A stretch of 64,000 nt of DNA from Acidiphilium rubrum. GTDB lineage: Bacteria > Pseudomonadota > Alphaproteobacteria > Acetobacterales > Acetobacteraceae. Location: NCBI RefSeq assembly GCF_900156265.1, contig NZ_FTNE01000006.1, positions 71,348-135,347 of the forward strand, read 5' to 3'. The first letter of the stretch is position 1. Each line of letters opens with the position of its first letter. This document shows positions 1-64,000 of this stretch, in pieces. The notes below the pieces were generated by a model. The model worked only from the letters and a program-made list of their open reading frames with translations, was not told where the DNA came from and did not search any database. The translations under genes and the position numbers were made by a program.

Positions 1-161
1 CGGGCGATCTGGCGGCTGAGGTAGTTCCAGATCAGGACGAGGAGCGGGCCGTGGATTTTGAGGCGGTAGCCGTTGTCGGCCACCGATCGCTGCAGGGCGC
101 GGAAGATCATCGCGAAGCGCTCGGACGGGTCGGAGGGCATGAAGGGCGCGTTCGAGATCAT
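1..161 (-). CDS. conserved hypothetical protein, partial (C-terminus beyond left edge)
   Basis: Reading leftwards from an ATG at 161 there is an open frame of 53 codons that runs off the window edge without a stop. It begins MISNAPFMPSDPSER and continues with a hydrophobic LLVLIWNYL stretch. Codon use is typical of the neighbourhood. I recognise no domain; it resembles short hypothetical proteins common in Acetobacteraceae, but this is memory rather than a search. Only the N-terminal part is visible, so function cannot be assigned. Confidence 0.5.
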   Translation of the reverse strand, partial: MISNAPFMPSDPSERFAMIFRALQRSVADNGYRLKIHGPLLVLIWNYLSRQIA

Positions 162-184
162 GGGGGGAGATAAACATAGAGGGT

Positions 185-390
185 GGGGGGTGAGAAAGGG
201 GTTTGTTAGGGGTGCGTTAGAATTTTTGGTTTAGGGGTGTGGCGGGGCTGGATTGCCGCGCTGCGCTCGCAATGACGTGGTGGGGTTGGGGGGTGAGAAA
301 GGGGTTTGTTAGGAGTGTGTTAGAATTTTTGGTTTGGGGGTGTCGCGGGGCTGGATTGCCGCGCTGCGCTCGCAATGACGTTGTGGGGTT
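185..390. repeat. 103-bp tandem duplication containing a dispersed palindrome
   Basis: Two near-identical units of 103 bp lie head to tail (about 185-287 and 288-390); for example the tgagaaagg string occurs at 191 and 294. Each unit contains a 30-bp segment (248-277 and 351-380) starting ctggattgcc and ending gcaatgacg, whose ATTGC/GCAAT ends can pair. Segments of this kind are widespread intergenic palindromic repeats in bacterial genomes. The units differ at only a few positions, so the duplication looks recent. There is no convincing gene in the 372-bp gap between 161 and 534; the rest of the gap is the PEP-CTERM gene terminator. Confidence 0.85.
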
Positions 391-482
391 GGGGGCTTGG
401 GTGATGGGTATCGAGGGGTAGGGATCCTCCGCGTGCTGACGGCGTGGCGCCGTGGGGTGGTTGCATCGGCATGAGCAAAGAA

Positions 483-508
483 AACGCGCCCATTTGACTG
501 GGCGCGTT
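483..508 (-). terminator. rho-independent terminator of the PEP-CTERM gene
   Basis: A perfect 10-bp inverted repeat (AACGCGCCCA and TGGGCGCGTT, 6-nt loop) lies 25 bp beyond the stop codon of the minus-strand PEP-CTERM gene. Read on the minus strand the stem runs directly into TTTTCTTT, as expected of an intrinsic terminator. Confidence 0.85.
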
Positions 509-533
509 CGGGTGGTTTTGCCGTGTTTGATCG

Positions 534-1193
534 TCAGGCGCGCTTGCGGCGACGCAGAACGAGGCCGAGGCCGACCAGGGCGGTGCCGAGAACGGCCAGC
601 GAGCCAGGTTCCGGCACATTCACGTTGCTGAACTGCAGCTCTGCCGGCGCGCCGTTAGCTTCGAGATACCAGATATTATAGGTCCCCGGGGTGACACTGA
701 AGTTGGTCGGAGTTGCGTTGGTCGGGTAAGCGCTGTTCACCAGCTGATTGGTGCCGTCGTAAAGGCTGAACCCATCGTCATGGGTCACGGTGCCGGAGAA
801 GGCGTGGGTCGTCGTGAACGTCAGTTCAAACAGCGCGACACTGCCGAAATTTCCGGTGCTGAGAACGCTGCTTCCTGAACCACCGTTGTAATAGTTGATA
901 TTCGAGAAGCCTGCTTCGTTATTGGTGAAGCCGGCGAACGTGTTGCTGGACTGTGCGCTGTCGAACCAGTTCGGGATGCCGGTGTAGGTTGCGGTTGCCA
1001 TCAGGTTGCCAGCCCCGATGATCGGGTTGGTCGGCAGGGCCTGTTGGCTGGCATCGCCGATCTGCGCGTTCGGAGTTGCGGCAGTCCAGACGGTAACGTC
1101 AAAGGTCAAGGATGGGTCGGCCTGCGCAGTGACGGCACCAAAGAAAGATGCCAGGGCAGCGGCGCCGGTAAGAAGAGCCAATTTATTAAACAT
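534..1193 (-). CDS. PEP-CTERM sorting domain protein
   Basis: A 219-residue secreted protein. Residues 1-25 form a signal peptide ending AVTAQA. The extreme C-terminus has the complete PEP-CTERM tripartite signal: VPEPGS, a hydrophobic helix (LAVLGTALVGLGLVL) and the basic tail RRRKRA. In this family the signal is recognised by an exosortase in the inner membrane, and the mature protein is linked to exopolysaccharide or the cell surface. The middle is rich in Asn, Thr, Ser and Gly and resembles a beta-sandwich without catalytic motifs. No exosortase is present in this window. The gene is preceded by a sigma-54 promoter and followed by a strong terminator, so it is probably monocistronic. Confidence 0.9.
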   Translation of the reverse strand: MFNKLALLTGAAALASFFGAVTAQADPSLTFDVTVWTAATPNAQIGDASQQALPTNPIIGAGNLMATATYTGIPNWFDSAQSSNTFAGFTNNEAGFSNINYYNGGSGSSVLSTGNFGSVALFELTFTTTHAFSGTVTHDDGFSLYDGTNQLVNSAYPTNATPTNFSVTPGTYNIWYLEANGAPAELQFSNVNVPEPGSLAVLGTALVGLGLVLRRRKRA

Positions 1194-1271
1194 TGGTAAC
1201 TCCAGATAATTCGAGAATGAGGGGCATCCGTATTCGGAAACAATCGCGTTTAAGTTTTGCGCTGAATGTCT

Positions 1272-1287
1272 TGCAATTGTCGTGCCA
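1272..1287 (-). promoter_or_regulatory. sigma-54 (-24/-12) promoter of the PEP-CTERM gene
   Basis: On the minus strand the sequence reads TGGCACGACAATTGCA, matching the RpoN consensus TGGCACG-N4-TTGCA exactly, with GG and GC 12 bp apart. It lies 78 bp upstream of the ATG at 1193. PEP-CTERM genes are known to be RpoN-dependent in some proteobacteria. Confidence 0.85.
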
Positions 1288-1348
1288 AATTACAAAAGCG
1301 TTTTGTTTCAGGGGGTTAGACATTGGATCGTCCAGCAATTCGATTAAG

Positions 1349-1366
1349 GTGTAAAATTTCCTGACA
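1349..1366 (-). promoter_or_regulatory. upstream activator element of the PEP-CTERM gene
   Basis: Minus strand TGTCAGGAAATTTTACAC, 61 bp upstream of the sigma-54 box. It agrees at 15 of 18 positions with the element at 2108-2125, which has the same position relative to its own sigma-54 box. This is the arrangement expected for an enhancer site bound by the PrsR response regulator of the PEP-CTERM system; the regulator's identity is inferred. Confidence 0.7.
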
Positions 1367-1411
1367 AAAATCAGGTGCGGACTTCGTCTGCGGAGCTGGC
1401 GGTCCCCAGTG

Positions 1412-1429
1412 CGGCCGGTAAGCCGGCCG
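1412..1429. terminator. GC-rich hairpin beyond the pseudogene
   Basis: CGGCCGG and CCGGCCG pair around a TAAG loop, 33 bp beyond the stop of the decayed PEP-CTERM gene. There is no T-run on the minus strand, so it is at best a weak terminator or a relic. Confidence 0.35.
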
Positions 1430-1461
1430 TCTGCTCTTCGTCCAATTCGCGTTACCCGTTG

Positions 1462-1980
1462 TCAATTCAGCCCAGTTTGCGCCGCATCAGCCACGAGATT
1501 TGCCTGAAATAATTGCGGCTGCGTCGTCGTCCGCACCGCGATCAAAAGTCAGCGTCTCGGCGGATGCGAGGGAGAATCGGCCGGTAAAGACTGCTGCTTG
1601 GAATGAAGTGGTGTCATTAGACCGCGTACCGTTGGGCGGGAAGAAAGGCGTGTTGTGGTCACGCAGCGATACGGTGTTGGTGCCGGTCGCGGTGACCCCG
1701 GTTGTCGTCGAGGGGGTCCACCACGTCAATTTGCGATGGCTATTGACGTCATTGACTGCCGTTCCGCCATAGCTGGAATTGTAGGCGGTCAGACCGTCGG
1801 GACCGGGCTTTGGTTGCACCATGTTGGTATAAACACCGTCGATCGGCAGGGTGCCGAAATCCGCACCTGGTGCAACCGTGAAATATGGGCGGTTAGGGGA
1901 TTGATCGTGTCAGCCTGCGCGGAGTTCGTTCCGAACGCCGCTATGGCAGCGCCGATGAGACTGAATGATTTAAGCTTCAT
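1462..1980 (-). pseudogene. decayed PEP-CTERM-type secreted protein
   Basis: The ATG at 1980 starts MKLKSFSLIGAAIAAFG with a signal peptide ending SAQA. The reading frame is lost around 1884-1895; one missing base would restore a frame reading PYFTVAPGADFGTLPIDG and on through 1500. This contains a fibro-slime/PEP-CTERM-like stretch (FFPPNGTRSNDTTSFQAAVF and TFDRGADDDAAAI). A second shift around 1498-1504 is needed to read NLVADAAQTGLN, after which a stop follows at 1462. The usual remainder of the domain and the C-terminal PEP-CTERM signal are absent. A sequencing error could explain one shift but not the missing C-terminus. The promoter elements are still intact. Confidence 0.75.
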
Positions 1981-2030
1981 GATGGCAGGCTGTGCTTGAA
2001 CAACCTTGAACAAACAGCGTATATGCCGTT

Positions 2031-2046
2031 AGCGAAACGAGTGCCA
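2031..2046 (-). promoter_or_regulatory. sigma-54 promoter of the decayed PEP-CTERM gene
   Basis: Minus strand TGGCACTCGTTTCGCT keeps the GG and GC dinucleotides 12 bp apart and the complete TGGCAC half; the -12 half deviates (TCGCT rather than TTGCA). It lies 50 bp upstream of the ATG at 1980. Confidence 0.7.
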
Positions 2047-2107
2047 ATTCAATTCACAAAAGAATATCAGATGGTTATCGATTTTGTCCCATGGCTTATA
2101 TGATGAA

Positions 2108-2125
2108 GTGTAAAGTTTTCCGACA
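2108..2125 (-). promoter_or_regulatory. upstream activator element of the decayed PEP-CTERM gene
   Basis: Minus strand TGTCGGAAAACTTTACAC, starting 9 bp after the cysNC stop codon. It is separated from the sigma-54 box by 61 bp, the same distance as in the copy at 1349-1366. Confidence 0.7.
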
Positions 2126-2134
2126 GAATTGCGC

Positions 2135-4000
2135 TCAGATCGGAAATCCAAGACGGACACGGAGCGCCGCGATCAAACCTTCCGCGAGATCATCGGCCGT
2201 CGATGTGGCGGTCTGCAGATGAAACTCCGGCGCTTCGGGGGGTTCGTAGGGGCTGTCGATGCCGGTGAAATTGCGGATCTGGCCGGCGTCCGCCTTGCGG
2301 TAGAGGCCTTTGGGGTCGCGCTGGCGGCAGATATCGATCGGGGTGTCGACGAAGACTTCGTGGAACAGGCCGGGTTCGACCAGTTCGCGCGCCATCTGCC
2401 GTTCGGCGCGGAACGGCGAGATGAAGCTGACCAGCACGATCATGCCGGCATCGGCGAATAATTTGGCAACCTCGCCCACCCGGCGGATGTTTTCCACCCG
2501 GTCCGCATCGGTGAAGCCGAGGTCGCGGTTCAGGCCGTGGCGGATGTTGTCGCCATCGAGCAGGTAGGTGTGCGCGCCGAGCAGGTGCAACCTGGTTTCC
2601 AGCAGATTGGCGATGGTCGATTTGCCCGAGCCGGACAGGCCGGTGAACCACAGGATCGCCGGGCGGTGGCCGTTGCGTGCCTCGCGCGCTGTGCGGTCGA
2701 TCGTGAGGGCCTGGGTGTGGATGTTGCTGGCGCGGCGCAGCGCGTGGCGGATCATGCCGGCGGCGACGGTTTCGTTGGTCACGCGGTCGATCAGGATGAA
2801 GGCGCCGGTGCGGCGGTTGTCCTGATAGGCATCGAACGCGACCGGGGCGGCGAGGGCCAGGTTGACCAGGGCGACCTCGTTCAAGGTGAGCTGGTCGGCC
2901 GCGAGCTCGTCGAAATTATTGACGTTCACCTTGTGGCGGATTTTCGAGACCACGCCGGAGACACTGGCCGTGCCGATCCGCACGATATAGGGGCGGCCGG
3001 GCAGCAGGGGTGCCGTGCTCATCCAGACGAGATCGGCGGCGAATTGGGCGGCGACGTCCGGGCGGCTATCGGGGGTGGCGAGGATGTCGCCGCGCGAGAT
3101 GTCGAGCTCATCGGCCAAAGTGAGTGTGATGGCGTCGCCGGCGTTGGCGATGCTGCGGTCGCCATCGGCGGTGACGATGCGGGCGATGGTGCTGGTGCGG
3201 CCGGATGCCGCGACGATGACGGCATCGCCGGGGTGGATCGCGCCGCCGGCGACCGTGCCGGCATAGCCGCGGAAATCGGCATCCGGCCGGCTGACCCATT
3301 GCACCGGAAAGCGGAACGGGCCGGTCTGCGCGGTGGCGGGTTCGATCGTCTCCAGATGTTCGAGCAGGGTCGGGCCCTGGTACCAGGGCATTGCGGCGCT
3401 GCGGTGGACCACATTGTCGCCATGGCGGGCGGAGACGGGAATGGTGGTGATGGTGTGGAAGTGAAAGCGGGCGGCGAGGGTTGCGAAATCATGCGCGATC
3501 GCATCGAAGCGGGCCTGGTCGTGGCCGATCAGATCGATCTTGTTGACGGCGAGGACGACGTGGCGGATGCCGAGCAGATCGGCGATGAAGGCGTGGCGGC
3601 GGGTTTGCGTCAGCAGGCCCTGGCTGGCATCGACCAGTAGGATGGCGAGCTGCGCGGTCGAGGCGCCGGTGGCCATGTTGCGGGTGTATTGCTCGTGGCC
3701 CGGCGTGTCGGCGATGATGAATTTGCGGCGGGGGGTTGCCATGAACCGGTAGGCGACATCGATGGTGATGCCTTGTTCGCGCTCGGCCTCCAGCCCATCG
3801 ACCAGCAGGGCATAGTCGATATTGGCACCGTCGGTGCCGAATTTGCGGGAATCGCGTTCGAGGCTGGCGCGCTGATCGTCGGGGATGTTGTCGGTATCGA
3901 ACAGCAGCCGGCCGATCAGGGTGGATTTGCCGTCATCGACCGAGCCGCAGGTAAGCAGGCGGAGCAGGGTGCGGGGTTCGAGCGCGGTCATGTCGTTCAT
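2135..4000 (-). CDS. cysNC: bifunctional sulfate adenylyltransferase subunit 1 / adenylylsulfate kinase
   Basis: A 621-residue two-domain cytoplasmic enzyme. Residues 1 to about 430 form the CysN GTPase: G1 loop GSVDDGKS (19-26), DTPGH (98-102) and NKID (153-156). From about 445 an APS kinase follows with Walker A GLSGSGKS (454-461). CysN hydrolyses GTP to drive CysD-catalysed APS formation from ATP and sulfate; the C-terminal kinase phosphorylates APS to PAPS for reduction or sulfation. Its ATG overlaps the cysD stop by one base (TGATG), so the two subunits are translationally coupled. The length matches NodQ/CysN-C fusions. Confidence 0.96.
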
Positions 4001-4950
4001 CAGAAATACCCTTCCCGCTTCTTTTTTTCCATCGCGGCGGAATCGTCGTGGTCGATCAGGCGGCCTTCGCGCTCGGAGACGCGCGAGGCGCGCATTTCGG
4101 CGATGACAGCATCGAGCGTGGTCGCGGTGGATTCGACCGCGGCGGTGAGCGGGTAGCAGCCGAGGGTGCGAAAGCGCACGTTGCGCAGTTCGGGTGTTTC
4201 GCCGGGGCGGAGCGGCAGGCGGTCGTCATCGACCATGATCCATTGGCTGCCGCGCTGCACCACCGGGCGGGGCTTGGCGAAATAGAGCGGCACCACCGGG
4301 ATTGCCTCGGCGGCGATGTAGTTCCAGATATCGGCCTCGGTCCAGTTCGACAGCGGGAACACCCGCATCGACTGGCCGGGGGCGAGGCGGGTGTTGAACA
4401 GGGTCCATAATTCGGGCCGCTGGGCTTTCGGGTCCCAGCCGTGGGTGGCGGTGCGGACCGAGAAGATGCGTTCCTTGGCGCGGGATTTTTCCTCATCGCG
4501 CCGGGCGCCGCCGAATGCGGCATCGAAGCCGAATTCATCGAGCGCGGCTTTGAGCGTTTCGGTCTTCATGATGGTCGTGTAGGTCGAGGCGGTCTGGTCG
4601 AACGGGTTGATGCCGCGGGCGGCGGCTTCGGCATTGGTGCGGACGATCAGGTCGAGCCCGTGGGTTGCGGCGATCCGGTCGCGAAAGCTGATCATTTCGC
4701 GGAATTTCCAGCCGGTATCGACATGCAGCAAGGGGAACGGCGGCTTGCCGGGGTAGAACGCCTTCATCGCGAGATGCAGCATCACCGAACTGTCCTTGCC
4801 AATCGAATAGAGCATCACCGGGGTGCGAAAGCCGGCGGCGGCTTCGCGGATGATTTCGATGCTTTCGGCTTCGAGGGCGGCGAGGCCGTTGGCGGCGCGG
4901 CCGGCGGTGGCGGGCGCGGTGTTCGGCGGGGCGGATTGGTCGGGACGCAT
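4000..4950 (-). CDS. cysD: sulfate adenylyltransferase subunit 2
   Basis: A 316-residue protein of the PAPS reductase/PP-loop ATPase fold. The PP-loop [10 protein letters not shown] begins near residue 49. With CysN it converts ATP plus sulfate to adenylyl sulfate and pyrophosphate. It is the first gene of a two-gene operon with cysNC. Only about 50 bp separate its ATG from the terminator of the upstream protease gene, so its promoter must lie within that short gap. The start gives a slightly long N-terminus, as is common for alphaproteobacterial CysD. Confidence 0.95.
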
Positions 4951-4998
4951 GCGGCGGACCTCAAATAAACGGGCAATTCTCGGGTGGTCAGATCAGAA

Positions 4999-5032
4999 AC
5001 GCCCCCGACCTGCAAGGGTCGGGGGCGTGTTT
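4999..5032 (-). terminator. terminator between the Do protease gene and cysD
   Basis: A perfect 12-bp inverted repeat (ACGCCCCCGACC and GGTCGGGGGCGT, 6-nt loop) lies 80-113 bp beyond the protease stop. On the minus strand the stem is followed by TTCTGATC, on the plus strand by GTTTG. It separates the protease transcript from cysD. Confidence 0.8.
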
Positions 5033-5111
5033 GCTATGATCCGGTTGAGCGTGCGGCGGTTGGTAGAGCGAGATTCCGCCGCGCGCGGTGGTGGGAGAAC
5101 GGCGTGCCCGG

Positions 5112-6635
5112 TTATTTTTTGGCACCCGGCTTGGGCAGCGGCACGGCGACGAAGATGGCCTGGCTGCCGCGCATGACGCGCAGCGCGATCGCCTTGGCTT
5201 TCTGGGCCTCGGCCTTGTGGATCGCGTTGATGGCGTCGCCGGGATTCTCGACCGGCGTGCTGCCGACGCCGACGACGACATCGCCCGAACGGAGCCCGGC
5301 CTCATCGGCGGGGGAGTTCGGCAGGACGCCGGCGACCACGGCACCTTTGCTCGACATCGGCAGGTCGAGCTGCTGGCGATCGGACTCGGTGAGCGGCGCC
5401 AGGGTGAGCCCGAGTTCGGGCTTGTTGGCGGCGCCATGGCCCTTGCTGCCGGGGCCTTCGTTGAAGGCGGCCTGGGCGTTGGCGGGCATTTTTTCGACGG
5501 TGACCGCGGTGGTGTCGGCCTTGCCGTCACGCAGATACTGCACGTGCGCGGGATCGCCGGGCTTGATCTCGGAGATCGCCAGCGCGAGGTCGCGCGGGTT
5601 GGTGACCGGTTTGCCATCGACCTGGGTGATGACATCGCCCGGCTTGAGCCCGGCCTTGGCGGCGGGGCCGTTCGGCACGGTTTCGGCGACGAGCGCGCCA
5701 TCGGCCTTGCCGTTTTCGCTTTTCAGCCCCATGGCGGTCGCCATTTCCGGGCTGATCAGCTGGACCTGCACGCCGATGAAGCCGCGGGTGATGTGGCCCT
5801 GTTTGATCAGTTCGGTGCTGATCCGCTTGACCATGTCGGACGGGATCGAGAAGCCGATGCCGACCGAGCCGCCGGTGGGGGTGAGGATGGCGGTGTTGAC
5901 GCCGATCACCTGGCCTTGCTGGTTGAGCAGCGGGCCGCCGGAATTGCCTTCGTTGATCGGGGCATCGACCTGGATGAAGCTGTCGTACTCGCCATCGCCG
6001 ATATCGCGGCCGAGGGCGGAGACCACGCCGGTGGTGACGGTTTCGGCCAGGCCGAACGGGTTACCGATCGCGATCACCCATTGGCCGGGTGTGACTTTCG
6101 CGGAATCGCCGAGTTCGAGATAGGGGAACGGCTTGGAGCGCGAGACTTTCAGCACGGCGAGATCGGTGCCGGGGTCGGTGCCGACGACATGGGCGACCAG
6201 GCGCTGACCATCGAGCAGGGTGACGAACACCGATTTGGCGTTTTTCACGACGTGGTTGTTGGTGATCAGATAGCCCGAGGAGCTGATGAAGAAGCCTGAG
6301 CCCTTGGCTTCGACCGCCTGGGGCTGCTGGGGTTGCGGGAAGGGGAAGGGAAACGGCATCGGCATGCCGTGGGGTGCGCCGCCGCCCATCGAGTCGGCAT
6401 TCTGCACTTTCAGGTGAACCGTCACCGAGACGACCGCGGGGCTGACATCCTTGACCAGCGGCGCGAAGCTGGGGAGGGGTTTGTAGTCCTGCTGGACCTT
6501 GGCGGTGGCGTTGAGGGACTGGTCGTCCGCGATGGCGGGGCGCAGGGTTGCGATTGCGAGCGAGGTTCCGGCGAGGAGCACGGCCGAGAGTGTCGCGATC
6601 CGATGCGGCCGGCGGCGTGCGAGGAACGATGTCAT
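5112..6635 (-). CDS. degP: Do family periplasmic serine protease (DegP/MucD-like)
   Basis: A 507-residue trypsin-like protease/chaperone for misfolded envelope proteins. The ATG at 6635 is preferred because AAGGA lies just upstream and a signal peptide follows (cleavage near AIADDQ, residue 36); a longer frame to 6740 adds a charged leader. The catalytic triad is visible: His128 in TNNHVV, Asp158 in GTDPGTDLA and Ser232 in NEGNSGGP. Two PDZ domains occupy about residues 285-375 and 400-500. A Pro/Phe-rich insert (about 87-105) precedes the protease core. It stands alone between two other transcription units. Confidence 0.95.
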   Translation of the reverse strand: MTSFLARRRPHRIATLSAVLLAGTSLAIATLRPAIADDQSLNATAKVQQDYKPLPSFAPLVKDVSPAVVSVTVHLKVQNADSMGGGAPHGMPMPFPFPFPQPQQPQAVEAKGSGFFISSSGYLITNNHVVKNAKSVFVTLLDGQRLVAHVVGTDPGTDLAVLKVSRSKPFPYLELGDSAKVTPGQWVIAIGNPFGLAETVTTGVVSALGRDIGDGEYDSFIQVDAPINEGNSGGPLLNQQGQVIGVNTAILTPTGGSVGIGFSIPSDMVKRISTELIKQGHITRGFIGVQVQLISPEMATAMGLKSENGKADGALVAETVPNGPAAKAGLKPGDVITQVDGKPVTNPRDLALAISEIKPGDPAHVQYLRDGKADTTAVTVEKMPANAQAAFNEGPGSKGHGAANKPELGLTLAPLTESDRQQLDLPMSSKGAVVAGVLPNSPADEAGLRSGDVVVGVGSTPVENPGDAINAIHKAEAQKAKAIALRVMRGSQAIFVAVPLPKPGAKK

Positions 6636-6829
6636 ACAAGCTATCCTTATGGTTGGCCGGCCGTTGATTGGCCGCAGGAGGACGAAACGAAGATTGTCGG
6701 AACGCGGGAACGCAGCGAACCGGTGGCTCGATCGCGTCATTCGTTTCGTGTTTCTACACTATTCGCGTAACGGATCGATGACCTTGGCTGCGATATAGGG
6801 ACGATTCTAAACGTGGGCAGGTTGTGCAG

Positions 6830-6845
6830 ATGAAACTCGTTTCAT
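6830..6845. promoter_or_regulatory. ATGAAAC-GTTTCAT dyad at the end of the pirin gene
   Basis: Seven-base arms separated by 2 bp overlap the pirin stop codon and lie about 195 bp upstream of the protease ATG. It may be an operator or simply coincide with the gene end; no T-run makes it a terminator. Confidence 0.3.
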
Positions 6846-7549
6846 GAGCGCACATCGACAAGGACCAGTTCGGTCTCGATGGCGCCGGCTTCGATCACGA
6901 TCGCGCGTTCATCGCTGATTGCGACGCCGTCGCGTGCTGAAGCGGCGACGCCGTTGACGGTGAAATTACCTTGCGGTGCAACCAGATAGGCGGCGCGGCC
7001 GGGCTCCATCGTGTAGGTTGTGCGCTCGCCGGGGGCTAACCTGCCGGCCAGAACCGCGGCGTCGGCGTATAAGGGCAGGGCGCCGCTTGCGGCATCGCCC
7101 GGGCGGCCGCCGGCCAGAATGTGCAGGCCGGTGCCGGTGGCGCGGGGGAATTCGCGGCTGGCCCAGCCGGGTTCGACGCCCGTGCGGTCCGGCATCACCC
7201 AGATTTGAAACAGGCGGGTGGGTTCGTCTTCCTGATTGTATTCGGCATGGGTGATGCCGGTGCCGGCGTGCATCACCTGCACATCGCCCGCGCGGGTGAC
7301 GCCCTCGTTGCCGAGATTGTCCTTGTGGGTGATGGCGCCCTGGCGGATGAAGGTGATGATTTCCATGTCCCGGTGGGGGTGCGGGTCGAACCCGGTGTGG
7401 GGGGCGACCTCGTCATCGTTCCAGACGCGCAGGGCACCCCAGCCCATCCGCGCGCGGTCGTGATAGCCGCCGAAGCTGAAATGATGGTGGGCGTTGAGCC
7501 ACTCGTTGCGGAAGCGGCCGATACTGTCGAAGGGGCGTAGCTCGATCAT
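6842..7549 (-). CDS. pirin family bicupin (putative quercetin 2,3-dioxygenase type)
   Basis: A 235-residue bicupin. The N-terminal cupin has the pirin metal motif HPHRDMEIITF, followed by MHAGTGITHAEYN, which supplies the further His and Glu ligands. YhhW/YhaK-type bacterial pirins bind a divalent metal; some show quercetinase activity, but the physiological substrate is usually unknown. It lies directly downstream of a MarR-type regulator with a perfect palindrome over its promoter, an arrangement that suggests induction by an aromatic or oxidant ligand. Confidence 0.9.
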   Translation of the reverse strand: MIELRPFDSIGRFRNEWLNAHHHFSFGGYHDRARMGWGALRVWNDDEVAPHTGFDPHPHRDMEIITFIRQGAITHKDNLGNEGVTRAGDVQVMHAGTGITHAEYNQEDEPTRLFQIWVMPDRTGVEPGWASREFPRATGTGLHILAGGRPGDAASGALPLYADAAVLAGRLAPGERTTYTMEPGRAAYLVAPQGNFTVNGVAASARDGVAISDERAIVIEAGAIETELVLVDVRS

Positions 7550-7585
7550 CGATGATCTCCTGATGCGGCGGGGCGTGGGTTATAG

Positions 7586-7597
7586 TTCGATATCGAA
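7586..7597. promoter_or_regulatory. palindromic operator TTCGATATCGAA in front of pirin
   Basis: A perfect 12-bp palindrome just downstream of the predicted -10 box of the pirin promoter and 37 bp before its ATG. Size, symmetry and position suit a MarR-family dimer; the adjacent MarR gene is the obvious candidate. Confidence 0.65.
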
Positions 7598-7598
7598 T

Positions 7599-7626
7599 GA
7601 TATAGGGTCGCTCGACGTCAGGTCAA
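7599..7626 (-). promoter_or_regulatory. predicted promoter of the pirin gene
   Basis: Minus strand -35 TTGACC (7626-7621) and -10 TATATC (7604-7599), spacer 16 bp. The -35 box overlaps the marR stop codon, so pirin can be transcribed separately from marR. Confidence 0.55.
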
Positions 7627-8078
7627 TCGTCGCCGGCCGCGATGCCGAGGCGGCGCAGCAGCCGATCCAGCGTTGCGAGATCCTCGCCCGTCACGCCGGA
7701 CATGGCTGCCCCGATATCGGCGGCATGGCCGGGGAACAGGGATTCGATAAAGGCGCGGCCAGCCTCGGTCAGGACCACGCGGACGCTGCGGCGGTCCTCC
7801 TTGCAGGCGACGCGGGCGACCAGGTCGCGTTTGGCGAGCTTGTCGATCACATCGGTCAGATTGCCGGGGCTGGTCAGGATTTTGCGCGACAGGTCGCGCT
7901 GGGTGAGGGGGCCGCGATGCAGCAGGGCTTCGAGCACGCCGAGCTGGGTGTGGGTCAGGCCGGCGGCGATCAGGCGGGGGGCGGTGCGTGCGCTGACCGC
8001 ATGGCTCGCCCGCATCAGCTTCACGTAGGCGCGGATCGCGGCTTCGGTCGCAGCGTCCTCGACGCCGAACATGCTCAC
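7623..8078 (-). CDS. MarR family transcriptional regulator
   Basis: A 151-residue winged-helix regulator. The recognition region reads LTQRDLSRKILTSPGNLTDV and is followed by a wing with KEDRRSVRVVLTEAGR, a classical MarR signature. MarR proteins are dimeric repressors released by small phenolic ligands or oxidation. The GTG start at 8078 overlaps the stop of the upstream universal stress gene (GTGA, 4 bp); an ATG at 8072 is an alternative. A palindrome between it and pirin is the likely binding site. Confidence 0.9.
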   Translation of the reverse strand: MSMFGVEDAATEAAIRAYVKLMRASHAVSARTAPRLIAAGLTHTQLGVLEALLHRGPLTQRDLSRKILTSPGNLTDVIDKLAKRDLVARVACKEDRRSVRVVLTEAGRAFIESLFPGHAADIGAAMSGVTGEDLATLDRLLRRLGIAAGDD

Positions 8079-8953
8079 CGGTTCATCAGCACGGCGAGTT
8101 TGGCGTGCTCCAGCACATGGCGGGTGACGCCGCCGAGGATGAGCTGGCGCAGGCGCGAGTGGGAATAGGCACCCATCGCCAGCAGATCCGCGCCATAGGC
8201 TTCGACCGCGCTGAGCAGGCCGGTGCCCGCGTTGCGATCGATCGCGCGGAATTCGGTGGCATCGGCGGTGATGCCGTGGAGTTCGAGGAAGGCGGCGAGT
8301 TTGTCGGCGCCCGGGCCCTGGCGCTGGTAGTCGGGCGAATGGAAGATCCGGACCGCCGTGGCATCGGCCAGCCAGGGCAGCACCGAGGCGACGGCCGAGG
8401 CGCTTTCGGCGGTGCCGTTCCAGGCGATCGCGATGCGGGTGCCGATGGTGGTGGGCACGCCAACCGGGGCGATCAGGGCAGGGCGGCCGGAATCGAACAG
8501 CACGGCGTGGAGCGCGTCGGCCGATGCGACTTCCTCGGCCGATTTCGGGTGCGGCACCACGATCAGGTCCGACAGGCGGGCTTCGCCGGCGACGAGTTCT
8601 TCCTCACGTCCGACCACCGAGGAGAACCGGGCGGAGGCGGCGCGCACCGCGCCATCCGCCGCGCGCACCGGCGCGCCGACCGCAATGCCGCGCGCGGCGG
8701 TTTCCTGGGTGAACAGGGCGCTGAGGGCGGTGGCTTCGCTGTTGCCCTCTTTTTCGGTGCTCGCCATCATTTCCTCGATCATCGCGCCGGACAGGCCTTC
8801 GCCGGCCAACGGTGCGACATCGCGGGTATCGGTGCGGACGTGCAGCGCGTGCAGATGGGCGCGCCAGCGCTCCGACAACATCAGGGCCGTGGTGAGCGCG
8901 CCGCGGGCGGAGGCAATGCCGGCCAGCGGCAGCAGGATTTTACGGATCGCCAT
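8075..8953 (-). CDS. universal stress protein (tandem UspA domains)
   Basis: A 292-residue cytoplasmic protein with two UspA-like halves. The first starts MAIRKILLPLAG; the second runs from about residue 160 (TRIAIAWNGTAES) and ends with LLAMGAYSHSRLRQLILGG followed by VTRHVLEHAKLAVL, the G-2X-G-9X-G type nucleotide-binding element. The ATG at 8953 is chosen because it begins the conserved first strand; a longer frame to 9073 adds unrelated residues and overlaps mreB. The gene begins 44 bp after mreB and overlaps marR by 4 bp, so it may share a transcript with both. Confidence 0.88.
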   Translation of the reverse strand: MAIRKILLPLAGIASARGALTTALMLSERWRAHLHALHVRTDTRDVAPLAGEGLSGAMIEEMMASTEKEGNSEATALSALFTQETAARGIAVGAPVRAADGAVRAASARFSSVVGREEELVAGEARLSDLIVVPHPKSAEEVASADALHAVLFDSGRPALIAPVGVPTTIGTRIAIAWNGTAESASAVASVLPWLADATAVRIFHSPDYQRQGPGADKLAAFLELHGITADATEFRAIDRNAGTGLLSAVEAYGADLLAMGAYSHSRLRQLILGGVTRHVLEHAKLAVLMNR

Positions 8954-8997
8954 GCGTCTGTCCCCCGATCGAGATGATGCCGTATCAGTATGCCGTA

Positions 8998-10095
<1,098 letters not shown>

Positions 10096-10173
10096 TTATC
10101 CAGAACGCCGACCGATTACCCTCTGCGGGGATGCATAACAAGGCCGGGGCCTGCCATGATGCTGCCACAGCAG

Positions 10174-10208
10174 CGCCGTTACATTGCCGACATCACCCGG
10201 TAACGGCG
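10174..10208. promoter_or_regulatory. 9-bp inverted repeat in the mreB / lipoprotein divergent gap
   Basis: CGCCGTTAC at 10174-10182 and GTAACGGCG at 10200-10208, separated by 17 bp, lie between mreB (minus) and the lipoprotein gene (plus). It could be an operator or an RNA hairpin in the lipoprotein leader. Confidence 0.35.
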
Positions 10209-10269
10209 TTGCAAAGAATGAGACGTTATCAACTCGACTCATTCAGACCGAGTAACAAGGAGAACAACC

Positions 10270-10539
10270 ATGACCCAGTCAACCAAACGGACCCTGACGA
10301 TCCGACACTTCGCGACGCCGGCGCTGCTCGCAGCCCTGGCCCTCAGCCTTGCCGCCTGCGGCTACACGCCGGGCTCGCGCGCGCTTTCGGGCGGTGCGAT
10401 CGGGGCCGGTACCGGTGCGATCATCGGTGCGGCGACCGGCGGATCGGCCGCCACGGGCGCGTTGATCGGCGGCGGCGTCGGTGCCATCGGCGGTGCCGTG
10501 ACCAGCCCCAACACCGTCAATCTGGGTCATGCACCGTAA
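10270..10539 (+). CDS. glycine-zipper lipoprotein
   Basis: An 89-residue lipoprotein. A signal peptide ends in the lipobox LAAC, with the acylated Cys at residue 30. Residues 41-78 are a glycine-zipper repeat (GAIGAGTGAIIGAATGG and similar) of the kind found in small outer-membrane lipoproteins such as SlyB-type and osmotically inducible proteins. AAGGAG lies 8 bp before the ATG and a strong terminator follows, so this is a monocistronic gene. Its function is unknown; a structural or stress role in the outer membrane is the usual inference. Confidence 0.85.
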   Translation: MTQSTKRTLTIRHFATPALLAALALSLAACGYTPGSRALSGGAIGAGTGAIIGAATGGSAATGALIGGGVGAIGGAVTSPNTVNLGHAP

Positions 10540-10563
10540 GCGGCGGCACATGATTCTGACTTG

Positions 10564-10589
10564 AAAGGGGAGCCTCGGCTCCCCTTTTT
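10564..10589 (+). terminator. rho-independent terminator of the lipoprotein gene
   Basis: AAAGGGGAGCC and GGCTCCCCTTT pair around a 2-nt loop and run into TTTTTC, 25 bp after the stop codon. Confidence 0.9.
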
Positions 10590-10653
10590 CATGGCCCCCC
10601 GAGCAGCCTGACCGACCCCTGCAACCGAATACGTCGCCCACGATGGAGCCACG

Positions 10654-12438
10654 ATGCCGCTCGACCAGATGATCGTTTTTGCGGTGATCGGTGCCACGCT
10701 GGTGCTGTTTTTGACCAATATCATCCGCTACGATCTGGTCGCGGTGCTGGCGCTGATGGTTCTGGCGATGACCCATGTGCTGAAGCCCGATGCGGTATTC
10801 GCCGGCTTCGCCAACCCGGCGGTGGTCACGGTCGCTTCGGTGCTGATCATGGGACACGCCATGTGGCAGTCCGGTGTGGTCGATCTGCTGGCCAAATGGC
10901 TGGGCCGCGCCGCGAAAACGCCGTCCGGACAATTGATCGCGCTGACCGGGGCGGAGGCGGTCAGTTCGGCGCTGATCAACGATACCGGCTCGATCGGCGT
11001 GTTTATGCCGGTTGCGATCCAGCTTGCGCGGCGCAGCGGCACCAGCGTTTCGCGGTTTCTGATGCCGCTCGGCTTCAGCGCGTTTCTGGGCGGCATGACC
11101 ACGTTGATCGGCACGTCGCCGAACATCATCATCGCGGCGTATCGGGGCCAACTGGGCAACGGCGGCTTCACGATGTTTTCGTTCACCCCGGTCGGCGCCG
11201 GTGTCGCGGTTGCGGGGCTTGTTTTCATGGCGCTGTTCAGCCGGTTCCTGGTGCCCGAACGCCAGAGCGGTCAAGGCCAGGACGATCATTACGGCATGGC
11301 GAAATACCTGACCGAGGTGCAGGTGCCCGCAGGCAGCCCGTTCGACGGCAAGACGATCGGTGATCTCGAAGAGGCGGTGGAGGCGAGTTTCGCGGTGGTC
11401 GGGCTCGTGCACGGCGCTGACCGCCGGGTGGCCCCGCGCCGGCATCATCGGATGCAGGCGGATGATCATTTAGTGATCGAGGCGGATGCCGATAATCTGA
11501 CGATCCTGCTCGATACCGCGAAGCTCACCCTGGCATCGGACAAGGACATCGAGGACGATTTTCTGAAATCGAACGATATCGACATCGTCGAATGTGTGGT
11601 GCAGCCGGAATCGCGGCTGATCGGTAAATCGGCGGCGTCACTCGGGTTGCGCCGGTGGTATGGTGTCAACCTGCTGGCGGTGGCGCGGCAGGGCGAGCGG
11701 ATCAAGGGGCGGCACTCGGCCATACCGCTGCAGGCGAGCGACATTCTGTTGCTGCAGGGCGATGCCGAAACCCTGGACGAGGTGATGACGCAGCTGGGCT
11801 GCCTGCCGCTGGCTGAGCGCGCCATCCGCGTTGGCAAGCCGGCGCGGATTGCCACCGCGCTCGGGATTTTCGCCGTCGCGATCACGCTGGCCGCGACGCG
11901 CGTGCTGCCATCGGACGTGGCGTTTGCCAGCGGTGCGCTGGCGATGGTGCTGGCGCGCCTGATCTCGCCGCGCGCGGTTTATGATGCGGTGGAGTGGCCG
12001 GTTATCGTGCTGCTCGGCGCGATCATCCCTGTCGGGCAGGCGTTGCAGCAGACCGGCGGGGCGAAGACCATCGCTGCGCTGTTCATTGATGTGGCGCATC
12101 ATTTGCCGAGCTTCGGCGTGGTCGCGCTGATGCTGCTGGTGACGATGATTTTATCGAATGTCGTCAATCATGCCGCGACGGCGGTGCTGATGGCGCCGGT
12201 CGCGGTGGGTGTGGCGCATGGGCTGCATGTCGGGATCGACCCGCTGCTGATGGCCGTCGCGGTCGGTGCGGCCCTGCCGATGGTGGTGCCTACCGGGCAT
12301 CAATGCAACATATTGGTGATGGGGCCGGGCGGCTACCGGTTTGGCGATTACTGGCGGCTGGGCCTGCCGCTGACGTTGGTCAGTCTGGTGGTTGCGGTGC
12401 CGTTGATCATGCTGGTCTGGCCGCTGCATCAGGGCTGA
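10654..12438 (+). CDS. SLC13/DASS-type permease with TrkA-C domains
   Basis: A 594-residue polytopic inner-membrane protein. The N-terminal half has about five or six helices with NPAVVTVASVLIMG and the conserved re-entrant motif LINDTGSIGVFMP. Around residues 205-385 lie two cytoplasmic TrkA-C (RCK-C) regulatory domains, and the C-terminal helices repeat the SNxxxxxAT-type motif (ILSNVVNHAATAVLMAP). This architecture is typical of sodium-coupled anion transporters of the divalent anion family, often annotated as SLC13 permeases, whose substrates include sulfate and dicarboxylates. The substrate cannot be read from the sequence. Confidence 0.88.
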   Translation: MPLDQMIVFAVIGATLVLFLTNIIRYDLVAVLALMVLAMTHVLKPDAVFAGFANPAVVTVASVLIMGHAMWQSGVVDLLAKWLGRAAKTPSGQLIALTGAEAVSSALINDTGSIGVFMPVAIQLARRSGTSVSRFLMPLGFSAFLGGMTTLIGTSPNIIIAAYRGQLGNGGFTMFSFTPVGAGVAVAGLVFMALFSRFLVPERQSGQGQDDHYGMAKYLTEVQVPAGSPFDGKTIGDLEEAVEASFAVVGLVHGADRRVAPRRHHRMQADDHLVIEADADNLTILLDTAKLTLASDKDIEDDFLKSNDIDIVECVVQPESRLIGKSAASLGLRRWYGVNLLAVARQGERIKGRHSAIPLQASDILLLQGDAETLDEVMTQLGCLPLAERAIRVGKPARIATALGIFAVAITLAATRVLPSDVAFASGALAMVLARLISPRAVYDAVEWPVIVLLGAIIPVGQALQQTGGAKTIAALFIDVAHHLPSFGVVALMLLVTMILSNVVNHAATAVLMAPVAVGVAHGLHVGIDPLLMAVAVGAALPMVVPTGHQCNILVMGPGGYRFGDYWRLGLPLTLVSLVVAVPLIMLVWPLHQG

Positions 12439-12450
12439 ACCGGCGCGAAC

Positions 12451-12470
12451 AAGGGGGCTTGCGCCCCCTT
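12451..12470. terminator. bidirectional terminator between the permease and ndk
   Basis: AAGGGGGC and GCCCCCTT pair around a 4-nt loop between two convergent genes, 12 bp after the permease stop and 9 bp before the ndk stop, with short T-runs on both strands. Confidence 0.8.
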
Positions 12471-12479
12471 TTGACGATG

Positions 12480-12902
12480 TCAGCCGACGATTTCGATGCC
12501 GGCGAAGAAGAAGGCAATCTCGTGCGCTGCGGTATCAGCCGCATCCGAGCCATGCACGGAATTGGCTTCGATATCTTCGGCGAATTCGGCGCGAATGGTG
12601 CCGGCGGCGGCCTTTTTCGGGTCGGTTGCACCCATGATCTCGCGGTTCTTGGCGACCGCGCCTTCACCTTCGAGCACCTGGGCGACCACCGGGCCGGAGG
12701 TCATGAAAGTGACCAGACCGCCGAAGAACGGGCGTTCCTTGTGGACGCCGTAGAAGGTTTCGGCTTGTGCTTTGGTGAGGTGGATGCGCTTCTGGGCGAC
12801 GATGCGCAGGCCGGCGGCCTCGAATTTGGCGTTGATGGCGCCGGTCAGGTTGCGGCGGGTCGCGTCGGGTTTGATGATCGAGAGCGTGTGTTCGATGGCC
12901 AT
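12480..12902 (-). CDS. ndk: nucleoside diphosphate kinase
   Basis: A 140-residue enzyme that transfers the gamma-phosphate of ATP to nucleoside diphosphates through a phosphohistidine. The active-site motif NSVHGSDA is present with His117, and the N-terminus [14 protein letters not shown] is standard. Length matches the family. It is transcribed divergently from the ABC-F gene. Confidence 0.98.
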
Positions 12903-13007
12903 TGGGGTCTCTTTTCAGGGTTTTTGTCGGAAGGTTCGAGAGTCGGGGCGGCCATAGCCGCCCTGTCCGGTATGGGCAAGCCCCGCGTGCTGGGTTAGCA
13001 AGCGGGC

Positions 13008-14876
13008 ATGAGCCTCCTTCGCATCGAAAATCTGTCGTTCAGCATCGCCGGCCGTGCGCTGCTCGAAAATGCGGCACTCACGGTCGATCCTGGCCGCAAG
13101 ATCGGGTTGATCGGGCGCAACGGGGCGGGCAAATCGACCCTGCTCAAGCTGATCCAGGGCATTCATACGCTCGATGGCGGTACCATCCGCCTGGCCAACC
13201 GGGCCAAAATGGGTTCGGTCGCGCAGGAAGCGCCGGCCGGGCCGATCACGCCGATCGAGGTGGTGCTGGCCGCCGATGTCGAGCGGGCGGCGCTGCTCAC
13301 CGAGGCGGAACACGCTGCGCCCGAGCGGTTGGGCGAGATTCATGACCGGTTGATCACCATCGATGCCGACAGTGCGACCGCGCGGGCCGGGGCGATTCTT
13401 GCCGGCCTTGGTTTCGATGATGCTGCCCAGAACCGTGCGATGTCGAGTTTTTCCGGCGGGTGGCGCATGCGTGTTGCCCTCGCGGCCGCGCTGTTCGCGG
13501 CACCCGATCTGTTGCTGCTCGACGAGCCGACCAATCATCTGGACCTTGAGGCGACGCTCTGGCTCGAAAACTGGCTCGCCCGGTTTACCGGTGCGGTGTT
13601 GATGGTGTCGCATGATCGTGACCTGCTCGATCGCGCGGTCGACAGCATTGCGCATCTCGATCGCGGCAAGATTACGCTCACGCCCGGCGGGTTTGCGGAG
13701 TTCGTGCGCATTCGCACCGAGCGGGCCGAGCAGCAGAACCGGGCGGCGGCCAAGATTGCCGAGCAGCGCGCGCATATGCAGAGCTATGTCGACCGGTTCC
13801 GCGCCAAGGCGAGCAAGGCGCGGCAGGCGCAGTCCCGCCTGAAGGCGCTGCAGAAAATGCCGATGATCGATACCATTGTGGAAGACAGCCCGACGCGGTT
13901 CAATTTTCCCGAACCGCGCGAATTGGCGCCGCCGTTGCTTTCGCTCGACCGGGTTTCGCTGGGGTATGGGGAGCGGACCGTGCTATCGGGCGTGTCGCTG
14001 CGGATCGATATGGAGGACCGCATCGCGCTGCTGGGGGCGAACGGCAACGGCAAGTCGACCTTGGCCAAGGCGCTGGCCGGACGGCTCGACCCGATGAGCG
14101 GCAGCAGTTTTCGCACCCGCGGCATCACGGTGGGGTATTTCGCGCAGCATCAGGAGGATGATCTGCACCTGGATGACACGCCGTTGCTGCATCTGTCGCG
14201 CGTGCTGCCGAACGCAACACCGACCCAGGTGCGCGCGCAGGCGGCGCGGTTCGGGCTGGATGCCGCGCGGGTCGATACCAAGGTGGGTCAGCTTTCGGGC
14301 GGCGAGAAGGCGCGGCTGCTGCTGGCGCTGGCGACGCGGGATGCGCCGCAGGTGCTCATTCTCGATGAACCGACCAATCACCTCGATATCGATGCGCGCG
14401 AGGCGCTGGTGCGCGCGCTGACCGATTTCCCGGGTGCGGTCATTCTGGTGACGCATGATACGCATTTGATCGATCTGGTGGCGGACCGGCTGATGCTGGT
14501 TTCGGGTGGCAAGGTCGAGGCGTATGACGATGATCTTGAGGCGTACCGGCGCCTGATTACGCAGAAATCATCCGCCGCGCCGCAGGAGCGTAAATCCGCG
14601 CCCCAGACCAAGGAAGACCGCAAGGCCCGCGCCGAAGCGCGCGAAGCCACGGCACCGCTGCGCAAGCGCGGCCGCGATGCCGAGAAGACGATCCGCACGC
14701 TGGAGGCCGAGAAGCGCAAGCTGGAGGCGAAACTCGCGGATGCCGATTTCTACGCGCGGGCGAAATCCGACGAGATTACCGCGATCCAGCAGCGGCTCGG
14801 CGTGATCGGCGGCGAGATCGAGGCGGCGGAAGCGGTGTGGCTGGAGGTTGAGGCGGCGCTGGAGGCGGTGGGGTAG
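13008..14876 (+). CDS. ABC-F family ATPase (Uup/YheS-like)
   Basis: A 622-residue soluble protein with two ABC cassettes and no membrane domain. The first cassette has Walker A GRNGAGKS (36-43), signature SSFSGGWRMRVALA and Walker B LLLLDEPTNHLD; the linker (about 235-300) is long and basic; the second cassette has GANGNGKS near 343 and LSGGEKARLLLA. The C-terminus (about 520-610) is a charged coiled coil. ABC-F proteins act on ribosomes as translation factors or resistance factors; this long form resembles YheS/Uup housekeeping members. A copy of the hairpin repeat family begins immediately after the stop. Confidence 0.93.
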   Translation: MSLLRIENLSFSIAGRALLENAALTVDPGRKIGLIGRNGAGKSTLLKLIQGIHTLDGGTIRLANRAKMGSVAQEAPAGPITPIEVVLAADVERAALLTEAEHAAPERLGEIHDRLITIDADSATARAGAILAGLGFDDAAQNRAMSSFSGGWRMRVALAAALFAAPDLLLLDEPTNHLDLEATLWLENWLARFTGAVLMVSHDRDLLDRAVDSIAHLDRGKITLTPGGFAEFVRIRTERAEQQNRAAAKIAEQRAHMQSYVDRFRAKASKARQAQSRLKALQKMPMIDTIVEDSPTRFNFPEPRELAPPLLSLDRVSLGYGERTVLSGVSLRIDMEDRIALLGANGNGKSTLAKALAGRLDPMSGSSFRTRGITVGYFAQHQEDDLHLDDTPLLHLSRVLPNATPTQVRAQAARFGLDAARVDTKVGQLSGGEKARLLLALATRDAPQVLILDEPTNHLDIDAREALVRALTDFPGAVILVTHDTHLIDLVADRLMLVSGGKVEAYDDDLEAYRRLITQKSSAAPQERKSAPQTKEDRKARAEAREATAPLRKRGRDAEKTIRTLEAEKRKLEAKLADADFYARAKSDEITAIQQRLGVIGGEIEAAEAVWLEVEAALEAVG

Positions 14877-14921
14877 GAAGGCGATCTTTTTTGGAAAAAG
14901 GAACCAAAAAACTTTTGGACT
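14877..14921 (+). repeat. half copy of hairpin repeat family, behind the ABC-F gene
   Basis: Starts at the base after the ABC-F stop codon and reads GGAAGGCGATCTTTTTTGG followed by AAAAAGGAACC and AAAAAACTTTTGG. It is the left arm of the element seen complete at 26337 and 39427. The T-run after a short hairpin suggests a terminator role. Confidence 0.7.
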
Positions 14922-14933
14922 CCGGTTCGTGCG

Positions 14934-15353
14934 GTGTGGCGTGGCGCGCGTGTCTTGCCGAAGCGGGCAGGGGTTCTTGAAAGTGGTGGGCCATTGGACC
15001 ATAGTAAGCCAGGAGGGTGGCGCGGTGGCATCAGCTTCGCGATCATCGATGATCTGTCGCAGGATGCGGTTGTCGCTATCGTGGTCGAGACCCCGTCCGG
15101 TGTGATCAAGATCCTGGCTGAGCCGGACTTTCATGATCGGTCGTTGGTTCTGCGCCGGACGCATATGCAGGGGCCGCGGGCAAACCTGGTCGGCGCCGGT
15201 AATTTGATGGCGCTGGCGCAGGTGATGATGGAAAGGTTGGATTGCGATGAGATCATCGTTGAAGGCGCGGTTCGAACGACTGGGGCCCATCCGGGACATG
15301 CCCCCCGCATCCTCCGGTTCGCCCGCCGCCGTGGTGTTGCGACGATTGGATGA
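14934..15353 (+). CDS. hypothetical protein, partner of a downstream XRE protein
   Basis: The frame encodes up to 139 residues. The part from about residue 33 looks genuine: it has a mixed alpha/beta pattern (ISFAIIDDLSQDAVVAIVVE, GVIKILAEPDFHDRSLVLRR, MALAQVMMERLDCDEIIVEG). I recognise no family. The GTG at 14934 is arbitrary; a TTG near 14993 is possible and no clear ribosome site decides. It overlaps the start of the downstream XRE-domain frame by up to 107 bp, an arrangement like two-gene toxin-antitoxin modules, but toxin identity is not shown. Confidence 0.5.
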   Translation: MWRGARVLPKRAGVLESGGPLDHSKPGGWRGGISFAIIDDLSQDAVVAIVVETPSGVIKILAEPDFHDRSLVLRRTHMQGPRANLVGAGNLMALAQVMMERLDCDEIIVEGAVRTTGAHPGHAPRILRFARRRGVATIG

Positions 15354-15831
15354 TCGGGTGGATGATCGGGTGGATGATCGGGGCGCGCCGGCGCGCGTCG
15401 ATGCCGCCATCGCGCTGGTCGGTGGTGGGTTGAGCCTGCTGCGGGCCAAGCGGGTGATCGAGGAGGTCATCACGCAGGGTCGCGCCGTGGTCGCGTTGCC
15501 GCATGTCGATGATCCGGCCGGTCTGCTCGGTGTGCTTCGCTCGACCGGGTTTGCGGCCGCGATGCTGGATACCGCGCCGATCGATATAAGGCAGCTCCGG
15601 CGACGCCTCGGCGTGACCCGTGCGCAGTTTGCCGCCCGCTACGGGTTCGAGATCGAGGCGCTGCGCAACTGGGAGATCGGCAAACGCCAGCCCGATACCG
15701 CTGCCACGAGCTATCTGCGCGCCATATCGCATGACCCGGAAAGCGTCGAACGGGCGTTTGCGCCGATCATGGCTGAAGCATCGCCGGTGGCGATGGGTTC
15801 GATGGGTTTTGATCGGAAACCAGCCGGGTAG
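15247..15831 (+). CDS. XRE-type helix-turn-helix protein
   Basis: Up to 194 residues. The C-terminal third carries a helix-turn-helix of the antitoxin/XRE type (DIRQLRRRLGVTRAQFAARY, then FEIEALRNWEIGKRQPDTAA). The central part (VDAAIALVGGGLSLLRAKRV and RAVVALPHVDD) may bind a partner. The frame opens at 15247, but ATG 15298 or GTG 15331 may be the true start. A 12-bp tandem repeat encodes the Asp-Asp-Arg triplets near the N-terminus. Neighbour and size suit an antitoxin that autoregulates with the upstream gene; this is an inference. Confidence 0.75.
   Translation: MRSSLKARFERLGPIRDMPPASSGSPAAVVLRRLDDRVDDRVDDRGAPARVDAAIALVGGGLSLLRAKRVIEEVITQGRAVVALPHVDDPAGLLGVLRSTGFAAAMLDTAPIDIRQLRRRLGVTRAQFAARYGFEIEALRNWEIGKRQPDTAATSYLRAISHDPESVERAFAPIMAEASPVAMGSMGFDRKPAG
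15348..15383 (+). repeat. three tandem 12-bp repeats
   Basis: GGATGATCGGGT occurs three times in a row (the last copy ends in G). The array spans the stop codon of the hypothetical gene and encodes repeated DDR triplets in the XRE frame. Confidence 0.85.
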
Positions 15832-15854
15832 GCGCGCGGGGCTTGCCGCGCGCC
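15831..15854. terminator. hairpin between the convergent XRE and porin genes
   Basis: GGCGCGCGG and CCGCGCGCC pair around a 6-nt loop, starting at the last base of the XRE stop and ending 8 bp before the porin stop. No T-run is present, but the place suits a shared bidirectional terminator. Confidence 0.6.
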
Positions 15855-15861
15855 GCCTCGA

Positions 15862-17103
15862 TCAGAACAGCACGCCGGCTTCGACCACGAAATCGGCCTG
15901 GTTGCGGCTGCCGCCGTCGTTGCCGTAGCCGCGTGATCCGTTGTTGCTGAATTTGGTCAGATGCAGCAGCCCGACATCGCCGCGCACGAACAGGTTCTTG
16001 TCCTGCCAGGTGGGGGAGACGGAGATGCCCACGCCCTGGGCACCCTGGTTGATGAACCAATTATCAGAGCCGTTGCTGGTGAAGTATTCGCCCCAACCGC
16101 CAAGCGAGTAGTCCGATTTGCCGAACTGGTAGTCGGCGAACAGTGCCGCGCCGAAATTGCTGGAGAATTTGTAAAGGCCCTTACCGGGCAGATCGCCTGA
16201 CGCCCGCGCGAGAATCGCATCCGGCTTGGCGTACACATACTGCACTTCGGGCACGAGGTTCAGATTGCCCATGGTGTAGCTGTAGTAGGCACCCAGCATG
16301 GTCGAATTGACGTAATAGGGGCCGTATCCGCCGACGAACGACTGGTTGTACGGTGTGGTCGCCGAGCCATAGATATGGGCATTCGGGCCGGTGCGGCCCA
16401 GGTTGGTGGCGCCGAAAACGTTGAGCACGTTGTTGCTGTTGATCGTGTAGGTCGCGAGCGCCTGGACGAAGTTCCACACGCCGGTATCGAACCCATCGCC
16501 GTATTCGATCGTCGCGGCGACCGGGCCGACCGTGTAGGTCGCTTCGATGCCGCGGCTCTGCGAATTTTCGACCGCGAAGATATCGGTGGTCAACAAATTG
16601 GCGTTGTTCCAGTCGACGCCTGATTCATAGCCTTCCTGCGAGCCGAGCTGCCCGGCCGAAATCGACAGGCTCTTGGTTGGCGCCAGCGTGAGGTAGCCAG
16701 CATAGAGTGGGCCGGTCGAGAACGTCTGCACTGAGGTTGAGTTCGGCTTGCCGCCCAGGATCAAGGCGTTGGTGGCGCCGACCTCGATGGTGAATTGCAG
16801 CAAGCCGCTGGCCTTCTGAACCTGGATCAACCCGTTGAGGAATTCGGCGCCGGTCGCCTTGTCGGTGCCGAGCAGGCCGTAATTGGCGGAATTACCGGTA
16901 CCCGACAGGCCGTAGAGATATCCATCCGCCCCGCCGGTCAGCGCGAGCGGTCCGAGGGGTCCGCCATCAATGTTGATCGCGGTCGGGCCGTTGAAGGCCT
17001 GGGCGGATTGGAGAGCCAGCAACGAAGCGGCAGCGCCAAAGCCAAGGCCCAGTAGCGCCGCACGTTTCGACTTTCGCGGCCCGGTTGTGATTTCAGCAAA
17101 CAT
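15862..17103 (-). CDS. outer-membrane beta-barrel protein (putative OmpL-like porin-2 type)
   Basis: A 413-residue protein. The ATG at 17103 has AGGAG 6 bp upstream and gives a signal peptide ending ALQSAQA near residue 37. The rest alternates polar and aromatic residues in short strands rich in Gly, Asn and Tyr (ATYTVGPVAATIEYGDGFDT, LNLVPEVQYVYAKPD) and ends with a hydrophobic strand finishing in Leu-Phe, the barrel-assembly signal. This pattern fits the beta-barrel porin family BBP2 (OmpL-like). Its substrate is unknown. It is monocistronic. Confidence 0.82.
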   Translation of the reverse strand: MFAEITTGPRKSKRAALLGLGFGAAASLLALQSAQAFNGPTAINIDGGPLGPLALTGGADGYLYGLSGTGNSANYGLLGTDKATGAEFLNGLIQVQKASGLLQFTIEVGATNALILGGKPNSTSVQTFSTGPLYAGYLTLAPTKSLSISAGQLGSQEGYESGVDWNNANLLTTDIFAVENSQSRGIEATYTVGPVAATIEYGDGFDTGVWNFVQALATYTINSNNVLNVFGATNLGRTGPNAHIYGSATTPYNQSFVGGYGPYYVNSTMLGAYYSYTMGNLNLVPEVQYVYAKPDAILARASGDLPGKGLYKFSSNFGAALFADYQFGKSDYSLGGWGEYFTSNGSDNWFINQGAQGVGISVSPTWQDKNLFVRGDVGLLHLTKFSNNGSRGYGNDGGSRNQADFVVEAGVLF

Positions 17104-17292
17104 AATCGCTCCTGTTTGATCTTTTATTACGCCACATGCCGTTATTTTCATCGCCGACCGATGAAACCATGGCGGCATGTCGTAAGTTTCCGACACGTCG
17201 CGTCGTATATCAGCAAACAATATGCCAAACGCGACATGTGCGACCGCAAGACGCGCTGGAATGCCCGATTGGCTCAGACTGTTGCAGTTTTG

Positions 17293-20058
17293 CTACAAAT
17301 TCGGCGGCGCAAAGAACGCGGCGACCGAGGCTACCGTTTCGGCGAGGCCGATCCGCTGCACGATCACGTCCGGCGGAAATGCTGACTCCAGGCGCGAGGG
17401 AAACGCCCGGTCGAGCAGGACGAACACGCCGCGGTCGCTCGCGCGGCGGATCAGCCGGCCGAATCCCTGGCGCAGGCGGAGGCGGACGATGGCGTCGTCA
17501 TAGGCTTTGGCATCGCCATCCGCGAGATGGGCGCGGCGGACCCGGTGCAGAATATCCGGCCGCGGCCAGGGTGTGCGCTCGAACACCACCAGGCGCAGGG
17601 CGTTGCCGGGGACATCGACGCCATCGCGCATCGCATCCGTGCCTAACAGACAGGCATTCTGCTCGGCCCGGAACACATCGACCAGCGTGGCATTGTTCAT
17701 GACATCGACATGCTGGGCATAGAGCGGAATGTTTTCCGCCTCCAGCGCCGGCGCGATGCGGGACTGGACGGCGCGCAGGCGCGAAATCGCGGTGAACAGA
17801 CCCAGCGCGCCGCCGCCCGATGCCAGGAACAGGGCGCGGAAGGCGGCGGCCAGACCTTCGATATTGTCGCGCGGGGCATCGCGCACCACGAAAATGCGGG
17901 TCTGGGCCGGATAGTCGAACGGCGAGGCGAAGCCGGCGCGGATTGCGGGGTTGGGCAGATAACGGGCACCGCTGCGCGCTTCGGCGCCGCGCCAGCCGGC
18001 TTCGGGCGCGGCCTCGCTCGCGTTGTCGCGCAGCGTGGCGGATGTGATCAGCAGGCCATGGGCGGGTGTGGCGACGATTTCGGCGAACGCTTCGGTGGGG
18101 TCGAGCAGATGCGAGAGCAGCGCCGCATCGCGCCCCAGGCGGATGAACAGCACGTTGCGCGGCCGCTCGCCGGGCGCGGGCGGTGCAGCGCTGGTCGCGG
18201 CCAGCATGCGCCGCCAGGCGGCCAGTTGATCGAGCGCGCGGCGGCGCAGGCTGCGCGCCATCGCCTCGATCCGCTGGCGGTCGCGCTCTTCGATTGTGGC
18301 GGCTTCCTCATCGAGGCGTGCCAGCAACCGCTCGCGGATGGCCTTGAGGGGTGTTTCGAGCCGGGCGAGGGCGCGTTCCAGCGCCGCCGCCGCATCGGCC
18401 AAGGCGGGTTCGACCGGGTGCAGATCGACCTCGAAATCGAGGCTGGATTCGCGGTCGGCCGGTTTGGCGCGGGCGCGCGCCTGGGTGACCAGTGCGCTGA
18501 GGAACGCCTCGGCCGTGCCGGTGCCGATACTGTCGAGTTCGACGCCGCCGGCGGCGCCGAGGCGGGCGAAAAACGCCGATCCGGGCAACACGCGTGCTGC
18601 GATCAGCGCCGCCTCCAGCGGTGCTGCCAGGGTTTCATCGGCCTCGACCAGATCGGCGATCCGCGGCGCGATGCCGCGCGCGCGTGAGCGGCCACCCTCG
18701 GCCCCCAGCAGCCAGCGCCGCAACTCCGCCATTTCGATGCCGGATAATTCGGCCGAAAAGGCGGAATCGGCGGCATCGAACAGATGATGCCCCTCATCGA
18801 ACACGTAGCGGGTCGGCACGCTGTTATCATCGAGCCCGCCCCACACCGCCTGCGCCATCACCAGGGCATGGTTGGCGATCACGAGGTCGGCGCCGCGCGC
18901 GCGGCGGATCACGTGCTCGATCGTGCAGCGCTTGAAATGCGGGCAGGCACCGTGGATGCATTCGCCGCGCCGGTCGGCAATCTGGGGCAGCAGCGCGGTG
19001 CCGAACAATTCGGCAAACCAGCCCGGCAGGTCGCCGCCCGCGACGTCGTGATCGTTTGACACCAGCGCCCAGCGGGCGATCAGCCCGAGGGCGACCAGAT
19101 TCGCCCCGGCATTGTTCACCGCGTCCTCGTAATTGAGCAGGCAGAGGTAATTTTCGCGCCCCTTGCGCAGCACCACGCGGTTGCGCAGCTTGACCGGGTC
19201 CGGCTCCAGCCGCGCCAGTTCCTGCTCGATCTGGCGCTGCAAATGGCGCGTGTAGGTCGAAATCCAGACGGCACCCTGGTTGCGCTCGGCCCAGAGCGAG
19301 GCCGGTGCGAGGTAGCCGAGCGTCTTGCCCGTGCCGGTACCCGCCTCGGCCAGCACGCAATGCGGCGCGCCCTCGGTCGCGGCCGGGGCGAACGCGGCGG
19401 TTGCGGCGGATGCATAATCCGATTGCGCCGGGCGCTGCTCCGCTTGATCGCCCAGCAGATCGGCCAGCCGGGCGCGGGCCGCATCCGGCGCCACCGCGAA
19501 CGAGGATGGCGGCGGGCGGGGTGCCTCATCCTCCCATTCCGGCAGGATCGACCACAGGCGCAACAACGCCCGGTCGGGCCGGGCCGCTGCATCGTCGAGC
19601 GCCGCCGCTACCGCTTTGGCCCAGGGCCATCCGGCGCTGCCCATCAGCGCCGCAAGCCCGGCGGCGTGACGGTTCATGCGCAGGGTTCTGCCCTGGGCCA
19701 GCCTGGTCAATAAGGCGCTGGCGAAATCGGGCAGCATCGCCGCGGCGGCCTCGATGGTCTGCGGCGGTTCCATGTCGAGCGCGCGGGCGAGGGCCGCGGG
19801 GGTGGGGGCCAAGGGCTGTGCGGGCATGACGAAGGCGAACAGTTCCAGCAGATCGAGTGTGCGCAGCGTGGTGCCGAGACGCTTGAGCGTCGCCGGCGCA
19901 TGGATCACGATCGGTGGTGGCAATCCGCGCAAGGCGGCCCGCGCCGCTTCGGCATCGAGCGTAAGCAACTCGCCCTCGGCCGTCAGGATGGCGGCACGGC
20001 CATGGGCCGTCACCAGCGACGGCGCATCGGGCAGCAACAATCGCGGCGGGACGTTCAT
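17293..20058 (-). CDS. DinG-like superfamily 2 DNA helicase
   Basis: A 921-residue protein with the iron-sulfur helicase architecture of DinG/XPD. Motif I is AEAGTGTGKTLGYLAPA near residue 240, the DEAH-type box is FDEGHHLF near 419, and motif VI (LRQGFGRLIRR) is near the C-terminus. Four cysteines between motifs I and II (one in NYLCLLNYE near 306, then three in GECIHGACPHFKRCT near 365-377) match the 4Fe-4S ligands. DinG unwinds 5'-3' and resolves R-loops and G-quadruplexes. The roughly 200-residue N-terminal extension has no recognised domain. No LexA box is seen before the gene. Confidence 0.92.
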   Translation of the reverse strand: MNVPPRLLLPDAPSLVTAHGRAAILTAEGELLTLDAEAARAALRGLPPPIVIHAPATLKRLGTTLRTLDLLELFAFVMPAQPLAPTPAALARALDMEPPQTIEAAAAMLPDFASALLTRLAQGRTLRMNRHAAGLAALMGSAGWPWAKAVAAALDDAAARPDRALLRLWSILPEWEDEAPRPPPSSFAVAPDAARARLADLLGDQAEQRPAQSDYASAATAAFAPAATEGAPHCVLAEAGTGTGKTLGYLAPASLWAERNQGAVWISTYTRHLQRQIEQELARLEPDPVKLRNRVVLRKGRENYLCLLNYEDAVNNAGANLVALGLIARWALVSNDHDVAGGDLPGWFAELFGTALLPQIADRRGECIHGACPHFKRCTIEHVIRRARGADLVIANHALVMAQAVWGGLDDNSVPTRYVFDEGHHLFDAADSAFSAELSGIEMAELRRWLLGAEGGRSRARGIAPRIADLVEADETLAAPLEAALIAARVLPGSAFFARLGAAGGVELDSIGTGTAEAFLSALVTQARARAKPADRESSLDFEVDLHPVEPALADAAAALERALARLETPLKAIRERLLARLDEEAATIEERDRQRIEAMARSLRRRALDQLAAWRRMLAATSAAPPAPGERPRNVLFIRLGRDAALLSHLLDPTEAFAEIVATPAHGLLITSATLRDNASEAAPEAGWRGAEARSGARYLPNPAIRAGFASPFDYPAQTRIFVVRDAPRDNIEGLAAAFRALFLASGGGALGLFTAISRLRAVQSRIAPALEAENIPLYAQHVDVMNNATLVDVFRAEQNACLLGTDAMRDGVDVPGNALRLVVFERTPWPRPDILHRVRRAHLADGDAKAYDDAIVRLRLRQGFGRLIRRASDRGVFVLLDRAFPSRLESAFPPDVIVQRIGLAETVASVAAFFAPPNL

Positions 20059-20116
20059 ACGCCGGGTTTAACGGTCTCGCGTGATAATACCAACCGGCGT
20101 GTGGGGGACGCGGGGA

Positions 20117-20752
20117 TCAGTGTTGCAGTGAGGCGATGATGGCTTCGAACATGGGTGTGGTGAGCCGGCCGGTGTTGGTATTGAGTCGTGAGACGTGGAA
20201 GCTATCGGTGAGGGTTATGCCGTTTGGCAGGATTGTTGTGGTGCCGTGGGCGAATTTTGCGAAGCCTGGCTTCAGTCCGAACGCGCGCAGGCTGGCCTGG
20301 TGTGCGATGCCGCCCAGGGCGAGGATTGCGCGCAGGTTCGGCATGCGGGCGATTTCGGCCTGGAGGAATTGGTTGCAGGTGGCGATTTCGGCGGGTAGCG
20401 GTTTGTTTTCCGGCGGCACGCAGCGGACGGCGTTGATGATGCGGCAGTTGTGCAGGGTGAGCCCGTCATCGGGCCGCTCGTGGTACTGGCCGGTGGCGAA
20501 GCCGTATTTCAGGAGGGTTTCGTAGAGGAGTTTGCCGGCGAAATCGCCGGTGAAGGGCCGGCCGGTGCGGTTGGCGCCGCGCACGCCTGGTGCGAGCCCG
20601 ACGATGAGCAGGCGCGCATCGGTATCGCCGAAGCATGGTACCGGCGCGTTATGCCAATCGGGGAATTTTTGGCGGTTTTCGGTGCGAAACGCGGCGAGGC
20701 GCGGGCAGAGCGGGCAGTTTTTTGCCGGTTCTGCGCCGGCCGCGGCGGGCAT
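20117..20752 (-). CDS. uracil-DNA glycosylase, family 5 (UDGb-like)
   Basis: A 211-residue iron-sulfur DNA glycosylase. Motif 1 reads GLAPGVRGANRTGRPFTGDF, the family-5 type in which the usual catalytic polar residue of motif 1 is absent. Four cysteines are placed as 4Fe-4S ligands: Cys13 and Cys16 in NCPLCPRL, one in VRCVPPENKP and one in EIATCNQFL. It removes uracil and related deaminated bases. The ATG at 20752 lies 7 bp after the NYN stop; a frame extending to 20878 overlaps the NYN gene and lacks conservation. It is co-transcribed with the NYN gene. Confidence 0.92.
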   Translation of the reverse strand: MPAAAGAEPAKNCPLCPRLAAFRTENRQKFPDWHNAPVPCFGDTDARLLIVGLAPGVRGANRTGRPFTGDFAGKLLYETLLKYGFATGQYHERPDDGLTLHNCRIINAVRCVPPENKPLPAEIATCNQFLQAEIARMPNLRAILALGGIAHQASLRAFGLKPGFAKFAHGTTTILPNGITLTDSFHVSRLNTNTGRLTTPMFEAIIASLQH

Positions 20753-20759
20753 GGCGGGA

Positions 20760-21332
20760 TTATTCGACTTCGACCTCAGCGCGCTGCGGGCGTTGGCGGG
20801 GCTCGGTCTGGCGGCGGGTGAAATCGCCGGCGATGTCGGATAGTTCAACAAATTGGTCTGCCTGCCGACGCAGTTCATCGGCGATCATCGGCGGTGCGGT
20901 CTTGATGGTCGAGACCACCGATACGCGCACGCCGCGCCGTTGGACCGCTTCGACCAGGCGGCGGAAGTCCGAATCGCCGGAAAACAGGATCGCGTGGTCG
21001 ATGTGCGGCGCCATTTCGAGCATATCGATCGCGAGTTCGATATCCATGTTGCCTTTGACCCGGCGCCGGCCTGCACCATCGGTGAATTCCTTGGCGGGCT
21101 TGGTCACCAATGTATAGCCGTTATAGGCCAGCCAGTCGGTCAAAGGTTTGAGCGGCGAATATTCTTCGGTGTCGAGCAGTGCGGAGTAGTAATACGCGCG
21201 AATCAGGTTGACGTTACCAAAAAAATCGAGAAGTCGACGGTAATCGACGTCAAATCCCACGGCACGAGAGGCTGCGTATAGATTGGCACCATCGATAAAC
21301 AGAGCGGTCTTTTCGTGAGGGAGTAGACGCAT
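20760..21332 (-). CDS. NYN domain (LabA-like) protein
   Basis: A 190-residue protein of the PIN/NYN nuclease fold. Acidic metal-binding residues are visible in ALFIDGANLY near residue 14, NMDIELAIDML near 95 and AILFSGDSDFRRLVEA near 115. LabA/DUF88 proteins are thought to act as RNases or regulators. A charged C-terminus follows from about residue 165. The gene heads a two-gene operon with the uracil-DNA glycosylase and is divergent from folK across a 105-bp gap with an AT-rich palindrome. Confidence 0.9.
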   Translation of the reverse strand: MRLLPHEKTALFIDGANLYAASRAVGFDVDYRRLLDFFGNVNLIRAYYYSALLDTEEYSPLKPLTDWLAYNGYTLVTKPAKEFTDGAGRRRVKGNMDIELAIDMLEMAPHIDHAILFSGDSDFRRLVEAVQRRGVRVSVVSTIKTAPPMIADELRRQADQFVELSDIAGDFTRRQTEPRQRPQRAEVEVE

Positions 21333-21364
21333 GGGCGGAACCTTCCGAATCGCAGAAAATTTAA

Positions 21365-21381
21365 ATATTCAAGTTGAATAT
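21365..21381. promoter_or_regulatory. 17-bp palindrome between the NYN gene and folK
   Basis: ATATTCAA and TTGAATAT surround a single G. The element is perfectly symmetric, AT-rich in a GC-rich genome, 32 bp before the NYN ATG and 56 bp before the folK ATG, so a bound dimer could control both genes. Confidence 0.5.
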
Positions 21382-21437
21382 CGATATGGTGGCCATTCGT
21401 TTACGCGAAATTGTCTTGAAGGTACAGGGTAGAAATA

Positions 21438-21938
21438 ATGCTGCTGATCGCCATCGGTGCGAATCTGCCGGGCGCTGAGGGCGGTTCGCCGCGCACGACC
21501 TGCGATCAGGCGGTGCATGCGCTGCGAAACCTGCCGGACATTCGGTTCGTCGCTCTCTCGGCGTGGTACCGCAGCGCGCCGGTGCCACGCGACGATGGCC
21601 AGCCTGATTATTGCAACGGCGTCGTTCGGTTTGAGGGCGAGCCCGATCCCGCCTGGCTGCTGGCATCGCTCCACAAGATCGAGGCGAAATTCGGCCGCAC
21701 GCGCAGTGTTGCCAATGCGGCCCGCACGCTCGATCTGGACTTGATCGACTGCAATGGCATCGTCAGCACGGGGGCGTCCTTGGTGTTGCCGCACCCGCGT
21801 GCTCAGCTGCGGCCGTTCGTGCTGCAACCTATTCTTGATATCGCGCCCGATTGGGTGCATCCTGGGTTCGATTTGACGGCAGCCGCGCTGCTAGCGGCGC
21901 TGCCCCAGCCCGCTGCGGGGTCCATGATGCCGTGGTAA
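21438..21938 (+). CDS. folK: 2-amino-4-hydroxy-6-hydroxymethyldihydropteridine pyrophosphokinase
   Basis: A 166-residue enzyme of folate synthesis that transfers pyrophosphate from ATP to hydroxymethyl-dihydropterin. Family motifs are present: IAIGANLPG at the start, SAWYRSAPV, DYCNGVV, the loop KIEAKFGRTRS and the metal and ATP motif ARTLDLDLI. The length is usual. It precedes rpoZ by about 110 bp and stands apart from other fol genes. Confidence 0.96.
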   Translation: MLLIAIGANLPGAEGGSPRTTCDQAVHALRNLPDIRFVALSAWYRSAPVPRDDGQPDYCNGVVRFEGEPDPAWLLASLHKIEAKFGRTRSVANAARTLDLDLIDCNGIVSTGASLVLPHPRAQLRPFVLQPILDIAPDWVHPGFDLTAAALLAALPQPAAGSMMPW

Positions 21939-22049
21939 TTGTTGCTGCGCATGAACTTCGGTTGCGCTGCAGCGTGCCGTCTGCTAGATATTTTGGTTGA
22001 AGTATTGGGTTATGCGCCGCTGAGCGCATGATAAATGGAGTTAGTTGTC

Positions 22050-22460
22050 ATGGCACGCGTTACCGTCGAAGATTGCATCGAGCAGATCCCGAACCGGTTC
22101 GAATTGGTTTTGCTGGCCGCCCAGCGCGCCCGCAACCTCGCGCGCGGTGCCGCCATTACGATCGATCGTGACAACGATAAAAACCCTGTGGTCGCGCTGC
22201 GCGAGATTGCCGATGTTTCGGTCGATTTCGGCGGGCTGGAGCAGGATTTGATCAAATCGCTCTCGCGCGTGCCCGATCCGGAACCGATCGACGAGGAAGT
22301 GCAGGATCTTATTCCGACCGATCAGAATATTTTTGGCTTGCAGGACGTCTCCGCCGAGGAGGAAGCCGCAGCGCTTGCCGCCGAATCCGAGGAGATGACG
22401 TCCGAGGATATCGCGGCCGCGATCGAAGCGGAGCTTGGCGGCGGGCGTCCGCGCCGCTGA
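22050..22460 (+). CDS. rpoZ: DNA-directed RNA polymerase omega subunit
   Basis: A 136-residue protein. The N-terminal half is the conserved omega fold ([20 protein letters not shown], then [13 protein letters not shown] and [10 protein letters not shown]). The acidic C-terminal tail (about 85-136) is typical of alphaproteobacterial omega. The ATG at 22050 is chosen from the conserved start and the GGAG upstream. It is followed directly by the (p)ppGpp synthetase gene, a conserved pair; omega forms one of the ppGpp sites of RNA polymerase. Confidence 0.97.
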
Positions 22461-22476
22461 TCCGAGCCCGCACTCA

Positions 22477-24750
22477 ATGGCCGTGCGGCGCGCCGGGATG
22501 GGGTTGAACCAGCCCGCCGCCGCGCCGGATGGCATTGCGACCGGACCGGGCGTGTTTCACGACGCCGTCCTGCCCCTGCTGAGCCGGATTGGCAGTTATG
22601 ATGCCAAGATCGATCCCGTCTTGATCGATCAGGCCTATACGATCGCCGCCGAGGCGCACGCCGCCCAGACCCGGGAAAACGGCGATCCTTATATTACCCA
22701 TCCGCTCGCCGTCGCCGATATTCTGGCCGGCTACCGACTCGATGGCGACAGCATTATCACCGCCCTGCTGCACGATGTGATCGAGGATACCAAGGTCACG
22801 CTGCCGGCGCTGCAATCGCGGTTCGGTGCCGAGGTGGCCGGGCTGGTCGATGGCGTGACCAAGCTCACGCGGCTGGAATTGCAATCGGACCGCACGAAGC
22901 AGGCGGAAAATTTCCGCAAGCTGGTGCTTGCGATGAGCAAGGACATCAGGGTCCTGCTCGTCAAACTGGCGGATCGGCTGCACAATATGCGCACCATCCA
23001 TTTCATGCGCGAGCCGGAGCGCCGGGCGCGCATTGCGCGCGAGACCATGGAAATCTATGCGCCGCTCGCCGAACGCATCGGCATGGACCGTGTGAAGACC
23101 GAACTGCAGAACCTGTCGTTCGCCGTGCTCGACCCGGAGGCTTATGATTCGATCCAGGCGCGGATGAATTTCCTGCGCGGTCAGGGTGCGGACGTGATCG
23201 ACGAGGTGCGTGCCGAATTGCTGCGGATTTTTGCGGCCGCCGGTGTCGAGGTGATCGATATTTCCGGCCGTGAGAAATCGATCTTTTCGATCTGGGAGAA
23301 GATGCAGCGGCGCAATGTCGCGTTCGAGCAATTGTCCGACATCATGGCGTTCCGCATTCTGGTGCCGTCGCGCGAGCAATGTTATGTGGCGCTCGGTGCG
23401 ATTCACGCCGCGTTCCCGGTGATCGCGGGCCGGTTCAAGGACTATATCTCGACGCCCAAGGCGAACCATTACCAGTCGCTGCATACCGGCGTCACCTTGC
23501 GCCACCCGCGCAATCAGAAGATCGAATTGCAGATCCGCACGCCGGACATGCACGCCATTGCGGAAAACGGCGTCGCCGCGCATTGGGTCTATAAGCAGGA
23601 AGACGCATCACCCGCCGACGTGAAGCAATTCCGCTGGGTGCAGGATTTGCTCGAGATTCTGGAGAACTCGGCGGCCCCCGATGAATTCCTGGAAAACACC
23701 AAGCTCGAACTCTATCAGGACCAGGTCTTCTGCTTCACGCCGAAGGGCCAGCTGATCCAGTTGCCGCGCGGGGCCACCGCGGTCGATTTCGCTTACGCGG
23801 TTCACTCGCAGATCGGCGATACCTGCGTCGGCGCGCGGATCAACGGAAGGTTGATGCCGCTGCGCTATGAATTGCAGAACGGCGATCAGGTCGAGATTCT
23901 CACCGCGCGCGGCGGCACGCCTTCGCCATCGTGGGAGCGCTTCGTCGTCACCGGCAAAGCGCGCGCGCGCATCCGCCGCTTTCTGGCCAGCCAGGTCCGC
24001 GAACAGAACCGCGATCAGGGCAAGGCGGCGCTGGCCAAGGCGTTTCGCCAGGACGGGGTGGATGGTTCGGAAAAAGTGCTGGACGGCGCTTTGAAAGCGC
24101 TGAAACAGGCCAGCCTCGATGATCTCTACGTCGCGGTCGGCACCGGTAATCTGGGCGCGAAGGACGTGGTGCAGGCGATCTACCCCGAACTGCGGGAAAC
24201 CCGGCCCTCGCGCATTGTCCCTGGTATGCTTGCGCGCCCGGCCCGGCCGCCGGCACGCTCGAACGAACTGCCGCTGACCGGGTTGATCTCCGGCATGGAG
24301 GTTCATTACGCCGGCTGCTGCCATCCGCTGCCGGGCGATAAGATCGTTGGCATCATCGCGACCGGCAAGGGTGTGACGATCCACGCCCGCGACTGCATGA
24401 CGCTGGAAACCTTCGCCACCACGCCGGAACGCTTCATCGATGTCGATTGGGATTACGCGCAGCTCGGCCAGGCGAAGGACGGCGGCAAGGATGGTGCTGG
24501 GCGCGACCGGCCGTTCACCGGGCGGATCAGCGTGATTGCCGCCAACGCCGCCAATGCGGTCGCCAACCTCGCCAACGCTGTCTCCAAACAGGACGGTGCC
24601 ATCGCGAATTTGAAGATCGTGCATCGTCAGCAGGATTTTTTCGAATGCCTCATGGATGTCGAAGTGCGCGACCTGCGGCACCTGTCGCAGGTGATTGCGG
24701 GGTTGCGGGCGGCGGGCGGGGTGGCGCAGGTGGATCGGGCGCGGACGTGA
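22477..24750 (+). CDS. rsh: bifunctional (p)ppGpp synthetase/hydrolase
   Basis: A RelA/SpoT homologue of about 757 residues. The HD hydrolase domain has [12 protein letters not shown] near residue 97; the synthetase domain has [19 protein letters not shown]; a TGS domain follows with [25 protein letters not shown], then a conserved Cys-containing [12 protein letters not shown] segment and a C-terminal ACT domain. Both catalytic centres look intact, so the enzyme should make and degrade the alarmone. The start is uncertain: the frame opens at 22435 inside rpoZ; 22477 and 22498 are the first ATGs after it. A half hairpin repeat follows the stop. Confidence 0.95.
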
Positions 24751-24751
24751 G

Positions 24752-24805
24752 GGGAAGGCAAGACGACTTCTTTTTTGTAAAAAAGACGCAAAAAACTTTT
24801 GTTTG
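24752..24805 (+). repeat. half copy of hairpin repeat family, behind rsh
   Basis: Begins about 1 bp after the rsh stop: GAAGGCAAGACGACTTC, a CTTTTTTGTAAAAAAG hairpin and GCAAAAAACTTTTG. It resembles the left arm of the full elements. The right arm is missing and acpS starts 31 bp further on. Confidence 0.75.
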
Positions 24806-24835
24806 TTTGGTGTCGGGCTTTGTGGCGTTGTTGCC

Positions 24836-25240
24836 ATGATTGTCGGCATTGGTTCCGACCTTTGTGATATCCGGCGCATCGAGGAGACGCTGGCCCGCTT
24901 CGGCGATCGGTTCACCGGGCGTATCTTCACCGCAATCGAGCAACGGCGCGCCGAACGCCGGCCGCATCAGCGCGCATCGAGCTACGCCAAGCGGTTTGCC
25001 GCCAAGGAAGCTTGCGCGAAGGCGCTTGGCACCGGGTTTCGGCGCGGCGTGTTTTTCTCCGACCTCGGCGTGATCAATCTGCCCTCCGGCCAACCCACCA
25101 TGGCGCTCACCGGCGGGGCTGCGGTGCAGCTGGCGCGCTTGATTTTGCCGGGAAAGACGCCGTTTATCCACGTGTCGCTGACCGATGAATATCCCTACGC
25201 CTATGCGCATGTGATCATCGAGGCACGGGAAGGTACCTGA
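24836..25240 (+). CDS. acpS: holo-[acyl-carrier-protein] synthase
   Basis: A 134-residue phosphopantetheinyl transferase that loads ACP with 4'-phosphopantetheine from CoA. The metal-binding motifs are visible: [15 protein letters not shown] at the start and [17 protein letters not shown] in the middle. The ATG at 24836 begins the conserved strand; an open frame to 24695 reads through the hairpin repeat and is discarded. It is followed 4 bp later by the methyltransferase gene, so the two are probably cotranscribed. Confidence 0.96.
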
Positions 25241-25244
25241 ACCT

Positions 25245-26336
25245 ATGATCGAGTATGAAACGGTGCCGGCGGTTTGCCGGCATTTCGACGTTTGCGGCGG
25301 CTGTACCGAGCAGGATGTGCCACCGGCGCGCTACGCCGCGGCCAAGCGGGCGGCGCTGGTGGAGGCGCTGGCGCATGCCGGCTACCCCGATGCGCCGATC
25401 GCACCGCTCCTGCTCATTCCGATGGGCACGCGACGCCGAGTCGATTTCGCGGCGATGCGGGTTGCGGGCGCGGTTCGGCTCGGGTTTCACGCGGCGCGCT
25501 CGCGCGATGTGGTCGATATCACCGAATGCCCCCTGGCGCGGCCGGAGATTGCGGCCCTGATCGGCCCGCTGCGCGAGTTGCTCGGCAAGCTCGCCGGATT
25601 TCGCAAGACCGGCAGTGTGCTGATCAACGCGATCGATACCGGGCTCGATGTGTCGGTGGTGCTGGATGGCGAGGCGACGGCGGCGGATCGCTCCTGGCTG
25701 GTCGCTTTCGCCCGCGCCCACGGCCTTGCGCGCATCAGCCTGGGCGATGAACCCGTGCTCGTGGTGCATGCGATTACGCTCGATGTGGGCGGGTTGACCG
25801 TGGCACCGCCGCCGGGCGCCTTTCTGCAACCGACCCGCGAGGGTGAGGCTGCGATCCGCGCCGCCGTGATCGCCGGTCTGCCGGGCAGGCTGACCCGTAA
25901 ATCCCGCATCGTGGAGCTCTATGCCGGCATCGGCACGCTGACCGGTGCGATCGCCGCGCACGCGCGGGTTCACGCGGTCGAGGGCAGCAAACCGGCCTGC
26001 GCGGTCCTTGAAGCCGGTGCGCGACTTGCCGGGCTGAGCGGTAAAATCACCGTCGAAACCCGCGATCTGGCGCGCCGGCCGGTGACCGCCAAGGAATTCG
26101 CCGACGCCGCCGGGATTGTGCTCGACCCGCCGTTCGATGGCGCGGGGCCGCAGATGCGCGCGATCATCGAAGCGAAAATTCCGCGGGTGATCTATGTCAG
26201 TTGCAATCCCGAAGCGCTGGCGCGTGAGGCGAAATGGCTGCGCCAGGCTGGGTACGAGGTGCTGGCGGCCAGCCCGATCGATCAGTTTGCGGGGTCGGTT
26301 CATCTGGAGGCTGTGGTGGTGTTCGCGCTGGCGTGA
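25245..26336 (+). CDS. 23S rRNA (uracil-C5) methyltransferase, RlmD/TrmA family
   Basis: A 363-residue SAM-dependent RNA methyltransferase. Cysteines in CRHFDVCGGC (residues 11-20) are part of the RlmD-type iron-sulfur site; the SAM motif is VELYAGIGTLTGA; the proton-abstracting and catalytic region is DPPFDGAG and VSCNPEALARE, with the nucleophilic Cys near residue 320. The usual N-terminal TRAM domain is missing, as in many shorter alphaproteobacterial members. The likely target is U1939 of 23S rRNA or U54 of tRNA; the target is inferred. A full hairpin repeat begins at the stop. Confidence 0.9.
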   Translation: MIEYETVPAVCRHFDVCGGCTEQDVPPARYAAAKRAALVEALAHAGYPDAPIAPLLLIPMGTRRRVDFAAMRVAGAVRLGFHAARSRDVVDITECPLARPEIAALIGPLRELLGKLAGFRKTGSVLINAIDTGLDVSVVLDGEATAADRSWLVAFARAHGLARISLGDEPVLVVHAITLDVGGLTVAPPPGAFLQPTREGEAAIRAAVIAGLPGRLTRKSRIVELYAGIGTLTGAIAAHARVHAVEGSKPACAVLEAGARLAGLSGKITVETRDLARRPVTAKEFADAAGIVLDPPFDGAGPQMRAIIEAKIPRVIYVSCNPEALAREAKWLRQAGYEVLAASPIDQFAGSVHLEAVVVFALA

Positions 26337-26474
26337 GGAAGAGTCTTCTTTTTTGTGAACAAAAAGGAAGCAAAAAAACTTTGTTCATCTGGGCCGGTGG
26401 CGGTGAAAACGCCCGTGCCCCAGAGTCAAAAAGTTTTTTGCTTCTTTTTTACAAAAAAGAAGGACTTCCTTCCT
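26337..26474 (+). repeat. full copy of hairpin repeat family, behind the methyltransferase gene
   Basis: Symmetric element with three stems. The left hairpin (26345-26370) is CTTCTTTTTTGT with ACAAAAAGGAAG. A long stem pairs CAAAAAAACTTTGTTCATC (26371 on) with its complement before 26440, capped by GGCG-CGCC (26399-26413). The right hairpin (26441-26462) is CTTCTTTTTT with AAAAAAGAAG. Its outer ends GGAAGAGTC and GACTTCCTTCC are also roughly inverted. No coding potential or transposase is present. Confidence 0.85.
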
Positions 26475-26526
26475 ACTGCCCAACCCCCAAGTTGCACCCG
26501 CTCGGTAACGGTGTTATCGCTGGAAC

Positions 26527-26625
26527 ATGAGCGAAACGGTCTTCCGTTCCGAGATTTGCATCCGCCACGCGGCTTTGTCGCTGCGTGCCGCGATCGCGCT
26601 TCGACTTATTCACCCCTGGGCGTAA
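26527..26625 (+). CDS. candidate leader peptide upstream of leuA
   Basis: A 32-codon frame from ATG 26527 to TAA 26625, 77 bp before leuA. Nine of its codons are Leu, Ile or Val, with four Leu codons clustered in the second half (AALSLRAAIALRLIHPW). A short hairpin (CCGGG-N6-CCCGG, 26628-26643) starts just after the stop. Attenuation through branched-chain leader peptides is known for leu operons of proteobacteria. Ribosome site is weak and no clear terminator T-run follows, so the role is tentative. The remaining bases of the 366-bp gap 26337-26702 hold the repeat element. Confidence 0.4.
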   Translation: MSETVFRSEICIRHAALSLRAAIALRLIHPWA

Positions 26626-26702
26626 TTCCGGGCTGAAACCCGGCGCGCACAGGGGAGCCAGAGTTCGAACGCCTGAAAACCAGCACCGAAGCGAGACCCG
26701 CC

Positions 26703-28277
26703 ATGAGCATCAACCATCCTAATTTCGGCATGATTGCCGACAATCGCGTTATCATATTCGACACCACTTTGCGTGATGGCGAGCAATCGCCCGGTTTTTC
26801 GATGAATCTCGATGAAAAACTGCGCATGGCCGAGGCATTGGCCGAGCTTGGGGTCGATGTCATTGAAGCCGGCTTTCCGATTGCGAGCATTGGCGATTTC
26901 GAGAGCGTGCAGCACATTGCGCAGAGCATTCGTGGCCCGGTGATTACCGGCCTCGCGCGCTCCGGCCGCGATGATATTCTGCGCGCGGCCGAGGCGGTGA
27001 AGCCTGCGGAGCGCAAGCGCATCCATACCTTCATTTCCACCTCGCCGCTGCATATGAAGTATAAGCTGCGGATGGAACCGGACGCCGTGCTCGAAGCGGT
27101 CGGCCGATCGGTTGCGCTGGCGCGGGACTTTACCGACGATGTCGAATGGTCGGCCGAGGACGGCAGCCGGACCGAGCCCGATTTTCTGTGCCGCTGCGTC
27201 GAAGCCGCCATCAAGGCGGGGGCGACCACGATCAATATTCCCGACACGGTCGGGTATTCGGTGCCCGAGGATATCGCGCGCATTTTCACCATGCTGCGTA
27301 CGCGCGTGCCGGGCGCCGATGGCGTGATTTTTTCGACGCATAATCATAACGATCTTGGCCTCGCTGTTGCTAACACATTGGCCGCGGTGGGCGCCGGTGC
27401 CCGGCAGATCGAATGCACGATCAACGGGATCGGCGAGCGCGCCGGCAATGCGGCACTCGAAGAAGTGGTTATGGCGATCCGCACCCGGCATGATGCGGTG
27501 CCGTTCAACAACGGGATCGATAGTCCTAAAATTCTGCGAACGTCGAAACTCCTTGCTGCAATCACCGGGTTTGATGTGCAGCCGAACAAGGCGATCGTTG
27601 GGCGCAACGCCTTTGCGCATGAAAGCGGCATTCACCAGGACGGCGTGCTGAAAAACGCCGCGACCTATGAAATCATGACGCCGGAATCGGTCGGTTGGCA
27701 AAAGACCAGCCTGGTGCTGGGCAAACACTCCGGCCGTGCCGCGTTCCGCGACAAGCTGCGCAGCCTTGGCTATGGCGAAGTTGGCGACAATGCGCTGAAC
27801 GATGCGTTCCGCCGGTTCAAGGATCTCGCGGATCGCAAGAAGCTGGTTTATGACGAAGACATCACGGCGCTGTTCGATGAAACCGTGGTGCGCGAGCAGA
27901 GCCGGATCAAATTCATTTCGTTGCAGGTGTGGTCAGGCTCGAAGGCTCAGCCGCGCGCGGTGCTCGAACTCGAGGTCGATGGCGTGCTGCATGAACACGA
28001 GTCGCTGGGGGACGGGCCGGTCGATGCCACGTTCAACGCGATCCGCGCGATTGCGCCGCACGAGGCGGAGTTGCGCCTGTTCACGGTGGGCGCGGTGACT
28101 GAGGGCACCGATGCGCAGGCGCGCTGCGGTGTGCGGCTTGAGGAGGGCGGCAAGCTGGTCGATGGCCAGGGTGCGGATACCGACACGATCGTGGCGGCCG
28201 CGCGCGCCTATGTGCATGCGTTGAACAAGCTCATGGTCAAGCGCGCGCGGACCGAGCCCGCGGCGCTATCCGCCTGA
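26703..28277 (+). CDS. leuA: 2-isopropylmalate synthase
   Basis: A 524-residue DRE-TIM metallolyase that condenses acetyl-CoA with 2-oxoisovalerate, the first committed step to leucine. The N-terminal catalytic barrel has FDTTLRDGEQSPG and the metal-site motifs FSTHNHNDLGLAVAN and NGIGERAGNAALEE. The region GRNAFAHESGIHQDG is characteristic. The C-terminal allosteric LeuA dimer domain (from about residue 390) provides leucine feedback. The final codons overlap the 3' end of the convergent hydrolase gene by 12 bp. Confidence 0.97.
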   Translation: MSINHPNFGMIADNRVIIFDTTLRDGEQSPGFSMNLDEKLRMAEALAELGVDVIEAGFPIASIGDFESVQHIAQSIRGPVITGLARSGRDDILRAAEAVKPAERKRIHTFISTSPLHMKYKLRMEPDAVLEAVGRSVALARDFTDDVEWSAEDGSRTEPDFLCRCVEAAIKAGATTINIPDTVGYSVPEDIARIFTMLRTRVPGADGVIFSTHNHNDLGLAVANTLAAVGAGARQIECTINGIGERAGNAALEEVVMAIRTRHDAVPFNNGIDSPKILRTSKLLAAITGFDVQPNKAIVGRNAFAHESGIHQDGVLKNAATYEIMTPESVGWQKTSLVLGKHSGRAAFRDKLRSLGYGEVGDNALNDAFRRFKDLADRKKLVYDEDITALFDETVVREQSRIKFISLQVWSGSKAQPRAVLELEVDGVLHEHESLGDGPVDATFNAIRAIAPHEAELRLFTVGAVTEGTDAQARCGVRLEEGGKLVDGQGADTDTIVAAARAYVHALNKLMVKRARTEPAALSA

Positions 28278-29162
28278 CAAAAACGCGCGTAGGGCGGCCA
28301 ATGTTTCCTCCGGCGCTTCCTCGGCAAGGTAGTGGCCGGAGGGCATGGCGGCACCGCTGAGCGAGCTTGCGCAGTAGTCGCGCCAGATCGCCAGCGGCTC
28401 GTACAGTGCCCCGACCAACCCGCGCTCTCCCCAAAGAACCAGCGTGGGGCAGGCGATTTTCAAACCATTCGCGCGGCTCGTGAGATCGTGCTCCAGATCG
28501 ATCGTGGCGGCGGCGCGATAATCCTCGCAGATCGCCACCACCGTCGCCGGGTTGGCGATGCAGCGCTGATAATCCGCCATGGCCGGTGCAGCGAATACCG
28601 CACCTGCCGTTTTGTGCCGGGCGCTCTGCGCCAGCAGCCAGGCGCCGGCATCGAGGTTGATCAACTCCTCCGGAAACGGATGGGGCTGGGCGAGAAAAAA
28701 CCAGTGATAATACCCCATCGCGAAGCGCATGTCGGTGCGCTCGAAATGTTCTATGGTCGGAATGATATCCAGCATGGCCAGATACCGGACCCGGGCCGGA
28801 TGATCGAGCGTGAGCCGATGCGCGACGCGCGCGCCGCGATCGTGCCCGACCAGCGCGAAATCGCTGACCCCCAGATGATCGAGCAGGGCGATGATATCGC
28901 CGGCCATCGCCCGCTTCGCGTAGGGCGCATGATCGGTGGTGGCCGGCGGCTTGAAGGTCTCGCCGTAGCCGGTGATGTCTGGGCAGATCACGGTGAAATG
29001 CTCGGCCAGAGCCGGGGCGATCTTGTGCCAGATGTAATGGGTCTGCGGCATGCCGTGCAGCATGACCAGGGCCGGTCCGCTGCCGTGGGTTCGCAGGCGG
29101 AAGGTTCGGCCATCATCGAGCGTGATGTGGCGGAGCGTGAAGGCATCGAACGGATCGGTCAT
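28266..29162 (-). CDS. alpha/beta hydrolase, haloacetate (fluoroacetate) dehalogenase-like
   Basis: A 298-residue alpha/beta hydrolase. The nucleophile elbow is GHDRGARVAH with Asp108 rather than Ser, and the cap contains YYHWFFLAQP with His153 and Trp154, the halide-pocket pair of fluoroacetate dehalogenases. The catalytic His lies in SGHYLAEEAPE near the C-terminus. Asp as nucleophile points to dehalogenase or epoxide-hydrolase chemistry rather than ester cleavage. It is the last gene of the polyamine operon and overlaps the preceding membrane-protein gene by 4 bp (ATGA), which makes its involvement there a puzzle. Confidence 0.85.
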   Translation of the reverse strand: MTDPFDAFTLRHITLDDGRTFRLRTHGSGPALVMLHGMPQTHYIWHKIAPALAEHFTVICPDITGYGETFKPPATTDHAPYAKRAMAGDIIALLDHLGVSDFALVGHDRGARVAHRLTLDHPARVRYLAMLDIIPTIEHFERTDMRFAMGYYHWFFLAQPHPFPEELINLDAGAWLLAQSARHKTAGAVFAAPAMADYQRCIANPATVVAICEDYRAAATIDLEHDLTSRANGLKIACPTLVLWGERGLVGALYEPLAIWRDYCASSLSGAAMPSGHYLAEEAPEETLAALRAFLSGG

Positions 29163-30661
29163 TGCGGCCCCTGGCAGTTATTGTCGAACACGATGACATC
29201 GGCCGGAGAGTCCTGCAACGTGCGGCAGGGGGCGGCGGTGAACAGCGCGACCAGCCGTGGAACGAGGGCGCGGCTTGCGGCATCCACTTCGATATTCGCG
29301 ATGATGACGCGATGGAATCGCGCGCTGTCGGCGGGCAGGGTAGGGGTGGCTGCGCGCACGATCTGCACCATGAGGCTCGAAGGGGCGGCGGCGATGAAGG
29401 GGCCGGGAATCCCGACCCCGTCGTTGCCGAACGGCACCAGAACCAGCGTGCCGGCAGCCGCCAGCGCCGCCGCATCGCGTGCGGTGCGCGCCGCCGGCTG
29501 CATGGTCTGCGGCGCGATCGCCAGCCCGATGATCGCGGCGGCTTGGACCGCAATGACCAGTGAAGCGAGCCGGGGCCGGTTGCGCAAACCCGCCGCCAGG
29601 GCGAGGCCGATATAGGGCAGGCCGAGCCAGACGTAGCGCACCTCGATCGGCGTGTTATTGAAGGCGGCGCCGAGTGCCAGCAGGCCCAGGGGCGGTGCGA
29701 GGATCAGGCTCACCACCAATTCACGATGGCGCGGTGCCAGCCGTGGCAGGCCATCGCGGATCACGATGATCGATAGCAGCAAAGTAAGCAAGCCGAGCGC
29801 CACCGCGAGCGCGACCGACCACGGCGGCGGGGCGTAGCGCGGCAACGCACCGAGCACGGCACCTGCCTGATCACGACCGAGATCGATCAGGGCGCGTAAC
29901 GGTTTGAACGCGTGAAACTGCCCCTTGCGGCTCTCCGCCTGCGCCAGAAAGAACCACGCACCGGCGGGGATGAACAAGCCGGCGCCGAGTGCGGGCAGCA
30001 GCGCCATGCCGGGACGGCGGCGGTTGATGATGGCGAACCATCCGAGGGCCGCAATCGTTGTGAAACTGGCGAGATAATTCGAAAAACAGGCGGCGCCGAG
30101 CGCGATTCCGCCGAGCAGCGCGATCGGGCGGGTTGGCTGTGCCGCGGCTTCCAGCAGCAGCATGACGCCGGTGAGTGACAGCGCATCGGTCAGCGCGAAA
30201 TTGCGCGCAACCACGCCGGTATAGGCAAAACAGTAGCACAGCACGGTCAGAACGATTACGAGGGATGGCGCCACGCCGAGGTGGCGGGCGACCCGCGCCA
30301 GAGTTGCCAAGGCCAGCAGCGTCAGGAGTATCGATAAGATGCGAAGTCGAAACAGATCCATTCCGACCAGATCGCGCCAGAACGACAAAAGCCAGAAATA
30401 GAGCGGTGGATGAACGTCACCCCGGCGCAGTGCGCGGACGATTTCGAGCAGACTAGCATGGCCGTGATACCATCCGCGCAGTGCCGCAACGCGCACCGGC
30501 ACAATCGGCCAGTCCGGCCTGGCATGACCCGCGATGAGAAAGATGCTGTAATATTCGTCGTACTCGCCGCCACGGCACCAGGCGATAACCAGGAGAATGA
30601 TTGCAGCAATGCCGATCGCCGTGGCGAGCGGAACCCGCGCACCGGATCGGGCGGTTTTCAT
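29159..30661 (-). CDS. polytopic membrane protein, glycosyltransferase 39/ArnT-like
   Basis: A 500-residue inner-membrane protein with about ten to twelve hydrophobic helices. The first periplasmic loop has an acidic motif (GGEYDEYYS near residue 32) and a second loop carries RGDVHPPLYFWLL, features of the GT-C superfamily that uses polyprenyl-phosphate sugars. The C-terminal 130 residues form a soluble domain. The ATG at 30661 overlaps the puuB stop by 4 bp; the longer frame to 30928 lies inside puuB and is rejected. Its position behind polyamine genes is unusual and the substrate is unknown. Confidence 0.75.
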   Translation of the reverse strand: MKTARSGARVPLATAIGIAAIILLVIAWCRGGEYDEYYSIFLIAGHARPDWPIVPVRVAALRGWYHGHASLLEIVRALRRGDVHPPLYFWLLSFWRDLVGMDLFRLRILSILLTLLALATLARVARHLGVAPSLVIVLTVLCYCFAYTGVVARNFALTDALSLTGVMLLLEAAAQPTRPIALLGGIALGAACFSNYLASFTTIAALGWFAIINRRRPGMALLPALGAGLFIPAGAWFFLAQAESRKGQFHAFKPLRALIDLGRDQAGAVLGALPRYAPPPWSVALAVALGLLTLLLSIIVIRDGLPRLAPRHRELVVSLILAPPLGLLALGAAFNNTPIEVRYVWLGLPYIGLALAAGLRNRPRLASLVIAVQAAAIIGLAIAPQTMQPAARTARDAAALAAAGTLVLVPFGNDGVGIPGPFIAAAPSSLMVQIVRAATPTLPADSARFHRVIIANIEVDAASRALVPRLVALFTAAPCRTLQDSPADVIVFDNNCQGPQ

Positions 30662-31917
30662 AGCATGTCGCGCAGACGAAACCAGCTGGTGGCGAGCACC
30701 AGGCTCGGCATTCGCAGCATCGGGCCGCCTGGAAAGCGCGCGTGGGGGATTTGTGCGAATACGTCGAACCGCTCGGCCTGGCCTGCCACGGCCTCGCCGA
30801 GCAGCTTGCCGGCCAGCCCGGTCAACGCGACGCCGTGGCCTGAAAATCCTTGCGCGAAGAGAATGTTTCGTCCGAGCCGCCCGAAATGCGGCAGCCGGTT
30901 GCGCGTGATCGCGACATTGCCGCCCCACACGTAATCGACCCGCGCATCGGCGAGTTGCGGAAATGCCCGCCTCGCGCGGCCCAGCATCGAGGCGGCGAGA
31001 TTGGGGGGCGGCAGCGTCGAATACGATACGCGGCCGCCGAACAGCATCCGGTCATCCGTACTGCGGCGAAAATAATCGAGCACGAAATTCAGATCGGCCA
31101 CGGCTTCGTTGTTCGGGATCAGCGACTTTATGTCCGGCCGTGATTCGGTTGCAATGATGTAGGTGCCCACCGGCATCACATGGCCCGCGATCGGCCGCGA
31201 GAGCGTGCCCAGATAGGCATTGCCGCACAGCAGCAGGTAATCGGCACTCACCACGCCTTGCGGTGTTGTCAGCGTCACGCGCTCACCTTGGCCGATTGTG
31301 CTGACGCGTGTGCCGGTGAAAATCTGCGCCCCAGCCGCCACCGCCGCATGGCCAAGCCCGAGCGTGTAGTTCAGCGGATGGATGTGTCCGGCGATCGGGT
31401 CGTGCAACGCGGCCTTGTAGCGCGGGCTGGCGAGCCGGGCCTGCAACGCTGACCCTTGCAGCAGGGTGAAACCCTCGGCGCCGAGTTCGTGAAGTTCTTG
31501 CTGCCAGTCTTGAAGTTCGCGGATCTGGCGCGGTTTGACGGCGGCATGCAGGTAGCCGCGCTGCGGCTCGCACGGGATGGCGAAGCGCGCGATCTGCGCG
31601 TGCAGCAGATCGACCGCTTCCACCGTCATGTCCCACAGCGATCGTGCGGCACCCGCGCCCATCAGCCGGCGCACGGTGGTCTGGCCGGCGGCGAAGCCCG
31701 GCAGCGCCTGCCCGCCGTTGCGCCCGGAGGCACCAAATCCGATGTGCTGCGCTTCGAGTACCGCGACGCGGTAGCCGCGCTCGGCGAGATGCAACGCTGC
31801 CGAACATCCTGTCATGCCGGCGCCGATGATTGCGACGTCGCAACGCAGATCGCCGGATAATGGTGCGGTCGTGGTTGGAAAGCGAGCCGTCGCCTCGTAG
31901 TAATTCGCCAGCGCCAT
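30658..31917 (-). CDS. puuB: FAD-dependent oxidoreductase, gamma-glutamylputrescine oxidase-like
   Basis: A 419-residue DAO-family flavoenzyme. The Rossmann motif VAIIGAGMTGCSAALHLAE starts near residue 28, and GFGASGRNGGQALPG follows, typical of PuuB and related amine oxidases. PuuB oxidises gamma-glutamylputrescine to the aminoaldehyde with release of ammonia and peroxide. Its start is 5 bp after the puuA stop, and the gene is embedded in a transport-catabolism operon, which supports the assignment. Confidence 0.88.
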   Translation of the reverse strand: MALANYYEATARFPTTTAPLSGDLRCDVAIIGAGMTGCSAALHLAERGYRVAVLEAQHIGFGASGRNGGQALPGFAAGQTTVRRLMGAGAARSLWDMTVEAVDLLHAQIARFAIPCEPQRGYLHAAVKPRQIRELQDWQQELHELGAEGFTLLQGSALQARLASPRYKAALHDPIAGHIHPLNYTLGLGHAAVAAGAQIFTGTRVSTIGQGERVTLTTPQGVVSADYLLLCGNAYLGTLSRPIAGHVMPVGTYIIATESRPDIKSLIPNNEAVADLNFVLDYFRRSTDDRMLFGGRVSYSTLPPPNLAASMLGRARRAFPQLADARVDYVWGGNVAITRNRLPHFGRLGRNILFAQGFSGHGVALTGLAGKLLGEAVAGQAERFDVFAQIPHARFPGGPMLRMPSLVLATSWFRLRDML

Positions 31918-31922
31918 GGCGT

Positions 31923-33263
31923 TCAGACGTTCAGCAGCAGATGTTCACGCTCCCAAGAGCTGATAACCCGCAAATATGTTTCGTATTCAAGACGTTTAAC
32001 CGCAACGAACACCTGTACCAGCTTTTCGCCCAGAATATCGTTCAACGGGCGGGACTGCTCCATCATTTCCAGCGCGTGCGAAAGTTCGCGCGGCAGGCTG
32101 TAAGGTTGCGAATAGGCCGATCCCTTGAACGGCGGTGTCGCACCCAATCCCTCGGTCATGCCGAGAAAGCCGCAGGCGAGCGAGGCGGCGAATGCGAGAT
32201 AGGGGTTGGCATCCGCGCCGGGTACCCGGTTTTCGACCCGCATGGCTGAGGGTTCGCCGAACGGCACGCGCAAGCCGCAGGTGCGGTTGTCGTGCCCCCA
32301 TTGCAGATTGATCGGCGCGTTGGAAAATCGCGTGAGCCGGCGATAGGAATTCACGTTCGGTGCGAAAATCGGCATGATTGCTGGAATATATTTCTGCAAT
32401 CCGCCGATGAAGGACAAGAACAGCGCGCTCGGTTTGCCATCGCGGTCGGCGAACAGGTTCTCACCGGTTTCGGCATCGACCACGCTTTGATGCACATGCA
32501 TCGCACTGCCGGGCTCTTGGCCCATCGGCTTGGCCATGAATGTCGCGTAGATATCGTGGCGCAGTGCCACTTCGCGCACCGTGCGCTTGAACAGAAATAC
32601 CTGATCGGCGCGGTTCAATGGATCGCCGTGCAGAAAATTGATCTCGACCTGTGCGGCACCTTCCTCGTGGATCAGCGTATCGAGGTCGAGTTCCTGGATC
32701 TCGCAGAAATCATACATCTCTTCGAACAGCGGATCGAATTCATTGACTGCATCGATCGAATAGGCCTGCCGACCGGTTTCCTGGCGGCCGGACCGCCCGA
32801 TCGGCGGCACTAACGGATAGTCGGGGTCGGTGTTGCGCCCGACCAGATAGAACTCAAGCTCCGGTGCCAGTACCGGTTTCCAGCCGCGCTCGGCGTAGAG
32901 CGACATCACTTGACGTAGGACTTGGCGCGGCGCGATCGGCACTGGTTTGCCGTTGGCATAATGGCAATCATGGATGATCTGCGCGGTCGGCTCATGCGCC
33001 CAGGGGACCAGACGAACCGTCGAAGGATCGGCGATCAGTTTGATGTCGATGATCGCGGGATCGCTCAGAATATCATCCGGATCGTCGGGATATTCGCCGG
33101 TGACCGACTGGATGAAAACACTCTCGGGCAGGCGCGGTGCGCCGCCCTGGTGGAATTTCTGGGCCGGCATGATCTTGCCACGCGGAATGCCCGTGATATC
33201 GGGCACCAGGCACTCGACCTCGGTAATGCGATGTTCGTTGAACCATTCGATCAGATCGATCAT
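31923..33263 (-). CDS. puuA: glutamine synthetase family protein, gamma-glutamylputrescine synthetase-like
   Basis: A 446-residue protein of the GlnA-3 group. The N-terminal beta-grasp region has PDITGIPRGKIMP; the catalytic domain contains ELEFYLV, EEGAAQVEINFLHGD, GSAMHVHQSV and RVPGADANPYLAFAAS with the metal and ATP ligands. PuuA ligates glutamate to putrescine using ATP. A second homologue is encoded on the other arm of the locus (41161-42534). The gene is 55 bp downstream of potF with a hairpin between. Confidence 0.9.
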   Translation of the reverse strand: MIDLIEWFNEHRITEVECLVPDITGIPRGKIMPAQKFHQGGAPRLPESVFIQSVTGEYPDDPDDILSDPAIIDIKLIADPSTVRLVPWAHEPTAQIIHDCHYANGKPVPIAPRQVLRQVMSLYAERGWKPVLAPELEFYLVGRNTDPDYPLVPPIGRSGRQETGRQAYSIDAVNEFDPLFEEMYDFCEIQELDLDTLIHEEGAAQVEINFLHGDPLNRADQVFLFKRTVREVALRHDIYATFMAKPMGQEPGSAMHVHQSVVDAETGENLFADRDGKPSALFLSFIGGLQKYIPAIMPIFAPNVNSYRRLTRFSNAPINLQWGHDNRTCGLRVPFGEPSAMRVENRVPGADANPYLAFAASLACGFLGMTEGLGATPPFKGSAYSQPYSLPRELSHALEMMEQSRPLNDILGEKLVQVFVAVKRLEYETYLRVISSWEREHLLLNV

Positions 33264-33284
33264 ATCAGCCTCGGATAGAAGCGA

Positions 33285-33303
33285 CGCGCCCGGAATGGGC
33301 GCG
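33285..33303 (-). other. intercistronic hairpin between potF and puuA
   Basis: CGCGCCC and GGGCGCG pair around a 5-nt loop, 15 bp after the potF stop on the minus strand. There is no T-run, so it is more likely an mRNA-stabilising or processing hairpin that protects the potF message than a terminator. Confidence 0.5.
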
Positions 33304-33318
33304 CCGTCGTAATCGCTG

Positions 33319-34413
33319 TCAGTGTTGGCGCACCGCGGTCCAGATTGCGTTGAACGTCTGCAATTTCGTCCCTGCCAGCGCCGGCAGGAAATGCAGATAC
33401 TTCATTTGCATGGCGTTCGGCTTGATCAGCGGTTTCTTGAGTGCATCGCTCAGCATCGGGCCGGCCGCCGCGTTCGGACTGCCATAGAGATTGTAGTTGG
33501 AAAGTTCGGCGCCCGCCTTGGCTGAGAGAATGAAGTTGATGAAATCATAGGCGAGTTTCGGGTCCGGCGCACTCTTTGGAATCGCCATGGTATCGACCCA
33601 GATTTCGCTGCCCTGTTTTGGCAGCAGATAGCCCGAATTCAGGCATGATTTGTCATCGTAACATTCGGCAACCGCACCATTGAACGTCATGCCGATTGCG
33701 ATCGTACCCTTCTTGATCTGGCCCATCGCGGGGTCGCCGTCGACAAAGCCGGTGAAGTTCTTGCGCTTTTCGGTCTTTTCGATCAGCTTCGCCGCCTTGA
33801 TCCACTCGCTTTTCTTGTTGCAGGTAAACCGGTAGCCCAGATAGGCACAGGCGGCGCCGATGGTATCACGACCGGACCCACCCATCAGCGCGAACGGATA
33901 GCTCGGGTTCAGCTTCGGGTCGAACAGGACCGCCCAGCTTTCCGGCAGCGAGGTCACCTTGGTTTTCAAATAGCCGATGCCGGTCGTGCCCCATTGATAG
34001 GGCATTGTGTATTCATCGTTCGGGTCATAGGAAGGGTTCTGAAATTTAGCAGCGAGGTTGCGGAAGTTCGGGATTTCCTTCTTGTCGAGTTTGGCGATCA
34101 GACCTTCATGGATCAGCTGCGGCACGTAATAGCTCGACGGCACGATGACATCGTATTGCGAATCGCCACCCGCCTTCAGCTTCGCCGCCAGCGCCGAATT
34201 GGAATCGTAATAAGTCTGCACCACGGTGCAGCCGCAATGCGCCTCGTATTTCTTGATCAGCCCCTTGCCGATATAGTCCTGCCAGTTGAACAGGTAGAGC
34301 GTTTTGCCCGCCGCCTGTGCCGGCGGGGCCATTGCCATCGTGCCGGCGATCACACTGCCGATCAGGGCCACCGACCCTACGATTCTTTTGATGATGTCGC
34401 TACGGTATTTCAT
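33319..34413 (-). CDS. potF: polyamine ABC transporter, periplasmic binding protein
   Basis: A 364-residue secreted solute-binding protein. Signal peptide residues 1-34 end in PPAQA. The mature part begins KTLYLFNWQDYIGKGLIKKYE, the PotD/PotF opening, and has the conserved YDVIVPSSYYVPQLI and MPYQWGTTGIGYLK segments, where aromatic and acidic residues hold the polyamine. It delivers putrescine or spermidine to the PotHI channel. It lies between the permease genes and the catabolic genes. Confidence 0.93.
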   Translation of the reverse strand: MKYRSDIIKRIVGSVALIGSVIAGTMAMAPPAQAAGKTLYLFNWQDYIGKGLIKKYEAHCGCTVVQTYYDSNSALAAKLKAGGDSQYDVIVPSSYYVPQLIHEGLIAKLDKKEIPNFRNLAAKFQNPSYDPNDEYTMPYQWGTTGIGYLKTKVTSLPESWAVLFDPKLNPSYPFALMGGSGRDTIGAACAYLGYRFTCNKKSEWIKAAKLIEKTEKRKNFTGFVDGDPAMGQIKKGTIAIGMTFNGAVAECYDDKSCLNSGYLLPKQGSEIWVDTMAIPKSAPDPKLAYDFINFILSAKAGAELSNYNLYGSPNAAAGPMLSDALKKPLIKPNAMQMKYLHFLPALAGTKLQTFNAIWTAVRQH

Positions 34414-34439
34414 TGTTAACCTCCTGTTGATCTGGTCGC

Positions 34440-35279
34440 TCAGTCGCCGGTGCGTGGCACAGTTTGCCGATCTTTTTGCCGGGTGAAACCATATTGCAAT
34501 AGGCCGATGCCGATCACCGTGGCAATCATCAGCGTTGCGAGCGCATTGATGTCGGGCGAGATGCCTTTGCGGGCCACGGCGCTGTAGATATAGATCGGCA
34601 GCGTCGTGCTGCCCGGCCCCGCGGTGAAGTAGCTGATGGTGAAATCATCGATCGACAATGTGAACGCGAGCAGGAAGCCGCCGATGATCGCGGGGCGGAT
34701 CACCGGCACCGTCAGATACAGGAACGATTGCCGGCCATTGGCGTAGAGATCGTGCGACGCCTCGAACAAATTCGGGTCCAGCCCCGCCATGCGCGCGAAT
34801 ACGACGAGTGCGACATAGGGGGCCTGGAACGTCACATGGGCGATGCCCATGGTCAGTAGCCCTGCCGCGAACAGCCCGGTCGCCTTATGCATCAAATTGA
34901 AAAAGATCAGCTCGGATATGCCGAAAACCAGACTGGGCATGATGATCGGCGTATAGATGATCAGGCTCGGCAATGCCGCGGCAAACCCCGATCGGGCGCG
35001 GCTGCGAAAGCGGCTGAGGCCGAACCCCATCAACGTTCCGAGCGCGGTACCCAGGATCGATGATCCCAACGCCAGCGTGAGTGACCGGCGCAGTGCCGCC
35101 AGCACATCGGGCGCGTGCAGCAGATCGTTGTACCAGTGCAGACCCGCCGTGGTGCTGCCCGGTGCTGGTGCAAAGGAAAAGACCGCGATGAGCGCGAGCG
35201 GCGCATATAACAGTCCGTACACGGGCAGGCTGGTCAGCAATAGCGCGCGGCGGATCGGCGGCGCCAGGTTCTGGCTCAT
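34440..35279 (-). CDS. potI: polyamine ABC transporter permease
   Basis: A 279-residue inner-membrane permease with six helices. The EAA loop reads EASHDLYANGRQSFLYLTVP and contacts the ATPase. The ATG at 35279 overlaps the potH stop (ATGA); the open frame continues to 35810 but only as an out-of-frame shadow of potH. It forms the channel with PotH. Confidence 0.93.
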   Translation of the reverse strand: MSQNLAPPIRRALLLTSLPVYGLLYAPLALIAVFSFAPAPGSTTAGLHWYNDLLHAPDVLAALRRSLTLALGSSILGTALGTLMGFGLSRFRSRARSGFAAALPSLIIYTPIIMPSLVFGISELIFFNLMHKATGLFAAGLLTMGIAHVTFQAPYVALVVFARMAGLDPNLFEASHDLYANGRQSFLYLTVPVIRPAIIGGFLLAFTLSIDDFTISYFTAGPGSTTLPIYIYSAVARKGISPDINALATLMIATVIGIGLLQYGFTRQKDRQTVPRTGD

Positions 35280-36211
35280 ATCATGCTGCCTTCGGAACTG
35301 CCGAGGCGCTTGCTCATCACGCGGAATACGATCAGCCCCGCACAGGTGAAAATCAGCATGAAAATCGTCAGCGCCGCGCCGTAGGGCCAGTTTGGTGTGT
35401 CGAGAAACTGCGAGGCGATCAGCGAGCCGATCATCATCGATTTGCCGCCGCCCAGCAGCGTCGGCACGACGTAATCGCCGAACGCTGGAATCGCGACCAG
35501 GATGATCCCCGACAGCAGTCCGGGGATCGTCTGCGGGAATACCGCACTCCAGAACAATCGCCGCCCCGAGGCGTAGAGATCCCGCCCGGCCTCGACCAGG
35601 CTCCAATCGAGTTTTTCTGCCGCGGCATAGAGCGGGACGACCATGTAGGGCAGATAATTGTAGGTCAGGCCGATCTGCATTGCCAAAATCCCGGGCATCA
35701 GGCCGAGATGCGGCGGAATCAGCCCCGCGCCTTGCGCCAGATGCGACAGCGTGGAACCCGGCCCGAGCAACTCCATCCACGCATAGGTGCGCACGACCTG
35801 ATTGGTCCATGACGGCAGGATGACGAACAGCAGCAGCAGCGGACGCAGCGCCGGCGGGCGCGTGATGATGAAGAACACCACCGGATAGGCCAGCAGAATC
35901 GTCAACCCCGCCGCCGATATCGCCTGCAACAGCGAGCGCAGGATCGTTGCGAGGTTATCCGGGCTCCAGCCCAGAATCGAATACCCGGCGACTTCGCGCA
36001 TTGGCTCGAGCGACAGCGGCAGATGCGGATTGCCGTAATTGCCGATCGAGAAAAAACCGATCCCGAGCAGGATCAGGCTCGGCAGCAGCAAGAACACCAC
36101 GATCCAGAACAATCCGGGCCCGGCGGTCATCCAGAGTCGCCAGGCCCGTGCCAGCCGTTCCGCCCGCTCGGCGCTGCCCTGGATCGATGCGCCGCCGGTT
36201 ATCGCGGACAT
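35276..36211 (-). CDS. potH: polyamine ABC transporter permease
   Basis: A 311-residue PotH/PotB-type permease. Hydrophobic helices begin at about residue 35 (LFWIVVFLLLPSLILLGIGF). The EAA loop is EAGRDLYASGRRLFWSAVFP, the cytoplasmic contact for PotG. It starts 13 bp after the potG stop and overlaps potI by 4 bp. Confidence 0.93.
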   Translation of the reverse strand: MSAITGGASIQGSAERAERLARAWRLWMTAGPGLFWIVVFLLLPSLILLGIGFFSIGNYGNPHLPLSLEPMREVAGYSILGWSPDNLATILRSLLQAISAAGLTILLAYPVVFFIITRPPALRPLLLLFVILPSWTNQVVRTYAWMELLGPGSTLSHLAQGAGLIPPHLGLMPGILAMQIGLTYNYLPYMVVPLYAAAEKLDWSLVEAGRDLYASGRRLFWSAVFPQTIPGLLSGIILVAIPAFGDYVVPTLLGGGKSMMIGSLIASQFLDTPNWPYGAALTIFMLIFTCAGLIVFRVMSKRLGSSEGSMI

Positions 36212-36224
36212 GGCCAGCCTTGCT

Positions 36225-37370
36225 TCATCCGTCGATCAGCATGATGTTGGCGGGCTTGAGTTCCAGCACCACCCGCTCTCCCGGCCCCCAACTGCGCTCG
36301 GCGGCCTGGTTATTGGTGTCGAGCGCCAGAACGATCGCGCCGCCGGCCAGAGCGACATTGTATTGCGTGGACGCGCCCATGTAGATCGCCTCGCGCACGA
36401 CGCCGGCAAACATGTTCGGGCGGTCGCGCGGCGCGTCGGCCTCGGGGTAGAGCCAGATTTTCTCGGGGCGGATCATCGCCGTCCGCTGCGTGGTGATCGG
36501 TGTTGCGATCGAGAGTGCGCCGATCGCGGTTTCGGCCATGTTGCCGGGCCGCGGCGTGAATTTCCAGATGTTCGACAGGCCGAGAAACTCCGCAACGAAT
36601 ACCGAGCGTGGCTGTTCGTAGACATCGAGCACGGGGCCGACCTGCAACATGCGGCCTTGTTCCATGACGGCAATGCGGTCGCTCATCACCAGCGCCTCAT
36701 GCTGGTCGTGCGTGACGAAAATGAACGTCATGCCCAGGCGCTTTTGCATCCGCATCAGTTCGACCTGCAATTCCGCCCGCAATTTCGCATCGAGTGCCGA
36801 GAGCGGCTCATCGAGCAGGACGACCTCGGGCTCGTTCACCAGCGCGCGCGCCAGTGCTACGCGTTGGCGCTGGCCGCCGGACAGCTGTGCCGGGTTGCGC
36901 CGGGCGAACGCATCGATCTGCAACAGCGCCATGATCTGCTCGGTGCGCGCCAGGCGTTCTGGCCTTGCCACGCCGCGCATTCGCAGGCCAAATCCGATGT
37001 TCTCGGCGACCGACAGATGCGGAAACAGCGCGTAGGACTGAAACACCGTGTTCACCGGCCGCTTGTGCGGCGGAACGCTTTGCATCTCGCGCCCGGAGAT
37101 CAGAATGCGTCCGGCATCCGGCGTTTCGAACCCGGCGATCATGCGAAGCAGGGTCGTCTTGCCGCAACCGGATGGCCCCAGCAGTGTGAAAAATTCACCC
37201 GCCTGAATGTCCAGATCGATCCGATCCACCGCGACCACGCCGCCGCCGAATACCCGGCTGATGCCTTCGAGGCGGATCGCGCCGCGCGGCGCGATACCTG
37301 ACGTTGGGGCCGATGACGTTGCGGCATCGGCCTGTCCTGCGATTCGCGGCAGCATGGCGGGCTCAGCCAT
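36225..37370 (-). CDS. potG: polyamine ABC transporter ATP-binding protein
   Basis: A 381-residue ATPase of the PotA/PotG group. Walker A GPSGCGKT (65-72), signature LSGGQ (163-167), Walker B VVLLDEP (183-189) and H-loop FVTHDQHEA are present. A C-terminal TOBE-type regulatory domain follows from about residue 290. A 30-residue N-terminal extension is unusual. It is the first gene of the minus-strand arm, so its upstream gap contains the operon promoter. Confidence 0.94.
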
Positions 37371-37535
37371 GCGGGCTTCCGGGGGGCTGCCGGGGCGGCT
37401 CGGGCCGGTTCGGATCAGGTGGCACGCGCATCAAATCTCCCTGGCCACGTGCCGCGTCTCGCGGGTAGGTGGCGTTGTTCTCGTGCTGAGGTCGCTCCCT
37501 AGCGCGAAGCATCGCCAAAGTTTTCCGCATCGTCA

Positions 37536-37548
37536 AGAATAATCAACA
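37536..37548 (-). promoter_or_regulatory. candidate operator, potG side
   Basis: AGAATAATCAACA is the exact reverse complement of the site at 37646-37658. It lies 165 bp upstream of the potG start. The rest of the 320-bp gap between potG and ald shows no coding potential. Confidence 0.55.
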
Positions 37549-37645
37549 ATACGCGAATGACCGTTTCGTGATCGCCGTCTTATCGCGCCTGACGCCCCCA
37601 GGCCGGCGAAATGATATTGCGCCGCCGCGTCAGCCTTAGTAAAGC

Positions 37646-37658
37646 TGTTGATTATTCT
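37646..37658 (+). promoter_or_regulatory. candidate operator, ald side
   Basis: TGTTGATTATTCT, inverted copy of the 37536 site, 32 bp before the ald ATG, a place where binding would affect the ald promoter. The PuuR-like regulator encoded two genes downstream is a candidate ligand-responsive protein. Confidence 0.55.
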
Positions 37659-37690
37659 AAACGGCATCCTGGTGACGAGGAGAGTTCTGC

Positions 37691-38812
37691 ATGCTGATCG
37701 GCGTTCCGAAGGAAATCAAGAATCATGAATACCGGGTTGGCCTGACGCCTGCCTCGGTGCGCGAACTCCGCACCCATGGTCATCAAATCCTGATCGAAAC
37801 CGGTGCGGGCGAGGGCATCGGCATGGACGATGCCGCTTACGCCAAGGCTGGTGCTGAAATCGTGCCCGACGCAGCGAGCGTTTTCGCCCGCGCCGAAATG
37901 ATCGTGAAGGTCAAGGAACCCCAGCCGGCCGAATGCAGACAATTGCGCCCCGGCCAGATCCTGTTCACCTATCTCCACCTCGCGCCGGACCCCGAGCAGG
38001 CTAAGCTGCTGATGCAGTCCGGTGTCATTGCGATCGCCTATGAAACCGTGACGGATGAACGCGGCCGCCTGCCGCTGCTGGCGCCGATGAGTGAAGTTGC
38101 CGGCCGCATGGCCGTGCAGGTTGGAGCGGTGTCGCTTCAAAAGGCCAACGGTGGCCTCGGCGTGCTGCTCGCCGGCGTGCCCGGTGTGCCGCCCGCGCGC
38201 GTGGCAGTGCTGGGCGGCGGCGTGGTCGGCACCAACGCTGCGCGCATCGCTTTGGGCATGGGGGCGGATGTCACCATCATCGATAAATCGATCGGCCGCC
38301 TCGCCCAACTCGACGATCTGTATGGCCCGCACCTGAAAACTCTGTTCGCCACGGCAGAGGCGATCGAGGATGCGGTGTTCCACGCCGATCTTGTCATCGG
38401 CGCCGTGCTCGTACCCGGTGCATCCGCGCCGAAGCTGGTGACGCGCGACATGCTCGGCCAGATGCGCCGGGGTGCCGTGCTGGTCGATGTCGCGATCGAC
38501 CAGGGCGGCTGTTTCGAGACCAGCAAGCCCACCACGCATGATGATCCGACCTATATTGTTGACGGGATCGTGCATTATTGCGTCGCCAACATGCCTGGCG
38601 CGGTGCCCCGCACCTCCACCTTCGCCCTCGCGCAGGCGACCCTGCCCTACGCGCTGAAACTGGCCGATCACGGCTGGAAAGCGGCGCTGCGCAGCGATCC
38701 GCATCTTCGCGCGGGGCTTAACGTGGCGGAAGGCCGTATCGTGCATCCGGCCGTTGCCACAGCACTGGGTGAAGTGGTTCTGACGGCGGATCTCGTGCTC
38801 GCGGCGGCCTGA
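37691..38812 (+). CDS. ald: alanine dehydrogenase
   Basis: A 373-residue NAD-dependent enzyme converting L-alanine to pyruvate and ammonium. Catalytic residues lie in IVKVKEPQPAE (Lys near 75) and YLHLAPDP (His near 96); the nucleotide motif is VLGGGVVGTNAARIALGMGA. GAGG lies just upstream of the ATG. In this locus it probably regenerates pyruvate, the acceptor of the neighbouring aminotransferase. Confidence 0.96.
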   Translation: MLIGVPKEIKNHEYRVGLTPASVRELRTHGHQILIETGAGEGIGMDDAAYAKAGAEIVPDAASVFARAEMIVKVKEPQPAECRQLRPGQILFTYLHLAPDPEQAKLLMQSGVIAIAYETVTDERGRLPLLAPMSEVAGRMAVQVGAVSLQKANGGLGVLLAGVPGVPPARVAVLGGGVVGTNAARIALGMGADVTIIDKSIGRLAQLDDLYGPHLKTLFATAEAIEDAVFHADLVIGAVLVPGASAPKLVTRDMLGQMRRGAVLVDVAIDQGGCFETSKPTTHDDPTYIVDGIVHYCVANMPGAVPRTSTFALAQATLPYALKLADHGWKAALRSDPHLRAGLNVAEGRIVHPAVATALGEVVLTADLVLAAA

Positions 38813-38819
38813 TCGGGCC

Positions 38820-39410
38820 GTGGACGCACGCATCGCGGGGTCCATGGAAGCCGGTTCCGAGGAAGTGGGGGTGGGCGCGCGGTTGAAACGGATGCGTCAG
38901 GTGTTCGGCTTGACGCAGCGCGAACTCGCACGGCGCGCCGGCGTCACCAACGGCGCCATCTCGCTGATCGAACAGGCGCGGGTCAGCCCTTCGATCTCTT
39001 CGCTCAAGAAAATTCTCGACGGTATTCCGATGTCGCTCGCGGAATTTTTCACGATCGATCTCGCAGCGCCCGAAGACGTGTTTTTCCGGGCGTCGGACCT
39101 TACTGAAATTGCGTTCGAGGATCAGATCTCGTTCCGGATGGTGGGCCGCCGCCTGAAGGAGCGCGCGCTGCAGATGCTGCACGAAACCTACCGCCCCGGT
39201 GCCGACACCGGCGAAGTGATGCTTCGCCACGATGGCGAGGAAGCGGGCGTGATCGTGCGTGGCCGCTTGTTGGTCACCGTGGGGGATCAGGAACAAGCGC
39301 TTGGCGCGGGCGATGCCTATTACTTCAAAAGCCGCATTCCGCACCGGTTTCGCAATCCGTTCGATGAATTATGTGAAGTCATCAGTGCGAATACACCGCC
39401 CAGCTTTTGA
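38820..39410 (+). CDS. puuR: XRE-cupin regulator, PuuR-like
   Basis: A 196-residue repressor. An N-terminal helix-turn-helix (MRQVFGLTQRELARRAGVTN, then GAISLIEQARVSPSI) is followed by a cupin sensing domain with GADTGEVMLRHDGEEAGVIV and YYFKSRIPHRFRNP. PuuR controls the putrescine catabolic genes of enterobacteria. The GTG at 38820 is 7 bp after ald; an ATG at 38844 is an alternative. A full hairpin repeat follows the stop. Confidence 0.88.
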   Translation: MDARIAGSMEAGSEEVGVGARLKRMRQVFGLTQRELARRAGVTNGAISLIEQARVSPSISSLKKILDGIPMSLAEFFTIDLAAPEDVFFRASDLTEIAFEDQISFRMVGRRLKERALQMLHETYRPGADTGEVMLRHDGEEAGVIVRGRLLVTVGDQEQALGAGDAYYFKSRIPHRFRNPFDELCEVISANTPPSF

Positions 39411-39426
39411 AAAGGGAAGGGTAGAG

Positions 39427-39569
39427 AGGGCAAGCACTTCTTTTTTGTGAACAAAAAAGAAGCAAACAAAACTTTGTTGATCTGGGCCTGTGCCGGTTCA
39501 AACGCCCGTGCCCCAGATCACAGAAAGTTTTTTGCTGGTTTTTTTCAAAAAAGAAGCGCTTGCTTTGCC
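39427..39569 (+). repeat. full copy of hairpin repeat family, behind the PuuR-like gene
   Basis: Same plan as the 26337 element: left hairpin CTTCTTTTTTGT / ACAAAAAAGAAG (39437-39462), a stem from CAAAACTTTGTTGATCTGGGC to GCCCCAGATCACAGAAAG, and a right T-rich hairpin ending near 39556. Outer ends GGCAAGCACTTC and GCGCTTGCTTTGCC are inverted. It lies 16 bp beyond the stop codon. Confidence 0.85.
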
Positions 39570-39772
39570 TTAAATACGAAATTGCTTGAACCAGAACCGA
39601 TATGTTGATAAAACAGTAATAATGCTGTGTTTTCCGAACAAATATGACCGCGACGCGCATGCTGAGCTTCTTCGGCTTTGCGCGCGCATCGGCTACAGCC
39701 CGCACCGCTCCTGATCGTTTCAGCCCGGCGGCCGTTGTGCCGCTTGTTCAGCTCTAACATCGGAGTTATTTC
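39570..39772 (+). other. leader region of the aminotransferase operon
   Basis: Moderately AT-rich bases after the repeat. Possible promoter elements (TTGATA, TAATAATG) lie between 39603 and 39635. An ORF of 37 codons (39644-39757) has no ribosome site and is not claimed as a gene. ACAG-N8-CTGT at 39612-39627 is a short dyad. Together with the repeat this accounts for the gap 39411-39772. Confidence 0.4.
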
Positions 39773-41164
39773 ATGCTTGATCATCTCGCTTCTACCGTCT
39801 CGGACAGTGATTTCAACTGGCAGGCGGCCGATGCCGCGCATCATCTTCACCCGTTTTCCGACCATAAATCCCTCCACCAGGGTAGAGTTCGGATCATCAC
39901 GAGCGCCGAGGGCGTTTATCTGACCGATGATGTGGGTAACCGCATTCTCGATGGCATGGCCGGCCTCTGGTGTGTTGCGATCGGCTACGGCCGCCAGGAA
40001 CTGGTCGATGCCGCGGCCGCGCAGATGAAAACTCTGCCGTTTTACAATACGTTTTTCAAAACCGCGACCCGCCCGGTCATCAGCCTTGCCGAACGCCTTA
40101 CGGCGATGGCCCCCGGCGATCTCAACCACGCTTTTTTTGCGTGTTCGGGGTCTGAAGCGGTCGATACCGCGCTGCGCATGGCCCGCACCTTCTGGATCAC
40201 CAAGGGCCAGCCGTCCAAGCGCGTCATCATCGGCCGCGAATTCGGCTACCACGGTTCGACCACGCTGGGTGCCGCTGCGGGCGGCATGGTCGACATGCAT
40301 CGCCAAGGCGCGGCCCTGCCCGATTTCGCCCATGTCATGCCGCCGTATTGGTATGGTTATGGCGGTCAGATGAGTCCGGAGGAATTCGGCCTTTTTGCCG
40401 CACGCCAGGTCGAGGACAAAATCCGCGAAATCGGTGCCGAGAATGTTGCCGCCTTCATCGGCGAGCCGATCCAGGGGGCCGGCGGCGTCATCATCCCGCC
40501 AGAGACCTACTGGCCGGAAATCCAGCGGATCTGCCGCGCGCACGATATTCTGCTGATCGCCGATGAGGTCATCTGCGGGTTCGGGCGCACCGGGCGCATG
40601 TTCGGCAGCGAAACCTTCGGCATTACGCCCGACCTCATGACCCTCGCGAAAGGGATCACCTCGGGTTACATTCCGCTCTCCGCGGTCCTCGTGGGGGACC
40701 GCGTGGCGGATGTGCTGATCAATGATACGGGTGAATTCTATCATGGCTTCACGTATTCGGGCCATCCGGTCGCCTGCGCGGTTGCGCTTGCCAATCTTGA
40801 TATTCTGGAATCCGAGCACCTTGCCGCTCGCGCCGAGGCCAGCGGCATCAAGCTGCGTGCCAAACTTATCGCGGCGCTGGGCGACCAGCCGATCATCGGC
40901 GAAATTCGTGGCACCGGGTTGATCGGCGCGATCGAACTCACCGCTGATCGGCGCACACGGCGGTTCTTCGAGAAGCGCGGCCGCGTCGGTGCGCTCTGTC
41001 GCGATCATTGTTTTTCTAACAATCTGGTGATGCGTGCGGTGCGCGATACCATGGTGTTCTCACCGCCGCTGACCATCACGGATGCCGAGATGGACGATCT
41101 GGTCGATCGGGCGACGACCGCCATCATGGCGACCCAGGCCGATATCCGTTCCGAAATCCTGTGA
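39773..41164 (+). CDS. class III aminotransferase, putrescine/omega-amine:pyruvate type
   Basis: A 463-residue PLP enzyme. The PLP lysine is Lys293 in TLAKGITSGYIPL; ADEVICGFGRTG supplies the pyridine-nitrogen Asp; NHAFFACSGSEAVDTALRMAR is the phosphate-binding loop. The sequence suits SpuC-like putrescine aminotransferases that use pyruvate. It would form 4-aminobutanal and alanine; ald lies on the same arm. The second puuA-like gene overlaps its stop by 4 bp. Confidence 0.9.
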   Translation: MLDHLASTVSDSDFNWQAADAAHHLHPFSDHKSLHQGRVRIITSAEGVYLTDDVGNRILDGMAGLWCVAIGYGRQELVDAAAAQMKTLPFYNTFFKTATRPVISLAERLTAMAPGDLNHAFFACSGSEAVDTALRMARTFWITKGQPSKRVIIGREFGYHGSTTLGAAAGGMVDMHRQGAALPDFAHVMPPYWYGYGGQMSPEEFGLFAARQVEDKIREIGAENVAAFIGEPIQGAGGVIIPPETYWPEIQRICRAHDILLIADEVICGFGRTGRMFGSETFGITPDLMTLAKGITSGYIPLSAVLVGDRVADVLINDTGEFYHGFTYSGHPVACAVALANLDILESEHLAARAEASGIKLRAKLIAALGDQPIIGEIRGTGLIGAIELTADRRTRRFFEKRGRVGALCRDHCFSNNLVMRAVRDTMVFSPPLTITDAEMDDLVDRATTAIMATQADIRSEIL

Positions 41165-42534
41165 CGGGCGCAGTGGATATCGTGTCATCGCATGAAGACA
41201 GGCTCGCGCTGCTGGGGCAGAGCGAGCTGATCGAAGCCTTCATTATCGATGTCAACGGCGTGCCGCGCGGCAAATGGCTGCAACGTGACAAGGCTGGCGC
41301 GCTGTTAGGCGAGGGCATCGCGATCCCGCGCTCGGCCTATCTGCTCGACATCTGGGGCCGGGATATTGTCGAAGGCGGCATCGCGTTCGATACCGGCGAC
41401 CCCGATGGCACCTGTATCGCCGTGCCGCACAGCGTCACCCGCATGCAATGGGCCGAAGGTCATGCGACCCAGGCGCTGCTGACCATGCGTGAAGCCGATG
41501 GCTCGCTGTTCTATGCGGACCCACGCGGCGTTCTGGCCCGTGTGCTCGACCGTTACGCCGCCCAGGGGCTTACGCCGTCGGTCGGGGTCGAGCTCGAATT
41601 CTATCTGGTCGATCCCAACCGCACCGGCGGCCAGCGCATCGCCCCGCGCGGCGCCGATGAAAGTGCTTGGCGCGGCTGGCAGACCGATACGATGGGCCTG
41701 TGGGAAATCCACGATTATGAGCCGATCCTGCGCGACCTGCTGCGTGCCGCCTCCAGCCAGAGTATCGCGCTCGACACGTTGATCAGCGAAAACGGCCCGG
41801 GCCAGTTCGAAGTCACCCTGCGCTACGCACCGGATGCCATGCGCATTGCCGACGATGCGGTGCTGTTCAAGCGCGCGGTCAAGCAGATTGCCCGCAAGCA
41901 CGGGCTCGCCGCCACCTTCATGGCCAAACCGTTCGGCAACTGGGCGGGCAGCGGTATGCATGTGCATATGTCGGTGCTTGATCGAAAGGGTTTGAACATC
42001 TTTACCGGCGATGCCGAAAAGCCCAGCCCTGTTCTGTATCATGCGCTCGGCGGGCTGGTCGCTGCGATGCCCGATACCATGCTGGTGCTTGCCCCCCACG
42101 CCAACTCGTTCCGCCGCTTCGCGCCGGGCACGCACGCCCCCGTATTCGGCGACTGGGGGCACGACAACCGGCTTTCGGCCGTTCGCGTGATCAATGCTGA
42201 GCCCCGCGCCGCCCGGATTGAGCACCGTGTCGCCGGTGCCGATTGCAACCCTTATCTCGCCTTCGCCGGGATGCTTGGGGCCATGCTCGATGGAATTGCG
42301 GACCGAGCCGACCCTGGTCCGGAATCGATCGGCGATAAAACCGGTGCGGCCGCGCCGAGGCTGCCGATTGCCTGGAGTGCCGCCACCGATCGCTTCGCCG
42401 GATCGGCCCGCAGCGCCGCCATTTTTGGCGCCGCGTTCCAGGGCATTTTTGCTGCCTGCAAACGCCAGGAAATCGATGAGTTCCGCCGGCGTATATCGGA
42501 TGTCGAGTACGATGCCTATCTGAAAAATGCCTGA
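41161..42534 (+). CDS. second glutamine synthetase family protein (PuuA/SpuI-like)
   Basis: A 457-residue GlnA-3 paralogue. Motifs include FIIDVNGVPRGKWL, VELEFYLVD, ISENGPGQFEVTLRYAPD, GSGMHVHMSVL and HRVAGADCNPYLAFAGM. The GTG start (TGTGACGG) overlaps the aminotransferase stop. It differs substantially from the 31923 copy, so it may act on another amine (diaminopropane, cadaverine or a polyamine derivative). It is followed by a permease gene. Confidence 0.88.
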   Translation: MTGAVDIVSSHEDRLALLGQSELIEAFIIDVNGVPRGKWLQRDKAGALLGEGIAIPRSAYLLDIWGRDIVEGGIAFDTGDPDGTCIAVPHSVTRMQWAEGHATQALLTMREADGSLFYADPRGVLARVLDRYAAQGLTPSVGVELEFYLVDPNRTGGQRIAPRGADESAWRGWQTDTMGLWEIHDYEPILRDLLRAASSQSIALDTLISENGPGQFEVTLRYAPDAMRIADDAVLFKRAVKQIARKHGLAATFMAKPFGNWAGSGMHVHMSVLDRKGLNIFTGDAEKPSPVLYHALGGLVAAMPDTMLVLAPHANSFRRFAPGTHAPVFGDWGHDNRLSAVRVINAEPRAARIEHRVAGADCNPYLAFAGMLGAMLDGIADRADPGPESIGDKTGAAAPRLPIAWSAATDRFAGSARSAAIFGAAFQGIFAACKRQEIDEFRRRISDVEYDAYLKNA

Positions 42535-42614
42535 TAATGCCAGCCATTGTCACGACATGACATAACAAGAAACCAAAACGACGCCAGGGACTTCAACCGT
42601 ACAGGAGAGCAACG

Positions 42615-43982
42615 ATGCGAACGGAGTTGAGAGCGAATTCATTGTCGTTTATCGAGTCGATCGTCATGGGTATCGCCGGCAGTGCGCCGGGCTATACCAT
42701 CGCCGTGACCACCGCGGCGCTGATCGGCACCGCCGGATTTTTATCGCCGGGCAGCCTGATCATCTTCGCGGTACCCATGCTGGGCATCGCCGTCGCCTAC
42801 AAGGCGCTGACCAAGCGAATGGCCAACGCCGGGGCCGCCTATGAATGGACCACCCGCGTGTTCGGTCGGCTGTTCGGCTTCTTCTCGGGGTGGGCACTGC
42901 TGGTCGCCTCGATGGTGTTCATGGTCACCGGCAGCCTGCCGATTGCGACCTCCACCTTGAATTTCATCGCCCCCGCGCTGACCAAAAGCGTGCTCGCTAC
43001 CACCAGCGTCGCAACGCTCTGGTTTCTGCTGATCGCCGTCGTGTTGATCGCCGGCATCAAACTGACCAGCAAAATCCAGCTGGTGATGAGCACGATTGAA
43101 CTGGTCATCCTCGCGGTCGTGGCGATCGCTGCGTTCGTCCACGTTGCTGCCCACGGCGCGGTCAATCCGTTTTCGTGGTCGTGGTTCGGCTTTCACTATA
43201 CCGCCGGCGGGTTCGCCGCGACCGCTCTGGTCGTGGTGTTTTTCTACTGGGGGTGGGACGTGACAGCCAACCTCGCCGAAGAGACCAAGGACGCCGAAAT
43301 CAACGCCGGCAACGGCGGCTTTGGCAGCGTGTTCGTTACCATTACCTACTATGTCGCCTTCACCCTCGCCGCGCTGCTGCTGTTCACGACCAAGGCGGCG
43401 CAAGGGTACAGCGACAACATCATCTACAACATCGCGGTGGCCTCGGGCCTCGGGCGTACCGGCGGTCTGATTGCCTCGATTGCCGTCATCCTCTCGTCGA
43501 TTGCAACACTCGAGACGACGATGCTGCAATTCTCGCGTACCCTGTTCGCCATGGGCCGGGACGGCGCCCTCTCGCGCCACTTCGGCATGGTCGACGAACG
43601 TACCGAAACTCCGGTTCGTGCCATGTATCTGCTGATCGGCGTCGGCCTCGTCGTGCTGTGGGTCTCTTCGCTGATGCCCTCGATCAACGCGATCATCACC
43701 GACTCGGTCAATGCCATTGGAATCCAGGTGGCCTACTATTACGGTCTTGCCGGGCTCGTGGCGGCCTGGGTGATGCGCGATATTTACCGTGAATCGATCC
43801 CGTTATGGATCGGCCTGTGTCTGTTCCCCGCCCTTAGCGCCATTTTTCTGTTCGCCATGGGCCTCTACGCCATCACCACGTTCAATCTGGTGACCAATCT
43901 GGTCGGCATTGGTGGGCTCGTCGCGGGTATCATTTTCTTCCGCCCGACCCGCACCACGGCGGCTCCTGCCACAGCGTCGTAG
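42615..43982 (+). CDS. APC superfamily amino acid/polyamine permease
   Basis: A 455-residue protein with about twelve helices. The conserved first helix GIAGSAPGYTIAVTTAALIG and the consensus amphipathic motif after helix 8 (RTLFAMGRDGALSRHFG) identify the APC family. Its place in the polyamine arm points to uptake or exchange of an amine or of a gamma-glutamyl intermediate. GGAGAG lies upstream of the ATG and a terminator follows. Confidence 0.9.
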   Translation: MRTELRANSLSFIESIVMGIAGSAPGYTIAVTTAALIGTAGFLSPGSLIIFAVPMLGIAVAYKALTKRMANAGAAYEWTTRVFGRLFGFFSGWALLVASMVFMVTGSLPIATSTLNFIAPALTKSVLATTSVATLWFLLIAVVLIAGIKLTSKIQLVMSTIELVILAVVAIAAFVHVAAHGAVNPFSWSWFGFHYTAGGFAATALVVVFFYWGWDVTANLAEETKDAEINAGNGGFGSVFVTITYYVAFTLAALLLFTTKAAQGYSDNIIYNIAVASGLGRTGGLIASIAVILSSIATLETTMLQFSRTLFAMGRDGALSRHFGMVDERTETPVRAMYLLIGVGLVVLWVSSLMPSINAIITDSVNAIGIQVAYYYGLAGLVAAWVMRDIYRESIPLWIGLCLFPALSAIFLFAMGLYAITTFNLVTNLVGIGGLVAGIIFFRPTRTTAAPATAS

Positions 43983-44005
43983 AGTTGTGTCGGTGCTCGA
44001 GCAAA

Positions 44006-44035
44006 GCCAGGGGCCGCGACGCCCTTGGCCTTTTT
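44006..44035 (+). terminator. rho-independent terminator of the permease operon
   Basis: GCCAGGGGC and GCCCTTGGC pair around CGCGAC and run into CTTTTTC, 23 bp after the permease stop. It separates the plus arm from the convergent radical SAM gene. Confidence 0.85.
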
Positions 44036-44058
44036 CGACATCGGCGCGATCCGCCCGA

Positions 44059-45156
44059 TCAGAACAGCGACATCTGCGTGCCTGGGCCTTGCGCGGGGAG
44101 GGGGCGGGCGAAGCGCGCGCAGTCGAGTGGGGGCGGTGTTTCGCTGAGGTTGAACTGTCGGGCGGCGCGCTTGAATCGTGCGGTGAGCAAATTGGCGTAG
44201 GGGCCGGTTCCCTTAAAACGGCTGGTGAAATTGGGGTCATTGAGCGCGCCGCCGCGGGTCTGGCGGATCAGGCTCAGGATGCGTGCGGCCCGATCCGGCA
44301 TGGTGCGGTTCAGCCACTTTTCAAATAGCGCGCCGACTTCGTGAGGCAGGCGCAGCAGGATCGCGTTGGCGGAGGTGGCGCCGGCGTTGGCGGATGATTC
44401 AAGGATGGCTTCGAGTTCGGCGTCGTTCAGACCGGGGATCATCGGTGCGGCGAGAACGCCGACGGGAATGCCGGCGCCCGCCAATCCGGCAACGGCGTCC
44501 AGCCGCCGGGCCGGGCTGGCGGCGCGGGGTTCCATGGCGCGGGCGAGTCGCGGATCGAGTGTGGTGATCGAAAGATGCACGCGGGCCAGATTGCGTGATG
44601 CCATGCGTTGTAGAATATCGACATCGCGCAGCACGCCGGCGGATTTGGTGATCACGCTCACCGGGTGATTGAACCGGTCCAGGACTTCGAGCACCGCGCG
44701 GGTCAGTTTCAACTGGCGTTCGACCGGCTGATACGGGTCGGTGTTGGAGCCGAGCACGATGGGGGAGGGGATATAGGATTTGCGCGACAACTCCCGTTCC
44801 AGCAGCGATGCGGCATCCGGCTTGAAAATCAGCTTGGTTTCGAAATCGAGGCCCGGCGAGAAGCCGAGATAGGCGTGGGTCGGCCTTGCGTAACAATAGA
44901 TGCAGCCGTGTTCGCAGCCTCGGTACGGGTTGAGCCCGCGGTCGAAGCCCAGATCCGGGCTGTCGTTACGGCTGATGATCGACCGGGTGGCGTCGCGGAT
45001 CAGAACGGTCGGTGTGGCGGGTCCTGCCTCGGCCAGGGTTTCCCACCCGTCATCGAATGAATCGCGATGGCTGGACTCAAACCGGTTGGCCGGGTCCTGC
45101 GCGATGCCGCGTTTCTCGAATGTGGTATGCCGGGGAATGATTGTGCGTGCGTTCAT
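44059..45156 (-). CDS. PA0069 family radical SAM protein (SplB-like)
   Basis: A 365-residue radical SAM protein. The cluster motif CEHGCIYC places Cys81, Cys85 and Cys88; GSNTDPYQPVE and SVITKSAGVLRD are characteristic of the PA0069/Rv2578c group. The group is distantly related to spore photoproduct lyase, and its substrate is unknown. A LexA box lies just before the -35 element, so this copy is probably DNA-damage inducible. It ends in GTQMSLF. Confidence 0.9.
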   Translation of the reverse strand: MNARTIIPRHTTFEKRGIAQDPANRFESSHRDSFDDGWETLAEAGPATPTVLIRDATRSIISRNDSPDLGFDRGLNPYRGCEHGCIYCYARPTHAYLGFSPGLDFETKLIFKPDAASLLERELSRKSYIPSPIVLGSNTDPYQPVERQLKLTRAVLEVLDRFNHPVSVITKSAGVLRDVDILQRMASRNLARVHLSITTLDPRLARAMEPRAASPARRLDAVAGLAGAGIPVGVLAAPMIPGLNDAELEAILESSANAGATSANAILLRLPHEVGALFEKWLNRTMPDRAARILSLIRQTRGGALNDPNFTSRFKGTGPYANLLTARFKRAARQFNLSETPPPLDCARFARPLPAQGPGTQMSLF

Positions 45157-45167
45157 GATATGTTCGG

Positions 45168-45198
45168 ATCATACCATTGGAACAGTATCGAAAGTCAA
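45168..45198 (-). promoter_or_regulatory. predicted promoter of the radical SAM gene
   Basis: Minus strand -35 TTGACT (45198-45193) and -10 TATGAT (45173-45168), spacer 19 bp. It starts one base after the LexA box. Confidence 0.5.
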
Positions 45199-45213
45199 GA
45201 ACAAAATACGAAC
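45199..45213 (-). promoter_or_regulatory. LexA (SOS) box of the radical SAM gene
   Basis: GAAC-AAAATAC-GAAC is a perfect match to the alphaproteobacterial LexA consensus GAAC-N7-GAAC. It abuts the -35 box of the radical SAM promoter and is 43 bp before the ATG. The neighbouring wcaJ-like gene ends 15 bp away and reads in the same direction, so only the radical SAM gene is a sensible target. Confidence 0.8.
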
Positions 45214-45228
45214 AAATCTGTTTCGCGG

Positions 45229-46626
45229 CTATCGAACTCCGGACGGCCAGAGCACCACGCGCAAGGTCTGTAGAATGATCAGCAGATCGAACGCGATCGA
45301 GGCATTTTTCACATAATACAGATCATAGCTCAGCTTGGAGCGCGCATCGTCGAGCGAGGCGCCATAGGGGTAATTGATCTGCGCCCAGCCGGTCAGCCCG
45401 GCTTTCACGATGTGCCGTTCGTTGTACAGCGGCAGTTGGGCGGCCAGTTTGGCGGTGAACTCAGGCCGTTCCGGCCGCGGTCCGACAAACGACATGTCGC
45501 CCCGCAGAATATTGAACAATTGCGGAATCTCATCGATCCGGGTGCGGCGGAGAAAATTGCCGGCCCGCGTGATTCTTGGGTCTTTGGCATCGGCCCATAC
45601 CGCGCCCGCCGATTCAGCGTTCAGTCGCATGGTTCGCAGCTTCAGGATCTTGAAATGACGCGCGCCCTTGGTCACGCGCATCTGCGAGTAGAAGGGTGAA
45701 CCCCGATCCTGCAGCCAGACCGCCAGCATGCCGCCGAGTAGAAAGGGAGATGTGCCGACCAGCAGAATCAGGCTGACCGAAACATCCAGCGCACGCTTCA
45801 GCGCCCGGTCGAACATGTTGAAGGAAAATCCGTCAGAATATAGTAACCATGAGAGGTCGAGGCGCTTGATATCGATCCGCCTGATCTCGGTCTCCAGAAA
45901 GCTCATGTACTGATAAACCGGGTATCCGGCCATTTTGCAGTCGATCAGTCGGTCCAGCGCCATGCCGCGACGCTCGTCCGGCGCAATGACGATCTGCTCC
46001 GCGCGCAGGCGCCGCGCCGTCTGCAATATCCCGTCCGGCGCCTGTATCACCCGCAGCGTATTTTCATGTTCCAGTCGCGGATCGATCGGGCCGAAACTCG
46101 GATCATGCACGAACGTAACGTCGTAATGCAGGTTGCGCCCCTCGCTTTGCAGCATCCAAACCAGGTCCCAGGCGCGTTTCCCCGCACCGATCACCAGCAA
46201 ACGCCGTTTCAGAAGCCCGGATTTGCGCAATCGCAGAAATGCCAGCCGCGCTGTGACACCGCAGCCGGTAAAACAGATCGACGCGGCCACGAACAGCGGG
46301 TCCGGCAGATGCCGCGGCCAGCCGTGATGGTTCGTCGCCAGCACGAACGGCAGCAGCAGAAACACTGCCGACGCTGCCAGAGTTCCGATGCCGACCACCA
46401 GCGGCAATCGCCGGATCGATCGCCGAACCGTCAGAATCACGTCCCGGCGGTAAAGGCCGAGTGCATAAAGCGCGATCAGATTGGCGGCGGGATACAGCGC
46501 GAGAATGACCACGATCTCTAGATCGACCTGCGGCAGTCGCTGCGGTAGCGCGTACCACGCAGCGAACGGCCAGACGATCGCGATCAGTGCCGCATCGATG
46601 CAGAACATGATGACGCTCGAGTTCAT
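45229..46626 (-). CDS. undecaprenyl-phosphate sugar transferase, EpsB/WcaJ type
   Basis: A 465-residue membrane enzyme that begins a lipid-linked polysaccharide by transferring a sugar phosphate to undecaprenyl phosphate. Four or so N-terminal helices, a CoA-binding-like central domain (LLVIGAGKRAWDLVWML), one helix, then the catalytic domain with KILKLRTMR, DEIPQLFNILRGDMSFVGPRP and VKAGLTGWAQINYPYGAS. The end YDLYYVKNASIAFDLLIILQ is typical of the PEP-CTERM-associated EpsB_2 sugar transferases. Confidence 0.93.
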   Translation of the reverse strand: MNSSVIMFCIDAALIAIVWPFAAWYALPQRLPQVDLEIVVILALYPAANLIALYALGLYRRDVILTVRRSIRRLPLVVGIGTLAASAVFLLLPFVLATNHHGWPRHLPDPLFVAASICFTGCGVTARLAFLRLRKSGLLKRRLLVIGAGKRAWDLVWMLQSEGRNLHYDVTFVHDPSFGPIDPRLEHENTLRVIQAPDGILQTARRLRAEQIVIAPDERRGMALDRLIDCKMAGYPVYQYMSFLETEIRRIDIKRLDLSWLLYSDGFSFNMFDRALKRALDVSVSLILLVGTSPFLLGGMLAVWLQDRGSPFYSQMRVTKGARHFKILKLRTMRLNAESAGAVWADAKDPRITRAGNFLRRTRIDEIPQLFNILRGDMSFVGPRPERPEFTAKLAAQLPLYNERHIVKAGLTGWAQINYPYGASLDDARSKLSYDLYYVKNASIAFDLLIILQTLRVVLWPSGVR

Positions 46627-46663
46627 TGGGCGCCCAGCCTTTTAAGCCCGAGAAAGCAACCCA

Positions 46664-46699
46664 GCATTGTCCAGCCCCTTCCATTGAGGTGGACAATGC
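46664..46699. promoter_or_regulatory. 10-bp inverted repeat upstream of the sugar transferase
   Basis: GCATTGTCCA and TGGACAATGC lie 16 bp apart, 38 bp before the transferase ATG. It could be an operator or a leader hairpin. The upstream side (46700-46745) is AT-rich and suits a promoter. Confidence 0.5.
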
Positions 46700-46799
46700 G
46701 CGCAATAAATTGATAAATAATTAAAAGCCCAGAGGAATATCATATATGTCGCATAATCCCAACTCATGCGGCATTCAATCGGGTCGTGCGGCCGCCGGC

Positions 46800-48242
46800 T
46801 CAACTGCGACCGTACGTATCCTCATAGCGAACGATATCGTCTTCACCGAGATAGGCCCCCGACTGCACCTCGATCAGCGTCAAGGGGATCTTTCCAGGAT
46901 TTTCCATCCGATGAATGCAGCCGAGCGGTAGGTAGAGGCTTTCATTTTCCCGCACCAGATGCGTCTCGGAATCCCGCGTCACCAGCGCCGATCCCGCCAC
47001 TACCACCCAGTGCTCCGCCCGATGAAAGTGCTTCTGCAGCGATAATTTGGCACCCGGCAGCACCACGATCCGCTTGACCTGGAACCGGTCGCCCTCGATC
47101 AAGCTCTCATAAAAGCCCCAGGGCCGGTAAACCCTGGTATGCGCCTCGGCCTCCGGTCGCTTGTTGCGCTTCAACCGCTCGACCACCCGTTTCACGTTCT
47201 GCGTCTGGCTCCGATGCGTCACCAGCACCGCGTCGTTGGTGGTCACAACCACCACGTCCTTCAGCCCCAGCACCGCAGTAACCGCACCCTCGCTGCGCAC
47301 GTAACAACCGTCGGATTCTTCAATCACGGCATCGCCCATCACCGCATTGCCGCGCGCATCCTTCTCCGCAACCTCCCAGATCGCGGCCCACGAGCCCACA
47401 TCCGACCACCCGATCGCCGCCGGCACCACAGCTGCATGATCGGTCTTCTCGGCAATTGCGTAATCGATGCTGATATCCGGCGCCGCGCTGAAACCCGCCG
47501 CATCCAGTCTGATGAAATCCAGGTCTGGCCGGCGCGCATCGAACGCCACCCGCACCGCCCGCGCCACCTCCGGTGCATGCAGTTCGATCTCGGAAAGCAG
47601 TGTCCGCGCGGTCGCCACGAACATCCCCGAATTCCAGAAATGCCGCCCATCCGCCAACAGGCTCGTCGCCGTCACTGCATCCGGCTTCTCGATGAACCGC
47701 GCAATCCGGAACGCCCCGTCATGCCCGGCCAGGGCCGCGCCCTGCTCGATATAGCCATAGCCGGTTTCCGGCGCCGTCGGATGCATGCCGAATGTCAGGA
47801 TGAACCCCTCCCGCGCGGCCCTCGCGGCAATCGCCAGCGCCGCCTGCAACGCATCCCCATCCGAAATCGCGGCATCCGCCGCCATGATCCACATGACCTG
47901 GTCGGGATCGACCTCGGCCACCAGAAACGCCGCGGCGGTAATCGCCGGCGCGCTGTTGCGCCCCATCGGTTCGAGCAGAATCCGCGCCCCGACCGCCCCC
48001 GCCTCGCGCAACTGTTCAGCCACGATGAACCGATGCTCCTCGTTCGCCACGACCACCGGCGGGGCGAACCCGGAACCGGTCGCGCGGCCGGCAGTCTCCT
48101 GCAACATCGTGCGCGCCGAAATCAGCGGCCAGAACTGCTTGGGATACGCCTTGCGCGAAACCGGCCACAGCCGTGTCCCCGTGCCACCCGACAAAATCAC
48201 CGGCACGATCGTTTCGTTCCGCGTCACAGTCTCATCAGCCAT
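46800..48242 (-). CDS. manC: mannose-1-phosphate guanylyltransferase / mannose-6-phosphate isomerase
   Basis: A 480-residue bifunctional enzyme. The pyrophosphorylase domain begins with VILSGGTGTRLWPVSRKAYP and has FIEKPDAVTA; the C-terminal cupin isomerase domain has YRPWGFYESL, the metal motif LSLQKHFHRAEHWVVV and HRMENPG. It makes GDP-mannose for Gmd. ATG 48242 follows GGGGA by about 6 bp; a start at 48254 would destroy that site. Divergent from the creatininase gene. Confidence 0.95.
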   Translation of the reverse strand: MADETVTRNETIVPVILSGGTGTRLWPVSRKAYPKQFWPLISARTMLQETAGRATGSGFAPPVVVANEEHRFIVAEQLREAGAVGARILLEPMGRNSAPAITAAAFLVAEVDPDQVMWIMAADAAISDGDALQAALAIAARAAREGFILTFGMHPTAPETGYGYIEQGAALAGHDGAFRIARFIEKPDAVTATSLLADGRHFWNSGMFVATARTLLSEIELHAPEVARAVRVAFDARRPDLDFIRLDAAGFSAAPDISIDYAIAEKTDHAAVVPAAIGWSDVGSWAAIWEVAEKDARGNAVMGDAVIEESDGCYVRSEGAVTAVLGLKDVVVVTTNDAVLVTHRSQTQNVKRVVERLKRNKRPEAEAHTRVYRPWGFYESLIEGDRFQVKRIVVLPGAKLSLQKHFHRAEHWVVVAGSALVTRDSETHLVRENESLYLPLGCIHRMENPGKIPLTLIEVQSGAYLGEDDIVRYEDTYGRS

Positions 48243-48316
48243 GCATATCCCCATCGATCACGCGCGCTTCATTGCCAGCGGATACGCTTTGCGTCCAGCA
48301 TGGCGAGGGGGATTTC

Positions 48317-49117
48317 ATGACCGCACCACAACAAACTCTGCAGCTCGATGACCTGACCAGCGCCAGCCTGCTCGGCCTGCTTGCCCAACGCCCGCTTGTC
48401 CTGCTCCCCCTCGGCAGCCAGGAAGACCAGGGTGCCCACGCGCCGATGGGTGATTTCCGGCTTGCCTCAATCATCGCCGGACACATCGCCCGCCGCGCCA
48501 CCGATGCAGGCACGCTCACCCTCATCGCGCCCACCCTGCCGTTCGGCGCCGCCGATCATTTCGGCGCGATCCCCGGTGGTCTCGCGCTCGCCCCTGCCAC
48601 CTTCCGCGCCGTCTTGTCCGATCTGCTGGCGGATCTCCGCCGCAACGGACTTACCCGCGTCATCATTCTCAACGGCCACGGCGGCAACGTGCCGCTGATC
48701 CACGAAGTCACCCTCGCCATCCGCCGCGCTGGCGGGCCGATCATTCCCTCGGTCTATCTCTGGAAAATCGCCCGCCGCCTGATGGAACGCCGCATCGGCC
48801 CGGCTGGCGAAAGGTTCGGGCACGGCGGCGAGCCCCTGGCCTCGATCACCCTGGCGTTGCGTCCCGATCACGCGAGGCCCGACCGCGCTGTGTCGCCCGC
48901 CGCCGCGGCACAGGCGTTCGGCTGCCCGGTTGCCGGGTTCGGTGCCATCGGCTTCGAGGATATCGAGATCGACGCGCCGCTCGAATACCCTGAAATCGCA
49001 CCCAATTCGGCCACCGCCGACGCCACAAGGGCCACCGCCGCGCTCGGTGCCGCCGTGGTTGAAGATCTCGTCGCCCTGGTCGCGCGTTTTTGCGATCACG
49101 CCGCCGCCCAGCCATGA
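48317..49117 (+). CDS. creatininase family amidohydrolase
   Basis: A 266-residue metal-dependent amidohydrolase. Family motifs: LPLGSQEDQGAHAPMGDF (metal Glu, His, Asp), NGHGGNVPL, and GHGGEPLAS. Members hydrolyse creatinine or, in related types, formamides or peptides such as mycofactocin precursor. The ATG at 48317 follows AGGGGG; an earlier frame to 48173 reads through manC's start. Its stop overlaps the transporter start (ATGA), so the pair is coupled. Confidence 0.88.
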   Translation: MTAPQQTLQLDDLTSASLLGLLAQRPLVLLPLGSQEDQGAHAPMGDFRLASIIAGHIARRATDAGTLTLIAPTLPFGAADHFGAIPGGLALAPATFRAVLSDLLADLRRNGLTRVIILNGHGGNVPLIHEVTLAIRRAGGPIIPSVYLWKIARRLMERRIGPAGERFGHGGEPLASITLALRPDHARPDRAVSPAAAAQAFGCPVAGFGAIGFEDIEIDAPLEYPEIAPNSATADATRATAALGAAVVEDLVALVARFCDHAAAQP

Positions 49118-50037
49118 GCCTCATACCCGCCTGGATTCCAGTCACGATTGCAGCCGCGCTGTTTCAGGTCTGGCGCACCGCCTTGCAAGCCCGGTTGCGC
49201 GGCACGCTCAGCCCCGGCGGTGCCGGTTTCGTGCGGTACCTGTATGCGCTGCCGGTCGATTACGCCCTACTCGCCGCAACCCTCGCCGCGCTGGGGGCTG
49301 GCTTGCCATCGTTCGGTTGGGGCTTTACCGCTCTCTGCCTGGTCGGCGGGATCGCTCAGATTTTTGGCACCAACCTGCTCATCATGGCTTTCGCGCACCG
49401 GAACTTCGTGGTCGGTACCGCCTACGCGAAGACCGAGGCTGCCCAGCTCGTCATCGTCTCGGTGCTGCTGTTCGGTGCCCACATCCCGGCTATCGCCATC
49501 ATCGGCATCATGCTTGCGGTGGCCGGGGTTCTCGCGCTCTCGCTCGCCGGTCAGTCGATGGCGCCGCGCGCGCTGCTGCGCGCCTCCGTCCAACCCGCCG
49601 CCCTGTGTGGCCTCGGGTCCGGCTTCGCCTTCGCCATCACCGCCATCGTGCTGCGCAATGCGACCCTGGTGCTGCCCCCGACCACGCCCATCCTGCTCAA
49701 AGCCATGCTCGTCCTTGCCTTGGCCAACACGCTGCAAACCCTGGCCCAGGGCAGTTTCATGGCGATCCGCAGCCCTGCGGAGCTGCGCAAGACCTTGCTC
49801 ATCTGGCGCCGCGCTGCGCCGATCGGCGTGCTATCGGCGCTTGGTTCCGGCTGCTGGTTCATCGGCTTCGCGCTCACCAACGTCGCTCTCGTGCGCGGCT
49901 TCGGCCAGATCGAAATCCTGTTCACCCTGGCGGTCGGCCATTTCTATTTGAAAGAGCGCACCAAACCCGGCGAAATCACCGGACTTGTCATGGTCGGCCT
50001 CGGCGTCATCATGATCGCCGCCGCCGGCATCGGGTGA
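49114..50037 (+). CDS. DMT superfamily transporter (EamA type)
   Basis: A 307-residue protein with about ten helices in two EamA-like halves (IPAWIPVTIAAALFQVW to LALSLAG, and the second half from about residue 150 to the end). The end FTLAVGHFYLKERTKPGEIT fits the family. It probably exports or imports the substrate or product of the creatininase it is coupled to. Confidence 0.85.
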   Translation: MSLIPAWIPVTIAAALFQVWRTALQARLRGTLSPGGAGFVRYLYALPVDYALLAATLAALGAGLPSFGWGFTALCLVGGIAQIFGTNLLIMAFAHRNFVVGTAYAKTEAAQLVIVSVLLFGAHIPAIAIIGIMLAVAGVLALSLAGQSMAPRALLRASVQPAALCGLGSGFAFAITAIVLRNATLVLPPTTPILLKAMLVLALANTLQTLAQGSFMAIRSPAELRKTLLIWRRAAPIGVLSALGSGCWFIGFALTNVALVRGFGQIEILFTLAVGHFYLKERTKPGEITGLVMVGLGVIMIAAAGIG

Positions 50038-50079
50038 GGTGCGGCTGAGCGGATCGCTGATCCCGGAAGGCGCTGTTCG

Positions 50080-51009
50080 TTATGGAATTTGCGTCCGTTC
50101 CGGGCGTGTATTTGCCGTCAACATGTCCTGCAGCGTGGTCGTCAGGTCGATGGTCGGCCGCCATCCGAGGATCCGGTCCGCTGCCGTGGCGTCGCCGAAG
50201 GCGCTGGGGATATCGACGGGGCGTAGGCGGGCGGGGTCGATCTCGACCGTGATCGGGCGGTCGGCAGCACTGATCATGGTGTGCAGGATATCGCCGATCC
50301 GGCGGGGGGTGCCGGAGGCGAGGTTGAAGATGGCACCGGGCATCAGGTCGTTCGCATGTGCGATGGCGAGGGTGTAGGCGCGAACGATATCGCGCACGTC
50401 GAGGAAATCGCGCGCCGCATCCAGATTACCGACCTTGATGACCGGCGGCTGGCTGCCGGCCATGATCGCTGCGATCTGGGCGGCAAAGGCTGGGATGACG
50501 AAGGCATCGGACTGGCCCGGACCGGTGTGGTTGAACGGGCGGAACCGGACCAGCCGCAGGCCGGATTCCGCCGCCATTGCACCCAGGGAGAGGTCGGCGG
50601 CGGCCTTGGTCGCGGCGTAGGTGTTCAGCGGTGCCAAGGCGGCGCTTTCATCGAGCGCGGTGCCGGCGCGGAAACTGCCGCCGTAGCATTCGGCACTGCC
50701 GACATGCACCATCAGGCAGTTCGGCGCCGTTTCGATGATTGCGCGGGCGACCGCGATGCTGCCGCCCAGATTGACGGCGAACGCCCGGTCCGGTGCGAGG
50801 CGCGCGGCCGGCACCGAGGCGATGCCGGCCAGATGCACCACGGCATCCGGCCGCGCCTGCTCGATCATGCGGCGAACCGCGGCGATATCGGTCACGTCCG
50901 CATCGCCTGGGATCAGTGCCGCAGCCGGCCACTCGGCCGCTAGTGCCGACCGGAGGTAGCCGCCGACGAAGCCGGTGCTGCCGGTGATGAGGATGCGATC
51001 GGGCGTCAT
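50080..51009 (-). CDS. rmd: GDP-4-dehydro-6-deoxy-D-mannose reductase
   Basis: A 309-residue SDR enzyme. The cofactor motif is ILITGSTGFVGGYL, the catalytic serine region is VGSAECYGG and the YxxxK motif is YAATKAAADLS. It reduces the Gmd product to GDP-D-rhamnose, a likely sugar of this exopolysaccharide. The start follows 7 bp after gmd. Confidence 0.9.
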   Translation of the reverse strand: MTPDRILITGSTGFVGGYLRSALAAEWPAAALIPGDADVTDIAAVRRMIEQARPDAVVHLAGIASVPAARLAPDRAFAVNLGGSIAVARAIIETAPNCLMVHVGSAECYGGSFRAGTALDESAALAPLNTYAATKAAADLSLGAMAAESGLRLVRFRPFNHTGPGQSDAFVIPAFAAQIAAIMAGSQPPVIKVGNLDAARDFLDVRDIVRAYTLAIAHANDLMPGAIFNLASGTPRRIGDILHTMISAADRPITVEIDPARLRPVDIPSAFGDATAADRILGWRPTIDLTTTLQDMLTANTRPERTQIP

Positions 51010-51016
51010 GCCCGTG

Positions 51017-52018
<1,002 letters not shown>

Positions 52019-52078
52019 TCAGTTTAAAATCCGGTGCCGTTCTGGACGGAATTGGTCACGCTGGCTAGAGGGATGTGC

Positions 52079-52095
52079 TACGGTAGGATACCGTA
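52079..52095. promoter_or_regulatory. TACGGT-N5-ACCGTA dyad before the GT4 gene
   Basis: Six-base inverted arms with a 5-bp spacer, 51 bp upstream of the GT4 start and between divergent gmd and GT4. A dimeric regulator is plausible. Confidence 0.4.
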
Positions 52096-52146
52096 ACGCA
52101 TAGTTAATAACCGAGGGCTTAATTTGAGTGAATCGAAACTATTGAA

Positions 52147-53727
52147 ATGACAATTTGGATCGACATCGAAGATCTGCTGGTTCACTTCTACTCTACCAGC
52201 AGGCCGAGCGGCATTCAGCGTCTTTGTTTTGAGATTTATCGCGAGTTGTGGCGGAGCCATACTGATGAACAACCGATCCGGTTCATCCGCCACTTGCCGA
52301 ACGGGCGCGACTTCGAGGAGATTTACTGGCCGGACGTCGAACAGCATATTTCGAGCGCGGTGGCGAGCCAGCATGCCGCGGTTGAACCAGCTCCGCCGCC
52401 AGTGGCGAGCGACACTTCGGCACCGGAACCTCCCAGCACCCCGCCGGTGTCATCCTTGCGGCAGTGGGGCAGGCAATTGCCGGCCGATGTGCGTGCGCCG
52501 GTTGCCGCCTTCGTGCGGGCGCAGACCAACAGTGGTCAGGCGCTGCGGGCCAGCGTGCGGATGGCGCGTATGGCGCTGCGCGCCCAGCGGCACGCGGCGC
52601 GCGCGTTACTTGATATTCTAAAGGGCGGGCGCCGGTGTGCCGGGCTCGGTGGCGGGGGCGCGCTGATGCCGGCCGCCGCGCCTGTGCCATCGCCCATGCT
52701 GCAGCCTGCCAACGATGATCAATCGGCGGCAGTCACGGTACCTTCGAAGATCGTGAACGGGAGGCCGATCCAGCCCGAACCGGGGGATGTCATTCTGTCG
52801 ATCGGTGCATCCTGGCCCGGCGGCTATTACGCGGCGATGATCGCGGCGGCGAAAGAGCAGTACGGCGTGCGGTTCGCGGTCATGATCTATGATCTGATCC
52901 CGCTGAACTGGCCGGAATGGGCGGTGAAAGAGTTGCGGCGCCAGTTTATCGACTGGCTGGGCCCGATCATCGGGCTCGCGGATAATTTGTTCACGATTTC
53001 CAACGCTACGGCGGTCGATATCATCGCATTTGCGGCGCGGGAGGAAATAACGATCAATGTGCCGCAGATCGTGCCGATCGGCGTGACGTTCCCCGATCGC
53101 ACGCCGCTGCCGCCGATTCAGTTCCAGCCCTACGTGTTGTTCGTCTCCACCATCGAGACGCGCAAGAACCACATCCTGATGTTTCGCCTGTGGCGACGCA
53201 TGCTGAACAGCCTGCCACGCGACCAGGTGCCGAATCTGGTGTTCGCCGGCAAGATTGGCTGGCTGACTCAGGATTTGATGGCGCAGATCGAGAATTCATC
53301 GTATCTCGAGGGAAAGCTCAAGATTGTCGAAAGCCCGAGCGATCGGGATCTGGCCTCGCTGTATCAGCATTGCCTGTTTACGGTGTTTCCCTCGTTTTAT
53401 GAGGGTTGGGGCCTGCCGGTCACCGAGAGCCTTACTTTTGGCAAGACGGTGGCGGCATCGAACCGGGCATCGGTTCCGGAAGCGGGTGGGGATTTCTGCG
53501 TCTATTTCGATCCTGAAGACATGAGCGATGCGTATCGTGTGATCACCCAACTCATTCTGGAACCCGAGCGGGTTGCGGTGCTGGAAGCCAGGATCGCCCA
53601 CGAATTTTATCCGCCGTCATGGGCCGATAGTGCTGCGGCGATTATCGCCGCGGTGGAGTCGGGCGCCGCCCAACCGGTCGATGCTATGGCGGTGCCGCGC
53701 GTAGCGTCACTGTCGCGGACAGATTGA
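52147..53727 (+). CDS. glycosyltransferase family 4 protein
   Basis: A 526-residue cytoplasmic glycosyltransferase. The N-terminal half begins MTIWIDIEDLLVHF and is interrupted by a low-complexity Ala/Pro/Arg-rich stretch (about residues 75-210). The C-terminal GT-B lobe has LFVSTIETRKNH and the EX7E motif FPSFYEGWGLPVTESL. Donor and acceptor are unknown; mannose or rhamnose is plausible from the neighbouring gmd-rmd genes. The 3' end overlaps a convergent gene by 44 bp. Confidence 0.9.
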   Translation: MTIWIDIEDLLVHFYSTSRPSGIQRLCFEIYRELWRSHTDEQPIRFIRHLPNGRDFEEIYWPDVEQHISSAVASQHAAVEPAPPPVASDTSAPEPPSTPPVSSLRQWGRQLPADVRAPVAAFVRAQTNSGQALRASVRMARMALRAQRHAARALLDILKGGRRCAGLGGGGALMPAAAPVPSPMLQPANDDQSAAVTVPSKIVNGRPIQPEPGDVILSIGASWPGGYYAAMIAAAKEQYGVRFAVMIYDLIPLNWPEWAVKELRRQFIDWLGPIIGLADNLFTISNATAVDIIAFAAREEITINVPQIVPIGVTFPDRTPLPPIQFQPYVLFVSTIETRKNHILMFRLWRRMLNSLPRDQVPNLVFAGKIGWLTQDLMAQIENSSYLEGKLKIVESPSDRDLASLYQHCLFTVFPSFYEGWGLPVTESLTFGKTVAASNRASVPEAGGDFCVYFDPEDMSDAYRVITQLILEPERVAVLEARIAHEFYPPSWADSAAAIIAAVESGAAQPVDAMAVPRVASLSRTD

Positions 53728-54409
53728 TCCGTTCGGTCATCGGGCCTGATTGCATTTGCGGTGCGGCGGCGGTCATGCGAGCCGCCATCATGACCGGGCG
53801 GAACGGCGATTGCGTGGTCAAGGCGAGTTTGGTGATCGCGATCACGTGATCGCCGAGCGATTCGGCCGTTGCATCGGCTTCGGCGCGCATCTGGTTCACC
53901 GCATCCTTGATCGCTTCGGCGCGGGTTTCGCGTGCGGCGCTTTGGCTCAATGTCGCGCCGATCGACTCGAGAACCATGCCCTTGGCCTGAAACATGCCGA
54001 CCAGCTGGCGCAGTTGCTTCGCCTGATCGGAGCCGGGTGGCGCGGTGAGACGCAGATCGATTGTCTGGCTGGCATGCCAGGCGGCCTGTTTCGGGTCGGC
54101 GGGATAGACCTCGTACGCGCCGGTGGTGGCGTGCAGCGCCTTGATCGGTTTCGCGGCGGCGAGCGCGGCGGCCATGGTGCGGTTGACCGCCGATTGCGCG
54201 GCGGCGGCGGTTTTCGCGGATGCCTGCGCCGCCATTGTGGCCACCACGGCATCCGGCGCGTGGCTGGCCTGACCGGTGACGGACAGGGTGAGTTCGGTGG
54301 TGGCACTAGGGCCGGCGGCCTGAGCACGCGGGAGCTGGCCGCACGCCGCGGCGCCTGCGGCGATGAGTGCTGCGATGGCGGATCGGGACATCAAGCTTCG
54401 CAATGACAT
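53684..54409 (-). CDS. SIMPL domain (DUF541) periplasmic protein
   Basis: A 241-residue secreted protein. The N-terminus (RSAIAALIAAGAAACGQ) is a signal sequence and may be a lipoprotein signal. The mature part has the SIMPL pattern: LTLSVTGQASHAPDAVVATM, AQSAVNRTMAAALAA, YEVYPADPKQ and RAEAIKDAVNQMRAEADATAE. Function of the family is unclear, though oxidative stress and envelope roles are reported. Start codons at 54445 and 54391 are alternatives. Confidence 0.85.
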   Translation of the reverse strand: MSLRSLMSRSAIAALIAAGAAACGQLPRAQAAGPSATTELTLSVTGQASHAPDAVVATMAAQASAKTAAAAQSAVNRTMAAALAAAKPIKALHATTGAYEVYPADPKQAAWHASQTIDLRLTAPPGSDQAKQLRQLVGMFQAKGMVLESIGATLSQSAARETRAEAIKDAVNQMRAEADATAESLGDHVIAITKLALTTQSPFRPVMMAARMTAAAPQMQSGPMTERINLSATVTLRAAPP

Positions 54410-54558
54410 GGCAAGAGAATTGCCGATCCTGCCGTGGAATGCCATAGGCCGCGCGCTGATCTTGCAAATTAGACATCCGGTACAAAAACCTTAGTCGATT
54501 GGATTGGGTCAATCTGCTTGGTTCATCGGCGCGGTTTGGCGAATAACGATGGGGAGTC

Positions 54559-55746
54559 ATGGACGGACCAGGGATCACGGCCGGTGCCTTCGGGCGCTTC
54601 GAAGCAGATGCGCTCGCGCCAACGCCGGGATTCGCAGCGTTTCGGCGCGCGGCGCTCGATCCGGATGGTGCGGACGGCCGGTTCAGCCATGCGCCGGATC
54701 GATTTGTCGATGTGGTGCCGCATGGGTTGATCGAAGGTGTTGCGGTGTTCGGCGAGGGCGTGCCCGCGATTGCTGCGCTGCGGAGTGACCCGGTTCATCG
54801 GCTTGCCGGCGTGTCGAGCGTGCTGCTCAACGATGCGGTGCTGGCGCCGGATTCGATGGCGGTGATCGATGCGCATGAGCGGTTCTTTGGTCCGTCGGTG
54901 GATAATCTGGCGATGTGGAACCACCATCTGCCGACGGTTGATCGAGCGTTCAGTGAAACTGGTGGCGGCTGGCGCCTGTGCGATCCGATCGAGGATACCG
55001 TCGATGATGGGATGATCGCCCTGCCGGTCGGCGGTGTCGGTTGTGTCAACTACGGTCATTTTCTGTATGACGGGCTGGCCGCCGCGCTGCACCATCGGCA
55101 GTTGTTGGGTACGCGCGCGTTCGTGGTCGGCCGGCCGCTGCTAGCGTGGCAGGCGGAGATTCTCGATGCGCTCGGGTTGCTCGGCAGCTATCGTGCGATC
55201 GAGCGGCCGACCCGGTTTCGCAAGCTGGTGACGAGCACGATGGTGTCGTGGACGGTGTCCTATCCCAACCGCTTCGTCCGTGCCGCGTTCGATCGTCTGC
55301 GGTTCCGGTTTGGGGCCGGCCCTGATGAGGGGAGCCGGCTGTTCATCGTGCGGGATGAACCGGGCAATCGCCGGGTGATGGTCAATCGCGACGAGATTTT
55401 GGCGATTGCTTCGGCGTTCGGCTTCGAGCCGATCCGGCCGGGGGGGCTGAGCGTCGCCGCGCAGGCGCGCCGGTTCGCCGGCGCGCGTTGCGTGATCGGT
55501 GAATCGGGCGCGGCGCTTGCCAACCTCGGGTTCTGCGATCCAGGCGCCAGTGTGCTGGAAATCCAGCCGTCGTGTTTTTCCGATGGCTGGACCCGGGCCG
55601 CGTGCCATTTGTTCGGGCTGCGCTGGCAGGTATTTTTTGCGATCTGCCGGGACCAGCCCGATGATGGGGCGGCGCGCGCGTTTGACTATCGGGTCGATCC
55701 GCTTGCGTTCCGGGCAGCACTCGCGCGGGTGTTCGGCGCGCCATGA
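54559..55746 (+). CDS. glycosyltransferase family 61-like protein (first copy)
   Basis: A 395-residue protein. The DUF563/GT61 core is visible: GVNYGHFLYD-like VGCVNYGHFLYDGLAAALHH, LFIVRDEPGNRRVMVNRDEI, ARCVIGESGAALANLGFCD and PGASVLEIQP. GT61 enzymes add sugars such as xylose or GlcNAc to polysaccharides or proteins. The next gene overlaps by 4 bp and is a shortened paralogue. Confidence 0.85.
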   Translation: MDGPGITAGAFGRFEADALAPTPGFAAFRRAALDPDGADGRFSHAPDRFVDVVPHGLIEGVAVFGEGVPAIAALRSDPVHRLAGVSSVLLNDAVLAPDSMAVIDAHERFFGPSVDNLAMWNHHLPTVDRAFSETGGGWRLCDPIEDTVDDGMIALPVGGVGCVNYGHFLYDGLAAALHHRQLLGTRAFVVGRPLLAWQAEILDALGLLGSYRAIERPTRFRKLVTSTMVSWTVSYPNRFVRAAFDRLRFRFGAGPDEGSRLFIVRDEPGNRRVMVNRDEILAIASAFGFEPIRPGGLSVAAQARRFAGARCVIGESGAALANLGFCDPGASVLEIQPSCFSDGWTRAACHLFGLRWQVFFAICRDQPDDGAARAFDYRVDPLAFRAALARVFGAP

Positions 55747-56723
55747 GTGTGCCCGATCCATTCCGCCATGCCCGGTCGGGGTGGTTCGACGTGGCACCGC
55801 GCGGGCCCGCGGCGGTGCAGGCCCCGATGCAAGGGATCGAGACGGTGGTGCTCGAGGATGGGATTGTCGTTCCGGCACCGTTTGCCGTGTTCGACGCCGC
55901 AGGCCGTCTGCAACAGGGGGCGATGCCGGCGGCAATTGCGGCGCCCGCGCCGATGCCGGGGGATGGCGGTGTGCTGGTGCCGCTTGCCGCCGGCTCGACC
56001 GTACCACTCGGCCGGTTCGTGAGCGAAAGCCTGGCCATTGCCTCGATGCACGGTGCCGTGGACGCGGATATCGGGTTGATCGGCGCGCCTTTGGTGCCGT
56101 GCCAGATCGACGCGCTGGTCACGCTCGGCCTGCTGGGGCGCTACACGCCGATCGCGGAACCGGTGCGGGTGCCGCGGCTTCAACTCACCCGGCCGGTTGG
56201 CCGCGGCTTGTCACGCATGATCCGTCCCGCGATCGAGGCGTTGCGCTTCGGTGTCGAACCCTATGAGGTCAGCACACGTATCGCGATGCTGGCCTCGCCG
56301 GATCGGACACGGTTCGGCAGGATCAACCAGGGCAGTCTGCACGGCTGGCTGCGGGCGCAATCGTTCGCTACGCTCGATGCCTGGGCGATGAAACTGGGCA
56401 CGGATCAGCTGGGTCTGGTGGATCTGATCGCGGTGTTGGCGGCGGCGCGGATCATCGTGATCGATGATCCGGCGCAGGCGGCGTTGCTCGGTTTCTGTGA
56501 TCCGGGCGCATTGGTGCTTGAGCTTGGGATCGATGGCTGGACCGACACCGCGATCGGCGCGGTTGCCCGCCTGTTCGGCCTGGAATGGCGATTGATTGCC
56601 GCCGGCCCGCCGCGGTATCCGGTAAAAGCGAGGTTGCCGCTCGGGACGCGTCACATGCTGCGGACCGAGGTGGATATCGGCGCGCTGGATATGGCACTGT
56701 CGGACAGTGGAGCGATCGGGTGA
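55743..56723 (+). CDS. glycosyltransferase family 61-like protein (second, divergent copy)
   Basis: A 326-residue paralogue of the preceding gene. It keeps LLGFCDPGALVLELG and GWTDTAIGAVARLFGLEWRL, the equivalents of the last block of the first copy, but the YGHFLYD segment and the FIVRDEP motif are not recognisable (IAMLASPDRTRFGRIN stands in the latter place). It may be inactive or have a changed donor site. The ATGA overlap suggests both proteins are made together and perhaps interact. Confidence 0.75.
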   Translation: MSVPDPFRHARSGWFDVAPRGPAAVQAPMQGIETVVLEDGIVVPAPFAVFDAAGRLQQGAMPAAIAAPAPMPGDGGVLVPLAAGSTVPLGRFVSESLAIASMHGAVDADIGLIGAPLVPCQIDALVTLGLLGRYTPIAEPVRVPRLQLTRPVGRGLSRMIRPAIEALRFGVEPYEVSTRIAMLASPDRTRFGRINQGSLHGWLRAQSFATLDAWAMKLGTDQLGLVDLIAVLAAARIIVIDDPAQAALLGFCDPGALVLELGIDGWTDTAIGAVARLFGLEWRLIAAGPPRYPVKARLPLGTRHMLRTEVDIGALDMALSDSGAIG

Positions 56724-56818
56724 CGGACACGCTGTTTTTTGCGCGTAGCAAAGGGGGACATGCTTTCCGCTTTGCCCCTTCACCGTCCTTCCGAGCGCCC
56801 GGCACGGGCCGCGATCTC

Positions 56819-56847
56819 TTGACTTTTTCATGATTTATCGAGATATA
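56819..56847 (+). promoter_or_regulatory. sigma-70-type promoter of the DEAD-box helicase operon
   Basis: -35 TTGACT at 56819-56824, 17-bp spacer, -10 GATATA at 56842-56847. It predicts a 5' leader of about 50 nt. The region is noticeably AT-rich for this genome. Confidence 0.65.
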
Positions 56848-56904
56848 AGTAAACGTTGGCGAGGCAAAACGCGCCGACTCATTCATGCCTGATCCGGTCG
56901 TTTC

Positions 56905-58596
56905 ATGAGGCCGGTCGCAGCCCTCTTATCCGAACTGGTCGTCCATTTGCCCGAATCTGAACATTTCGAAGCCTCGATTTCGCAGCCTGCGGATGCTGAT
57001 GAGCATGCGGCAGCACCCGATGATGCGAACGAAACGCCTGAGAGCGACGCTGTTGTTGAAGCGGCCGGTTTCGCAGCACTCGGCCTGTCCGAGCCGGTGC
57101 TGAAGGCGCTGGTCGAGAAAGGGTATCTCTCGCCGACGCCGATCCAGGCGCAGGCGATTCCCATGGTGCTGATGGGGCGCGATGTGCTGGGCTGCGCCCA
57201 GACCGGCACCGGCAAGACGGCGAGTTTCACTTTGCCGATGCTCGATATTTTATCGGGTTCGCGGGCACGGGCGCGGATGCCCCGGTCCTTGATCCTGGAG
57301 CCGACGCGCGAGCTTGCTCTGCAGGTTGCCGAGAACTTCGTTCAGTATGGGAAACACCTGAAGTTGACCCATGCCTTGCTGATCGGCGGCGAGAGCATGG
57401 GTGAGCAGCGCGATGTGCTGACCCGCGGCGTCGATGTGCTGATCGCGACACCGGGGCGGCTGATCGATATTTTTGATCGCGGCGGCCTGCTGCTGTCCGA
57501 TGTGCGGGTGCTGGTGATCGACGAGGCGGACCGGATGCTCGACATGGGCTTTATCCCGGATGTCGAGCGGATCGTGTCGCTTCTGCCCAAGCCGCGCCAG
57601 ACGCTGTTTTTCTCGGCGACGATGGCGCCCGAAATCAAGCGGCTGGCTGATGCGTTTTTGTGGAACCCAAAGGAAATCACGGTCTCGAAACCGGCGTCGG
57701 TTGCGACCACGATTACCGAGGGGCTGTTTCTGGTGGCGGCCCAGGACAAGCGCGAGGCATTGCGCCGCTTGGTGGCGACCGAGGATGTGCAGAACGCGCT
57801 GGTGTTCTGCAATCGGAAGCGCGATGTCGATATCCTTTATAAGTCATTGACGCGGCATAAATTTTCTGCCGGCCAGCTGCATGGCGACATGCCGCAATCG
57901 GCGCGGTTCGCCACACTCGAGGCGTTCAAGGCCGGCGAGATCCGGTTGCTGGTCTGTTCGGATGTGGCGGCGCGCGGCATCGACATCGGTGGTTTGTCGC
58001 ATGTGTTCAATTTCGACGTGCCGCATCATGCCGAGGATTATGTTCATCGTATCGGCCGTACCGGCCGCGCCGGACTTGAGGGGCGCGCCCTGACGCTGGC
58101 GACACCGGAAGACCGTCTGGCGGTCGAGGCGATCGAAAAACTGACGGGGCATGCGATACCGCCGCTGGTGGTGGAGGGGCTCGACCCTGTTGAATGGGCG
58201 GAGTCGGACAAGCGTGGCCGCCGTCGTGGCCGCACTGCGCCGCCGGCGCCGCCGAAATCTTCGTCGCGTCGGACGGCCTCGGGACCCGCCCCAGAGTCTC
58301 AGGCCGCGCCGGAGCGCGACGAAGCACGTCCTGTGGCGCGTGAGAATGTTCGGTCGGCGCGTGGGGCGGGTCGCGATGCGGCGCGTGACGCGCCGCGCGA
58401 CTTTGGCCGAAACGTCCGGCGTGGGCGGGATGGCGAGACGGGCGAGGAGCGGGGCGTCGTCGTGGGATTTGGCGACGATATTCCCGCTTTCATGCAGATC
58501 CGGCGGCGTGCCGGCGCCCCAACGCCCGATCCGATCGAGCCCACCGGTTTCGATGACGACGGCACCGATAATGACGATACGGAGATCGCAGCGTGA
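56905..58596 (+). CDS. DEAD-box RNA helicase (RhlE-like)
   Basis: A 563-residue ATP-dependent RNA helicase. Q motif TPIQAQAIP (78 on), motif I AQTGTGKT (98-105), [12 protein letters not shown] near 206, SAT (FFSATMAPE), and [10 protein letters not shown]. An acidic N-terminal extension of about 53 residues and a basic, Arg/Ala/Pro-rich C-terminal tail from about 430 flank the core, typical of helicases for ribosome assembly or cold adaptation. The stop overlaps the gcdH start (GTGA). Confidence 0.94.
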
Positions 58597-59819
58597 ACGA
58601 GATGCGCAAGCCGGCGGGGCCAGAACCGAAAAATTTGGTGAAAAAGGGTGGATTCACCACGTTTGACTGGTCCGACCCGTTTCACCTCGACACGCAGCTG
58701 ACCGAGGATGAACGTGCGATTCGCGATGCCGCACACGAATATTGTCAGGAAAAACTGTTCCCGCGCGTGCTGCGTGCGTTTCGCGATGAACAATTCGATC
58801 GGGCGATCGTGTCCGAAATGGGCGAGATGGGGTTTCTGGGAGCAACGCTCGCGAGCCATGGCTGCGCTGATGTCTCGTATGTCGCTTACGGTTTGATTTC
58901 GCGCGAGGTTGAGCGCGTCGACAGCGGCTATCGCTCGGTGTTTTCGGTGCAGTCTTCGCTGGTGATGTATCCGATCGCGACGTTCGGGTCCGAGTCGCAG
59001 AAAGACAAATACCTGCCGCAACTGCGCAGTGGCGAATGGGTCGGCTGTTTCGGCCTGACCGAGCCGGACGCCGGCTCTGACCCCGGTTCGATGCGGACAC
59101 GGGCTAGAAAAGTCGACGGCGGCTATTTGCTCAACGGTTCGAAGACCTGGATCAGCAACGCGCCGATTGCGGATGTGGCGTTGGTCTGGGCGAAGGACGA
59201 CGCCGGGATCATCCGCGGTTTTCTGGTCGACCGGGGTAGCAAAGGGTTCGAGACGCCGAAAATCGAGGGCAAGTTTTCGCTGCGTGCCTCGGTGACCGGC
59301 ATGCTCATGATGGCCGATGTGTTCGTGCCGGATGACCATATGCTGCCAGGCGTGAAGGGGTTGCGCGGCCCGTTTTCGTGCCTGAACAACGCGCGCTACG
59401 GCATTGCGTGGGGCTCGCTGGGGGCTGCCGAGTTCTGCTGGCACGCGGCCCGGCAATATACGCTCGATCGCCAGATGTTCGGCCGACCACTGGCTGGTAC
59501 GCAACTGGTTCAGAAGAAACTCGCCGATATGCAGACCGAGATTACGCTGGGTCTGCAAGGCGCGCTGCGGCTGGGCCGGTTGCTCGATGCCGGCGAGGCG
59601 GCGCCCGAGATGATATCGCTGATGAAGCGCAACAACTGCGGCAAGGCGCTCGACATTGCCCGTCTCTCACGCGACATGCATGGCGGCAACGGCATCGTTG
59701 ATGAGTATCACGTCATCAGGCACATGATGAATCTGGAGACGGTAAACACCTATGAGGGGGCGCACGACGTGCACGCCTTGATCCTTGGCCGCGCGCAGAC
59801 TGGATTGTCGGCGTTTTAG
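58593..59819 (+). CDS. gcdH: glutaryl-CoA dehydrogenase
   Basis: A 408-residue acyl-CoA dehydrogenase that oxidises and decarboxylates glutaryl-CoA to crotonyl-CoA in lysine and tryptophan breakdown. FAD-binding motifs [16 protein letters not shown] and TWISNAP; catalytic Glu in [12 protein letters not shown] near residue 387; [20 protein letters not shown] is diagnostic of the GCDH subgroup. The GTG start at 58593 is coupled to the helicase; an ATG at 58602 is an alternative. Confidence 0.94.
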
Positions 59820-59872
59820 ACCCGTGTGCTACTATTTGTTGGCCGATCAGCGGTAGTTTGCGCATTTCGGTG

Positions 59873-60682
59873 TTATCCGTTGCGATGGTGACTTGGTTCG
59901 GTACGCGCGCGGTTGACGACCAGATCGGGGGCCGATGTTGCCTCGCCACCAAACACTGGCACGCGTTCGCCGGCGATCAATCCAAGATAGGTGTCATCCG
60001 ATAAGGACATTTCCTTCAACGCCAGCGTGCGGCCGGGGATGCCACGATGTTCTTCTAGCAGGCAACCCATCAGGACGGTCTGGACATCGAGGCCCGGGTA
60101 ATCCTTTGGCGGCGCGATCTCGCGGAAACCCATGCGCCGGTAGAAGCTGGTGTGGTTTTTGGTGACAGCGGCAAAGATGACATCGGCGTGGAAATGCAGG
60201 ATCAGGTAGCCAGCGACATGGTACAAACCAAGAACGAGAGCGAGGTTCTTGGCGTGGACCGGACTGCGTGCTAGCCGCGTGATCTCGACGGCAGTGGTGC
60301 CGCAACCCTGATCGGCGCGCTGCTTCAGAAACGTTTCGATTTCGGTTTTGAACATCGCCGATGCCGGTAATTGGCCGCCTTCTGCGTCAGAGTTCGAATT
60401 GTCCAGCAGGCACACCCGGACCGAGGCGGCCGGGAGCCCATCAAGATACATGACCAGCGACTGGCTCGATGACCGGGCGTCATGAGAATCGGCGAACAGC
60501 GTAATTTCGCGTGGCTGGAGGTAGCCGGCGGCTAGATAGGCATCGTAACGAAGTCGCTGGACTTCGTGGTAGCCATTTTCGTTGACCACGAGCCGGGCTG
60601 TGATACCATCCGATACTTTGGTATTTTTGACCGGCACTGCTGCTTCGCTTTGTCGACCAAGCCCGAAAATCGATCCGTCCAT
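59873..60682 (-). CDS. FeeM-like N-acyl amino acid synthase (GNAT fold)
   Basis: A 269-residue protein resembling the FeeM/autoinducer-synthase branch of the GNAT superfamily. Features: VQRLRYDAYLAAGYL (about 43-57), the core strand VEITRLARSP (about 151-160), and NHTSFYRRMGFREI. FeeM enzymes join an acyl chain from acyl-ACP to the amino group of an amino acid. A good ribosome site (GGAGG, 7 bp) precedes the ATG. The C-terminal 40 residues are extra. It is divergent from the GGDEF-EAL gene. Confidence 0.7.
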   Translation of the reverse strand: MDGSIFGLGRQSEAAVPVKNTKVSDGITARLVVNENGYHEVQRLRYDAYLAAGYLQPREITLFADSHDARSSSQSLVMYLDGLPAASVRVCLLDNSNSDAEGGQLPASAMFKTEIETFLKQRADQGCGTTAVEITRLARSPVHAKNLALVLGLYHVAGYLILHFHADVIFAAVTKNHTSFYRRMGFREIAPPKDYPGLDVQTVLMGCLLEEHRGIPGRTLALKEMSLSDDTYLGLIAGERVPVFGGEATSAPDLVVNRARTEPSHHRNG

Positions 60683-60823
60683 CGGTAACCTCCATTTTGA
60701 AAGATTGGGAAATGAGCAATAACAAGCATCACTTAATCGAATGTAAAGACGGTGACATACTCAGTGCGCTAGTAATTTGAATCAGCACTTTTTTATAAGA
60801 GACCGCTTTGAAAGAATAATTTT

Positions 60824-63271
60824 TTGCCTAAAATATTATATTTGTTTGTGCTTTTAAGTAGACGCTTAGCGTCTAAGCTTTTTTCTTTGGACGTCGTTCC
60901 GCCAGAACTAAGGTTACTGATTTCTCGAGAAAATTTCGGCGTTCGTATCCGGTTGACTCGCGGTGCTTGTATTCTAGGTGCGACGGTTGCAACTGCAATT
61001 GACTTGGAGTTCAACAGCCAAATTCATCTGCAATATACCGGATACTATTTTGTTGCTTTGATTCTTAATTATTTTATATTATTCTTAATAACGAAGATCT
61101 GGATAAAGTTAAGTAAGAAAGACGATTCTTTTGTAATATTAAAATATGTTTTTAACTTCTTTATATTTTCTTTAGGCAGCTTTTGGTCATTCTATTTGGT
61201 TTCGATTATCCAAATTTCGCCCGCTGCCCAACAAGCGCTGATTCTGAGTATTATAATTGGCTTGATATCAACAACGATATCATCGGGGCCATTATCATCG
61301 ACGCTGATGTTCTGGTTGCCGCTGACGGTCGGCTCGTTCTGTGCCATTTATGTTTCGGGGCACCTGGATAATCTGGCATTCGTTGTTTCACTGTCGGGCT
61401 ATACCTCGCTCGTATTTTTCACGATGGTTTTTCTGAATCGAAAAATGCTCGAGCGGAGCGTGAACGAAATCAATCTGGCTCAAACGGGTGAGACCATTCG
61501 CATCCTCCTCCGCGATTTCGAGGAAAACGCCAGCGACTGGCTCTGGGAAACCAATGCCATGGGTGAGATCAAACATGTCTCGCCGAGGTTTGCTGAAGTG
61601 GCGCGTCAACCTCAATCTGCTATACAGGGCGACTTACTCGCTTTCATGGCTGGCGCCGACCACACGTTGCGACGGGTGTACCCTGCTGAGGGTGATGTGT
61701 TCGAGCCACTGCGCCGGCGGATGATCGCGCGTAAACCGTTCCGCGATATGGTCATGCCGGTCAATATGGGCGGCGAACGGCGGTGGTGGTCGATGACGGG
61801 CAAGCCGATCGAGGACTCCGCCGGTCGTTTCATCGGCTATCGTGGTGTCGGCTCGGATGTAACTGCCATGCATCGATCGCGCGAGCGGATCGCTTATCTG
61901 GCGCGCCACGATAGCTTGACCGATCTGGCCAACCGCACCGAGTTCAACAATGCGCTTGGACTGCTGATGTCCGAAGGCGCTGAGCCGAATGCGGCGTTGC
62001 TTTGCCTCGATCTCGATCAGTTCAAGGCGGTGAATGACAGTTACGGTCACGGCCTCGGCGATTCGGTGCTTCGCGCTGTTGCGCATCGCATCCGCGGGGC
62101 GATCCGGGATCGGGATGTCGCGGCGAGGCTCGGCGGCGATGAATTCTCGATCCTGCTGCCCTCGGATGACGAGTTCGAGGCGACCGCAATCGCCGACCGG
62201 GTCATCGACCGTGTTTCACGACCCTATAAATTCGACGGTGTCATCGTTGAAATCGGCGTCAGCATCGGAATTGCGATGGCGCCGCGTGACGGCAAAACGC
62301 CTGAAACGCTCTATCGCAACGCCGATCTTGCCTTGTACCGCGCGAAGGATGCGGGGCGCGGTACTTGGCGACTGTTCGACCCGGCGATGGATCGCCAGTT
62401 GCAGGACCGCCGGGGCTTACAGCGCGACATCAAGAGTGCGCTGCGCGAGGATCAGCTGTTCGTCGAGTTCCAGCCGGTCGTTGCGCTATCGACGCGTTCG
62501 ATCGTCGGGCTCGAGGCGCTGGTGCGGTGGGAGCACCCCGATCGGGGCATTATTCCTCCCGGAGAATTCATCGAAATCGCCGAGCGCAGTGGTTTGATCG
62601 GCGCCATCACCGCATTCGTGCTGGCTGAATCCGCGGCGCTGGCGGCACAGTTGCCTGGCTTCATGGCAATCGCGGTCAATCTGTCACCCTTGCATCTGCG
62701 CGAGGCATGGCTGGTTGATCAGGTTTCCGAGATCATCCAACAGGCCGGCGTGGCGCCCGAGCGGATCGAATTCGAAGTTACCGAGACCGCGGTGCTCGAG
62801 ACTGAAGGCCGCACGATCGATAATCTGCATCGCTTGCGCGCGCTCGGCTGCCGTATCGCGATCGATGATTTCGGGACCGGCTATTCTTCGCTTGCCACGC
62901 TGTCGCGATTCCCGTTTGACCGGTTGAAGATTGATCGCAGTTTCATCAACGATCTGGAACACAACGCCGCGGATGCGCCGATCGTCAAAGCGATGATCGA
63001 CCTCAGCCAGACCATGGGTCTCCGCGTGACCGCCGAAGGCGTGGAAACCGAACGGCAGGCAGCCATTCTGACGCTGTATCAGTGCAACGATATTCAGGGG
63101 TTCCTCTACTCGCCCCCTGTCCGCAAGGCGCAAGTGCTGCAGTTATTCGAATCCGGCCGGACTGTTACCGGTCTGGGCGTTGGATGCGTCGAGACCGTAT
63201 CGATGGTGCGGCAAGCAACGCGAGCCAGACGAGTAGAGCAACCAATGCCGCAGCACAGCTCATTCGAATGA
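60824..63271 (+). CDS. membrane-bound PAS-GGDEF-EAL protein
   Basis: An 815-residue cyclic-di-GMP enzyme. Residues 45-205 hold about six hydrophobic helices (unidentified sensor domain), a PAS-like domain spans about 230-350, the GGDEF domain has an intact ARLGGDEFSILL at 435 with an RxxD inhibition site (RDRD) five residues before, and the EAL domain has GLEALVRW near 563, FEVTETAVLE and AIDDFGTGYSS. Both activities are potentially functional. The start is a TTG or the GTG at 60848; the first 600 bp are far more AT-rich than the rest. Confidence 0.92.
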   Translation: MPKILYLFVLLSRRLASKLFSLDVVPPELRLLISRENFGVRIRLTRGACILGATVATAIDLEFNSQIHLQYTGYYFVALILNYFILFLITKIWIKLSKKDDSFVILKYVFNFFIFSLGSFWSFYLVSIIQISPAAQQALILSIIIGLISTTISSGPLSSTLMFWLPLTVGSFCAIYVSGHLDNLAFVVSLSGYTSLVFFTMVFLNRKMLERSVNEINLAQTGETIRILLRDFEENASDWLWETNAMGEIKHVSPRFAEVARQPQSAIQGDLLAFMAGADHTLRRVYPAEGDVFEPLRRRMIARKPFRDMVMPVNMGGERRWWSMTGKPIEDSAGRFIGYRGVGSDVTAMHRSRERIAYLARHDSLTDLANRTEFNNALGLLMSEGAEPNAALLCLDLDQFKAVNDSYGHGLGDSVLRAVAHRIRGAIRDRDVAARLGGDEFSILLPSDDEFEATAIADRVIDRVSRPYKFDGVIVEIGVSIGIAMAPRDGKTPETLYRNADLALYRAKDAGRGTWRLFDPAMDRQLQDRRGLQRDIKSALREDQLFVEFQPVVALSTRSIVGLEALVRWEHPDRGIIPPGEFIEIAERSGLIGAITAFVLAESAALAAQLPGFMAIAVNLSPLHLREAWLVDQVSEIIQQAGVAPERIEFEVTETAVLETEGRTIDNLHRLRALGCRIAIDDFGTGYSSLATLSRFPFDRLKIDRSFINDLEHNAADAPIVKAMIDLSQTMGLRVTAEGVETERQAAILTLYQCNDIQGFLYSPPVRKAQVLQLFESGRTVTGLGVGCVETVSMVRQATRARRVEQPMPQHSSFE

Positions 63272-64000
63272 ACGGCGGGCGGTAGAAGAACCGCACGCGG
63301 CTCGACCCTTCCGGCAACGGGATCGACTGAAACATCGTCTGTGCTGGCGTGATCGCCACCGCGTGGCCGGCGATGCTGGCGTGCCAACCTGGAAAGAACG
63401 CTTCCAGCCGCAGCAGCTGCGATGGCTTGGTGCAATCAGCATCCACCGCATCGATACCCAGCGGCGTCAGGTGGCAGGCTGGGCCTGCCGTGAACAGGGG
63501 GTGCGGATCGGCGAGCCGGTAGATGCGCATCACCCGGTTGTGGAACACGAGGGGCGGCCGGTCGGGAGGCTCCGTCACCAGGCGCAGCAGCGGCGCATGC
63601 GGCGGCGTGATGCCGCCGACCGCGAGCGCGCGTGGCGCATCGATCCGGAACGAACCCAGCCAGAGCGCCACGGCAGACCCGCTCGCATGGGTGAAATGAT
63701 ACGTCAGCGGCGTATCGCCCGGCACCGCCAGCGGCCGATCGAGCGGGATCGGCAGGTCGTGATTGTCTCGCGCCGTCGCCAGATCGGCGTGGCCTGTCGC
63801 GCAGACTGTGCCGGCGCAGAGTTTTAACCGGAGCACGCCGCGCGCAGCCCCCTGATAGGTGCCGATCAGCGCATCCACCCGGTCGATCCGACGCACGGCG
63901 ACAGTCCCTGCCGGGATGACGCCGTCGAGCACGCCGCCGGCCGCGAGTTGGAACGGTACCTGGCCAACGGTCGTTACCGGCAGGTGCGCCTGCTCGATGA
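63165..64000 (-). CDS. YfhO-like membrane protein, C-terminal part (N-terminus beyond right edge)
   Basis: An open minus-strand frame reading in from the right edge and ending at 63165, at least 278 residues. The visible part has a periplasmic beta-rich domain including LEAFFPGWHASIAGHAV and FQSIPLPEGSSRVRFFYRPP, the signature of the C-terminal domain of YfhO/GT-C membrane proteins, then one helix (AAALVALLVWLALLAA) and a basic tail. It overlaps the convergent c-di-GMP gene by 107 bp. Confidence 0.72.
   Translation of the reverse strand, partial: IEQAHLPVTTVGQVPFQLAAGGVLDGVIPAGTVAVRRIDRVDALIGTYQGAARGVLRLKLCAGTVCATGHADLATARDNHDLPIPLDRPLAVPGDTPLTYHFTHASGSAVALWLGSFRIDAPRALAVGGITPPHAPLLRLVTEPPDRPPLVFHNRVMRIYRLADPHPLFTAGPACHLTPLGIDAVDADCTKPSQLLRLEAFFPGWHASIAGHAVAITPAQTMFQSIPLPEGSSRVRFFYRPPFIRMSCAAALVALLVWLALLAAPSIRSRRIQRPDR

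Follow-up and report, generated by a model that had tools for sequence, protein, structure and literature searches.

On the minus strand of the window (the whole 64,000-nucleotide stretch of Acidiphilium rubrum DNA that was analyzed), there are two TGGCAC…GC boxes, and 61 bp upstream of each stands a TGTC-G-A---TTTACAC element. According to the original prediction, 15 of 18 positions are identical between the upstream elements and the spacing is 61 bp in both cases; both statements were confirmed exactly on the sequence. The parts of the two promoters and the genes behind them are as follows.

1349 to 1366, minus strand: PrsR box 1 (Haft motif 1 type), predicted, TGTCAGGAAATTTTACAC
1307 to 1318, minus strand: IHF-like site 1, TAACCCCCTGAA, 1 mismatch to YAANNNNTTGAW, 31 nt before TGGCAC
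1272 to 1287, minus strand: sigma-54 -24/-12 box 1, TGGCACGACAATTGCA, 0 mismatches to TGGCAC-N5-TTGCW
534 to 1193, minus strand: intact gene for a 219-aa PEP-CTERM protein, behind promoter 1
2108 to 2125, minus strand: PrsR box 2 (Haft motif 1 type), predicted, TGTCGGAAAACTTTACAC
2066 to 2077, minus strand: IHF-like site 2, TAACCATCTGAT, 1 mismatch, 31 nt before TGGCAC, the same offset as site 1
2031 to 2046, minus strand: sigma-54 box 2, TGGCACTCGTTTCGCT, with a weak -12
1487 to 1980, minus strand: decayed PA14/PEP-CTERM-type gene, with a start frame from 1980 and a second frame at 1487 to 1822; the C-terminal part and sorting signal are missing

The second sigma-54 box is weaker than the first because it reads TCGC, not TTGC, at -12. 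PrsR box 2 starts 9 bp beyond the end of a minus-strand ORF (2135–4000), which, judging by eye, we take to be cysN/C-like. A strict bipartite pattern with spacings of 55 to 67 matched only twice in the genome (3,976,993 bases in 78 contigs), both times in the window, and the reversed-pattern control at the same spacings gave 0 matches in this 3.98-Mb genome. The 17-nt motif 1 was described by Haft et al. (2006; PMC1569441), where, in the part of the paper available to us, it is separated from a sigma-54 motif 2 by a spacer of mean 62.8 nt (SD 10.6, range 32–92) and PrsR is named as the likely activator. Set against the published text description, both window elements read TGTC-G-A---TTTACA and thus have its TTTACA ending; at both promoters the box lies 61 nt from the 18-mer and contains the -24 GG and the -12 GC. 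Elsewhere in the window, positions 181 to 386 hold two head-to-tail 103-bp copies that are 94% identical, each with a palindrome-like TGGATTGCCGCGCTGCGCTCGCAATGAC; this sequence had no further match within the window at up to 3 mismatches, and the repeat looks like a dispersed intergenic repeat.

Both genes had been called PEP-CTERM type. For the 219-aa protein behind promoter 1 this holds, with 23.6 bits against TIGR02595 (cut-off 16) and 25.5 bits against PF07589 (cut-off 20.7). In the decayed gene, the ATG frame at 1980 and the frame at 1487–1822 are out of phase, neither piece matched any NCBIfam family, and the 1487–1822 frame, which was also without a Pfam match, stops ahead of any PEP-CTERM segment. 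Because its own frame ends before the sorting signal, its PEP-CTERM nature was deduced from homologues of the 1487–1822 frame, which were found in 2 of the 10 other genomes searched in the genus (G302, 55% identity; G192, 47%). These are open PEP-CTERM proteins with tails (246 and 263 residues, stop sign counted), and the one from G302 has a PA14 match (26.1 bits, cut-off 24) in addition to its PEP-CTERM match. Each of the two genes has a perfect element upstream with 61-nt spacing, and both promoters have an IHF-like site at 31 nt (1 mismatch in G302, 0 in G192). Since the homologues keep both the PEP-CTERM tail and the element with its 61-nt spacing, promoter 2 is therefore read as a control region that has been kept while its PA14/PEP-CTERM gene decayed, so that the promoter would have outlived the gene.

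The original prediction suggested a search for prsK, prsR and exosortase genes, and all of them were found in the genome over their cut-offs. PrsR (C25:33161–34480) scored 635.2 bits against a cut-off of 502.6; PrsK lies directly upstream (C25:31149–33095, 428 bits) and PrsT directly downstream (373.1 bits), both over their curated cut-offs, so that PrsK-PrsR-PrsT stand in tandem. Exosortase A (283.6 bits) and RpoN (384.9 bits) are also over their curated cut-offs, and an XrtA-type polysaccharide chain-length determinant and export protein, again over cut-offs, share the locus of exosortase A. PrsR, PrsK, PrsT and an exosortase are thus all encoded in this genome, together with 20 proteins over the TIGR02595 cut-off.

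We therefore looked upstream of these 20 PEP-CTERM genes with a relaxed pair search (up to 4 mismatches in the PrsR-type box, up to 2 in the sigma-54 box, spacing 30–90). A pair was found before 16 of them, compared with a mean of 1.2 and a maximum of 3 in dinucleotide-shuffled upstream regions. One of the 16, on contig C50 (spacing 44, 3+2 mismatches), is probably chance, which leaves a convincing pair before 15 of 20 genes; the decayed window gene, at 61, is additional. The 15 spacings are 41 (once), 49 (four times), 50 (four), 51 (two), 60 (once), 61 (two) and 62 (once), so that 10 pairs fall at 49–51 bp, 4 at 60–62 and 1 at 41. In 12 of the 15 the box has 0–2 mismatches. Two counts go against the model: three pairs rest on boxes with 3–4 mismatches (C36:142734, C30:40961 and C40), and 5 of the 20 PEP-CTERM genes have no convincing pair. 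The relaxed search gave no pair at all for C43, C46:138734, C72 and C46:92142. The last is the middle gene in a cluster of three PEP-CTERM genes (C46:89500–97000, L086); it has the same orientation as, and lies behind, C46:93119, which has its own pair, and it may be read from the promoter of that gene. At C30:40600–41032 (G000, L090), a PEP-CTERM-like tail sits in a 43-residue open frame without an ATG, and this gene also seems to be broken; upstream of it are a weak box (3 mismatches), an IHF-like site without any mismatch and, at a spacing of 49, a sigma-54 box. As a marker by itself, the element at 0–2 mismatches precedes PEP-CTERM genes in 8 of 9 matches (the decayed one counted); at up to 3 mismatches it was rejected as unspecific, with 26 matches versus 23 in the reversed control.

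Two refuting outcomes had been set beforehand, a genome lacking prsR or an exosortase and a pattern absent from the other PEP-CTERM genes of the species; neither occurred. Control of PEP-CTERM genes by PrsK/PrsR and RpoN is well supported, by inference from the encoded partners and the pairs before 15 of 20 genes. What did not survive is 61 bp as a fixed activator-polymerase geometry, since the 49–51 bp class is the commoner one in this genome.

To see how spacing behaves more widely, two sets of pairs were collected. An order-level survey of 299 genomes with a box-plus-TGGCA pattern (spacers 37–67 and 68–98 nt) gave 108 pairs in 34 genomes, 95 of which, in 27 genomes, have GC at -12. A separate exact scan of genome_contigs at spacings of 25–85 matched at least 119 stretches and gave at least 81 pairs in at least 80 loci. 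Among the 81 pairs in the scan matches listed, spacings fell at 41–43, 49–52, 58, 60–64, 70, 72–75 and 82–85, and none fell at 44–48, 53–57, 65–69 or 76–81. Merging the sets (the scan contributing its listed matches) and thinning same-length spacers to <70% identity left 160 pairs, mostly proteobacterial. These 160 listed pairs form a comb with nearly empty gaps and peaks at 41.6 (n=5), 50.3 (42), 61.4 (91), 72.6 (16) and 83.2 bp (6). The Rayleigh R was 0.82 at the best of five periods between 10 and 11, and 5000 one-turn jitters given the same treatment reached a maximum of 0.27; these statistics are very strong for phase without being exact probabilities, because the sites are related by descent and the counts are not independent. 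The distances from sigma-54 box to ATG of the same promoters showed no comb (R 0.11–0.18, n=85). The steps from peak to peak are 8.7, 11.1, 11.2 and 10.6 bp in the listed pairs, and the 41-bp class (n=5 listed) misses a strict 11-bp comb by about two bases; in 3 of its 5 members the IHF-promoter arm is about one turn shorter.

Once pairs that also occur in the scan set were left out, 87 kept order pairs remained, and 85 of them fell inside the scan-derived windows (jitter predicts 46.9, maximum 61). The -12 GC requirement for the order survey was introduced once the data had been seen; if it is dropped, the comb windows contain 100 of the 108 order pairs. The 13 pairs dropped for want of the -12 GC have spacings of 43, 46, 50, 51, 61, 62, 62, 69, 70, 76, 78, 78 and 86, and two kept pairs lie outside the windows, at 69 and 80; the 80-bp pair (G192) also has CGGCA...TTGC at 50 bp. 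For the genome_contigs set this filter was superfluous, since TTGC was part of its search pattern. By record title, the at least 80 scan loci in at least 70 assemblies comprise 41 alpha-, 15 beta-, 12 gamma- and 4 deltaproteobacterial loci, 7 from unclassified Proteobacteria and 1 other, and among the listed scan matches the alpha, beta, gamma and delta loci each show at least three comb teeth. When homologous genes were compared, 8 of 26 pairs differed in spacing class (by -31, -19, -13, -12, -12, -10, 12 and 19, with the sign depending on order); these 8 are only 33–43% identical and three include the doubtful 80-bp site, and therefore no clean recent one-turn step has been caught. The 61-bp spacings of the window are one tooth of this 41/50/61/72/83 comb. 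The conserved quantity is helical phase rather than 61 bp, and an IHF site, which the original prediction had not noticed, probably fixes it.

The evidence for that site came from the spacers themselves. An alignment of the listed 61-class spacers, anchored at the sigma-54 box and made without a motif in mind, gave tAA....Ttgaatt, the reverse complement of the IHF consensus WATCARXXXXTTR. At up to 1 mismatch, 104 of the 160 listed spacers contain YAANNNNTTGAW, where shuffles gave a mean of 26.5 and a maximum of 34; it sits 29–33 nt before TGGCAC in 80 of the 160 (shuffles: 2.95, maximum 9). None of 300 scrambled consensuses of equal composition reached the count or the peak of YAANNNNTTGAW. 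There are 115 one-mismatch matches in the listed spacers, of which 80 lie at 29–33, 9 at 20–22 or 40–42, and 26 are scattered; the last number is about the shuffled background and counts against the model. The opposite orientation of the consensus is enriched at 17–19 nt (25 of 160 listed), and the two orientations are almost mutually exclusive (forward 80, reverse 25, both 1; Fisher p 2e-7), from which we infer that the site may have been flipped, with both orientations sharing a bend centre at about 19 nt upstream of TGGCAC. A looser setting places a positioned site in 132 of the 160 (shuffles: 25.2, maximum 34); the other 28, which have none even then, also count against the model. Where the site lies at 29–33, the arm from the upstream element to it is 19–20, 29–31 or 40–41 nt in 79 of 80 listed cases and 56 nt in one. 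The arm from the site to the promoter is 30–33 nt, less often 20–22 or 40–42, in the listed pairs, so that both arms are mainly quantised. The window's own genome, which was the one searched for IHF genes, encodes the two subunits: IhfB scored 130.7 bits (cut-off 115), and IhfA scored 131.3 bits against NF001401 (cut-off 111) but 116.9–117.6 against TIGR00987, whose cut-off is 120.25. In the window, the consensus with 1 mismatch lies between the activator site and each of the two promoters, as in IHF-assisted promoters.

PrsR and PEP-CTERM genes accompany the pairs in other genomes. A PEP-CTERM-like tail lies within 1.7 kb of 79 of the 95 order pairs with -12 GC, with a literal PEP in 67, compared with 12 of 108 order pairs in a reverse-strand control under a looser rule. 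PrsR was scanned at E<=1e-150 in 58 genomes, made up of the 34 with any pair and 24 without, the latter hand-picked to span genera and including the three surveyed members of the genus that had given no match. Among the genomes with a -12-GC pair, 23 of 27 had PrsR over cut-off; the figures were 3 of 7 where all pairs had failed and 3 of 24 where there was no match. At this threshold, which would miss weaker relatives, PrsR was not found in G065, G093, G143 and G263. The G093 pair looks like a chance match; the other three genomes hold six comb-spacing pairs (L258–L260, L312 and L322–L323), two of which (L260 and L323) lack GC at -12. A divergent PrsR, incomplete genomes or another activator could each account for comb pairs without a PrsR match. 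In G258 (C244), two boxes about 218 bp apart (L319 and L352) precede the same PEP-CTERM gene, and the proximal one alone is at comb spacing with a -12 GC; in the part of the Haft paper available to us, a repeated motif 1 is also reported for R. rubrum (PMC1569441).

Taken together, the sequence patterns suggest, with a probability of roughly 0.82, that every such pair of elements belongs to the PEP-CTERM/exosortase regulon as a sigma-54 promoter activated by PrsR, spaced in whole turns with an IHF bend. PrsK would phosphorylate PrsR, and PrsR would bind the TGT-N11-ACA dyad. IHF, to judge by the sequence and position of its site, would bind between the dyad and the promoter and bend the DNA, and the PrsR AAA+ ring would thereby reach sigma-54 polymerase at TGGCAC...TTGC and open the promoter. 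Since loop and bend have to stay in register, the distances on either side of the IHF site would vary for the most part in steps of about one helical turn. A broader claim, which we hold with less confidence although we still favor it, is that PrsR promoters across Proteobacteria share one quantised architecture of PrsR box, n-turn arm, IHF bend, m-turn arm and sigma-54 box, in which arms would change by whole turns only and the IHF site could be flipped about the same bend centre. If this were true, the regulon would offer a natural ruler for enhancer-promoter geometry on the scale of whole genomes, and it would evolve by whole-turn insertions and deletions. The most serious competitor, which we consider unlikely, keeps the PrsR-sigma-54 promoter as published and explains the central YAANNNNTTGAW as a second PrsR half-site, the site of another nucleoid protein or intrinsically bent AT-rich DNA. 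The IHF consensus is indeed loose and AT-rich, 28 of 160 listed sites have no YAANNNNTTGAW-type element, and the IHF site is a prediction from sequence; against this explanation, equal-composition scrambled consensuses fail, both IHF subunits are encoded in the window genome, and an asymmetric consensus occurs in both orientations, nearly exclusively, as if flipped round one centre.

We also considered whether the equal spacing in the window has no geometric constraint behind it and simply goes back to a single ancestral promoter that was duplicated in tandem. The two genes adjoin within a run of three 61-bp promoters, the third at contig position C48:70492–70575, and two of the three share an identical 18-mer. 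However, the two window spacers are identical at 24 of 61 positions, hardly more than the 19.2 ± 4.3 among 40 non-redundant 61-nt spacers from the matches listed; a recent duplication is therefore not evident, and an old one is possible. The spacer comparison gives no support to duplication as the sole cause, and that reading is already disfavored by the comb, which extends over Alpha-, Beta-, Gamma- and Deltaproteobacteria (class labels from record titles) in at least 70 assemblies; we regard it as very improbable. The original description of "two independent regions" is accordingly uncertain: the genes are neighbors in a three-promoter run, and their spacers show no recent duplication. That the boxes are a chance resemblance and no promoter at all might be suggested by the broken second gene and its weak -12, but with two matches and zero control matches genome-wide, the comb, and a pair before 15 of 20 PEP-CTERM genes, we consider chance all but ruled out. 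A PrsR-activated sigma-54 promoter with whole-turn spacing and an IHF bend thus remains our preferred reading. The whole-turn comb is strong sequence evidence that the proteins bound to motif 1 and those bound to the sigma-54 box touch one another, and the IHF-like site, by its position, points to a candidate missing player in the PrsK/PrsR control of PEP-CTERM genes that was predicted in 2006 (PMC1569441). The 160 listed promoters with discrete arm lengths provide a natural dataset for enhancer-promoter looping, and the practical rule of box, allowed spacings and IHF site finds PrsR promoters and spots broken or orphan ones, such as promoter 2.

Several known systems resemble these promoters in part. 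In the open-access literature searched, with subscription literature mostly outside it, we found no report of an IHF site or a spacing comb for the PEP-CTERM regulon. As in the system of Haft et al. (PMC1569441, as far as the available part of the paper describes it), there is a motif ending in TTTACA, a sigma-54 box at about 62 nt, single PEP-CTERM genes and PrsR/PrsK/PrsT in the genome. Unlike that account, which gives mean, SD and range only, the spacings here are discrete whole turns with a positioned IHF-like site; its main text contains none of the terms "IHF," "integration host factor," "bending" or "phase," and has "helical" only in the title of a reference. The pepA gene of Aquincola tertiaricarbonis (PMC9850573) is likewise a PEP-CTERM gene with a TGGCAC -24/-12 promoter, there mapped and with a predicted enhancer, and its RpoN dependence was shown. 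The available part of that study, unlike the present analysis, does not treat spacing geometry or IHF, and it calls for further experiments to clarify the regulatory mechanism. It also reports that an epsB2 insertion mutant next to prsKR was rescued by epsB2 and not by plasmid-borne prsK or prsKR, a result that says little either way about PrsR.

Whole-turn clustering of loop lengths is shared with the 61 Vibrio qrr enhancers (LuxO-sigma-54), whose natural loop lengths cluster about 11 bp apart (PMC4740811, in the part available). Those enhancers have loops of about 80–120 bp and tandem LuxO sites within one genus, whereas the PrsR promoters have one PrsR box at 41–85 bp and an IHF-like site, and they occur in several proteobacterial classes. 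In IHF-assisted RpoN promoters, as described in the available part of PMC7962754, IHF binds between enhancer and promoter at the consensus WATCARXXXXTTR. An IHF-type site between activator site and promoter is common to both, here as a prediction, and the usual enhancer-promoter distance there is 100–140 bp, whereas here it is shorter. By these comparisons, the window promoters appear to belong to the known PrsR/sigma-54 type, and the combination of IHF site and comb would be a newly seen property of that type.
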